A stretch of 56,023 nt of DNA, taken from contig MU621192.1 of assembly GCA_025399215.1 (NCBI GenBank), positions 1 to 56,023 on the forward strand, given 5' to 3'. A model generated the notes under the pieces. That model did not search any database, had not been told where the DNA came from, and was given only the letters and a program-made list of their open reading frames with translations. The DNA is from Globomyces pollinis-pini. Its lineage: Eukaryota > Chytridiomycota > Chytridiomycetes > Rhizophydiales > Globomycetaceae. A program made the position numbers and the translations under genes. How positions within the stretch are numbered: the stretch's first letter is position 1; every line of letters starts with the position of its first letter. Positions 1 through 56,023 of the stretch are shown here, piece by piece.

Positions 1-1918
1 TCAGATGAAGAAATCCAAAAATCATCGAAAAGGATTAAAACCTTCAATTCAGCTCCTGCAGTTCAAGATCAGAAACAATTACCAACTATCTATACGAAAA
101 AGTCTTCAAAAGAAATCACTTTTAATGTTCCATTGGAAGATCTGAGTAAACCATTGCAGGGTCCTATCAATCCATATGCTGTTTCCAAACAAGTGCAGCA
201 TCGAAATACTATGGCTGGTTAGAGTTTTATTGGTCTTATTGTTAGGATTTGTACAAGAACATGAAATGTCGGATATAACTTTCAATTCGTTGCAAAGAAC
301 TTATGAATCGTTTGGTTACACTGTAGATCCAAATGGTGTGTCTGCAAATAGTCTAGTAGGTGATTTAGAATCAGCTAAAAATCACAATGGTAATTTATTA
401 TTACTTTGCTTATGTCGTAGGGATTACTGTAAATGATTATAAATTGAAAAAGAATGAAAGAAGAAAACGAAATCCAAAAGGAGATCCATCAAATGAATCA
501 TTCAAAGGTACTAAGAAATGCATGCAGAACTAATCGTAAAGGTCCATGGGCAGGATTCGAAGGAGATGTTCTGGATATGCCAGCACGTACTGCGGAACAA
601 GACAATTACGTACCAGATCCGGAAAATCAATTTGATAAAACTAAATTAAATGATGAACATAAAAGTATTGAGGAAACGTCCATCTTTCACGGAAAACAAC
701 AATTGGATTATTTGGGACGGTCATTCTTGCATCCTCCTAATGATGTTGGGATTGAATTACGTGGTGAAGTGGGTCATCGAGAAAACTTTATACCTAAAAA
801 TCTAATTCATACTTGGACAGGTCATACCAAGGTAAGCTACTTTGATCCTTGATCTACTTGCCGTATTATTTTCAAATCATTTTTTATTATTTTTTTGAAT
901 GGAGGTTAATCAAATTTGTAGGCTGTAAATGTTATTCAATTCTTTCCTAAATCAGCTCATCTGATTATAAGTGGTAGTATGGACCATAAAATCAAAATCT
1001 GGGATGTTTATAATGAACGTAATTGTAAAAGAACATATATGGGTAACTGCCATGCTTGCCACTTATATATTAGGTCATAGTAAAGGAATCAAAGATTTGA
1101 GCTTTAATAATTCTGGAACCCATTTCTTATCTGCTTCCTACGACAAGTGGATTAAACATTGGGACACAGAAACAGGTATCATTTTTGGCTTATAATAATC
1201 ATAGGGCAATGTATTGGTCGATTCACAACCAAGAAAATTCCATATTGTGTTACGTTCAATCCTCATCCTGATAAGCAACATGTATTCTTGACTGGATGTC
1301 AAGATAAGAAAGTCTATCAATTTGATATCCGATCTGGAGAAGTCGTACAACAGTATGATCAACATAACGGAGCAGTCAATACCATCACATTTATCGATGA
1401 TGATCGAAGATTTATTACAACATCTGATGACAAATCAGTCCGATGTTGGGAAGTGGATATACCAGTTGTGATCAAGTATATCAATGATCCAGATATGCAT
1501 TCCATGCCTGCCGTTTCTAAATCATGGGATGGTAAATCATAACATTACTGATTTAATATCTTAGATCAGTGGTTAGCGTGTCAATCACTGGACAACAAAA
1601 TCGTCATCTATTCTGCAAAAGAACGATTAAAACTCAATCGCAAAAAGACATTTACTGGACATTTAGTAGCAGGGTTTAATTGCAAACCTGGTTGGTCCCC
1701 TGATGGTCGATTTATCATGTCTGGTGATAGTGAAGGTAAGATGAATTTCTGGGATTGGAAATCGTGTAAATTGTTCAAGAAATTTAAGGCACATGAAGGT
1801 GTAGTTACATCTTGTTTATGGCACCCGTATGAGAGTTCAAAGGTTGCTACTTGTTCGGTTGATGGGACTATCAAGTATGTTTATTGTTTGATTTTTTATT
1901 TGTAGGTATTGGGATTAA
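1..1918 (+). CDS. PRP17: Pre-mRNA splicing factor PRP17/CDC40, WD40 protein (5' partial)
   Basis: Second-step spliceosomal factor of the nucleus. The open frame enters at base 1, so the N-terminus lies outside. Recognised family stretches are [16 protein letters not shown] near the start, [12 protein letters not shown], the linker TWTGHTK, then WD40 blades carrying [47 protein letters not shown] and a last blade ending [14 protein letters not shown]. Exons must be joined across several very short introns, for example 218-245 (28 nt) and 1043-1073 (31 nt); one is longer (about 833-921). Stop TAA at 1916-1918. Colinear with human CDC40 over the visible part with no missing blade. Convergent with the next gene. 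Identity is very secure; minor exon edges are by eye. Confidence 0.95.
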
Positions 1919-2165
1919 GTGTTCTTCTCCGATTGTTTTCATTATTAATAAATGATTCCTCATTCTTATTTGTAGTACAATATTGATTAAATTGTTTCCA
2001 CCCTTGAACTTCAATTTTTAGGATTAATATTTCAATAATATTTATAATCTGACACATTGACATATACAAATGGGTCTTTAAGTGAAAGTTTATTAAACGG
2101 TTATACGATAGTATGGACAAGTACGATATATGGTGATTGGTGGTAGAGACCGATCAAGAATAGAA

Positions 2166-3643
2166 TCAACAACCAGCAGATTTCAAAGCAAATTCCAGAT
2201 CTTCTAATAAATCATCTACATCCTCTATCCCAACACATAATCTAATCAGATCTTCAGGTAAATTCCGTTCTTTGCGAACTTCTGCAGGAATAGAAGCATG
2301 TGACATGCGACAAGGCATACTACCAGTTAAAAAAGAGAATAAGAATACCTGATTAATGAATTAACACAACCAAAACTGACTGAAATCAACCATAATCGCG
2401 TATTTTCAACTATACGTTCACTTTTGAGTATATCATGAGTTTCAAATGATAAAACTGCACCAGATCCACGAGCCATGGAATGATGTAATTCATATTGAGG
2501 ATGAGATTTTAAACCAGGATAATGAACTTTCAGACCTCTGGATTCCAAAAAATTGGCAATTTTCAAAGCAGATACTTGTTGTTTTTCCATTCTTACTGAT
2601 AATGTTTTAATACCTCTCATCAACAGAAAACATTCAAACGGTGCTAATCCGACTCCAGTAGAATTGACTACAAAGTAAAGTTTCTAATTGTTAAGGAAAT
2701 TGGTATAGTAAACCTCTGCCAATTCATGTGATTTAATACCAACAACACCACACATCAAATCATGATGACCAGATAAATATTTGGTACCTAAGATAAATGA
2801 TAAGGAGCGTTTACCAGAATGGTAGACAAGATCGCAACCGAGTTCGAGAGGATTTTGCAAGTATGGAGACATCATTGTATTATCAACCACTACCAGAGCA
2901 TTTGGAGCATGTTTATGGACTAGTTGACAAATCGTGGGAATATCAACGATTTTGATTAGAGGATTGGTAGGAGTTTCCAATAAAACCAGTTTTGTTTTAT
3001 CATTTAATAAGGGCATGATATTATTTGATATTGTTAAATCAATGTGATGAACTTGAATCTGATTTTGAGATTTAATAAAAGTGAGTAAACGATTTGTTCC
3101 ACCATAGATATCATCACCGGCAATGATTTCCTGACCGGACTGAACTAATCGTAGTATGATATCCAAAGCTGTCATTCCACTTGAAATGGCCAAGGCACGA
3201 TCAGCCTTCATAAGTTTGGCCAGATGAGATTCGACATGGGTTCTAGTTGGGTTGCCACTTCTAGAATAATCGTATTCGCCTTTAATTAACAAATAAGAGA
3301 TACCCATATCGGATACATTGTGTTGTTTGAACGTAGCGGTTTGATAGATAGGGATCGAGCTAGAATTATAAGGATCTGCGATATAAGAAGAAATAAAGTA
3401 CCATGAACACCCGAGCATTCCACAAAAACACATTCAGTAGCTAGAGAGTGAGCAACGGCGAGGAATACCAGGTCTGTACTTTCTCTTAAGATCAAGGGAC
3501 AAGAGAGATAAATCGGAGCTTACGTTGGTGATTGAAGGAGAGGGTGGATGCTGAATAGTCGAAGGTTTTGAAGTCATTGGTAGATTGGTGAAGGAGTTAA
3601 AAGTTGAAAGTTTTAAGGGGGAGATGCTTACGTAAGATGACAT
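2166..3643 (-). CDS. Cystathionine beta-lyase (PLP-dependent, Cys/Met metabolism family)
   Basis: Expected to cleave cystathionine to homocysteine in methionine synthesis. After joining exons the protein reads DPYNSSSIPIYQTATFKQ, then YDYSRSGNPTR, SSGMTALD, AGDDIYGGTNRLL, LLETPTNP, VVDNTMMSP, and HSGTKYLSGHHDLMCGV, where the Lys of GTKYL is the PLP lysine. RGIKTLSVRMEKQQ and SMPCRMSHASIP follow, ending EFALKSAGC-stop. This wording matches plant/bacterial cystathionine beta-lyases closely. Introns are tiny: about 24 nt before the YDYSRSG exon and 27 nt before TKYLSG. The start was set at the ATG at 3643 (MSSYVSISPLKL, possibly an organelle-targeting leader), because a 28-nt intron then restores frame into TECVFVECSG. 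A start at 3577 is also possible. Confidence 0.88.
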
Positions 3644-4051
3644 AATCAATCAGATTAAGCGTTTGATCTGTTGTTTGATTGGACATGACTGCAATTGATT
3701 GTAGGTATTGATACCAACTACTTCTTTTGTATTCTTTGGTCCCAATAGTTCCTCTTTGTTCGGTTCCTTCTGTTGGTCACGTGTCCGTTCAACTTTGGAA
3801 TCAAATCACTGATTTAAAAATCAGTTCGAACAATTTGATCATTCAATGGATCCTTTCCAGTATATAAAACTCCGTTACTTCTTTTGATTCTTTCCGTCAA
3901 AACCATACAAATTTTTAATGATTCGAACAATTTGAACGTGTGCAATAATGCGTATTCCATTTTAGTTTTTAATATATTAAACAATCAAATTAATTACTGA
4001 ATTTAATTTAGTAGCGTCGTATCAGCTTCCTGCGCCTGTTGCTCCTCTTCT
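3644..4051. other. Intergenic, no gene seen
   Basis: Lies between the beta-lyase start and the bHLH stop. It has a TATA-like string, tatataaaa, near 3861 on the + strand, but no plus-strand gene follows it, so I do not call a promoter. No coding signal was seen on either strand. Confidence 0.5.
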
Positions 4052-4573
4052 TCATCTACTGACCCCCACACCATCATCTGCATGAACCAAGTGTCGGATG
4101 GACATCAAGTAACTACCGCTACTACCGTTCGAACTCTTTTCTTCTTGCTCTTCTCTCTTTGTCATAATTTCTTTTTCTGTACCACTACCAACTTGCATCA
4201 CCGCGTTTTCCTTGTCACTCGTTGTTGGTGATGCTATATACCCCATCTCTACACTGTTTTCATAATCTATTTCGTTTCCTTCAAATTCATCAAAATCATG
4301 TTCTGTTTCATCATTGATGATATCATCCAAATTTAAACTGGCATATGGTGATTTGTCAAAGTTATCAATATTAAATTGACTACCCCAAACCGATTCATTT
4401 TCTTGAATATACCTGATGGTACTCTCTAATATTTGCAAGTTCTGTAGTTTATGATTCTTTGTTTGAGGGTTGAGTTGTTTAAGCGCTTCTAGGCAACATT
4501 TCATTCTTCCTCTCCTTTGCTTTTCTACATCCTTATGACTAAGCTTTATCTTTCCGTTCTTTTTTGTTTTCAT
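4052..4573 (-). CDS. bHLH-domain transcription factor
   Basis: Single-exon, 173 residues. The basic helix-loop-helix lies at residues ~10-58: SHKDVEKQRRGRMKCCLEAL, then a short loop (NPQTKNH) and helix 2 KLQNLQILESTIRYIQ. The basic region carries the H..E...R pattern that contacts an E-box, so sequence-specific DNA binding is expected. The rest (residues ~60-173) is acidic and low complexity, with no leucine zipper visible and no second domain. The ATG at 4573 is the first in frame and places the basic region near the N-terminus. It looks like a small fungal bHLH, but I cannot assign it to a named regulator. Confidence 0.8.
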   Translation of the reverse strand: MKTKKNGKIKLSHKDVEKQRRGRMKCCLEALKQLNPQTKNHKLQNLQILESTIRYIQENESVWGSQFNIDNFDKSPYASLNLDDIINDETEHDFDEFEGNEIDYENSVEMGYIASPTTSDKENAVMQVGSGTEKEIMTKREEQEEKSSNGSSGSYLMSIRHLVHADDGVGVSR

Positions 4574-4969
4574 TGTAATAAGTTAAAGAGTCGAGTCCCT
4601 GTTTGTTTTAATAATGGAAATTTCGGCCTTTCTTTTGCTTAACAGATCACACACTCTTTTGTCAACAAACATCGGTGGAAAAATTGACCATTACCTTGAA
4701 ATTATTTGGGTTCTAAAAACTTGAATTTTATTATTGGTTTTTCATTGTTCAATAATTCTTTCATTTGAATTCCAAACCTAGGAAAATTCAATGTGCGGAT
4801 TAATAATTGTGTAACTTTGGAAGAATGTGTAAAGCAGTCACAAACCGTCTTTCACTTAGTTCGTTTGTATTATTGTTTATTACTCATTTGGGCCATTACC
4901 ACAAACTAAGAGTCCGGGAATTGGCTTTTGTTTAATATAGTCATCTTCTAAATGCAGTTATAGTTAATA
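4574..4969. other. Intergenic, upstream of bHLH gene
   Basis: AT-rich spacer holding the presumed bHLH promoter (read leftward). No coding signal, RNA gene or repeat was seen. Confidence 0.4.
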
Positions 4970-5462
4970 GAGTTCCTACGAACTCGAACTAACTCGAACA
5001 GGGGCCTGTTAGAGTTAGTGTTCGAGTTAGTTCGATGTGTTATCTAACACTTTCGAACACTTCACTTCAATAAAAATAGTATAAATGATATTTAATACAT
5101 CATTTAGAACTTAGGTGGACTTTTTTCTTCGAACTTACAAAATAAAATCATGGGAATCGTTTGTAGTGTGATTCAGAACCAGAAGAATTGGAGACAGTGG
5201 TCGTGCATAGCCAAGCTGTGGTTACTCAATCTAGTAACTTGTCCCGTCATGTCCAGAAGACACATCCAACTCTGTTACCGAAAAAGAGAACAGGCATGAA
5301 TACCTTGAAGCAAACAACGTAATCTTTTTCACACAAGCAGTCGAATATCCCAGCATGTTCTGATGAAAACTTTCAGCAGTACCTAACTTAAAAAATAGTC
5401 GAACTTTTCGAACACTTCGAACTAATGCGAATCTGTGTTAGAGCTCGAGTTCGTAGGAACTC
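4970..5462. mobile_element. MITE-like element with 17-bp terminal inverted repeats and BED-finger-like fragment
   Basis: The left end, gagttcctacgaactcg at 4970-4986, is the exact reverse complement of 5446-5462. Just inside both ends are many GAACTCGAAC/TTCGAACAC sub-repeats (4981-5060 and 5400-5430). Inside, one frame around 5220-5300 reads SSNLSRHVQKTHP then a basic tail. That matches the distal half of a BED zinc finger (S/N-L-x-R-H-x4-H-P) as found at the start of hAT transposases; the frame stops soon after. No transposase catalytic part is present, so the element is non-autonomous. I could not find a clear 8-bp target duplication. Family assignment to hAT is inference. Confidence 0.7.
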
Positions 5463-5572
5463 CAATTTTTAATATGTTTCTCTTCATTTCCATTCAGTCA
5501 CTATGAGATGTGTTAAAATACGTCATTCCGATTAAACGTTCTCTTCAGTTTTAATCTGGCATTATTCTTCAA

Positions 5573-7166
5573 ATGCCTAATCTACTCAAAACAATCTTAT
5601 TTGGCCATCAATTTGTTCTATCGGCGCGTATCCTGAATTCACAATGGTTAAATACTGGTTACTGTGATTCTCCACCAAATGCTATGTACGTGTTTGACAT
5701 TGCAAACATTAAAGCGAAAACACCACAAAAAGGAGAAACTTGGTCATCACTATATCAGCAGTTTGCAAGTGAAAATCCTATCGGTACATGTGGTGCTCAA
5801 TATGAAAAATCTACCAGTGGATGTTGTGTAAATCTACTGACAAATACAAATGGTTGGAAAAGTGGATCACCGACTCTACTGAATTCAAATGATACTAGTT
5901 ATGAAAAATCACTCTATGAATATGCTATTAAACAAACTTACTGTAATGTGAAGCCAAACAATGGGATTCTTTTCAATGGATTCGTAGATGTGTTCATTTT
6001 AGCTGACGAATCATGTATAGACGGATATTACCAATGTTCATTGAACGGCTACTTTAACGTATTTGAGAATGAAGGTTGTAAAGGACAAGTTAGTCCTTAT
6101 CAATTAACTACTCAACCACTCGACCTCACACATCTTCAACTCGGTACCTTTACGGCAAGTTTAAAAACATTTTCTGCTGCAGATGGTAACATCAAAGTTG
6201 ATTGGTAATAAATCAGAATGATTCACCGTTAGGGTGGTATACTACCCATTGAAAAATCAAATCCCATTTCAACCACCCAATGATAAATTTATTGCATGGG
6301 ATATATGGCTTATCGTGCAACTATCGCTCACCGTCATCTTCTTTGGTTTAGGGGTGGTTTTCGGAATTATAAAATACCGACAGAAACCATCCACCTATTT
6401 CAAAATCTTGATAGTGAGTCAATCACTCTGGTTAGCATTATCAATTGAAAACCTTATTGCCATAAATTACGTGTTTTCTTCGAAAGACGCAGCCATTTTG
6501 GAAGCTATCGCGTACAGCTACCTATATGGGATATCGACACTATCAAGTGTGTTTCTTACTACTTGGTTATTCAACAGTACTGGTAAATCATTCATGCCGA
6601 AATGGATGATATATCCCATTACTATTTCACTATTGATTTGTCACGCTGTATTCAATGGAGCGGTTTATTTTGATTTTTGCAGGCTATCATATGTGGGTCA
6701 GGCGTTGTCATTTTGTAGTTCAAGTTTCTACATCAATTGGCGATCTTTATACTATTATTGGATTCCTATCGTATTCATTTGGGATGTGGTTCCAGTGATG
6801 ATGTTGATATGGTACACCATATATCTCCATTTCCACAAAATCACCAATCCTTGGAAACGATTATTGAAAATATGGGAATTGGATAAATTATTAATTGGTA
6901 TGGTTGTATTACAGATTTGGATCGCAATCTTTTATTTCGTATATTCGGATTATTTGAAATTTAATCAGTTTATGGATGGTGATAAACAAGCTAATTCACT
7001 TTCGAGAGGTAGACCACTGATTAGAGCTATTCACTTCAACTTGAATATTATTCTATTGCAACGATTTCATAAATTTTTTAAACATGCAGTGAAATGTGAT
7101 CAAAATGATTCTTGGGTTTTGAAAAGTCAAACTGCAAAGATAGATCAAACTAATCATATAAGTTAA
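5573..7166 (+). CDS. Secreted-ectodomain multi-TM protein, copy A (unknown family)
   Basis: Two exons joined over a 28-nt intron at about 6205-6232 (...VDW into VVYYPLKNQ). The N-terminus MPNLLKTILFGHQFVLSARIL is a likely signal peptide. A ~190-residue Cys-rich ectodomain follows, with spaced Cys (YCDSPP, GTCGAQ, SGCCVN, TYCNV, ESCIDGYYQCS, EGCKGQ). Then come six or seven hydrophobic segments, from IWLIVQLSLTVIFFGLGVVF to LLIGMVVLQIWIAIFYFVY, and a short hydrophilic tail after LSRGRPLIRAIH. The topology would place the ectodomain outside, as in a receptor or sensor, but I recognise no family. The neighbour at 7509-9138 is a clear paralogue with the same intron position. Confidence 0.8.
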
Positions 7167-7508
7167 TAAACCAAAAATCCAATTCTAATCAATAAATCTA
7201 CTGATATTTCGCAATCAAACAGGTTTCAACTTATCCACCACAAGCGTTAAATGAAATTGTTCCTGTTTCGATTATTGCCGAATCTAAATGGAATCATAAA
7301 ATGGTAAGAATCTACATACTCCCATCTATGAATATCCTATTGGTTTCTGTGGGTACTTAGAAAGCTTACCCGTTTGTTGTTTTGTTCCTTGAGATTAGAA
7401 TGAATCCTCAGATTGGTAAAGATAATTTTATGTTTTCAAATGTTAAATTCCATATTTAAGGTATTTTATCTTGTAAAAAAACCAATCCTCAAAACGCGTC
7501 ATTTATCA
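7167..7508. other. Spacer between paralogues, with one exon-like island
   Basis: Mostly featureless, but 7224-7303 (+) reads VSTYPPQALNEIVPVSIIAE then SKWNHKM. It is preceded by an acceptor-like ...aaacag and followed by a GTAAG donor. No start or partner exons could be found. It may be a relic of a further copy or a tiny gene; low confidence. Confidence 0.25.
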
Positions 7509-9138
7509 ATGAACTTCAAGAAATTATCATGGTTATTTGCATTGGTATTAGTAAAGTCAGAAAGTGTACTACAATCTCAATGGTCAAAATCACCCTATTG
7601 TGAAGGTCCACCCACAGCAATGTATCGATTTGACGTTGTCGATACGTCTGCAAATGAACCATTAGAAAACGAAATTTGGCCACCTTTATATCAAGCCATG
7701 GCGTTAGAGTATTCCGCTGACCAGTGTGGGAATAATATTGAAGTATTAGATGCTGGATGTTGTCTTAGTTCTTTAGATTTGGAATTTACATTAGGTTGGA
7801 AAAGTGGATCAGTAGCTAAAGAAAAAGACAATACACTTGAAGAACGAATGTACAATACAGCATCGAACCAAGTATATTGTCATTTTGTTGCAACAAACAG
7901 TAGTCTTTTTCATCTTGTCCCTGAAGCATTTATCCTTGCAGACAAAACGTGTATTGATAGTTATTATACATGTGGAACGGATGGAGAGTTTGAAGTATAC
8001 TCAGAACCAGGTTGTAACGGAGAAAAGTTTACGCTCCAACTTAACAACTCCTTGGAAGATTTTTCCAATGAAGAACATGGAGAATTACAAGGGGAATTAT
8101 ACAGAGTGATAAATCCGAAAACCAAAACGAAATGGTACTATATACACTCATAACTTATTTTGTAGGATTACATACGTACCAGCGGGATATATGATTCCTT
8201 TCAATCCTAAAAATGATCCTTGGATGATCTGGGATATTTTCATTATTATTCAAGATTTACTCACCATTATTTTCTTTTTGGTTGGCACAGGTTATTCTAT
8301 TCGAAAAACGTATACAATGCGAAAGCTATTTTCATTTTTGATGATGATATCTATGCTTCTATGGCTTGGACTTTCAATTCATCGACTCTACTTTGATACC
8401 AACTTGTACATAGATTTTAGAAGTATTGCAATGAGTGCAATTGCTGATAGCTATCTGTTTGGACTAACAACTTTATCTAGTGTCTTTTTAACTGCCTTTC
8501 AATTCAATCAGTTAAGCTTTTGTCCAAAGTGGATGGTCAGATTTGGTGCTATTGTGCTGTTTATACTCCATGTAGTCTTTAGTGGTGGAATTTATTTTGA
8601 TATATGTTATTTAGATGAATACGCGCTATGGTCCTTTTGTTCATCTGATTTCTTGTTGGATTGGTTAAAACTGTTTGTATGGTGGATTCCAACTGTTTTT
8701 GTGTGGAATATCTTACCATCTACATTGATTGTTCTATATATGATTTCAATCAACACATCAGCAACCAAAACTTTTGGGTTTTCTTATTTCAAATTATTAA
8801 TTGGAACTTTATGGAGAACTGATTTGATGTGCTGTGCCATTCTTCTATTTCAAATCTGTCTCTGTACTGCATATTTTTGTCTGCATTACATAACTAGAAA
8901 CAATTCGTTCATGGGAAATGATAAGGTGGTGGTTTCTTTATCAACTGGTAAACCATTCATTAGAGCAATACATGCTAATTTGAATTGTCTATTATTGGAA
9001 AGGATCCCAATCATCTTTAAACGACTGCAACACAAGAACGTGGATAAGTCTATGATACCATCAACAGTTACAAAAATTGAAAATACTGGCACCGGTGTAA
9101 TCAATCAAACCGCTAAACTGGATAATCTGAGCCAGTGA
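7509..9138 (+). CDS. Secreted-ectodomain multi-TM protein, copy B (unknown family)
   Basis: Paralogue of the gene at 5573-7166. The start ATG at 7509 was chosen because it gives a signal peptide, MNFKKLSWLFALVLVKSESV; the upstream open frame does not. The ectodomain has the same Cys pattern (YCEGPPTAMYRFD, QCGNN, AGCCLS, VYCHF, KTCIDSYYTCG, PGCNGE) and the shared phrase LGWKSGS. A ~31-nt intron after KTKW joins to ITYVPAGYMIPFNPKNDPW, the same place as in copy A. Six or seven membrane segments follow, with conserved SYLFGLTTLSSVFLTA, FSGGIYFDICYL and LSTGKPFIRAIHANLN. Divergence is considerable outside these motifs, so the duplication is not recent. Function unknown. Confidence 0.8.
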
Positions 9139-9207
9139 TTTAGCAGTTCAGCCAGTAGTCAATAAAATGAGTAATTGAATACACACAGAAACTTGCGATG
9201 TAATATA

Positions 9208-9871
9208 TTAGAAACGACGAGTGATTTTTCTATCAAACATAATCAAACTGGATCTCTCTTGAACTGCTTGCTTATGTACACTTTCACGCTTTGCAAGTAA
9301 CGCACTATCGTCATTTAAAATAGCCAGCATTTCCTTTCCAATACGTTCCCCAAAAGGCAGATTCGATACTTTCTGAATAGATGAGAATATTAACACAAAC
9401 CTTTTTCTTATCAGCTGCTTCAATAATCCATTTAATTGCAATTCTTCTACGTTCACGTTCATTCAAAGGAGTCGGGGTCAGAATCGATTTTGAAGCTCTT
9501 TTAGATGAAGTAATTTTAATTAAAGGTGCAACTTTATCCAAGGCAGCATCGAATCTTTCCAAAGGATTAACAGAAGAGTCGAAAGCTAGTTGAGTTAAAG
9601 CCAGATTGATAGACTTTCTTGCGGTAGCTTTCATACCATCTTTCATGATCAAGTTAATGAATTGTTCAACAGCTGGTTGAGATTGTAATTCTTCTCTTCT
9701 TGTGATTCTCTTTTGTAATTTTCTAGCTTTTCCCGACAAGAAGCGATAACCCGGATGATGAATGCAGTTACTACTGAAGATAGACCATCCATTATTCAGT
9801 GACGTATTGATAGACCATCCATTAGTTAGTGTCGTATTGACCGAATTCTTCCATAATCTTGGGAATATCAT
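9208..9871 (-). CDS. MRPS7: Mitochondrial small-subunit ribosomal protein uS7m
   Basis: Ribosomal protein S7 family, binding the 3' domain of the small-subunit rRNA in the mitochondrion. Core: LQSQPAVEQFINLIMKDGMK, ARKSINLALTQL, FDAALDKVAPLIKI, RRRIAIKWIIEAA, then after a 28-nt intron KVSNLPFGERIGKEMLAILN and a basic end ITRRF. The N-terminal ~60 residues are poorly conserved and act as presequence/extension; they contain a 10-residue duplication (NTTLTNGWSI / NTSLNNGWSI). Start ATG at 9871 (MIFPRLWKNSVN) is preferred; one at 9904 would sit 8 bp from the divergent complex I gene. Shares a very short divergent spacer with that gene. Confidence 0.88.
9781..9840. repeat. 30-bp tandem duplication inside uS7m leader
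   Basis: Two direct 30-bp units (9781-9810 and 9811-9840) differ at three positions by eye. They lie in frame, adding ten residues to the N-terminal extension of the uS7m protein. Confidence 0.85.
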
Positions 9872-9912
9872 CGAATAAAAAAAAAGTTCAAAATTTGATT
9901 TCATTTTCTTCA

Positions 9913-10929
9913 ATGTTCCGACTGTCCTTCTCCAGTCTTAGAAGATCTTTTGGTAACAAGAATTGGATTAACCAAAGCGACTGCTACTGCTACCCCACCT
10001 CCTGTCACTCTAGCTCAACAGGAATTAGGAAAGTATATTGCTTCCTGTTTACCTAAACATATCCAACAATTCTCGGTATTCTGAATTATTATAATTAATA
10101 TCAGGTTTATTCTTTTTAATAGCTTATTTTTATTAGGTTGGTTATTCTTATCCACTAATTCTAGGTTTATAAAGATGAGTTGGTTTTGAATGTCGCTCCA
10201 AAATCACTATTACCGACTCTAAACTTTTTGAAATTACACCAAGCTACTCAATTTGCTCAGTTAGTCGAAATTGCAGGTGTAGATTATCCTACAAAAGCAA
10301 ACAGATTTGAGTTGGTTTATTGTCTCTTGTCCCTTCAATTCAACAACAGAATAATCGTTAAAACTTTTGCAGATGAAGTTTCTCCTGTTCCTTCTGTTAC
10401 TGGTATTTACAAGGGTGCCAATTGGATGGAAAGAGAAGTTTATGGTACGTAATTTAAATTACCTGCAGTTGGATTTTTTCATCACTATCTTTCCCCTATA
10501 CTATATATATCTTACTTGTTTTTCATTTGATAATATTATTAATGTTATAGATATGTATGGTGTATTTTTCACAGGACATCCTGATTTACGAAGAATTTTA
10601 ACTGATTATGGGTAAAAGGAAAAGTCTCTAACTTACAACTAGGTTCGAAGGATATCCATTACGAAAAGACTTTCCTTTGTAAAATAACTCAAATGTTTAT
10701 GTTTAGGACTGGATATGTAGAAGTTCGATATGACGATGCGAAAAAGAGGGTAGTAGCTGAACCATTAGAATTGGCCCAAGCTTTCCGAATGTTTGAATAC
10801 CAATCCCCTTGGTACAATATTTTTTAAATTAATTGTTTCAGGGAACAAACTGGTGCTGGAAAAGATGTTCCTAAAGCGTTGCCTGTTAAAGAAGAAGCTA
10901 AACCAGATACTACTGATAAGAAGAAATAA
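9913..10929 (+). CDS. NDUFS3: NADH:ubiquinone oxidoreductase 30 kDa subunit (complex I)
   Basis: Peripheral-arm subunit of mitochondrial complex I (bacterial NuoC family). Exon 1 gives a presequence, [13 protein letters not shown], then a 25-nt intron, then ATATATPPP and the mature protein. Diagnostic parts: [56 protein letters not shown] in consecutive exons, [19 protein letters not shown], and [18 protein letters not shown]. The C-terminal tail is Lys-rich ([13 protein letters not shown]). Five or so introns, from 25 to ~90 nt, are needed. The family signature (ERE-x-[YF]-D-[ML]-[YF]-G ... GHPDLRR) is complete. Confidence 0.93.
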
Positions 10930-11380
10930 AGAGAGTTCCACTTTCTAATCCGTTTAACTGAGTTTTTTCATATCTTAATAATCATGTTCATAATTCGATT
11001 ATTCTAAACCCCCTAGTTAAGGCTTTCAGTAGGAATCAATTAAGTTGGTTTACTAATAGATGCTCCTAATTGAAGCAAAATTTGTTTATTTCCGTTAACT
11101 TGAATACAAAATAGCTTTCCAATGGTATGAAACGACTTGGGAAGGTAACAAGGATTGGGTCCATTCGCGTCCACCCTCTGTAGACCTATGAGCCATTTAA
11201 TAACATCAAGCACAACCTAAAGCACCGAAATATATTACTATTGTCACAAAGAATGCCAACGTAATCGTTGGTCGGAAATCTACGGAAAACGGAAAATTTC
11301 AATGTGATGATGCTGATCAACTGATCATGATGAAAAGCCTATAAATTGTAAATTGGGTCCATAATTTCTTATCTAAAATA
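10930..11380. other. Intergenic, with a possible small spliced ORF
   Basis: Between the complex I stop and the first Cys-rich mini-gene. On +, about 11113-11342 can be read as FQWYETTWEA joined over a ~64-nt putative intron to QPKAPKYITIVTKNANVIVG, and on to a stop near 11342. The join is in frame and the intron has a plausible branch point, but no start codon is evident and I recognise no family. Treat as a candidate only. Confidence 0.25.
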
Positions 11381-11531
11381 ATGTGTCAAAAAACTGAATG
11401 GTAATCGAATCGGTTTAATAATCTATAGTGCAACCTGCAAGAAACCTACCTGGAAAGGATGTGGTCAACATATTGAACAAGCTTTAGCTGGCGTTCCTGT
11501 TGCTGATAGATGTCAATGTCCTAGGAAATAA
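11381..11531 (+). CDS. Cys-rich ~40-residue protein, copy 1
   Basis: Two-exon mini-gene with a 28-nt intron at 11401-11428. Product: MCQKTECATCKKPTWKGCGQ then HIEQALAGVPVADRCQCPRK-stop. Seven Cys and one His in C-x5-C-x2-C-x7-C pattern suggest a small metal-binding (probably zinc) protein. Similar short C..C-KxTW-GCG-HIEQALAGVP proteins are widespread in fungi, plants and bacteria, but I know no function for them. The coding exons are too short to show as long open frames. Two further copies follow at 11907 and 12370 with the intron in the same codon, so the triplet arose by tandem duplication. Confidence 0.85.
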
Positions 11532-11906
11532 GTGATCTGAAATAAATCTTGATTTCAAACGTAATATGTAGTTCATTGTAGTAGTTCAATGTAATTTCTC
11601 ACACTAAAACTGTACAATTTATAGTGTCTATTGATTAAGAGTTGTACAATTTACAGTGTCTATACGTCGATACGTCTGGTATCGCATAATATTGCAGTTG
11701 ACTGAATGTAACTTAGCTACGGTTGTGTGTTTTTTTACCTACCCCACGCTTTTTACCTCCTCCCATGTTATTCACAACTTAGGTACAGTTAAGTCATCAG
11801 AGCTGATCTAATAGCTTGGCTTTAACTGAACTAACAGTTCCAATAGAAGGTAAAAAAGTACTTCATTTGGGCCATTCATGGTAGGTGATAATTTTTCCAT
11901 AACAAA
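11532..11906. other. Intergenic between Cys-rich copies 1 and 2
   Basis: AT-rich spacer with an imperfect local repeat: a gtacaattta(t/c)agtgtctat string appears near 11605 and again near 11643. No coding signal was seen. Confidence 0.5.
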
Positions 11907-12163
11907 ATGTGTCAGAAAGTAGAATGGTAAACCAAATATTATTAAACATCAGTGCAACCTGCAACAAACCTACTTGGAGAGGATGTGGTCAGCATATTGA
12001 ACAAACACTTGCTGGTATTCCTGCGAGTGATAGATGCCAATGTCCTCGAAGGTAAAACTGAAACCTATACTAATATCTTAGCTTCCTTGCAGATAATGCT
12101 ATGTTTCTGGCACTTGGTTTAGTCGTCTTTGCTTACATAGTAATGACATTACAAAATCATTAA
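11907..12163 (+). CDS. Cys-rich protein copy 2, with possible spliced membrane-anchor exon
   Basis: Exon 1 (MCQKVE) and a 26-nt intron (11927-11952) lead to CATCNKPTWRGCGQHIEQTL, then AGIPASDRCQCPRR and a stop at 12053-12055. The last codons contain AG|GTAAAA. Splicing from 12052 to the acceptor at 12081 (30 nt, with TACTAAT before the AG) stays in frame and adds SFLADNAMFLALGLVVFAY then IVMTLQNH-stop at 12161-12163, a single hydrophobic segment. That tail matches the end of the neighbouring tail-anchored gene at 12878 (both end LQNH). So the locus may give soluble and membrane-anchored forms, or a fusion. Copies 1 and 3 have no such downstream exon. Splicing is inferred. Confidence 0.75.
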
Positions 12164-12369
12164 AAATTCCAATTTAAATCATAAAACTTGCTTTATCTTG
12201 TACATGCAATGAATTGATTTGTAGACATATCGTGCACATGTTTACTATCACAGAAGTCAATGGCTATCTGTTCAATGTTTCTTTCATCTTGACTGCACTT
12301 GTAAATAAAGCCTCATGATGAGTCAAGGTTTGACTCATGGATGTTGGAGGTTCCGTTTTTTTGTCCAAA

Positions 12370-12520
12370 ATGTGTCAAAAAACTGAATGGTAAAATAAAG
12401 CTTCTGATTCATCTTAGCCCAACGTGTAAAAAACCTACCTGGAAAGGATGTGGTCAGCATATCGAACAAGCGTTAGCTGGTGTGCCTGTTGCTGACAGAT
12501 GTCAATGTCCTAGAAAGTAA
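12370..12520 (+). CDS. Cys-rich ~40-residue protein, copy 3
   Basis: Exon 1 MCQKTE, a 28-nt intron at 12390-12417, then CPTCKKPTWKGCGQHIEQAL and AGVPVADRCQCPRK-stop at 12518-12520. It differs from copy 1 at one residue (P for A after the first intron), although the DNA differs at many third positions. Selection on the protein is therefore likely. Upstream of the ATG, all three copies share an ...aaaatgtgtca context. Probably a small metal-binding protein of unknown role. Confidence 0.85.
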
Positions 12521-12877
12521 GGATTTTGAATAAACTGCATTCTCATTCAGTACGTTTCCCTTTAATGAATGTCTAAAAAGTATCCTGAAATGAATTAGAT
12601 CAGTCATTAAGGCTTGACTGAATGATATCTAGTCCAGACTTCCAGCTAAATACATGTAATCATCTTTCTGGTTACAGTTTTCTTTCCAATTTAAATCTGA
12701 CATATTTCACTTGTAAAGTATTCCCAAAGAGAATCAATTGGACACCATCCAAGTATAAAAAATATTTGAATGAGTTGCCCAGTTTGGAGTTGTTTTGAAA
12801 GCGCATGGTGAAGTTTCAACGTCACACCAAATGAAAAGGGGGACCTTTGACTGTATTTCTTTACAAATTTAAAAACA
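12521..12877. other. Intergenic between Cys-rich copy 3 and tail-anchored gene
   Basis: AT-rich spacer, presumably holding the promoter of the gene at 12878. No coding signal was seen. Confidence 0.4.
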
Positions 12878-13075
12878 ATGAGAAGAGACGTTCATGGAAA
12901 GGAGGGTACAAATAGCCAACAACGATTGAATACAATCAAACATTCTGAAGAACCTGTTTCCACTAAAAAAACAGTTAAACGTGGACAAGGTGAAATGGAT
13001 AACACTGTCTTTTACTTCTTGGCTATTTGCTTTGCTATATTTGCTTACTTGCCTGTTGCATTACAAAACCATTAA
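12878..13075 (+). CDS. Small tail-anchored membrane protein, RAMP4/SERP1-like
   Basis: Sixty-five residues, one exon. A basic polar N-terminal part (NSQQRLNTIKHSE, TKKTVKRGQG) is followed by a single C-terminal hydrophobic segment, TVFYFLAICFAIFAYLPVAL, and the end QNH. This layout (QR-containing start, K/R-rich middle, C-terminal anchor) resembles RAMP4/SERP1/Ysy6 proteins of the ER translocon. Length also agrees. Sequence similarity is weak by eye, so the name is tentative. The C-terminal segment is paralogous to the optional last exon of the Cys-rich gene at 11907. Confidence 0.6.
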   Translation: MRRDVHGKEGTNSQQRLNTIKHSEEPVSTKKTVKRGQGEMDNTVFYFLAICFAIFAYLPVALQNH

Positions 13076-13298
13076 TTCTTCATTCTTGGTTACTATTTCA
13101 TTACTTCTTTAATAAACTTGAATTGCAATTATGTAAAATACTTTAGGTCCTAGTTAGTCTTGTAATTGAGATACAAGCTTCATTTTATAATTTATATACT
13201 TACACATTAGTTTGACTGAGCATATAAATCGCTTTATGAATGAACACGTTAAAGAGAAAGATTGTGCATGCAAATAGGAATTTTATATTGAAGCTTAA

Positions 13299-15982
13299 TT
13301 AGAAATAGTCTTGATAGGGTCGTAAATGTCTCCATAAATCATGTTGAATATCTGCACTATCAAAATCCAAACTTTCGAATAGATCATACATTTTCAATAC
13401 CAATAAGTCTCTGGATTTATCAGTATCTAATCTTGGAATTGGATCACCATTTAATATCGAGTTGGAAATGGATGTTGCTTTTAGTTAGATAAAGGTGGAA
13501 TTGATACCTCGATTAAGAATCTTGGTTGACAATCCAGCCTTGGATGCACAAAGTATTCCTAATGAAGATTGACATTGTCCTGCTTGGATTTGGTAAAGAA
13601 ATTCTGTCTCTGTTCCCACAGTCGATATGGCTAATGTAAAAAACCAAAGGTTGGGAAGGTTTTCCAACAAGTTAAACATTGATATTTCTTTCCATTAGAT
13701 AAAAACACATACCATGGAAGTGAGTACAAGCAATTAGTTTTGTTCTACCACATAAATGTTTGATAATTGCACAAAACAATCCAATACCATCTTTTTTTGT
13801 TAAACAAATCTTAATGCAAACCAGAAGGGATAGTTCCTTTGCCAAATTCATCCATTATAACAAGGCTTTTAGGGGTACTATCGAATATACAAGCTCTAGC
13901 TTGATTCAAATCGTGGTAAAATGAAGATTGATTCGAAAGAACTGATGAACTGGCACTTAACCTGACCAAAATCTTGTCTGTGATCCCAATAATAGCTTTA
14001 TCACACGGTACAAAAGAACCCAAATGAGCCATAAATACTATTAATGCAACCTTTTGTTTAATAAATTTTTTATCGTACTTGTTGTAGATAGACTGATTTT
14101 CCGGAGGAGTTTGGCCCGGTAATGATCAAAGATTTAAATAAGTTTCTATTTTCATTTCCTTCACCTATTTCCACGTCATTTGCAATGAAATTGTTGTCCA
14201 AATGTCGTTCTACAATAGGATGCCTGTCATTAAAAACAATAGTGAGCTACCTGGATTTTTCCAATAGAATGCAATTATCATGGACCATTTCTGGTTTGCA
14301 ATAACCAAAGTTTCCGGCAACAAAGGATAACGAAACAATGCTAAAAATAAATATTAATAGGTAGTCACCAATCCAATTCTGCTAATCGTTTTGATATCGA
14401 AATAAGTTGATGGTAATGTTCAAATATTTCATCACGTAACACCTGCAATAATTCCAATTCTAAATCGACAATGTTGGAATGAATATCTCCAAATTGTGCA
14501 TCTAAATCTGTTTTATAAAAATCAAAGATTGAACTTACCAAACATAACTTCATTTTTATAAAACCCTCTATTTTGATCCATGAACTGAAATGTTAGACCA
14601 TCTATCTCAAAAGCGTCTTTTAAATCGGTAGGAAACCCAATTGAAATTAAGAATCCTAGCTAAGCATAATTTAAGATGTATAAACAGATACCTGAGGATA
14701 GTACAACAAATTAAATTCCGATGCTGGTATTGTAGGTAACTGTAAGTTATCTGCCAACTCTGACTATAATCTTCATCAATGTTTATTGGATATTTACCAA
14801 AAATGAATCTAATCCTTGGTAAAATCTTTTCATTTCATCTAGAGTAACATCAACATTAGACTTGATGGTTATCCTATCTGACTCTGGAGACTGAAAGTCA
14901 ATCTAATTGATGAGATTTATAAATATTTTCAAACTCTGAAATCAACTGCTTGATAGAGACGATTAAGAATTGTTTGAATAGACTCTAATTGAAAAAATTG
15001 CAACAATTCAAAGTCAGTGGAAGACACGTCCATGAATATACTACATATTTTGATTGTGCTTGAAAGGAACTGGTTGATATTAATAAATTGAATCACTTAC
15101 CTTATAAAATAATTTCCAATCAGATGGATTGTTTTTCATACGAATTCGACTCATCAACATCTAACTAAATAAAATCAGTTATCAATACCGGTAAATTAGG
15201 AGTATCAGATAAGTGTCTCTGTAGTTCTTTAATCAAATGATTGTTATGTGGATGATTGAAAAATGATATTAAACTTTGTCTGGATTGAATATCGTTTAAA
15301 TTCTGTAATGGCTTCATAAACCAAGATTTCATTAACTGATTCCCTACCGGAGATTTTGTTTGATTCAATAATTCTAATCTTAACATTGATTCGATTACGA
15401 AATAAACTTGAATGATCTCTTTCCTTGTTTGAGTGCATATTTGGATGAGCTAGAATTTAATAATTCTAAATTACATTTCTTGTTAAAGATTGAGAGAGAA
15501 CAATAGGTTTCAGCAGATAGTTGCATGTGGAAATTTAAATGTATGACTTCACATTGGTGTATATCCAGTTGATCCAAGTCTGTTAAATGCGCTAGTATTG
15601 CTCCAGCACTAGCAATAGATACACAATTTTCATTTACATTCAAGAGAGAGTCAATATGAGATTGAATATTCAAAACAGTCGAACCAAGATTTTGAATTTT
15701 TTGTAAAGAATTAGAGAATTTGAAATCCAATGCTGAACGAAGTTCCATAGTAAATGGACTTGTCAAATCATTCTGACCATTGACAGCATCCCTGATGGTT
15801 TGGTCTGAACGTGATGAAAGTAAGATAAAAGCCGGTTGGGTTTGGAGTCGAATGAGTGAGACTATCTTTACTAAATCTTGTTGTTCGGTGATAGAGATGG
15901 GAAACATAAGCGAGAGTACATGGTCTGAGTAGTAGGAAATCCCCAATTGGTTTTGATGGATTTCAAAACTCACGATGGACAT
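13299..15982 (-). CDS. MSH5: Meiotic MutS homologue MSH5
   Basis: MSH4-MSH5 clamp component stabilising meiotic crossover intermediates. Start ATG at 15982 ([20 protein letters not shown]). Middle: [29 protein letters not shown] and [10 protein letters not shown], the lever/core of MutS. ATPase: Walker A GPNSSGKS in [16 protein letters not shown], then after a 28-nt intron [19 protein letters not shown] and the signature [12 protein letters not shown]. Walker B is [11 protein letters not shown]; the DEFGKGT wording fits MSH5 better than MSH4 or MSH2-6. No N-terminal mismatch-recognition domain is visible, as expected for MSH5. About a dozen short introns. C-terminus [18 protein letters not shown] at 13299. 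Confidence 0.92.
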
Positions 15983-16066
15983 TGAAAAAGTTAAAAATGG
16001 GCTGAAAAGCTTATACGTTTTTATGGTTTATTAGGGTCTATTAATCAGTAAAATTGGCGAGTTTTA

Positions 16067-18070
16067 TCAAAAAGCAATCAAACTGATGATGATATTACCA
16101 ACTGTAACAACACTTGTCACAATAAGAACGACCCACGCGACGTGAATCCCTTGAATGAAAGGGACCCATTTTGGAACAGTTCTAAATGCAGGTACTTTCC
16201 AATCTTTGATGGCTGGTAATGTAGAAGCAGTAGATATCATCGTTGCATTAGACACCACCGAAGCAGTAGACTTGCGTCTTTGGGAAACAATATTGTCTGG
16301 TGCCAACAAACCATCATCAATTGGAACTGGGGAGTTGATATCATTTTTCTCTCTTTTCTCAAAGGATACCCGTAGTTCAATCTTTGGTGAATTGGCATTT
16401 TCAATCACTTCCGTTTCATTCTCTGCCATTTCCACATCTGATTGCACATCTTCCATATCTGGATCTGGAACATCTTTTTCTAGCCAATCTGGGTGCATTT
16501 CATCAATAACTTCCTGCTGTTCAAGTTTTCCATTCCGTAATTTTTCAGCAATGTGTTTGGTGATATGATGAGATCGCTCATGAATTTTTAGTAATAGCTT
16601 CAGTTGATTTTCATTCAGAGTTCTATGACTGTTATATTCCTTTCTGAACTTCCTGCATTGAATGTACAATAATACCGGAAGTAGGTAAGATGCAGGCGAT
16701 ACAAAAACGGTGGATGTCCAGTTTTGAACAATTGGTAGTAAATTTCCAGTTTGAATTGGTATACAAAGCATCCAAGGTAAAATGAATCCCAAGAAAATTC
16801 CAAGCTCTAATTGTTAAATATTCTTTTTTCAAACTTACTTTCACCAACAACTTCATTTTGTACCAAATTATCACGAGAAATAATGAAATTCACTGGAATC
16901 GAAGGTAAAAGGAAAACAAAGCAAAACAAATAGTAAGTAACTGTTACAGGAACTCTAGGTGTCCCTATTTGTGCAATAACTGCCAGTGCATTGGGATTGC
17001 TGCCATCAAATCCAAGTCCAACTAAATTGATGTTTAGTTTGATAACAATTCTTACTAATAAATCCTAATGACACGAAGAAAACAGTTACAATAGACATGG
17101 AAATCCAAACAGTTCGTTGAATGTTTAAATCTTTATGTTTGATGTTGATCCAACTAGGAATAATAACTGTAAGCGCCATGTTCAGCATAATTGTTCCCAA
17201 TACATTCCCATAAGAACTGAAAGAGGTATCCGTAGGATTCAATCGTTTGAAATCAATATTGTTTGCAAAAGAAGAGTAAATCCATTGCATACACATCATC
17301 ACAGAAAGCGCAAAGGAAACTTTAAAGTGTTAATTGATATGATATTTACCATATTGGATACCAATGTTATCATCCAAATTAGTGTGTAGTAAAGGCCCGC
17401 ATAAAACTAACACAATCTAATATTAATAAAGAATAATTACCAAGATACCAAACGTGAAAAACATAAATTGATCACCAAACGGTGATAGTTTGTCACCATG
17501 TGTAGAAACACAATACCAACCAGAATTCTCCCCACCAAGGGCTACTCCACAAGTTTTACCGAGAATATCAACCAGCATATTATCGATGGATTGCGAGCAC
17601 AAGATGATACCTTGAATGGATTGGCAATGTAACGCGAAGTACAAGAAAAATTGTGATATATAATGCATTGGCTTTCCAAAATAGAAATTGATCATTGTAG
17701 CATATTCCACATCTCCTTGGAAGTCTTTATTTCCAGGTATTGCTTGCATGGCTTCAATAACAAACAATACAGAGAAAGTGGATATGATAAAAAAGAGTAG
17801 GAAACTCGCCAAAGAGAATATCCAACCTGGATTTTGAAAAGCATTTGGAGTGAATGGAATTGCAGGACCAGTTGCTGCCTAAAAACTTAAACCATCGAAT
17901 GCTTTACATTGAACAGTAATGCTAGTGCACCAATAAAACCTATCTTCTTTGCAGAACTTAGCTAAAAATCAGAAGCCAATAAACCTAACCTTTTGATATG
18001 TTCTTCCCATAAAGTAAAACCGTAATGGTGTTTAATACGGACCCAAAGTATGTGGCTCCTTAACAACCAT
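16067..18070 (-). CDS. Multi-pass membrane transporter, amino acid/auxin permease-like
   Basis: About eleven hydrophobic segments in several exons: KIGFIGALALLFNAATGPA, ASFLLFFIISTFSVLFVIEA, MFFTFGILVIILY, VLGTIMLNMALTVIIPSW, TVFFVSLGF, TYYLFCFVFLLPSIPVNFI, FLGFILPWMLCIPI and a last one at WVVLIVTSVVTVGNIIISL. The GPAIPFTP turn after TM1 and the IPVNFIISRDNL turn resemble amino acid/auxin permease (AAAP) proteins. A ~150-residue cytoplasmic acidic insert (EMHPDWLEKDVPDPDMEDVQ) precedes the last TM, which is unusual. The 5' end is uncertain: ATG at 18070 (MVVKEPHTLG) joins in frame over a ~40-nt intron, while a longer frame begins at 18153. Substrate unknown. Confidence 0.65.
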
Positions 18071-18283
18071 CGCCCTAATTTACAACGTGAAGTAACATAA
18101 AAATTTAATTTAACAAATGATTTTATTAGGGTATTAAATGTACTTATTTGCATATGTAATGTATTGATTTGTATTAAAGTGTCTTAATTGTTGGATGGTA
18201 TTATTTGTTAACAGTCTTTCTCTTTTGGGTTGGGCATGTTGCACAAACTCCTCATTCTAGCACATACCACCTATTAACTATTA

Positions 18284-20182
18284 CTAATGGACATTTCTTG
18301 AAACATCATAAGATTCGTCTTTAATACGCGCTATTATAACACCTTTTGATGTAAAACATTTGAATTTTGATTGAACTGGTGCTTCTACGAATTGAAGTAG
18401 TGCATGTTGAGGTGTTTCTTGATAAATATTACACATGCGACGAAATATTCCGATATCTCCCTTTATGGTTTTACAATCTAACATACCAACAAAATCTCCC
18501 TATAGATTAAAATAACATTATTTACTAAATGAACTTCAGCTCTGCCATCCGTAAATTTGATATCGGTCAATTGTCCTTGTTTTCCAGTCAAATCATGTTC
18601 AATTGATGCATTATTGCAAACAATAATGTATGCATTATAATGCTCAATATTGGTATTGATTTTGGCGTAATCTGATTTGATCTGTATCACCCCAGATAAA
18701 TTAAACCCAGTGTCTTGCGATTCTCCAAAGTGTTCCAGTGATTGATTGGATATACTAGGATAATGGCATTCAGTGACACATTTTCCTTTCATTTTAATTT
18801 GAGCAGAGCATGATTGGATGGCTATCTTCATGCTTGATACGAATTGATTCAAATTTAATATTAATGAATCGGTCACAACGTTCATAAAATCCAAAAAGAG
18901 GTTCTATAATTAATCAATAAGTGAATAGTACATTTCCATGAAATACTGTATTCAAAACTACGATATCTAACAGATGTAATCGAGAATCCTAAAGTAAGAT
19001 AAAAATTGGCAAACATTGATAGTCAAAGCAGCCGAGTTTGAACAAATTCGTAAAATTTCTGAATTTACATCCTAATGAAGATTAAATTACTTTATAACCA
19101 TACAATTCCTTTTAGTACCAGCGACTTGGATGAGATTTTTATACACTTTCCATTTAGATGCTATTCATTAAAAATAGATCATATACCTCTAGATTCACGG
19201 AACCGCTTTTTTTTATTATTTCTATTACGTCGAAATGCAAGTTCTATTGAATGAAATAAGTAGACTTAATTACCTCCAAATTTATGTTCCCAATTTTTGC
19301 CCAAAGTTTACATTCAAGAATCTGAGCGTCCTAGTAATTTTTCAGAATTTTGAAATTATTACCACGATAGATACTGGTGCAGTAACAAAACTCCCATCAA
19401 ACGATTGGATTGTTGATTTCTAAAACGATGAGACAAAAAATAGTACATCGATAGATAGCGAGCAATCTGTACTTATTTTAAGATTTTTGCATTTGATATT
19501 CTAAGATTAGCAACACAAGCTAACATTTATAGCAATTGAACCAGATTTAGCAGAATTGTCTATGTAAATCTTATCGGCCTGTATATCCTTGATAGTCATG
19601 GATGAACGATCAGATTTAACGAAAATCTGTTCCACTTCTAGACCTTGCATATAAATATTTTGTATTGATTCCCATTTCAGTGCATGTAAGCGAATGTTGC
19701 CTTGATTGAATATGATAAAGCTATTTCCATTTATGTCTAATGTGAGTTTGTGTGAAGGTGGTATATAGAGGTTAATTTCAACAATCACTGGTGCATATTG
19801 AAATTCAGGAATAGAAGGTTCAAAAAATGTCATATCTGATCCAGTAGGATCATTCAACCACATGTTGAATACCTTTCCTTCTAATATTCGATAGCCCAAC
19901 TTTTTCAATGGTTGGTGTACATTGTTGTGTGAAAGTATTTTCAAAACACCTCTGAATGAGTCTTCAGAATCATGGAGTCTGAAAATAGTCTAATCATTTC
20001 ATTAATTGGATAACAATTACATATAAATTGGTTGAATGGTAACGAATGGTTTCAATAGGTTCAATAAAGGGTAAGTCGAATAATTTCCCTTCCTTCATTG
20101 GATTGGTTTTTGCCATATTCTGAAAAGCTTGTTTGACCAGCAGCAGCTTATCCCTGGAAAGCGAAGACCGAACATCCGACAT
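18284..20182 (-). CDS. Beta-solenoid repeat protein, paralogue R1 (one exon per coil)
   Basis: Start ATG at 20182 (MSDVRSSLSRDKLLLVKQ), no signal peptide. An N-terminal ~200-residue domain carries VIVEINLYIPPSHKLTLDI. Then a run of ~57-nt phase-0 exons, separated by 24-35 nt introns (about 19530 down to 18895), each encodes one 18-19 residue unit: DAQILECKLWAKIGNINLE, NLHFDVIEIIKKSGSVNLE, HLNGKCIKISSKSLVLKGI (19104-19160), DVNSEILRICSNSAALTIN. The pattern x-L-x5-I-x-x-x-S-G-x-I-x-L is that of DUF4097-like beta-helix proteins. A longer exon (FMNVVTDSLILNLNQF onward) and a C-terminal block with DCKTIKGDI and ETPQHALLQF finish it. Function unknown; DUF4097 likeness is by pattern only. Confidence 0.8.
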
Positions 20183-20492
20183 ATTAAAAGTGTGAACTTC
20201 AAATTGTTTGGTAATTGTTTCAAATACTTTTACTTGTTACAAAACTGCCGTGTTGATGTACATCCCTAATGCCTATTGGTTGGACATATGGGCAATAGAA
20301 ATTGAATATAGACGTATTCTAAGTAGACAGTCCAAAAAACCTGGACGCTAGAGTATAACCCAACGAAAAACAAGTACATACTCTTTGGGCATTTTGGGTT
20401 AAAATAGAATTCAATAGTAGATATATGAGTAAATTAGAAAAACAGTCTTTGTTACCAGATAAAACGCAAGGTACACTTCATAGTAAGGAAGA
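20183..20492. other. Spacer between R1 and GNAT gene
   Basis: Presumed R1 promoter region plus the 3' end of the GNAT gene. No coding signal, RNA gene or repeat was seen. Confidence 0.4.
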
Positions 20493-21365
20493 TTATTTAT
20501 TAGATGGATCACTTTCGAGCGATGGGGTAGGCTTCCTAGTCCATTCCGAGCATTGAAAGGCGGGCAAAAATCCCAATGATTCCCAAGTTTTGGCTGCAAC
20601 ATCATCCCATGCAACGGTTCCTGCATACAAATATCCAAGTTCTTTGCATTTATTGATTGCACAAGAAAGCATAGCACGATTCAAGCCTTTGCGACGATGA
20701 CCTTCAAGAACGCCAGAGCCTTGAATGACTGGGATATTATAGTGTAGTCTCAGTGTTAGGTATCCCACAACTTGACCTTCTGATGAATAGCAAAGGTAAT
20801 TTAGATCTCCTTTTTTGATCATGTCTTTCAGTGCGTATCGGAGGCGATCCAAATAATTTCCATTCATTGGGTATCCAAATATATCCGATTCCACTTTAAT
20901 TCGTTGTTCAAAAGACTTTTCATCATCAGACATTAATCGAATTTCATAACCTTCAAAAACCTTCTGATTGGAGTTGAGTACTGTAGAAATATCAAGCACT
21001 CGGATAACTTGAGTATGATGGAAAGGGTTTTTTATAAATCCAAGTTCAAGTAATAAATCCTCCTTGACATCAAAAGCCATTCCAACTGTGACATGAATCT
21101 CCAGGCTGGTATTGCTGGAAATGAGTTTTTTGAAATCAATAGCAATATCTCCGTCTCCAATATACTCAAAAACATCCAATCTTTTACCACTATATGACAA
21201 ACAAGTGTGAAAGGGTGGACTAATATTATAGCACTCTGGCTTTGTCAAGGTCATTGAAATTGTCTCGTCCCAAAACGTAGCTTTTTCTATTCCGGCTATT
21301 ATTCCATTCTGTTGCATAAAAAGAAAGTAAAGAAAATTGAATTGGTGCTTGTCTTTGAGAAGCAT
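20493..21365 (-). CDS. GNAT-family N-acetyltransferase
   Basis: About 290 residues, essentially one exon. The C-terminal half is a GNAT fold: GQVVGYLTLRLHY (strand), VIQGSGVLEGHRRKGLNRAM (motif A, with the acetyl-CoA pyrophosphate loop in HRRKGLN), LSCAINKCKELGYLYAG, and AAKTWESLGFLPAF (motif B). The N-terminal half (DFKKLISSNTSLEIHVTVGM, DVKEDLLLELGF) looks like a degenerate second GNAT-like domain, a common two-domain arrangement. The ATG at 21365 was used. A short hydrophobic start (FNFLYFLFM) may instead be a mis-joined exon. It sits between two beta-solenoid paralogues on the same strand; I cannot tell whether they are functionally linked. Substrate unknown. Confidence 0.8.
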   Translation of the reverse strand: MLLKDKHQFNFLYFLFMQQNGIIAGIEKATFWDETISMTLTKPECYNISPPFHTCLSYSGKRLDVFEYIGDGDIAIDFKKLISSNTSLEIHVTVGMAFDVKEDLLLELGFIKNPFHHTQVIRVLDISTVLNSNQKVFEGYEIRLMSDDEKSFEQRIKVESDIFGYPMNGNYLDRLRYALKDMIKKGDLNYLCYSSEGQVVGYLTLRLHYNIPVIQGSGVLEGHRRKGLNRAMLSCAINKCKELGYLYAGTVAWDDVAAKTWESLGFLPAFQCSEWTRKPTPSLESDPSNK

Positions 21366-21616
21366 TGATAACAACAGTTAAGATTTTAGAGTTGATATTT
21401 TAAATATGTACCGAATATTGTGTGTTGGAATCTGGGGTTCGCGTTAGTGCACTGGTGAATAAACTACCCACTGAAGTTTAGCCAAAAATATTCAAGCTCA
21501 TATGAATCACAGGTCCTTACTGCTTTAAAATTTTGAACTAAGTTGACAAATATACCATGAAGAATGAAAATACGAGGTATAAATTAAATATATAAAGTCC
21601 CATTCAGACCAACTAA

Positions 21617-23460
21617 TCAAGTAGAAATTTCCGAACCAATATTGAGATTTACATGGGTATCTCCTTTTACAGCAAGGCATTTTAAATTGGACTCATTGAT
21701 ATGGTCCCCGATCTGTATCAAATGCCTCTCCTTTGTTTCTTCGTGTACAATGGCATTATCTCTTCTAATCATGATATTTCCCATTTGAGTTTTACAATCT
21801 ACTAAACCAATGAAATTTATCTGAGAATTAACCAATCGCTTCTTACTGTATTCACCAATATATCCCCGTCAGTTGTCTCGAGCTTTGTCAATTGGTATGG
21901 CTTTCCGTTGAACCGATGTATGATGGACGCATTGCTACTCTGAACGTCATATAGTCTATATTCGGATATTTCAGATTCGATTTTTCCAGAAATTGTGCGA
22001 ATCAAAACAACTCTATCATTTTGATCCAGTGAGGTAGCTTTAGGTTCCAGTTCAGTAGAATCCGATATAAATTTACCCGATATCTTGATGTTTGACGAAT
22101 TGGACTGGATAGATAGCATTGTAGTCGATACAAAATCAATCAATTGAATGGATCCAGAATCGGTAAGCATCTTCATACAATGTGACTTGATCCCCTAGCT
22201 ATTAATGTACCTTCGATACCTCCAGTAAAATATCACCGTAAACTAGGTTCAAATCCAAGACTGTAAAAGAACAATTCTACATGGTCAATTGACACATAAA
22301 TTACTTTCATATTTACAGTTCCCGAATTCGCCATAACTATGAGACTCTCCAACTTCATGTCCTTGTGGTTAAGGGTATACTACGTAACACTTACAGTTGC
22401 AGAGAAATTGGATGTTCTCATATTAAGCTTGGCAGATTTGCCTTGGCAATCCTGGTTGTTAAATGGTATTTGCTTACCTGAATGTTAATTGGTGTTGGTT
22501 TACTGATAGAGTAACTGATCCTGATCTATTCAAAAGCTTCATTTGGTGAAATTTCATATCCTGTAGGTTTAGATACATGCCATATATTACATTCATTGTA
22601 ACTATGCCCGACTTGGTGCACAGATATGAATTCCTTAATGTTGAGTCCTAGATTCAATACAAATTTCCAATTACTGTAAAGTTAAAGTCCGCCGATGGTG
22701 ATTTAATATAGATCGATTCGAAATAGCTGCTCTACAAGATTATTTAGAGACAAATATATACATCAATATCAATCAAAGTAGGAGAGTCTAGAAGGGCATA
22801 CTCTGAATGAATATCCTACCTACTAAACCAAAACTGTTCCATTACCTTCAAAATTAGACACCCTAGATCCGCTTTTAAAGACATTTTCTTTGCTCTGATA
22901 TTCTGTAATCTGATATCGTGTGTCTTTACTGTAATCTTTAATTCATTCAAATTTAGGTCCTGTAATGACGATAAATGAGTAGTTGACAGCGAATGCAGCA
23001 ATTTACAGCCATGGTTAAATAAGACTACTCCATCTTTGTTAATTTCCAAATATAATCTAAATTCTTTTGGAATATAAATCAATAACTCCAACATCACATC
23101 ACAGTATTGATAATCAGATACGTAAGGGTTTACCATGGATAATGTAGGTGGAGTTGGATCATTGTAATTGATAGTTAATACATTGCCTTCTGCTTCATAC
23201 TGAAGTTTATCAGAGGAATTGTAATCCTCTTGGATAGAATAAACATTCGCAGTGACACTAAATGCTCCTGAATCATATAGTCTCATACAAGTACAACGAT
23301 TTTTAGAATCGAATCTAATTGTATCCACTTCCAGAGGTATTTTCAAATCCCAAGTATCCTTCAATACCATTGGTTTTTTTAAATCAGACTTTCTGAATGA
23401 TTTTAGGAATTCTGTGAATATCTTTCTATCTACATCGAATCGTTTGTTGTGAGTTGACAT
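21617..23460 (-). CDS. Beta-solenoid repeat protein, paralogue R2 (one exon per coil)
   Basis: Start ATG 23460 (MSTHNKRFDVDRKIFTEFLK). First exon ~210 residues with DVMLELLIYIPKEFRLYLEI, the family's shared YIP-x2-F-x-L signature, and GVVLFNHGCKLLHSL. Then coil exons: SSYFESIYIKSPSADFNFT, DSTLRNSYLCTKSGIVTMN, DMKFHQMKLLNRSGSVTLS and NCSFTVLDLNLVYGDILLE, with introns of ~21-40 nt. The longer exon (MLTDSGSIQLIDFVSTTMLS) and C-terminal block INFIGLVDCKTQMGN, ending NIGSEIST-stop, match R1 and R3. No signal peptide or TM. Some coil exons are less regular than in R3 (one is longer, one shorter), so this copy may be drifting. Head-to-head with R3. Confidence 0.78.
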
Positions 23461-23738
23461 TGGTTAAGAATTTGAAACCAAAACAGACCCAAAATGGACT
23501 ATCACCTACGATACTACACCTAAAGACAATACTACAATCTACTAGTAATAGATATTATCGTTAAGTCCCAAATGACTTTTTTGGTATTCAATGGGTCCAA
23601 TTGTGACTGATTTTTCTCTTAAACAATTTGAATTGAATTCAAAGACTCCAGTAAAAAACGGTCACTTTACCAAACCTTTGGATAAATAGGAATCAGGAAT
23701 TCAATTACAATTTAAAGGGAATCAGATACTTACCATTT

Positions 23739-25626
23739 ATGTATCACGATGAACTGGATTCTTTATCATACAATATGTTTAATAACTTGACCAAAACGAT
23801 TCAATTAAAACCACTTGTTCTTCATCATTCTTATGAAATCATTCCTCCACAAAACGTTAACACTCTTCATTTTGCAACACCTAATCCTTGGGTTAATATT
23901 CATTATTCTAACTATTTTTAGATGGTAGTCAAGTTATATCAATCAGAGACTAATACTTTCAAATTATTCATTAACGTCAAAACAACAAAATCTAATTATA
24001 ATTCCAAAAATAGACTAAAATATCCTATTGTGGATGATACAATGCACATTCAATACAATGATAATTCTGTAGATCAAATTTTGTTTGTATCTCCTGATTG
24101 TGCAGAACATATATACGGATCTATTATTGTTGAAGTTTGTGTTTATATACCAATTTCTTTTAAATTGTCATTGGAGATACTATCAAGCAAAACCTTACTA
24201 TTTAATCAAGGTTGCCCACTCTTGTGTTCACTGAAATGGAATACCGAAGCAGATATATGTCTACGTGATTTCGTTATTGGTACTATACAGTTATTAGCTA
24301 CAGGGTCAGATATCAATCTATACAAAGTAGAGGCAGAGAGTATAGAAATCAATTGTCTAAAAGGACATACAAATCTTCATGTAATTTATAGTATCAAGTA
24401 ACCATAAAAGGAAGTATCAACCAAATCAATTGACATTAAAATCGATTCATCTTTATCTATTGAAGTTATTTTTGATGTTTCTAAATCGTTTAGGGTTGTA
24501 GTTTAGAATCATTGTCTGTAAAAGCTTCCACAGCACCGATACTGATAAAGGTATCAAGATCTTTCTGATTATTTAGAACTCTACCATAGAAAGATGTTTT
24601 TTAGATATCAGAATTAGTTCTGTAACATTAGAGGTATTTCAATTTTTATTTTTAAGTTTAACAGAGTGTTGGATATAATACTATATCTATTCTTGCAAAA
24701 AGCGGATCTATTAGATTAAAGGTAACTACGTATTACAATCAAATGTATAGAGTGTAAAAGGGAAATGTATAAAATTGGTGTCCAAATCAATTGTATTCCA
24801 TGGAAAAGTAATGATGAAATTGTCTAACCATCAGGAAATTCAATCAGAACTCTTTCAAGTGTCTTCCAACTCTGCATCATTGTCTATTGATGTATTCTAT
24901 TATAAATTTTAATTGTACTTAGGATTCTACATTCCATTACTTGGATATCAAAGTTTTGAATACTTTACTAAACACAAATGTAATTTTGACAAATCATTAT
25001 TTATATTAGAATCTTTTTTTAGATTTTATGAATATTGTTACGGATTCATTAATATTAAATTTGAATCAATTTGAATCAACCATGAAGATAGCGATCCAAT
25101 CAAACTCTGCTCAAATTAAAATGAAAGGAAAATGTGTTTCTAAATCTCAATATACCAATATATCAAGTAAATCATTGGAAGATTTAAAGGAATTTCAGTC
25201 TCAAGATCCAACATTTGATTTATCTAGAGTTATACAGATCAAATCAGATGACGCCAATATTGATAGCAATATTGAACATTATAATGTATACAACGTTATT
25301 TGCAATAATACCACACTAAAACATCAAATGACTGGAAAACAAGGACAATTGACTGATATCAAATTTACCAATGGAAAAGTACAAGTTCTTTTAGTAACCT
25401 TACTACCAAATTTAATGTATAGAATGAATTTTTTGGAATAGTGGATTGTAAAACTATGCAAGGAGATATTGAAATCGTAAATAATAGAGATATTATTTTT
25501 CAAGATACTCCACAACATCAATTCTTTCAACTTGGACATGGCATTATACAAACTAAATTGAAATGCTTTTCTACTAATGGACAGATTAAAATAACAAATG
25601 GAGATACCAATCCAACACTAATATGA
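23739..25626 (+). CDS. Beta-solenoid repeat protein, paralogue R3 (clearest one-exon-per-coil case)
   Basis: Start ATG 23739 (MYHDELDSLSYNMFNN); a ~30-nt intron joins NPW to MVVKLYQSETNTFKLF. N-domain has IVEVCVYIPISFKLSLEI. Coil exons at 24411-24464, 24494-24550, 24577-24633, 24665-24721, 24751-24807, 24835-24891 and 24923-24979 are 54 or 57 nt, all phase 0. They encode EVSTKSIDIKIDSSLSIE, GCSLESLSVKASTAPILIK, NSTIERCFLDIRISSVTLE, SVGYNTISILAKSGSIRLK, SVKGKCIKLVSKSIVFHGK, EIQSELFQVSSNSASLSID and DSTFHYLDIKVLNTLLNTN. Introns between them are 26-31 nt. Next exon starts 25010 (NLFLDFMNIVTDS). The C-block FGIVDCKTMQGDIEI and DTPQHQFFQLG ends at 25626. Only plus-strand member; best matched to R1 coil by coil. 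Confidence 0.85.
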
Positions 25627-25688
25627 AATATAATAATACAGCACTTTAAATTATTACATCATTAAATTATTTTATAAATTATTATTAG

Positions 25689-27657
25689 TTAACTCATCAG
25701 TACTACGATATCACCTGTTGCACTGAAAGCCCCCAAAGTACTACCACTAGATACATCTCCAATACGAAATATATCCTGATGAGGTGTTGGACCATATGCA
25801 TAGTTTCTAAACACATCACCATGTGATTTTTTGGTTCCAGAAGTAGTTTTAATATCAAGAATGGCTTCCAATTTTGTCTATTGTTACAACAATTACGTTT
25901 ACCACATTAATTAATATATTACCATCGGTTGTTTTGATTCTTGTTTGTTGGTTTGAAGTACATTCATAGCTGTGGTCAATATTTCCACTACAGGTAAGTA
26001 TGTCTAGAACTTTGTATTGGTGAATATTTGTTTTTATAGAACCAGTTGAAGTTTGAAGTTGTATATTTCCAAACGATGAATTCAACTCTGGATTGGTATT
26101 GAATCTGACTTTATCGAGACATTTACCAATAAGAGATATTGGGGAAGAATTGGTTTGTATAAACAGACGGTTTGAAAATGTGAAATTTGATAATTCAACA
26201 TTGCCAAAATCTGATAAAATATTCATCCAATCTGAATGTACATCCTAGAGTTAACCAATGTATCATACATTGAGGGTAATATCCCCGTGAGGCAATGCGC
26301 ATTGTAAAATACCAAATTGGGAATTCTAAACGGTCAAAGTTGAAATATAAGTACATTAAATCCTATGGAACCAGAATGTTTGGAAATTTCTATACATTTT
26401 GATTCAACTTGCTAAATTATTAATATAATCTGATGACAAATACGTTTCCAATAATCCGTCCTGACTTTAACAATAATTTCATATTATTCCCGTTAACATT
26501 CTAACTTATAAATCTAAAAATTGTACCATTAAATCCAAGTTGGATGTTCTACCAGAAATCTTGAAATTTTCATAGTTGGTATTCTAGGATAAACAAAAGA
26601 ATCCTTACCGTTATACTAATCGGTCCAGTTTGTGACGAAATAACAGCTTGTTTTAAATCACAACCCTGATATCAATATATACTTCAAGTTCAATTACATC
26701 TAATTTAACTTCGGCAGCTTTAGAAAGTAAAAACAAATTGTCCACTTTGGAATTCTAATGATAAACAAAATGAAATTAATACCTCCAATTTAAAATCATA
26801 CACTACATCTACATTTACTTCACCAAAAACAGAATCCTAATTTTAAGAGGTTTTAAACACCTTACTGCAATTGAAAGTTTTTCCAATTTTGTTGAGTGAT
26901 TTTTCGCATTCATACATCTCAGTTTCGTAGCTTTGGTTTTTTTGATACCAATCATCCCAGTTTGAGAAGACACGTTAATTTCATTGGCTCGAAGTTCAAA
27001 GACACATGGTGCAACTTTACTGTGCCAATTTACAACATCAAGTTTGCAATCATCGTGATTAAAAATCATTGTGTATGGTGATATAACATTCAAATTGAGT
27101 TTGAAATCTTTTGGTATAAAGAGGGAAACATCCGCTAATACTGTACAGTATTGATAATCCTTATCGTAGGGATTCAAAATAATCATTGTACTGGGAGTTT
27201 TATCTGCAACTTCAATATGCATTAAATTATCAAAGAATCGAATCCGTAGCTTCCCCAGAGGATCATAATTTGAAATAGTGGATTTAATGTCCACTTTGAC
27301 TCTCAATTCGTTATCATCAGTGGAGAACAAACGAATAACACTCTAAGATGGTCAGTTTAACAACGATATTACATGAGGATTTGAGGATTCCCAATGAATG
27401 GTGTCTGTATTTGGTAGAGTCTTTTTATTGTAGGACTTGAAGACTTGAAGTTGATGGTCAATAGTTGCTAATTTGAATGCATCCAAAAGACTGTCTTTTT
27501 CAGTGTTGAATGTATCAGTAGTAGTATTTACTACAGTTTCTGAAGATAATTTGGTATCGTTATCTGCCAATTCGGTAGGTTCATAATTTTTCGGGACATT
27601 TACCGGATCAGACTTTAAGTTAGACCCCAAAGTTTGGTCAGAATAATCTTCCAGCAT
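25689..27657 (-). CDS. Beta-solenoid repeat protein, paralogue R4 (one exon per coil)
   Basis: Start ATG 27657 (MLEDYSDQTLGSNLKSD). An acidic/Ser-Thr leader of ~60 residues is longer than in the others, followed by the N-domain (LADVSLFIPKDFKLNLNVI, TMIFNHDDCKL). Coil exons: DSVFGEVNVDVVYDFKLE, NSKVDNLFLLSKAAEVKLD, GCDLKQAVISSQTGPISIT, NTNYENFKISGRTSNLDLM, NVNGNNMKLLLKSGRIIGN, QVESKCIEISKHSGSIGFN and NSQFGILQCALPHGDITLN, then DVHSDWMNILSDFGNVELS leading the long exon (CLDKVRFNTNPEL). C-block ILDIKTTSG and GPTPHQDIFRIGD, stop at 25689. Introns 25-35 nt, phase 0. Tail-to-tail with R3, only ~60 bp apart. Confidence 0.8.
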
Positions 27658-27974
27658 TTAATTTGGAAAGTCAAGAATGGCTTTCTTTGTTTCACTTTTC
27701 CAAGAATCCAAAACCTGGAAGTTACACATGCAACTCACTGAAAAGGTAAAAGTCCAGCGTGAATGAATTGGATTCCATTCCTTTTACACGTTCGTGATTG
27801 TTACACGTTAGTGCATTGGATTTGATTTCTTGTTGCACATTAGTAAAAACCTTTGTTCCCTTAGTACACGTAACCCAATCAGTCAATTTTATAATTTTAT
27901 TTAAAAGAGTAGAAAAGAATGAGATGAGGAAATCAAGATATGCAATAAACAAAAACAAATACACCAACCATCGA
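27658..27974. other. Spacer between R4 and MAF1
   Basis: Upstream of R4 and downstream of MAF1. Open frames here are read-throughs from neighbours. No RNA gene or repeat was seen. Confidence 0.4.
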
Positions 27975-28924
27975 TTAGATTTCCATTGCTTGCATGGTGT
28001 ATTGTTCATACGATAAACTCGTATGATCAGCATGATTTTGATTTCGATCTTCATCATAATCATAATCATATATAATCTGTACATTTTCTTCAGGTTGAAT
28101 GGGTGCCAATAAACTAAAAGAATCAATTGTTTTGACTATTATTACCTGACTGCTCTGCCACTAAAAAACAATATTCGTTTATCTTGTTTGTTGTAAAAGA
28201 AATAATAGAAACTCCATAGGTTTCCTTCTTCTGCATCTGGTTCAATATCTCGGTCAGGAGTGAATTGATAAATATCACAATTCTAAAAAAAAGTTAGTCA
28301 TTCCTCTAATGAAGTAGAAAATGAACATTAAAGTAACAATCCCAAATTGTATAAACACAATCCAGAAACGTCAAAGATGAAACAAGTTTGTGAAGGAAAA
28401 AAAAAAGGTTAATTTTGAAGTAGGATTTACATTTGTGGAAATAACTTGATCGACAGTATTCCAAATTGTTTGTCCTATCTGACCTTGAGAATTTTCGAAT
28501 TGAACGAGAAAAAGGTTATTGACATGATTAATTGCCATTCCTATTGCTGGAATTTTTGTGAATAATTCTGGTTTAATATCACTAAAATCGTAATCAGGAT
28601 ACTAATATTGAGAGAAATGAGATTACGACAGCGTTTAAAGTTCCAAGTAAATAGAATAAAGTTTTTCTTGAGGTCATTTGTGATAATGGACCAAAAGGAG
28701 ATCTAGGCGATAATACATCCAATAGAATATCATCATCATTCTCATACTTTGAATTCATATGTCTTTTTAACTCTTTATCTTCTCTTGTTCGTTTACCTTT
28801 TGAGTTAGTTTAAAAGGATACAAGAATAAGCTTCCATTCTACAAAATATTCGAGTATCACCATTATCAATACATCCCAACTGTGAGTTAATTTGTTCAAT
28901 GTCTTCGTTGGGTAGGTACTTCAT
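27975..28924 (-). CDS. MAF1: RNA polymerase III repressor MAF1
   Basis: Conserved negative regulator of Pol III, controlled by TOR/nutrient signalling in other fungi. The spliced product starts [18 protein letters not shown] (ATG 28924) and reads [12 protein letters not shown], where a 25-nt intron splits the Cys codon. The A-box/B-box core follows: [13 protein letters not shown], then [14 protein letters not shown] after a ~28-nt intron, LWS in [35 protein letters not shown], and the acidic end [11 protein letters not shown]. It stops after [10 protein letters not shown] at 27975. All three conserved MAF1 boxes are present. The long open frame at 27722-28126 is only partly coding. Confidence 0.92.
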
Positions 28925-29050
28925 GGTGACCTGACAAAGGAACTTCACTTGTTTTATGGCTTTGTCAGCCACAAGCCTCTTTTCAAAAAACCAATCAGAA
29001 AATTGAATCTGATTCACGTTGCACAAATGTTTGTATTTTATTAAAAACAT

Positions 29051-29664
29051 TTATTTACGGGACATACCGACTACACGGCCAGCTTCAGCTGCTACTTGAG
29101 CTGGGTCAACTTGAGTAACTCCTGGGAGGTTTTCAAAGTTAAGTGCCTTCAATAATTCAGCAGTATCCTTATCGATTTCACATCCACCAGCCAAAGCAGA
29201 AACTTCTGGAACGTAGTTATCTTTACGTTCACGTTCTTCTTCTTGAAGCTTGAAGGAGATACCACGGACAGGTCCACGTTGAATACGTTTCATCAAGTGA
29301 GTGGTGAATCCAGCAATCTTGTTACGGAGACGCTTGGAAGCAATGATGGCAACTTCATCACAGATCTTCTTGTTGGTTTGGAAATCAAGAGTTAATCTTG
29401 GATAGTATTTTTCAATGATAACTCTGGAAGCTCTCTTGACAGTTTTAGTTCGTACACGACCCTATAAAAAATTAGAACTGTTGGATATGGTTGTGAGGGT
29501 TGTGTTTCCATGAATATATTTGCATAAATTGATAGAAGATGAAAACAAACATGAATCCATCCATCCATCATTAAGTATTATGACAAATAGACCATGGATA
29601 ACGTCCACTCGTTGAAGTATATGAATGAATCTTCATATCTTATCTCCATATCGCTACATACCAT
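29051..29664 (-). CDS. RPS17: 40S ribosomal protein eS17
   Basis: Cytosolic small-subunit protein. The first exon holds only the ATG (29662-29664). A 199-bp intron (29463-29661, the longest clearly placed one here) precedes [20 protein letters not shown], then [60 protein letters not shown] and a C-terminal tail ending [14 protein letters not shown]. Near-complete identity to the eukaryotic family. The ATG-plus-long-intron arrangement is common for ribosomal protein genes and contrasts with the tiny introns elsewhere in the window. The intron contains a short ATCC repeat near 29554. Confidence 0.96.
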
Positions 29665-30006
29665 TTTTTCGGAAAAGTGAAAATATTATGAAACCATTTT
29701 GAAATTTAAGACTTACCTTGTGGCTTGGATGAATTCAATGTAAGAGATAGAACAAGTTTAAAGGATACTAGGATATGATGAGTTCATCGTGTTAATACTT
29801 ACTATTGGAATATGGTCGGATTTCATTTACAGAGGATGGAGTTTGAAATTCAAAAACAAGCACTTGGTATGCATTCAAAATCATACCACTAGAATATTAA
29901 TATACTAATCAATAACATCATTCAGCTGTCTCTCTTTCATACTCTAAATCATTCGTATGGCTTACACCCTTCATCACCAATCAAATAATTTTTTTTCACC
30001 TACAAC
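29665..30006. promoter_or_regulatory. Divergent promoter region, eS17 / lysyl-tRNA synthetase
   Basis: A 342-bp non-coding spacer between two divergently transcribed translation genes, so it should hold both promoters. It ends with a pyrimidine-rich stretch (ctgtctctctttcatactc) shortly before the synthetase start. No specific factor site was identified. Confidence 0.4.
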
Positions 30007-31880
30007 ATGAGTGAACCAAATCTTGTCAATGATCCCGTTACTGGAGAACAAGTTTCTAAATCGTAATCAGCTTCAATCTAACCTTCTTAGTGAATTGAAA
30101 AGAAGAATTAAATTGAGACAAAAAGAAGCTGACAAGGCTGAAAAGTTGGCTAACGCTCCTCCACAAACCGTCAAGGATTCAAAGAAGGAAGAAGTTGAGG
30201 ACCCTTCACAATATTTTGAAAACAGATCTAAAGCTATTTTGAAATTAAGAGAATCAAAGTCTCCAAACCCATATCCACATAAATTTCATGTGTCTATCTC
30301 TTTGCCAAACTATATTAAAACATACTCTACTTTGGCTGATGGAGAACACTCAACTGATGAAGTCACTGTTGCTGGACGATTACATAACATCCGATCCCAA
30401 TCCAAAGGATTGATCTTTTACGATTTACATTCTGAAGGTGTTAAAATTCAAATCATGGCATCTTCTCAAGATTCTGAACGTGATTTCCAAGAAGTGCATG
30501 GATTACTTCAAAGAGGTGATATTGTTGGTGTTCGTGGTTGTCCTGGAAAATCCAAACGTGGAGAATTGTCTATCTTCCCTAAAGATGTTATTTTATTGAC
30601 TCCTTGTTTACGCACTTTGCCAAAAGCCAATTATGGGTTCAAGGATCAAGAATTGCGATATCGTATGCGTTATTTGGATTTAATTATGAACAACAATGTG
30701 CGTGATAAATTCATCGTTCGTGCTAAAATTGTCAATTATTTGAGACGATTTTTGGATAATTTGGGTTTCTTGGAAGTCGAAACCCCAATGATGAATATGA
30801 TTGCTGGTATGTTTGTTTATATATCAAACCTTGTCTATTTTGTTTGCCAATCTCTCTTGATAACATCATTTTATTAACATCATATAGGTGGTGCTACTGC
30901 CAAACCTTTTATTACTCACCATAATGATCTCAAACTTGATTTATTTATGAGAGTTGCCCCTGAATTGTACTTGAAGATGTTGGTAGTTGGAGGTTTAGAC
31001 CGAGTTTATGAAATTGGTCGACAATTCCGAAATGAACAAATTGATCAAACCCATAACCCTGAATTCACTACTTGTGAATTTTATATGGCTTATGCAGATG
31101 TGTACGATTTAATGGATTTGACTGAAACTTTCTTGTCTGGTTGTGTTAAATCCATCACTGGAGGATATAAAATCAAATATCATCCTCAAGGTCCAGAAGG
31201 CCCAGAATTAGAATTGGATTTCACACCTCCTTTCCGAAGAATTTCAATGATTGATGAACTTGAAAGAGTTTTGAAATGCAAATTCCCTCCAAGTGATACT
31301 CTTGGTACACCAGAAGCAAACACTTTCTTGTCAAATCTGTGCAAGAAACACAAGGTATTTTGAGTTATTGGTTGATATTAGGTTGATTGTTCTGCTCCAC
31401 GTACAAGCGCGCGATTACTTGATAAGCTTGTGGGTGAATATATTGAAAACCAATGTATCAACCCGTCTTTCATCACGGATCATCCTCAAATGATGTCTCC
31501 GCTTGCCAAAGCTCATCGATCCAAGCCAGGTCTTTGTGAGCGATTTGAATGTTTTGTTGGTACCAAAGAGATTTGTAATTCATACACCGAATTAAATGAT
31601 CCATTTGATCAACGTGAACGATTTGAACAACAAGCAGGGGATAAAGCCATGGGTGATGATGAAGCTCAATTGATAGATGAAACTTTCTGTAATTCTTTGG
31701 AATATGGATTACCACCAACTGCTGGATGGGGTCTTGGTATTGATCGATTATCTATGTACTTGACTGATTCCAACAATATTAAAGAAATTCTTTTATTCGT
31801 AAGTCATGTTTCATTCTAATACATAGCCTGCCATGAAGCCAGAAACGAATGAGGAAAAGTCAGTGAGAAATGCTATTTAA
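30007..31880 (+). CDS. KRS1: Lysyl-tRNA synthetase, cytosolic class II
   Basis: Charges tRNA-Lys. Start [19 protein letters not shown], with a 28-nt intron inside the [10 protein letters not shown] junction. N-terminal basic helix ([16 protein letters not shown]), then the OB-fold anticodon-binding domain beginning [16 protein letters not shown] and including [17 protein letters not shown]. Class II core: motif 1 [12 protein letters not shown] (split by an intron), motif 2 RQFRNEQID with [16 protein letters not shown], motif 3 [20 protein letters not shown]. Final exon: LLF then [13 protein letters not shown], stop at 31878-31880. Full length for the family. Introns of 27-28 nt plus one ~86 nt. 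Confidence 0.95.
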
Positions 31881-32705
31881 ACTATATTTGAAAAGGATGT
31901 TGTGATAGTAAAACAAAAATCGATCTGACCAATCTTTTACTTATTTTGAGGGTAGTCTAATGACCATTATTAATAATTCTCCTTGAATCATGTTTAGTAT
32001 CACATTATACATCACATTACACGATCACATTACATTTGTTTGAAGGAATGGATGATGACGTTTCAATATGACACTAAATGGTTGATATTTCATAAGAGAT
32101 ATAAAGTAGAGTCTGAAGCAGTTGATGACTCTTTAAGTGATTGTCCCATGTAGTGTTGTAATTATGAACAAATTGTCCAAGATATACTTTTTTCATCACA
32201 AGCAACTGCTTGGCGAACGGAATCGGCAATGTGTTGAATCGGCCAAATCAACTGACTAATAATGATTGAGGAACAGCCATTTGCAGATTAGTTAAATGAA
32301 ATAAAGTCAGGTGATCTAGTGAAACCAGAAAAAATACACTGGGGCTAGTTTCATAGTTCATTGGTTCACCAACCCAAAGTTGAGAGACTGGATTGACTCT
32401 ATTAACAATTCAAAGATACGAATATGTTTAATGGTTAGATAGTCCATAATGAGATCGTGACAAGAAGAGGCTGCAATGGAACGAGTGAATAACATGACAA
32501 TAAGGAGCCACATTGTCATCATACTCCAAAAAATGTAAAAAAAAAGACAGATGAGAGCTGGATGAAGGGAGTAGATGAGAGACAACACGATAGTTGGATT
32601 CATGATATTTGAGCAGAGACAAAAAGGAGCGGCATAACAATCAAAGAAGGTTGCGTGTGATATGAAATTGTTTCAGACATGTGGGTTACAATCATATGAT
32701 AAGTC
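31881..32705. other. Long spacer, possible small membrane ORF on minus strand
   Basis: No secure gene. On the minus strand, 32358-32603 encodes 81 residues starting MNPTIVLSLIYSLHPALI, with a strong hydrophobic run (LICLFFYIFWSMMTMWLLIV) and one further weak segment. I recognise no family, and an overlapping frame (32428-32640) is equally open, so it may be chance. The right end should hold the promoter of the gene at 32706. Confidence 0.3.
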
Positions 32706-33296
32706 ATGAGTTTCTGTTGTATAAAACAAACGATTTTTGATTGCAAACATTCAATGTCAGACTCTGGTTATTCTTCCTCTACCTCCTCAAATCAATCACA
32801 ATCTTCTTTCAAAAGCATTAAACCAATGAAAACTGTAGTGGGTTTTGCTGCTGCTTTTGATGATAATACAAACGATACCAAATCAAGATATCCTGTCTTT
32901 CCTAGACACGCTTTCAATGATTCTAGGCAAAATATTACACTATCAAAACATACCCTACAGTCTTCTGATATTGTTTTTCAACTACCAACTGCAGAGCAGA
33001 AACGATTGATTCAAAATAATATAAATGCTGAAAATCAACGGAAAGAGACTGCAACTTCACTTCCTCAAACTCTTCTTCCTGTTGCTCCTTTTCAACTTAT
33101 CAACCCTCCAATCAAAGAATCAGTTACAACAAACAAGTCAAGTCCGTTGTCAAATGCTAGTACTTGCAATACCACTCGATCCTTGTCTCCTAATTGGACT
33201 CACCTTACCAGAGAGATCAAACAGGGAGATGCGATTGCTGAACAGTTTCTCTCCTTATTTGGACATTCTGCTCGTTTCTCTGATCACACCTTTTGA
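32706..33296 (+). CDS. Disordered short-motif protein, paralogue 1 of 3 (unknown)
   Basis: Intronless, 196 residues from the first ATG; an internal ATG at 32754 (MSDSGYSSSTSSNQS) aligns better with the paralogues and may be the true start. Ser/Thr/Gln-rich and probably disordered. Four shared islands occur in fixed order: IKPMKTVVGFAAAF; VFPRHAF; FQLPTAEQKRLIQNNINAEN (a likely amphipathic helix); and C-terminal GDAIAEQFLSLFGH. The polar N-terminus has SGYSSS-type phosphosite-like text. No domain, signal peptide or TM. Two relatives follow at 34068 and 35424. I recognise no known family. Confidence 0.75.
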   Translation: MSFCCIKQTIFDCKHSMSDSGYSSSTSSNQSQSSFKSIKPMKTVVGFAAAFDDNTNDTKSRYPVFPRHAFNDSRQNITLSKHTLQSSDIVFQLPTAEQKRLIQNNINAENQRKETATSLPQTLLPVAPFQLINPPIKESVTTNKSSPLSNASTCNTTRSLSPNWTHLTREIKQGDAIAEQFLSLFGHSARFSDHTF

Positions 33297-34067
33297 ACTT
33301 AGAATAGAATTAATCTTATTTTTTAATGTAATATATGGCTATTTTGTATGTACTAGATCTATTTGTTGTTTTTTCAGTTGCTTGTTTTCTAAATATGAAA
33401 TACCATTATCCCATGGCAGATCTGAGGCTGTACCCTTTTGTGGGTTGTCGTCCATTAAAAAGTACAAAAAAAAGGACATTGACAATGAGAACGTGAAAGT
33501 CTCATGAATTACAAAACAACTTTTTTCCACATTACAAATTCAACCATAATGATTCTCCCAAGAATGTCTATCATTTGATTTATGTTTAGCCCACGTTTTT
33601 AAGTTTGAGCCATATCCATCAAAAAAGGTTTTCTATTTATGACCTCATAATGTCCAGAAATAACTGATTCTGAATGCAACAACACATCATAATGAATAAT
33701 CAAAATTACTTTTGAAACCATTTGAACCCAGATTTTTACCCCAATCTGTTTGCATGGATTGGGTTGAGGTATAGACAAATTGGACAAAGTTAACCTAATT
33801 GGTGTTGAAAAAAACCTGGAGGAGAATATTCGTTTGTGTCATCTGACCCGATATGAAACATCTCAAAGTTAATTCCGGGTTTGTTTCCCCGTTAAATATT
33901 GGGTCTAGTGACAGCGCAATTTTTTAAATCAAATCACCCTCATATTGTTTTTCAACTAGTAGTTTATGGACACTTCTTGTGAATGTGGAGGAACAAATGG
34001 TTGAAGCACAGGTGATGTTTCATTGTGACCAAACACTAAACGATTCAGGTCGCCTGATCCACAAAAC
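33297..34067. other. Spacer between paralogues 1 and 2
   Basis: AT-rich, ~770 bp, presumably the upstream control region of paralogue 2. Short open frames on both strands lack any shared motif. No repeat or RNA gene was seen. Confidence 0.4.
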
Positions 34068-34730
34068 TTGATATCAGCTGATCAGACCACTGAAATGTCA
34101 GATGATGCCCAATGCAAGTGCAACTCATATAAAATAGGACCCCAATTCCACACCGTTGATAATCAAATGTCTAGTTACGGAAGCTCCTTTCCATATTCTG
34201 ATACCTACACTTCTGACTATGCTGATTCTGGTTATGAATCTTCCTGTTCTAAAGTATCCTCGCAATCACTTGAACCAAAGAAACGAGTAGTTGGATTCAA
34301 TGTTCAGTCACAAGACTGTCAAAGCAACAATACAGCTAATACCAGACCAGTTGGTGTTTTTCCAAGTCATCAATTCATAGAAGTCAAGCAACCAAAGCGA
34401 ATCGTTAGATGCAGAAATACCCAAAGAGATTCATACTTTCAAATACCAACCGTGGAGCAAAAGAAAACCATTGAAGGGATGATAAATTCTGAAAATCAGC
34501 TGAAAGAAGTATCTACCTCATTGCCCATTCAACAACCAATTGCTCTTAAACCGCTACTACATACATGTGCTTCTGTGCCAACACTCAATGCTACTGCCGA
34601 AAAATTGGAGACCTCTCAGCCGAAAATACAATCTCAAAGAGCATCCCAAATATTCCGTGGTGATGCGATTGCTGAACAGTTTCTGTCAGTATTTGGTCAT
34701 TCAATTCGATTCTCTGCAAACAAGTTTTAA
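34068..34730 (+). CDS. Disordered short-motif protein, paralogue 2 of 3 (unknown)
   Basis: Intronless, 220 residues. Start ATG 34068, or 34095 (MSDDAQCKCNSYK). Contains DSGYESSCSK, KKRVVGFNV, VFPSHQF, FQIPTVEQKKTIEGMINSEN and the C-terminal GDAIAEQFLSVFGHSIRFS. The first island is weaker than in the others (no AAF after VGF), so this copy has diverged most there. The helix-like island and C-terminal island are almost unchanged between copies, which points to them as binding motifs. Large upstream spacer, same strand as its neighbours. Function unknown. Confidence 0.75.
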   Translation: MISADQTTEMSDDAQCKCNSYKIGPQFHTVDNQMSSYGSSFPYSDTYTSDYADSGYESSCSKVSSQSLEPKKRVVGFNVQSQDCQSNNTANTRPVGVFPSHQFIEVKQPKRIVRCRNTQRDSYFQIPTVEQKKTIEGMINSENQLKEVSTSLPIQQPIALKPLLHTCASVPTLNATAEKLETSQPKIQSQRASQIFRGDAIAEQFLSVFGHSIRFSANKF

Positions 34731-35423
34731 TTTTAGATAATATATTGTATTTTAGATGTTTACATTAAACGCTCGTGATTTAGAATCTTTTGAGTCACTT
34801 GTTTTAGGCTGATTATTTAGTGCCGTTTGAAGAGCCATCAACGTCATCTTTTGTCAGTATTTTGTATTTCGAATGAATGTATTCATCATTGGCCATAAAC
34901 TATCAATTTGGACAGACATTGAAAAAGCCATAATCCGTAATCATTCAAGATGATCTGGTCAAAGTCATAATCTTTAACTTGCTGGTACTTTGACCGTGAT
35001 TAGACTATCGGTTATTAAATTAATCAAGTGTGATCGATACTTCCAAGCGTAATTGACAAGACACACACACAGCCATGATAAACACTATTGAATGATGGAA
35101 TACTTTGGTAACCATTGTAACTATTAGATCTGGACATCAATATTCAAGAATATTTACATTAAAGTATATATTATTTTAGTCGGATAAAATTGAAGTAAAA
35201 TATGCACAAGACAAAACAGCAATATCGATTGGTTTTGGTGGAATGACACAATCGAAAAGAAACGAATGTAAAACTTCATTTAATAACCTGTTTCATATAC
35301 TTCGACTATCACATGGTGGTCACAGGGTACCAGGTGACCGAACATGGGACATCATCTGACCTCGAGTGCGCGGTAATTTTCATCACCCAAACGTTTTTGT
35401 AATCAAGGATAATTTTTTATTTC
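34731..35423. other. Spacer between paralogues 2 and 3
   Basis: About 690 bp with no coding signal on either strand. A short (AC)n run, acacacacac, is near 35061, and a CACATGGTGGTCACAGG string near 35313. Probably the promoter region of paralogue 3. Confidence 0.4.
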
Positions 35424-36035
35424 ATGACCACATACGACAGCGATTTCCATTCAATATCCACCAGTTTTGATTCTGATTCCGTATCCAACAACTCATCAGT
35501 ATATAGCAGATCATTTTCCAGTACCACCACTTTTCAAGATATCAGACCTTTGAAAACAACAGTCGGATTTGAAGCTGCCTTTGAAAGCAAAACTATTGAC
35601 ATTGTTGGTGATGAAGCCAAATGTACAACTCTATTTCCTAGACATGCTTTTCAGGATTCAGTCTCTCAATGTCCAAAGATTGTTACAAAACGATTCCCAG
35701 TCGATCATGATTCCATGTATCAAATACCTACTGCTGAACAGAAGAAGCTGATTGAAAATCATATCAATGTTGAAAATCAACAGAATGAGCTGCCAAACCC
35801 TATTCCAAATATCCCATCATCAAATAACACTGTACAAACACCACTGTTTATTAGGGACAATTCAAAGTCTCTCACACCTACAGCAAAGTCTGTTCAACTA
35901 ATAGACAGACCGACAAAAAACATCTCACCTATTTCTTTGAATATTAAAAAGGATATGAAATTGAATGACTCTGTTGCATCAGAATTTTTGTCTCTATTTA
36001 ATCAACGTAATATCTATTCTAGAAGGATCGAGTAA
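35424..36035 (+). CDS. Disordered short-motif protein, paralogue 3 of 3 (unknown)
   Basis: Intronless, 203 residues, ATG 35424. Ser-rich N-terminus (SVSNNSSVYSRSFSSTTTF), then IRPLKTTVGFEAAF, LFPRHAF, YQIPTAEQKKLIENHINVEN and, near the end, DSVASEFLSLFNQ, a degenerate form of the GDAIAEQFLSLFG island. The first three islands match paralogue 1 closely. No domain was recognised. The order of identical islands in otherwise unalignable sequence suggests scaffold or regulatory proteins with conserved short linear motifs. Confidence 0.75.
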   Translation: MTTYDSDFHSISTSFDSDSVSNNSSVYSRSFSSTTTFQDIRPLKTTVGFEAAFESKTIDIVGDEAKCTTLFPRHAFQDSVSQCPKIVTKRFPVDHDSMYQIPTAEQKKLIENHINVENQQNELPNPIPNIPSSNNTVQTPLFIRDNSKSLTPTAKSVQLIDRPTKNISPISLNIKKDMKLNDSVASEFLSLFNQRNIYSRRIE

Positions 36036-36269
36036 ATTATTGATGCATCGATACATTATCTTTGGATAGAATTGATAAACAGATTGTACACTACCAGTAC
36101 CAAGGAACTGTGTTTGATATTGATGATAGAGTCGTTTATAGAGAAACTTAATAAATATTTAGAATAACTTGATTTCTTATTGACTTGAAATTTGTATTGC
36201 GTTCAGCTTTTGATATCTGATGGTTGGAATTTTCAAGTTTTATTTTTTTTTATTTTTTGTTTTACGAAA

Positions 36270-39200
36270 ATGAAGTCTCGAAAAATACTACTGAGGGAAA
36301 TCAAAGCATTAGGAGGAGACTCGACAGATTTAGATTTAATTAATGAAGTACTTAGCGGCAGTGAAGGAGAGGAAGAAGATGTCCCAGAAGTAAAGAAACC
36401 ATCGATGAAAATAAAAGTCAACGAATCAGTAATCCACCAGTATATCTAAATAAATAGGAACTTATGAAAGACCTTTTTTCATTTGTTAATAACTTGGGAT
36501 TAGAATCATCGAGACATAACTTTTCGGATGAGGATGATAATGAATTACCAACTGAAAAAGTTAAGGAAGAAATTCCAATTAAAAAAACAAAAGCGGAATT
36601 GAAATTGGAAAGGAAAAAGAAGTTGAAGGAAGCGAAAGAATTGGAAAAACAAACAAAAGTTGACCAAATTGATTTAACTCAATTCTCAAATGAATTTTTA
36701 CAAGATGATCCAGAAGAATTCAATGGAACTATTGCCACATATGATAAGAAGAATGAATCTAATGTGAGAGATATGGTGTCTCAGATATTGAAAGGTTCTA
36801 CTCCCAATGATAAATTGGAAAAACAATTGGTAATATCTTTACACTAATTAGAATTAGTTGATTGAACCAACAGATTTTTGGTATAATTTCCCATTACTTC
36901 CTATCGCATTGAATAGTACCAATAATGCCAATCCTTCCAAAATGTCGGAAAAGTACGAACTTGCCAAATCCCTTTGGGAAGAGGACGTTCGAAAATACGA
37001 AAAAAGTATTAAAACTATGGATTAATCAATTTAGAACGCGAGTCGGCTTCTAAAGCAAACAAGGACTTTGTGGCTACGGTATTGCGTAATGGTACTGTTA
37101 CCGATAAAGTGTCTGCATTGACATTATTGATTCAAGAATCTCCATTGCATTGTTATACATTCCTTTACGATCAACTTATCGCTGGGATGTCTAAAAAGAA
37201 AGCAAGAAGAGAAGCCATGCTGGCCATTGATAGTGTAAAAGATTTGATGTTGAATACCATCCTTCCTGACAGAAAATTAAAGTATAGCAATTGATTATTG
37301 ATTTTCCAGATATTTTGTCGATCAACCTGCCTTATCGAGTCAAGTGACCAATCAACATTTGATTGTCTGGTATTTTGAAGATAAATTGAAGAAGGCATAT
37401 TTTGAATTTATTCAAATCATTGAAGTAAACATTTAGCCGTATGCTTACCATAGGAATTATCTCGAGACAACCTACCACACGTAAAGAACAAAATGCTATC
37501 ATGTATTTTTGACCTCTTGAAATCGAAACCAGAAGAAGAAGGAAATTTATTATCGCTATTAGTGAACAAAATGGTTCGACGCTTTTGTAATCTGACATTT
37601 TCAGGGTGATTTAGATAAGAAAATTGCATCCAAGGCTACTTTCCAACTATCACAACTTCTAATACAACATCCGAAAATGAAAGTTATTGTAATCAAAGAA
37701 GTAGAACGATTATTATACAGACCTAATGTAGCCGATAGAGCTCGATACTATGCAATCACCTTTTTAAATCAGATTGTACTCACCAAAAATGACTCAGACA
37801 TTGAAACAGCAAACCATCTAATCCATTTATATTTCATCATTTTCGAGTCTATGGTGAAGCTGTTGAAAGACAAAGAGGAAAATCCTGTTGAAGCGATCAA
37901 GACAAAGGAAAGGGGAAAGAAGAAGGGTGGCAAAAGACCTTCCAAATTCAAGAAAAAGGTATCCAAGAAAAACGACGCCCCTACACTTGTCAAAATTGAT
38001 AGTGTTAATTCGAAACTCATGGCTGCTCTTCTAACCGGTGTAAATCGTGCATTTCCGTTCGCAAAGTTGGACACAGAAGTGTAAGGGTGTAATTATTTCT
38101 CATTATTAGATTTGAGTCACACATGAACACATTATTTGTCATCTCTCATATCGCAAATTTCAACACCAGTATCCAAGCTTTAACCTTGATATTTCAAGTA
38201 CAGTCTGCACGAGAAGCTTTATCTGATCGGTTCTATAGAACCTTATACGATACCTTGTTTGACAGACGCTTGTATGACGCCTCTAGGCATGCAATGTATC
38301 TGAATTTACTATATCGCGCCTTGAAAGCTGATGGTTCTATTGAAAGAGTGGAGGCATTTGTAAAACGAATTGTCCAGACCAATACAATGGCTCAAGTCCC
38401 ATTACTCTGTGGTTCCCTATTTTTGATCAGTGAATTGTGCAATCAAAGACCTGGAATTTGGAGTTTGATCACTCAACCAGAAGATGACGATGAAGATGAA
38501 GTCTTCAAAGATGTGGAGCTATCGGAAGATGATAATGAATCTCAAAAAGAGACCGCCGATGATGAAGAAGCGAAAGATGAAATTATTGGGAATGCCATTC
38601 CCGAAAAACAAGTTTCTAATGTCGAAACTGCACAAAAGAAGCGATATGATGGTCGCAAACGTGATCCCCTATATGCCTATGCTGGTAAATCATGTTTCTG
38701 GGAATTGGCACCTTTCACTAATCATTTCCATCCAACAGTATCATTATATGCTAAGACACTGCTTTCTGGAAACCCTATTGTAATAGCTAAAGATGCAACA
38801 AATTATGATCCACTATTGAATCATACCATTTCCAGATTCCTTGATCGATTTATTTACAAGGCTCCAAAGAAGGTTAAATCAACACATCATGGAACATCGT
38901 TAATGCAACCTCGTGCTAAACTTGCTGGCTCAAACATGTTGGTGTCTGGTGGACGCAAAAAGACTAACGCTATTTTTGAAGATGAAGATGAAATAGGTCC
39001 TGGTATTAATCTAGATGATAAACCTGTAAATCAAAAAACTTGGAAAGACAAGGGTGAAGAGAATATTCCGGCTGATGAGGTATAAAAGTATGATCTTATA
39101 TATAGTTGTTTTACTATCGATTTTTCAAAGACCAGAAAGAAAAGAAACCAGCTCCAGAAGAAGTATTATCTGACATTGATTCTGATCAAGATATTGAAGA

Positions 39201-39879
39201 AGACGAAATTTGGAATGCTATGCAGAACTCTGTTGGATTTGATAAAAATGGTTTAGAAGTGGATGGTGAAGATCCTGAATTCGATGACGAAGAGTTGAAG
39301 TACGATGATGACGATGAAGAGGATGATGAAGAGGATTTCGACGAAGAAACGTTTAAAGCTATGGATGGATTTGGTGGTTCTGGATCTGACGATGATGATG
39401 AAGCGTTTGATGAAGAAACCATCAAAGGCTTGGATGGATTTGAAGGTTCTGGATCAGATGACAATGATGAAATGTCTGAATGGGCAGATTTAAATCAAAA
39501 CGAAGATGAATCCGATATCGAAAATGAAGATATTGAAGCCATTGATGGAGAAGGTAGTGATGAAGATGCTGAATTTGCATCTATGTTTAACGATGAGATG
39601 TCAGATCTTTCTGAAGAAGAAGAAGAAGAGAGCAAATCCAAAAAGAAATCAAAGAAACCAAAAAATCTCCAGAAACTTTCAGATATCGCCACCAAACTTG
39701 GTTACCAAGGAGATTTCTTTGATACACAAGCTAACGGATTCGCCTCGGCTGAAGATTTCGCCAGCATGATTGATCGTGGTTCAGAATCGGAAAATGAAAA
39801 TGAGAAAAAGGTCGAAAAAGTTAAAAAGAGAAAGTTTTCTGGTAAAGGAAATTCATCAAAGAAGTCAAAACGTCGTTAG
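36270..39879 (+). CDS. NOC1: Ribosome biogenesis factor NOC1/MAK21 (CEBPZ)
   Basis: Nucleolar HEAT-repeat protein that pairs with NOC2 in 60S assembly. Starts MKSRKILLREIKALGGD (ATG 36270), with an acidic N-terminus. The CBF/NOC region reads NATVLRN-like KDFVATVLRNGTVTDKVSAL, VWYFEDKLKKAYFEFIQ, ATFQLSQLLIQHPKMKVIVI, RPNVADRARYYAITFLNQIV, ALLTGVNRAFPFAKLD, NFNTSIQALTLIFQVQ, LYRALKADGSIERVEAFVKR and YDGRKRDPLYAYAG with FHPTVSLYAKTLLSGNP. The C-terminal third is very acidic, then basic (KKSKKPKNLQKLSD, GKGNSSKKSKRR), stop at 39879. It includes a tandem acidic repeat (about 39336-39470; DEETFKAMDGFGGSGSDD-like, twice). Introns short. Confidence 0.94.
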
Positions 39880-39933
39880 TAGATTCTTATTTAATTCTTA
39901 AAACTACAATCATTGAAATAAAATTCATTCCAT

Positions 39934-42283
39934 TTATTTTTTTCCTTTTCTTCGTTTCTTTAAGGCAGCCTTGGGAACATTTGCATTGATAGGGACTGGT
40001 TTTCCAGATACAACTGGTGTTGGCCCAGGTGTGATTATTGAAGCAGCTTCTGCATGTTTTGCCGGAGCATCCACGGCTGCTCTAGTAACACCAGCAATTC
40101 GAGCACTTCCAGTACTGCCCATTCCACCACCTGTTTATAAATTTCCGGATGAATATACCTTCCAAGGCAACACCTTGGTATCCAAATCCAGTGGCTTTCT
40201 TGTCATTTTGAAATTCTTTTCGTTGTGTTTTAGGGAGCCATCGTTGTGGATCTGGAATCCGTTGTGGGTCATAGTCTTTTGGTAATTTCTTTACCTTTCT
40301 TCTCTTTCGCTTCGGCAATACCTTCTTTAGCGCATCTTTGTCCTGCTGCTGGTTGGCTTTACCAAATGTCTCCAAATCAACATCTGCACACGGTGCTCGT
40401 ACAATATCAGAAGTCAAATGCTCCAAATATTCTTCTGCTTTTTTTGGGTCAGAATCTGCAATTGAGAGAATGTATCCAGCAATAGCTTTCAAATCACTTG
40501 GATCGTGTTGAACCAAGTTTTCAAAGTCTTCTGCAGCATTATGAGTTTGGCCCATCTTCAGTTTCAAAGTGGCAAGGTGGAACAAATCTGTTTTACTGGT
40601 CTATTGGTCAGTAAAAACAATTAGTACTGAGTCTTGGGATTCTAAAATCTTTAACGCTAATGCAGGTGTATTTGTTTTTTCATAAATCCAAGCAAGTAAT
40701 GAAATAAGTCCTGATTTATATGATTCATTACTAGGATTGGACAAGACCTTGATTAAAATGCTTTCTGCAGCATTCCAATTCCCTTTTTGGAGGTGGGTTT
40801 GAACAAGTAAGAGCTGGATTACAATTGAATCTGGATAAGTCAAAGAGAGTTTCTAATGTGAAAAACTATTGATTATACTTGAATTTCTGATAGTATTTGT
40901 GATTCTTTTTTAGATTTAAGATTTAAACCAGCTTCCAAGTGAATAGCTCTACTCTGAAGTATACCAATATCGCCCAAAGCGGCTAATTTTTCGGCCAATT
41001 TGGAAGTCTAAACGTTTAGATATATTTCTAGAATCATTCGATATTATAAGTTTGATGTGCCACAGGAAGATAGAAAGGGGATATTGAAAAAAGGAATATG
41101 TTTTCACAGTCTAGATCTTACCTTTGCTGAATCATTGCTAAGCAGTAAGTTATTCAGTCGTATTAAATTCGATTGATAAGAATTTAATTTGCTATTATTT
41201 GAGTCACTTAACAGAACGTTTGACAACCCAGCCAATTTTTTGGAATTACCATTCAATAGAGCAAGGTTGTAATCAATGATAGAAATTACTGATTGATTGG
41301 TAGACCTAACCATAAGCGTCATTTAATATTTACTCGAACGATTTGACCAATCCATATGCTGTAATACAACCTTCTATATCTCCTATTGTTTGCAATACTA
41401 TTCCCTTTTGTGCAATTATAAATGCCAATTCTGATTCGATGCTTCCTTCATCATATCCTTCTTCTGTCATTGAAGATTTACACAATTCTTAATTTAGTTT
41501 GAATTTTAGTTTTACCTTTGATTAAAAACAAACAAACATCATACCTTTTTGTTATTATAAAATTATTTCTTACCTAAAACAGTTAATGTAAACTAGTTAC
41601 CAATGGACGAATTCAAAAGTTTCAGAGCATTTGCGAAATCCTCTTTCGCAATAGAAACACAAGCGACGTTAAAGAGAGTATCGTAAGATTCCGTATTTAG
41701 AGTGATTTGATGGTCAGAATTTACACTGCATAAGATGTTGGCCACCTCACAAGCAATCGAATTCGTTTCCACATTCTCCAACTAAGAGAGTTAAATTTAA
41801 ATTATATATACGTTATTCGAATATATATCTAATGCATTGACAAAAGACTCTTGTCGATAATACTGAAAGTGAGAGAAAAATCGAATACCAACTGTGCTTT
41901 GAGTTGAGATAAATGAATATTAAGAGGAGAGTTCTCAATATTATGATTAGAGTATATTGTATCCACAACATCCAGTGCTTCTGAGAGACGATTCAACCTG
42001 TACAAACAGTAAGCTTTTTCGAAGAGTAAGTGGATTGAATCAGAGAAAGAAGACTGTGTAATTTCATCTAAAGCATCATTATATTTTTCCAGTTTGATAA
42101 AGGCAACGACTTTTGTTCTCAGAGATACAGGATCAACAGCTGACGTTAAATGTAAATAATTACGAGCTAAAATCAGAACAACAAGACAACGAACCAGCGA
42201 CTATGATTAGTTTAACAATCCAGTTTACAATGATGAAGAATACTCTCATAATCTTCGTTTTCAATGAGATTCCAGAGTGACAT
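39934..42283 (-). CDS. SRP72: Signal recognition particle subunit SRP72
   Basis: SRP core protein that binds SRP68 and SRP RNA. Start ATG 42283 (MSLWNLIENEDYESILHHC). N-terminal two-thirds is TPR-like helical repeats in several exons (SYDTLFNVACVSIAKEDFAN, NYNLALLNGNSKKL-like, PDSIVIQLLLVQTHLQKGNW, FENLVQHDPSDLKAIAGYIL). The RNA-binding C-terminus has the diagnostic block KRKRRKVKKLPKDYDPQRIP then DPQRWLPKTQRKE, followed after a 28-nt intron by GGGMGSTGSARIAG and a basic end KKRRKGKK-stop at 39934. Convergent with NOC1, 54 bp apart. Exon edges in the TPR part are approximate. Confidence 0.92.
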
Positions 42284-42553
42284 TTTCTTTAGGGTAAAAA
42301 GTTTTTGAGAACGCAGTGACGATAGAATTGAATTAATCCTGGTACTCATTGAATAGGATTAAGTTTTCTGGTGTCTTGTATCAAACTGTGATAAGTAAAA
42401 ATCTCAAAAGACGCATTGAAAAGGTATCAATGGTAACCCGTTGGTTTACACTGACTTCAATTTCTTTAATACAATTCGAATGTCTACTATATTCAATTAT
42501 CCAGATTAAAAGGTTTTGCAATCCTGGGGTTCTTTGTACAGAAGAAGACTTGT

Positions 42554-43943
42554 TCATTCACTTATATCACTACTCCGGTTGTACATGCTTTGCAGCGCCT
42601 CTGCGTACTGTCGAATTCGTATCTGCTCAATACTCTCATTCGCGTATTCTTGACAAGAACCAATCTCTCGGGGCTAACCATTTAATGAACTTGATAAGTA
42701 ACCTTGAAGTATAGGTCATCACATTGCACTCCAGTATCAGTTACCACTACTTCCTCGTTCACAATACCTGGTGTGACCGGCGTTGGCCTCTTCGGAGTCA
42801 AAATTTTCACATATTCTGTGGTGGTTTCATTTTGTTTAGTACTCACCTGAAGTGCAACATTGACTTCTTTTCCATCATTCTTTTTTTCGCAAATATCAGC
42901 TTTTCCTTTATGCACATCTGAAAATCCAGCAACTAGTAAATTATGGGCGATTTGAGCTATTTTTAGTTAATTTTGTATTACCTATCTGACTAGATCGCGG
43001 TCTGCTGTTCTTTTCAAAGCTTAATTCATGAAAATTGGTTTTATCAGTTGGTACACATTCTCCATAAACTAAAATTAAATTCAGCTAAGCAACTACCATT
43101 TGAGTTAAACAAACTGACCAAGGTTCGGAACTCTTTATCTTGACAGCAATTCGTTTTCAGGTCTACTATTAAAGCAATTATTATCTACCTGATATAAATA
43201 GTTGTAACTTTTGAACAATCAGATTCTTCCTTTGAGGTACATGATGATTTAAGTTACTCTCCATCGCTTCTTTGTTCTCTAAAGAAAAATAAACATCTAA
43301 TGCTTATACCTTTCCCTATGTTTTGCTCTGGATGATTAAGCAGAATTTATTACCAGTTTTAACTGTTTGTAAGTGTTCTAGAAGAGGATCAATATTTTTT
43401 AACATACCCTCCAAATCCACCAATGAGAGGTATTCCCGCAGAACCAATTTAATTAAATCAATAGTTTGAGAGATCTTGGCTGCTCCAACCTTGCTGTAGA
43501 TCACCATTAGATGAGCAACATGATTGTTCAATAGCTTTATCAGCGTCAAAATCTTTTGATATATATCTCCCATGTCCCGCGCTTGCACAATTAAATCATT
43601 AAGGTCCTTTAAAGTATGCTGGAACATAGTGACTTTGGTATAAGTTGCAGTTAATTTCGACAAATCTTGATTGAAAGACTCCAAATAATACAAGAGAAAA
43701 TCCAGCAGTTTATGAATATCTGGTTTGATTGGATCAATCATGATTCTTAACTGTTTAATCAAGTTTTTAATTGAAATTTCAACTGCAGATAATTTCGTTT
43801 CTTTGACGATCTATAGGTGAATAAACTCTTAAACTGACTTCTAACTGATTTGTAAGATTCATGATTTGCTGGTCCTTGTCTACCAACGCTCTCTTAAGAA
43901 TTATCGCATGTGCTCTCCAGTTTGTATCTGCACGGTCTGACAT
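42554..43943 (-). CDS. Coiled-coil/helical protein of unknown function
   Basis: ATG 43943 (MSDRADTNWRAHAIILKRAL); a 28-nt intron leads to IVKETKLSAVEISIKNLIKQ and a long helical region (PIKPDIHKLLDFLLYYLESF, TYTKVTMFQHTLKDLNDLIV, KISQTIDLIKLVLREYLSLV). After more small exons come STKQNETTTEYVKILTPKRP and TGVQCDDLYFK. A last exon, over a ~29-nt intron, reads PREIGSCQEYANESIEQIRI then RQYAEALQSMYNRSSDISE-stop at 42554. I recognise no domain. It shares a ~260-bp divergent promoter with the CSPP1-like gene, which suggests, without proving, a cytoskeletal or basal-body role. Middle exons (42920-43300) are not fully resolved. Confidence 0.6.
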
Positions 43944-44206
43944 ACACTGAAAAATAGAAAAGATTTGAGTGATATCTTTACAAAAATCAAACCTTAGTCG
44001 CTTCTGGAATAATTCAAAGAATAAAAGCTTAAGAATACGTACTCTCGAGTATCTGTAAATTTGGATGGTTAAGAAGCTTAGAGTAATTCACTATTGATAA
44101 ACTGATTGATTATCTCTAAATTGCATAATGTTATTTGTTTGAACATGTCAATTGCTTTTTATGCAGATGTTGATATCAAAACGCGTACTTGTTTACATAA
44201 ATCAAC

Positions 44207-47186
44207 ATGAACGACATATTGCATCCAATGTCTGTAAAGCAAAATAATCAGCAGGATCGCCGAACAATGCTTCAACAGGAACGCAAAAGAGAAATGCAAG
44301 AGTTCATGGCAAAACAAGTATTTGTTGGTAATTAATGGGTAGGCCAACATTGTAAATCCAAGATTAAGGAAAATATTCAAAGAAAGAAATGGAGGGAATG
44401 ACAATCAACCATCGAATACGTATGTACCAATGCTGACAAACACAAAATCGAATCGTCAACCAGACAATTATTCTCCTGATACTAAATCGAGTCGTCCAAC
44501 TCACAATTACTCTCACGAGATGAATGATACGTATCAACCCCCATATCATCCACAACAGCATGTACAGCAACCATACTTTTATCCAAATCAGCCCTTGATG
44601 TATGGAGACCCACGAGTTAGCTTGCCTTATTTTCAACCACACCAACCATATGGAGTTGGTGGATTGCCTTATCCTATGATGCCGAATGTAAATAGTTTTA
44701 TTGTAACTAAGTAGCCTTACAACAACATAAGTCAGAACGGTTATCCTCCAATGAAGCCCTATGATTCAAGAGACCTCCCTCAAAGCTCTTATGGTGGCTC
44801 GCCAATAGAAAGGAACCACATTCCACAACATCATACACGTTTTGAAGATAATAATAATCGTCCGGAACGGTACCAAAATGAGCAAAATTTTGGGATTGGC
44901 GAAAGGAGACATCAACCACCAGAATCAAACCGGAGGATACCCAGTAAGAGCGAATATGCAGCAGCGCTGGGTAAAACTAGTCTATTTAACCTTTTTAGAG
45001 AAACAGATTGCTGAGAAAGAGGCGAAGAAACGATTAGATAGGAAACTCAAACAGCAAACTGAACCAGGAATGTTTTTCTCTACAAGCTCTTCTCGATCGG
45101 TACTTCCCAATCCCAGCTAATCAAAAGGACAAAGTATCAAATGTTCAACCAAATACCCACCATCATCATCATTCAGAGTTGACCGATCGATATTCTTCCA
45201 GAAACCAAGTAATAATCCATTTAGTTTACGAATAGCAATCGCAATCGCAATATTTGAAAGAATTAGGTAATGAATAATTGATTTCATAGCAAGATGATCA
45301 GATCCGCATAAAGAAGGAGATAAGACAAAAAGAGTCTTATGACTATAATCATCCAGTACAAAATTTGGTATTAAAGATTTAGCCAAATTCACAAAGCCAT
45401 GAATATCCACCTTCGACAAGTCCGTTTTCCTTACCAGATATTCATCACACCCGCAAACAGGTATACAAATCACTCTTACCAAAAAAGTTTCCAAATGAAA
45501 GAGCAAAAATATTGCACTCCGATGTATTTCCACAATCTCCTTCAACACCGACCTTTCAAAACCATTATAGCACTCTTCCTCCAATACAAGCTCAATCGAA
45601 TATATCACAATCTAAATACAAAGGAGGTGATTATCAAAACTTTGGTGAAGAATCTTTCCCGCCAAATCAAGGGTATTTGTACAAATTGTTGATGGTATTA
45701 GGGTAGAAATTCCTAGTACTTTACGTATGATTAAACTTAGCAAACTTTTTGCGTGGAGCTATGCAAGTCAAAGATATGCCCCAATGGCAAAGAGAGGAAA
45801 TGGTGATAAAAGAACAATTGAAACAGAAGAATCAGAGAGAAGTCCAAAACGTTTTAAGACAACAGATAGCGGAAAAAGAGATGTTAAAGCAGAAGCAAAT
45901 AGAGCAACAAAGAAAAGAAGGTATTTCAAGTATACGTTAACCATGTAGATGAGATTGAGCGTGTTCGAATTGAACGAGAACAAGCTCTACTGAAAGAAAA
46001 GTATAGAAAAGAAAGAGAAGAAGCCTTAAAGAAAGAAGTAATTTATCATAATTCATTAAAATTAAGGAAGAGGAAAGAAAGGAGAAAGAGCGATTAAAGA
46101 AGATCAAAGAACAGGAAGAAGAGAAGCAAACTCAAAATACACATAAAGTGCAAACAAAACGAACCAAGCTTTCCAAACCAGCTATTTCTCGTACTCAAAG
46201 TCCAGGTATGGAACAGTTTCTCTAAAATCAAGTACCTATCCAAACGGTGTCTATCCCGTTCAGATCTGACTCACCTCCCATACCTACTCTTTTAAAAAAA
46301 ATGAAACAAGATCAAATTTCAAATCCTATAGTTGAAGAACAATCTAAGGTGGAAGAGACGATAGTTCCACAAATACAACCAAACGTGAATAATAATACTA
46401 ACTCGTACATATCGACTACTATACGAACAGAAACACCCCAAAACATTAACCATGGTGATAATAACTTCTCAAAGTCGGCAGGAAATGAGCTTCTTCAGCA
46501 ACTGGAAGCAATTCAACGTGTAAACCATAAATACTGACAATTTTAGGAATTAAATCTAAAAAATGCAAAGGTAGAAAGCGAATTAAAACTCGACGAAGAC
46601 AATCAAAAGCTATTTTGTTCTCAGCAACGCAATGAAAAACAAGTTGAACGACAGAGGTTCGAATTAAATCACATTGCAGAACCTCCAAAGTCCGAGATGT
46701 TACCTATTCATACTGCTTCTACAAAATTTCGAAAATTGACTACTCCCAAACCATCTAATATGACCAATCAAGTAATGGAACGACAGATGAACACCGAAAG
46801 CCAAATAATGAGTATTTCAAAGAACATTGAAAAGTATTATATCTTATTTAATTATAGAATGAGTCAATTTAACACGGAAAGGGATTTTTATAGCAATACC
46901 ATTGATGGAATTGCAGATTTTGATGTAGATGAGATAGAGAAAAGGAACGAAAACCGACTAAGAGAATTAACCCAAGGGAATTCTAGATTATTCAAAACCG
47001 ATTCCGAGGTTTTGACCGATTTTATGGTATCAAATATTATATTTATTGTTAGAAAGGGACAGAGAATGAAACGAGAAGCATTCCAACTTCTCCCTCAACT
47101 TATCAACGTATACCATATGACCAACTATAATATAATTAAATGTATTTTTCTTTTAGTTTTGTATGAAGGTTTGTAAGGAAGATTGA
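44207..47186 (+). CDS. CSPP1/CCDC66-like centrosomal coiled-coil protein
   Basis: ATG 44207 (MNDILHPMSVKQNNQQDRRT). Near the start is RRTMLQQERKREMQEFMAKQ, like the R-x2-Y/M-x2-F-x-A-x-K units of CSPP1. A long Pro/Asn/Gln-rich segment (QPYFYPNQPLMYGDPRVSLP) precedes IPSKSEYAAALGKQIAEKEA and, later, VQNVLRQQIAEKEMLKQKQI. Both are of the Y/L-x4-L-x-x-QI-x-EK-x form repeated in CSPP1 and CCDC66, centriole/cilium microtubule proteins. Charged coiled coil follows (RIEREQALLKEKYRKEREEA), then a conserved-looking C-terminal part (RMKREAFQLLPQLIN). The last intron (47108-47156) gives FCMKVCKED-stop at 47184-47186. About ten introns. Family is by pattern; exon edges near 46000-46250 are uncertain. Confidence 0.6.
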
Positions 47187-47220
47187 CATCATCAAAGATA
47201 AAAAATTCTTTACGCGAAGA

Positions 47221-49056
47221 ATGAGTAAAAGCGAGGTGAATAATTATATCAAGAGAAAACTGACAATTGTAGGGAAGTAGTAAGCGTGGGAATATATTCG
47301 ATAAATTAAAGAAATTAACAACTTCTCAACAGTCTATAAAGAATTCGACTGATGAGCTTTCTATAAAGAGTCAATCTCAGAGTACATTTTCACTTCGAAG
47401 TGATACCAAAAAAGAAGGTTCGGCCATTGAAAATACTTCACAATCATTCGAAGGACTAAATACTTCAAAAGATCACATAGCAGACCGTCAAAAGTCTCTT
47501 ACATCAAGTCAAATAAATGTGACAGACCATAGCGCTACACAAAGTGATGCAAATCAATCTAGTAGTCCCACAAATCCTTCCCCTCTTAATTCTGCTGGGT
47601 TACAAGAAAGAAACATAAAGGATGACCCAGTAAAGAGCAAGTCCTCCCAAGAAACAGCGCCAAATAATAGGACATCAAGGTCAGAACAATGGCCATCAGT
47701 CTCTCCAAAACTCAACAAAGCAACAACAGCACCAGCTCGACAACGAATTGATTCCATAAGGTCAGTTAGAACTATACGAAACGAATCAAATAGTTCTCAA
47801 GCAGTTAGCTCATTAGATCATAGAGGTCTACGTTCAGAATCCATCAGTCGAGATGCAAGAAAGTTAAGAACCGATTCTGTTTCAAAAAATGTGGATATTA
47901 CTCCTGAGGATTTGATGAATAAACTTCGAACTGCAGCATCAAAACACAATTCCGTATCGCAACAAACTATAATTCTTGGCACCGATCAAAATGAGCAGCA
48001 AAAAACAGATATTGTACAAAATGGTCGTCCGTCTACAATCAATACGCAGATGGCAGATACGTCTCCGACTGCCAGAAATAGAGCACCATCATCCGTTGCA
48101 GTATCACCATTTGATACTCATCGTAATACAATCACCGAGAGAACGGCTGCAGCGACTTCTCCAAAACCTGTTGATACTCCAGTGTTTGATACTGCAAGAG
48201 TCATCCCTAAACCAAAACTATCGAGCGATAATACTAATACACCGATTCGGCCACCAACATTTGTGAATTGTTCTCCTGCGTTTGATGCAACCACATACGT
48301 TCCTCCTAAACCGTCAAGTCTATCTCCGTTCAATACAGGTAGACCTTCTGCAGTTGAAAAGCCTCCAAAACCACAAACTGACCCTCGCGTAAGTATAAAT
48401 GAGAAACCCCCAAAACCGCAATCGAATATTGCTGGTGGAAAAGAATTACCCCCTCCAAAACCTTCAATCAATACAAACATTACTGAAAAACTGGCAAGAG
48501 AATCAATTGCCAAAAATATTCAAGCTAGACATAGATCATCCACAAACCCTTCACCAGAAGTTGCTATTAATATTACTGAAAGTCCCGATAGTGTAGCATC
48601 GTTGACTGTATCACCAAATTTACCTTTAATACCAAAGAAAGATAAACTACTGGATACGATTGCATCTGCCGATAGCTCTATGGATGCTCTGTCTGTTAGA
48701 TCTTCAGAAAGAAGATCCTTTAGTAGAACCGAGCCTTTGAAAGATCATAGTGATCCTGACGCAAACAGACAAAAACGGGAACGATTCCAAACCAATCTCG
48801 ACGCGTTCGAAATTGAAGACAACCAACATCTAATCCAATGTTTTTCAGAGGAAGAAGAAGGTTTATTCCATCTATCTGCAGACTGGTACACCGAAGGTAT
48901 ATTTTTGCAATGTTTATTCTAGTGTTTCCGGACTCAAAGTATAATATATGGCGAAGAAGTGTTTTTGAGGCACTCTCGAATCAAAGAGATTTTCCAATTA
49001 TCATACCTGGTGATCTTATGGCGGTCTTAACGGACGAAAACATGTTGGATGAGTAG
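47221..49056 (+). CDS. Disordered PPKP-repeat protein with conserved-looking C-terminus (unknown)
   Basis: The true start is ATG 47221: MSKSE, a 37-nt intron (47236-47272), then GSSKRGNIFDKLKKLTTSQQ, in frame with the long ORF. About 560 residues, largely Ser/Thr/Asn/Pro-rich. PPKP motifs recur between ~48300 and 48470 (YVPPKPSS, KPPKPQTD, KPPKPQSN, LPPPKPSI), typical of SH3 or profilin ligands. Earlier there are R-x-(D/E)-S repeats (RTIRNESNSS, GLRSESISRD, KLRTDSVSKN) that look like phosphosites. The C-terminal ~100 residues appear folded: HLIQCFSEEEEGLFHLSADW, a 26-nt intron, then VFPDSKYNIWRRSVFEALSN and VLTDENMLDE-stop. I do not recognise it. It lies 34 bp downstream of the CSPP1-like gene. 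Confidence 0.75.
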
Positions 49057-49200
49057 ATTATGCAATACGTTTTATTAATGGAAATATGTAATATAAATTT
49101 GAACAGTGGATCTTTACAATTTGAATAGTCTCATGATGCATGCTATGACATATAAATATAAGGGAAAATAGTTTTAAAACGATATATTCATACTGTTATC

Positions 49201-49876
49201 TTAAGCTTTCTTCTCTCTACGGGATTTCACTTCATCATTGTAAACTCTGGCCATATTGACTTCCATGGTTGTAATTTGTTCCTATATATCAAAGAGGTTC
49301 AAAACCTTACCTTCAAATATTCTAGATCTTCCCTAACTTGAACTTGACTGGTCTTTGCGCTCTTTAACTTTGAATCCAATAATTCTTTTGCTTCATCAAT
49401 TGGATACTCCAACATCACATTAGCCTAAATTTGGAATTAAGATCTATATATGATTACACCAAGCCATAGATTGACAGTTTCTGTTGGTGGGATTTTAGCT
49501 TTCACCCACATAGTATCACTTATTTCAAAATCAGTGATCATAGGTTCATCTGCATGCTACAAACATGATTAATAGAAAGTTATACTCTTTTTGAAGATAA
49601 AAAATTGACCAAGTCCAATGATTTTTGGATCTCTGGGATTTTAGAAAGCAAACCATTTTGACGTTGCAACAGATGATTTTCCATAAAACGATATTTTGAA
49701 ATCATTTCCTATAAATGAATATGAATTGTTTGTACTTGAAATTTTGAAAGAGTGGATTCATGATCAGCACCATTTAAGAAAGTATTAACATTATCCTGAT
49801 ATTATTGAGCAATGAATTGAGATACCACAAAGGGTGCTTTTGGAATTCCTCTTGGATTTGAATCAAGTGTGGCCAT
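49201..49876 (-). CDS. Prefoldin subunit 3 (VBP1/PAC10-type, alpha subunit)
   Basis: Alpha-type prefoldin, part of the hexameric chaperone delivering actin and tubulin to CCT. Starts MATLDSNPRGIPKAPFV (ATG 49876), then DNVNTFLNGADHESTLSKFQ, matching the GIP-x-A-x-F-V-(E/D) opening of VBP1. Helix 1 contains EMISKYRFMENHLLQRQNGL and SKIPEI. The end EQITTMEVNMARVYNDEVKS then RREKKA-stop is the family's closing helix (VNMARVYNWDVK in human). At least six exons with introns of about 25-35 nt; no long open frame survives, so the gene is easy to miss. Confidence 0.9.
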
Positions 49877-49996
49877 TGAAGTTTGAGAAAAACAAAAAAC
49901 GATCAACAGCACCTGAACTGATAACCGAAACTGAACAAAAAAAGAATGAAATAATGCAATTTATTGAATAGGGTACAGAAAGGAATGGTTCAATCA

Positions 49997-52268
49997 CTAT
50001 CTTCTATAGTTCTTAGCATTAAACCCGGTAGAAATCTTAGCCATAGCACTATCACTAATCAATGGATCACGAACTTCCCATGGTTCGTTTTTAGCCCCAA
50101 CTGCAAATTCAAGGTCTTCTTTTGTAATACCATCCCAATATTTATAGATCATCATTACCGCAAGTAGATTGAAGATGGTAGTTAAAAATAATCCATCAAT
50201 GTAATGCTCAAAGTAATTACATACTTTTTCAGAGTACATGATACCTAAGATTTGGGACAAAATCGCAAAGAACCCTGCCAATAGAATGTCAAATAATGGT
50301 GTACGATCTTCTACAATTCTGAAAACTACTACAATTTGGGTAATAAAATACCCAAGCCCTAGTAAAGTATTGAATCCAACGTATAGGATCCACAAAAGTA
50401 ATGGACTAGTTGGAGAAAATCCAATCAAACTTTTGAAAGTTGCAATGTTTACAAAGTAAGAAATTGCAAAGACAATAATGGTTGATAGACGGATCAACTA
50501 ATATAATTAAAATAGAAATGGTTACCCAAAGGGACGAAGAGGTTCCATCTTCAACAAATTGAAATGGTACAAAACCATTCATAAACAAACAAAATAGCGT
50601 TGCTGTGACTAGAGAACTATGAAGTGCAACAAGAACCTGAGATTAATATATAAATACTTACAGGATAGAAGCTTAAACTCAAAGGTACAATACCCGACAT
50701 AACCACAACCTCAACAATTGTTGTCAAAGCAAATAGACGGAAAAACATCACCATTTCTTTACGTCCTATATTTTGTAAATTACAATCAATTTTTACCGAT
50801 GGCTGTATATTTCACATTGACATGTTTGATCATAATAATAGTCATGATTAATGAAACAAAATGTACGGCAATGGTAGCTATGATGAATAAAGATTTGTAT
50901 TTACCTGGTTGGAAAATTGAAATACCCAACTCAAGGTCTCTTGCGTAGCAAAGTGGTTCACGACGAAGCATGGTACAGAATGATAGGCCCAATTGATCAC
51001 AAATAGAATCAAAGGAACCGAATTTGAAAGAATTCTTGGATGACGTTGGAGATGTAGGGTTTGACGTATTGTCGGTATTTGTATCATCGTTTCCACCAGA
51101 AGCAGGTTCATCAACGACCAATTTGTATTTGGTAAAGATATTGGCATAAGCATACTTGGTTGCGGTTACTTGATTAGAAATATCTAATGTTTCAGTGATT
51201 GCTGCACCGTCATCACGATGTAATGCCCAAAAAGAAAGATAAGATACCCAATCTTGACCATTTGCAAAATCTACCACCTCTTGGGCATTGGCTTCCGTGA
51301 ACACTTCGCCTTGGACATCATTGTTACCAATCATAGGTGTGATTCCTATTGATTGTGTTTTGAAATCGATACCCAATTTCTCGGCTTGAGATTTTACATT
51401 TTGTGCAGCAGCTATGGAATATTTACCCATACCGTTCTTGCCATCTGGAGCCTTTGTAGTTCCAAAATCCATGGTCATCAGATTAATAACTAAAATTAAC
51501 TGCGCTAAAGTATTACCATCTACGCGAAAGTTATTGGTGATTGTATTTTCTAGTAGTTTCTTTCCTGAATCTGAAAGTCCATCAGGGAAGCAGGGAATAG
51601 TAAAACTAATACGTAATTTTGGGTAGTCTTTTTTGATTTGCGCCAAAGCTTTGTTTCTTAAATCAATAGACCCGTTATCTTTTTCAATTGCATCAACTTC
51701 AATATCGTAATCAATCCATGTTGCTTCGTATGTATCAATAAGTAGTTTAGTTTGCTTGATAAGTGACGAAAGTTTATCTGCAGGGGACAATCCTGCCATT
51801 GCATTGATATTCATAGCTATATCAGAACCTAAGACAATTAAAATGTATGAAAGTACCCTTTGCTGTTCCTTGACCACCAGTATATCCACCAAATGCGAAA
51901 ATCACATCACCCCCTTTAGCTCTGAGCTTCTTGATAGTGTCCATATAATAAGGATTTGAAACTGTAGAATCTAAGGTAGGTTGTTTAGGCCACATGAGTT
52001 TCCCATTGCCATCACTGTTAATGAATCCCAAAGTGAACCATTTATTTTGTAGCTTATCATCTGCAGCAGCTAAATCATATGGAGTAGGTAATTCAACATT
52101 GATATATGGAGCAAACACTTTCTTTGGCAATGCAGCTTTCTGGTCTTTTGAAGCTCTATTTATAGCAGCGATATTTGGATTATGACCATGAGCATCGTCT
52201 GAGTAGTATTCCCATTCGTAAGCGGATACTAGCGTTACCAAAGCAACCAATTGGTTTATTAACTGCAT
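49997..52268 (-). CDS. GH18 chitinase-like domain fused to CHS7 chitin synthase export chaperone
   Basis: One gene, ATG 52268. Signal peptide MQLINQLVALVTLVSA. GH18 domain (residues ~20-390): FAPYINVELP, DVIFAFGGYTGG, catalytic D-x-D-x-E in WIDYDIEVD, ILVINLMTMDFG, TPMIGNNDVQGEVFTEANAQ, VSYLSFWALHRD. A ~30-residue Ser/Thr/Asn linker follows. In the same exon begins a CHS7 domain: FGSFDSICDQLGLSFCTML, LGISIFQPG, VKYTAIGRKEMVMFF, NGFVPFQFVEDGTSSSLW, KSLIGFSP, HYIDGLF, YKYWDGITKEDLEFAVGAKN, stop at 49997. CHS7 chaperones Chs3-type synthases out of the ER. Its N-terminus is lumenal, so a secreted-side GH18 is topologically consistent. The join lies inside one 1.1-kb open exon (50786-51892), so it is not a splicing guess. 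Confidence 0.93.
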
Positions 52269-52662
52269 AGTAAATTAAAACAAAGAACTTTGGTTTTAAA
52301 GACCGTTTAAGTCTTTGGGTACCGTTTTGTTGCTCAGCCTAAAGTACTTGCCAAAACGAAAAACAGAGACTAAAAGAGTCTTTAAACGAAGTATCTGGAT
52401 TGACCACTTACCCTCAAAGACTTGGCCATTGGATTGGATGCTAATCAATCATGGATTAGAATATTTTGTATTTTTAGACTACAGCTCCCATAAACCTCTC
52501 TTTCACTGGCATGGCCCTTTTTTCTTTCGTCAGCCGAAAAATTGGTATCTCAGTTAAATAACTTTCGTGCTTTATAGATCTACTGGTGTTCAAGTAGTAA
52601 CAGTGTTACGACATCTCTCAATTGGAAGAAATATTTCCAAAAGTAATTAATTATCTTCATAT
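52269..52662. promoter_or_regulatory. Spacer upstream of GH18-CHS7, repeated AGTCTTT motif
   Basis: About 390 bp between the MutY stop and the GH18-CHS7 start. An AGTCTTT/AAAGACT core occurs near 52311, 52375 and, inverted, 52418, with a related AAAGACC near 52298 and GAGACT near 52366. The clustering within 130 bp of the start suggests a factor-binding array. Significance cannot be judged without background counts. Confidence 0.4.
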
Positions 52663-54117
52663 TTATTGTCGTTTGAAAAATGAATCCAAAGTCGTTTGAT
52701 CTTTACTGAGTTTTACTCGTTTGGATTTTTTCAAAACTGGTTTTCCATGACTTTGAAATAATGCAAATGACTTTCTTAATGTAATGGGCAGACCAAGCTG
52801 TCCATCACCCAACTGGCTTTCAGTCACCCACATAAACGCTCGTCCTTCAAATAGCGATTTCTTTGAAATCTCACTTGTATTTAGCTGGAAATCTGATAAA
52901 GTGTTGATGCACGTATGCCTTACGTGAATTGTACGATGAATATGTGAAAATTTATGAATAGTTGTACCAATTTGATTTGATTGTAAATCACATTGGTTTA
53001 GCAATGTTTTGACAGATGGGTGAAGTTCATCTTCATCTATCAACTGTGGGAAATCCCAAAGCCCGGCCAATAATCCCTTTTCTGGTCCTTTCACCAATAA
53101 ATAATAAGGCTCTAATGTTTCTGCTTGTTTAAATTCCACGATAGATACATAGGCATCTATAAAGAAGTTATTCTTGATCCTGTTTTACCTTCCTTTCGAG
53201 TTTCAGCTTTCAAAACTTTAAACGGATACATTGTTGGGCCAATCTCTTCGATATCGCCTAATGGTGGACAAAGTTTACAAGCATCGTCGATACTGTCACT
53301 CTTTTTGTATAAATCATTCTTCTCAACTTTTGAAGAGCAAGTTTTCTATATAGTCAGTTGAAAGAAAGAAACCTCTTGATATGCTTTACAATACTCCATC
53401 AGTGGACATTTATCACAAGTTGGATTCGTTGGTTTACAAACAGTTGCACCAATATCCATGATTGCTTGATTAAAATCACCCGGTCGTAATCTATCCACTA
53501 TTTCACTTGCCTTTTTCCAATGCATTTCAATCAATGATTTAGATTTAGGATCTCCTGCCAAAGCCAACAGTCTGGACAAAACTCGCACCACATTACCATC
53601 AACTAAAGGTACAGGTTTATTGAATGCAATGGACACTATAGCACCAGCAGTATATGGTCCCACACCGGGTATTTCTTTCTCCAAGATCTTGACATCATCA
53701 GGAACTTTTCCATCAAAATTCTTCAGAATATATTGTGCTCCTTGTAACAATCTATTTGCTCGAGAGTAATAACCTAATCCAGACCAAACAGCAAAGACAT
53801 CATCTTTTGATGCATTAGCAAGGTCATAAATTGTTGGCCATTTCCCCATCCAATTCAAATAATAATCAATTACTTTGACCACTTGAGTTTGTTGTAACAT
53901 AACTTCTGATACCCAAACTATGTTATAAATAAAGAATCCTATTACTGCAATATGGATCTTTTGATTGTCTCCAAGGTAAGTCTCGTTTATTCAAGTCATA
54001 CCAATTCAATACTGATTCACGAATTCCTTCAATTTGATCAAAATCATGGTAGCTTTTTGAATGGTATTTACTTTGTAATTTGGCTAATATTGATTTATCG
54101 CATCTACTCTTTGTCAT
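52663..54117 (-). CDS. MUTYH: Adenine DNA glycosylase MutY/MUTYH with C-terminal PIP-box
   Basis: Removes A opposite 8-oxoguanine. ATG 54117 (MTKSRCDKSILAKLQSKYHS); LNWYDLNKRDLPWRQSKDPY, then a 28-nt intron into IWVSEVMLQQTQVVKVIDYY, which contains the catalytic Glu (S-E-V-M-L-Q-Q). The HhH motif is EIPGVGPYTAGAI, the catalytic Asp is in LVDGNVVRVLSRL, and the [4Fe-4S] loop is CKPTNPTCDKCPLMEYC (C-x6-C-x2-C-x5-C). A C-terminal NUDIX-like 8-oxoG recognition domain (LLVKGPEKGLLAGLWDFPQL, THKFSHIH-like) follows. The protein ends DQTTLDSFFKRQ-stop, a canonical Q-x2-L-x2-FF PCNA-binding box. Full length, 3-4 short introns. Confidence 0.95.
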
Positions 54118-54292
54118 CTTCCAAAAAGTGGAAAAAAGCTCCGATTCATTATGTTCATGATGTCAACTAATCGGCGAGATCTGTAAAGTATGGCATATAA
54201 TTGGATTCATTGACACCTAACGAATAGAAAAATTCTCAAATCCTACATATCTATGGAGAGGTTTCTTAAATTTTTACTATTATATTAAACTA

Positions 54293-55988
54293 CTAAGCAA
54301 CAGGTAATGCCACGGAAACGACAGGATTCACAGTATCACTGACCATTGCTTTCTCTGGTTTCGATATTTCATCAGAATCATTAGTTAAAGTCTTCAAAGG
54401 TTTCAATGGCTCTTCTTCATTAACAGTGATATAGTTTGGTATTTTAGATGCAGGTTTGCCGACCACTGTTGATCCATCTACACCTGACACAACAGTTCCT
54501 ATTCTAGTCAATGGTGCGGAAACAACAGTATCATCATCGATGATAGATACCATCGAATTGGTTCGGGCTATATCCGTTATGTCCTCTGATTCTCCAACGC
54601 TTAGAGCAATTGGAATAGCCACAGCAGTGATTTCTGAAGATACAGTCTGTTTTTGCTTTGCGGCTTCAAGTGATCGATACCAAGATGTGTGTAATTCTTC
54701 AGCCAACACTTTGTCCGTTTTGATTTGCTTCTTGATTGGTGGTGAGAATGGAATCCAAAAGTAGTAACAGAATGAGTAGAGCAAACTACCCAAAGTATTG
54801 ACTAACGTAATTTGTCCAATCAATAGTACTGGGTCTACAAACATCACTTCCGGTTGGAACCGCTTCTCAGCTTTTCGAAGCTTGAACGATGCAAAGTTGT
54901 TGTAGATAAACATAGAGGTCCATGCAATCAGAGAACAATCAAACCAAAAAGCGAGAAAGAAGAATCCATTTGCACCTCGAATCACCTTGTAAATAGCAAA
55001 CATCAACCCAGTCATCGCCATCAAATCCCGACCAAGATTCAATGCCTTAATAGTACATATGAATCGAATAAATGCTTTCTTGGAATAATTCAGTCCACGG
55101 AATGTAAAAAGGACTCGAAGGTACTTGAAGAAGAACGAATGACCGGCACAATCCCATGACCGTACCCGTTGGTTGACAAATGAATGTTCCCCACATTTTT
55201 TACATCCTAATTTCCATTTCTTCTTCAAATCCGTTGGTAAAAAGTCAAACCAGTGAATAGTACAAAATGGCACAGCTGTAGGAACAATACAGTCTCTCAC
55301 AAACCCTATACGAGCTTGATGGTCCAATCCAAGTTTATCTGTTTCCTTGTCACTCAGTCGATGTAACAAGTAACCCATCTCCAAATCTTCACCATTAAAG
55401 CAAGTACAATGACGTTCCAAAATCTTCAAGAACGGTTTCACTCTCCAAGTAGCAATAGCTCCTGAACAAAACAATTGATTACCGAACTGGTCCCAGCCAA
55501 AACGATCACAATCCCCTGTCAAATACTCTAAATCTTGATGGACCGTGACAATGTTTTTATCTGCATTGGCAACACAAAGGGGGTATGCAAGCGCAACCTT
55601 GGTTTGATCTTCAAAGAGTTTCTCAATCGATCGATAATTCCAATGAGGTGGTACAATAACATCATCATCGATAATGGTAACATATTTGACATTCAATTTG
55701 TTCTTTTCAATCTCTTCATTGAGGTAATAGACTGCAGAGTATTGAGCAAACGATTTGTTCCCTTTGGATAAATGCCCAACCTGGATATAAGTAACAGTTG
55801 CTTTTGGATCAGACAAATAGTATTCTTCCGACATACTATTACATAAATCATCTGTTGCTGCTTCTTCTTCTTTCGAGGAACCATTGTCAGCAACATAGAT
55901 TTGATGCGGTTTGACCAATTTTAACAGAGCGCGAAGGGTTTCATCAATTCCAGTTTTGGATGAATTATGGGCAACAATGAGAAATACA
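54293..55988 (-). CDS. Family 2 glycosyltransferase, polysaccharide-synthase-like (5' partial)
   Basis: Processive GT2 fold. The window's right edge cuts the 5' part: the first visible exon begins at 55988, after an acceptor-like ...aatgttag. It reads VFLIVAHNSSKTGIDETLRA, VADNGSS, DxD as IIDDDVIVPPHWN, SGAIATWRVKPFL, the E-D motif FNGEDLEMGYLLHR, and the QxxRW-type motif NQRVRSWDCAGHS. Several membrane segments follow (LMAMTGLMFAIYKVI, NGFFFLAFWFDCSLIAWTSM, LIGQITLVNTLGSLLYSFCY) and a ~150-residue Ser/Thr-rich tail, stop at 54293. The motifs fit chitin, hyaluronan or cellulose synthase-like enzymes, not class I-VII chitin synthases (which have QRRRW). Product unknown. Two genes from the GH18-CHS7 gene. 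Confidence 0.85.
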
Positions 55989-56023
55989 CTAACATTAACG
56001 GATTAGATTTCATTACTGTGAAT

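Follow-up and report, generated by a model that had tools for sequence, protein, structure and literature searches.

Exons of fixed length that each encode one repeat of a protein have been described in the ROCO genes of brown algae, in which each LRR occupies a 72-bp exon in phase 2, and the account in PMC11378527 presents these exons as shuffled, alternatively spliced and subject to diversifying selection. The 54-bp exons of fibrillar collagen are likewise uniform, and are described in PMC4450265 as thought to have multiplied and then to have become fixed in total length. The domain considered here, Toastrack, unifies DUF4097, DUF2154 and DUF2807 and, according to PMC11237479, passed from bacteria to some eukaryotes, an example being human FAM185A. 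The same source argued in 2024 that Toastrack is an intracellular, membrane-proximal platform, the adhesin-like view being older. In the papers that we consulted on Toastrack, on exon duplication in solenoids and on fixed-length repeat exons, we did not find an exon-per-repeat organization for a beta-solenoid.

The window that we analyzed is the whole of a 56,023-nt contig (MU621192.1) in the 18.5-Mb assembly of the chytrid fungus Globomyces pollinis-pini, and it contains four related genes, R1 to R4, each modelled with 11 exons. R3, on the plus strand at 23739-25626 (exons of 153, 459, 54, six of 57, 384 and 204 nt; 531 residues), has a block of coil exons at 24411-24979 in which an exon of 54 nt is followed by six of 57 nt that begin at 24494, 24577, 24665, 24751, 24835 and 24923. 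These six starts, their phase of 0 and the introns of 26-31 nt between them had been named in an earlier, sequence-only reading of this DNA, and all are correct in our model. R1 (18284-20182, minus strand; exons of 162, 465, 54, six of 57, 378 and 216 nt; 538 residues) and R4 (25689-27657, minus strand; exons of 285, 477, 54, six of 57, 342 and 189 nt; 562 residues) have the same order of one 54-nt and six 57-nt exons in blocks at 18932-19500 and 26269-26836, respectively, both on the minus strand. R2 (21617-23460, minus strand; exons of 531, 57, 54, six of 57, 348 and 204 nt; 511 residues) lacks intron 1 of its sister genes and has one additional intron at a coil border, such that its block (22220-22902, minus strand) runs 57, 54 and then six times 57 nt. 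Per gene, the blocks of R1-R4 consequently comprise a single exon of 54 nt plus six or seven of 57 nt, all in phase 0. The layout that had been claimed for R1, R2 and R4 on the model of R3 was borne out for the exons, and the introns that border the block exons are GT-AG and 24-33 nt long, the departure being a single R2 intron of 52 nt. Elsewhere in the window, two adjacent related genes on the plus strand (5573-7166 and 7400-about 9138) would, judging from their translations only, encode multi-pass membrane, receptor-like proteins.

The gene models were produced by a home-made gene finder that was seeded with eight R3 introns picked by eye and then retrained on the genome. The block exons of R3, R4 and of a further family member, R5, are direct gene-finder output that was left uncorrected afterwards. 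Some junctions in the automatic models of R1, R2 and two more members, R6 and R7, were wrong and were corrected by hand using frame, paralogs and GT-AG borders; as the paralogs guided this correction, these four models are biased toward the family pattern. The first exons are the uncertain part of the models, those of R6 and R7 being the worst.

Based on the translated models, seven to eight successive coils in the middle of the protein are predicted to be encoded mostly as one coil per phase-0 exon of 54 or 57 nt. In the register of these block coils, position 1 is usually D, N, G or S, positions 7, 9, 16 and 18 are hydrophobic and glycine is the commonest residue at position 14, and every block exon border falls between coil positions 19 and 1. 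A length of 19 residues was found for 34 of the 42 coils c1-c7 of R1-R6, the others having 18 (six coils) or 20 residues (two coils). All six of the 18-residue coils are at position c1, one in each gene, and this anchors the six genes in one register. When placed in one 19-residue register, the coils within a gene had a mean score of 6.2 versus -14.4 for shuffled coils. The exon-coil correspondence is supported in the central block, but calling it perfect, as had been done, is too strong for the flanking coils, several of which lie together in each of the long exons 2 (459-477 nt in R1, R3 and R4) and 10 (342-384 nt). The border between c8 and c9 is without an intron in R1-R7. Exon 10 of R2 (21847-22194, minus strand), an uninterrupted exon of several coils outside the block, was modelled as an all-beta solenoid, in agreement with the fold that had been proposed.

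The coil series is identical in R1-R6, and that of R7 is the same by reading its sequence. This constancy in seven genes indicates that the number of coils has not changed since their common ancestor and that it was introns that came or went. Exon shuffling, in the sense of a repeat number or order that varies between genes, was not found in R1-R7, and the proposal that coils are gained or lost is not supported, as the 18-residue coil keeps its place and only the border introns vary. The arrangement looks frozen rather than actively reshuffled.

Searching the whole genome with R2, R5 and R6 as queries, with the best candidates only being scored, gave a family of at least seven genes. R5 and R6 lie in tandem on contig C64, and R7 is on the same contig about 48 kb away; all three have open frames. 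The identity between R7 and R6 is 69% across query residues 278-473 and 52% across residues 18-188. The block exons of R5 are 54, four of 57, 60 and 57 nt, with the last intron absent. Those of R6 and R7 are identical in length (57, 54, 57, 117, 114 and 57 nt), and the absence of two coil-border introns leaves two exact double-coil exons, of 117 and 114 nt, in each gene. The rule of one repeat per exon applies to the central block only. An additional locus, R8 (L049 193-977), is an N-terminal remnant of the family that apparently ends before the coil block, and its neighbor was judged by eye to resemble phospholipase C.

Some segments of these genes are more alike than the remainder. Exon 10 of R1 (18526-18903, minus strand) and exon 10 of R3 (25010-25393, plus strand) begin with 43 residues that have only four differences, and as the two proteins are only 42% identical overall, this suggests gene conversion between inverted copies. 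The C-terminal parts of R6 and R7 (L046 1744-2366 and L021 5041-5666) have a dS of 0.37, versus about 1.5 in the block or the N-terminal part, and being far closer than the rest they also suggest gene conversion.

Against the DUF4097 profile (PF13349), whose gathering score is 22.9 bits, the spliced proteins scored 39.8 (R1), 87.1 (R2), 56 (R3), 57 (R4), 67.9 (R5) and 55.6 bits (R6). On these scores R1-R6 are assigned to Toastrack, and the resemblance to DUF4097 that had been perceived by eye is confirmed. The profile matches begin at residue 72 in R3 and residue 52 in R5 and both extend into the N-terminal part, which in the known domain is seven-stranded, with intertwined strands. A second Pfam domain above its cut-off was not present in R1-R6, and R2 scored 44 bits against NCBIfam LiaG, a bacterial Toastrack-type protein, which is far below the cut-off of 285. 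Fusions to PspC or LiaI-LiaF-TM were absent from R1-R6; such fusions are frequent but not required in Toastrack proteins, so this does not count against membership.

A Kyte-Doolittle hydropathy scan detected no hydrophobic N-terminus in R1-R7, consistent with the earlier remark that no signal peptide is seen. The best 19-residue mean was 1.06-1.74 in R1-R7 versus 3.17 and 3.26 in two Toastrack paralogs, C275 and C293, and the lack of a stretch like the anchors of these paralogs would fit a soluble scaffold. The protein pattern had been taken as surface or adhesin-like, which is the older reading; given the intracellular location proposed in PMC11237479, the absence of a signal peptide needs no special explanation.

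Six further Toastrack genes of this genome have coils of 18-20 residues (split by hand) within uninterrupted frames of 225-292 residues. Between alignable anchors there are 274-302 residues in R1-R7 versus 81-121 in these six paralogs (the anchor of one, C337, being doubtful), and the R-family solenoid is therefore two- to nearly four-fold longer between anchors. The additional 153-221 residues correspond to 8 to 11 coils; subtracting a non-coil insert in exon 10, judged by eye, lowers this to roughly 7 to 10, and the intron-punctuated block itself has 7 to 8 coils. In five of the six paralogs a modelled intron lies before the open frame, which starts two residues ahead of R-family intron 1, suggesting that this is one old intron. 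Two of the genome's paralogs (L024 3666-4650 and L025 56-1039) are very similar to each other and have a strong N-terminal hydrophobic anchor before a short Toastrack solenoid.

The short gaps between the coil exons are interpreted here as spliced introns in a real and old arrangement, based on their common positions, on the behavior of R6 and R7, and on the gain in DUF4097 score on splicing. Intron columns were read from an alignment of the R1-R6 proteins (18-42% identity) that was built without intron data. Six columns (265, 283, 302, 341, 380 and 399) have an intron in all six genes, and three have one in five genes (322 and 360, R6 excepted, and 535, R5 excepted). Column 240 has an intron in R2 and R6 only, and column 99 in R1, R3, R4 and R5 only; as one of the three inner branches of the six-gene tree is supported and the tree thus mostly unresolved, these two subset-confined sites cannot be polarized. 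R6 alone has two phase-1 introns (columns 64 and 176), whereas every modelled intron of R1-R5 is in phase 0. Counting the coil-border introns only, six aligned columns are occupied in all six genes, two in five and one in two. Each of the 15 gene pairs has 6-10 intron sites in common, versus 0.04-0.07 under random placement. All seven introns in or around the block differ in sequence between R6 and R7, and five differ in length (31/25, 34/26, 27/32, 25/28 and 33/31 nt), while the block exons are constant. A home-made Nei-Gojobori count, in which dS was near saturation, gave this block a dN/dS of about 0.22; the ratio points to purifying selection on average in the sole pair close enough to measure. 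Finally, an unspliced six-frame search of the window listed one DUF4097 match, at 26 bits, versus 39.8-87.1 for the spliced R1-R4.

Introns of this size are usual in the sampled genome: in the gene-finder models, 28 nt is the commonest length of the GT-AG introns, and most of them fall between 24 and 34 nt. A piece of a lysyl-tRNA synthetase gene with introns of 27 and 28 nt gives a spliced product that can be aligned over its full length with solved structures. Similarly, a 33-nt intron predicted in the C224 gene is absent from the deposited G. pollinis-pini protein P0002, which is 100% identical over 88% of that gene model, although the automatic second intron conflicts with the deposited protein. 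Together, these two cases give independent support for tiny introns in the sampled genome. The regularity of the block is not a matter of chance, as among 80 other modelled genes only 3 of 426 internal exons are 57 nt, neighboring exons of equal length occur twice and three equal neighbors never; these genes have 3.8 introns per kb of coding sequence, versus one intron per 57 nt in the coil block. It could be argued that the gaps are eliminated DNA, translated spacers or the decay of pseudogenes, as the models rest on DNA and 3 of the 59 modelled introns of R1-R6 could be read through with neither a stop nor a frameshift. We consider this extremely improbable, because all 59 have GT-AG borders, because retention would add a stop in 36 and only shift the frame in another 20, and because of the fixed exon and variable intron lengths of R6 and R7 and the common size class of introns described above.

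The 52-nt intron of R2 (22452-22503, minus strand) reads as two head-to-tail, intron-like halves of 26 nt, each GT...AG, with 20 of 26 bases identical, and may have arisen when an intron was duplicated in tandem without any exon in the middle; by comparison, when 26-nt introns were paired, 3 of the 1275 pairs had 20 or more identical bases. Among the gene-finder introns, one of 17 long ones likewise splits into two GT...AG halves.

Structured tandem-repeat families are said, in the title of Paladin et al. 2020, to evolve through exon duplication. R1-R4 are intact-looking protein-coding genes for long Toastrack beta-solenoids that lack a membrane anchor. For the R family, we think it probable that the solenoid was lengthened in the family ancestor by tandem duplication of a coil exon with introns on both sides, and that the array was then frozen, the present proteins being putative intracellular scaffolds. 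The starting point would have been a Toastrack gene in the fungus with fewer coils and the old intron near its start, in which one coil gained phase-0 introns on both sides. Tandem duplication of the resulting exon-plus-intron unit of about 85 bp would have made the solenoid two- to nearly four-fold longer, after which the frozen array may have been copied to at least seven genes, with single introns lost exactly at coil borders. Each protein would be an elongated scaffold whose flat beta-sheet faces are available to partners. The attraction of duplicating an intron-flanked 57-nt exon is that one process explains both the length and the common register.

The block coils are, however, no closer to one another (mean 4.9) than to the uninterrupted coil c8 (7.3) or to coils of the other paralogs (7.5, with the borders of the latter set by eye), so there is no positive sequence trace of duplication, although such a trace may have decayed. 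Parallel insertion consequently stays a rival, in which a long, intron-poor solenoid took up introns singly at inter-coil turns that were tolerant of, or attractive to, insertion. The uninterrupted coils of the six other paralogs agree with such a beginning, and coils most often begin with D or N, which gives the borders a common turn. We nevertheless regard parallel gain as unlikely, since introns would have had to enter independently eight to nine times, at one coil after another and always in the same codon gap and phase, with none at c8/c9, and since the longer solenoid would still need a separate cause. In addition, a G as the last exon base upstream of the intron has a frequency of 0.31 among the 59 family introns versus 0.50 among 502 others, such that no common insertion-site motif is seen.

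Less probable again is the suggestion that the solenoid is actively modular, with coils skipped or exchanged to give isoforms and new binding faces. The block exons are phase-symmetric, so the skipping of a single exon would keep the frame, and the 72-bp LRR exons described in PMC11378527 offer an analogue with both shuffling and splice variants. Against this stand the constant number and order of coils at the low identities of R1-R6, and in R7, and the average purifying selection on the block in the one measurable pair. A further point against it is that in genomes with tiny introns the usual splicing variation is intron retention, not exon skipping. By analogy, in-frame skipping of coil exons in the living fungus would give a ladder of solenoid lengths for each gene, which we do not expect to be found; if it were true, it would be the beta-solenoid counterpart of the LRR-exon receptors proposed in brown algae, spliced across introns of just 28 nt or so.

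For this one domain, a single genome contains long members that are interrupted by introns as well as short ones that are not, and the old question of whether introns help repeat proteins to grow can therefore be tested directly in this fungus and related species. The family is also a warning for annotation, as its full-length proteins were missing among the matches in a protein database that does include a deposited G. pollinis-pini protein, searched with the R1-R4 alignment and R5 for proteins of 0.55-1.75 times the query length.

Compared with Toastrack in general, the R family is distinguished by a coil block cut into one-coil exons and, in R1-R6, by having a single Pfam domain above cut-off. 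The brown-algal ROCO genes, as presented in PMC11378527, are alike in having a tandem array of phase-symmetric exons of fixed length, each encoding one solenoid repeat; the R family differs in its 57-nt exons, its phase of 0, its tiny introns and its beta-solenoid rather than LRR fold, and also in its constant number of coils and in the average purifying selection of its one measured pair. Fibrillar collagen, on the description in PMC4450265, shares the uniform short exons but forms a triple helix and no solenoid, and its exon is not equal to one structural turn. In the R family the unit is a single 19-residue turn of a beta-solenoid, and the introns are very short. Genes with an exon for each repeat are already known for LRRs and collagen, to which the R family adds a quieter, beta-solenoid case.
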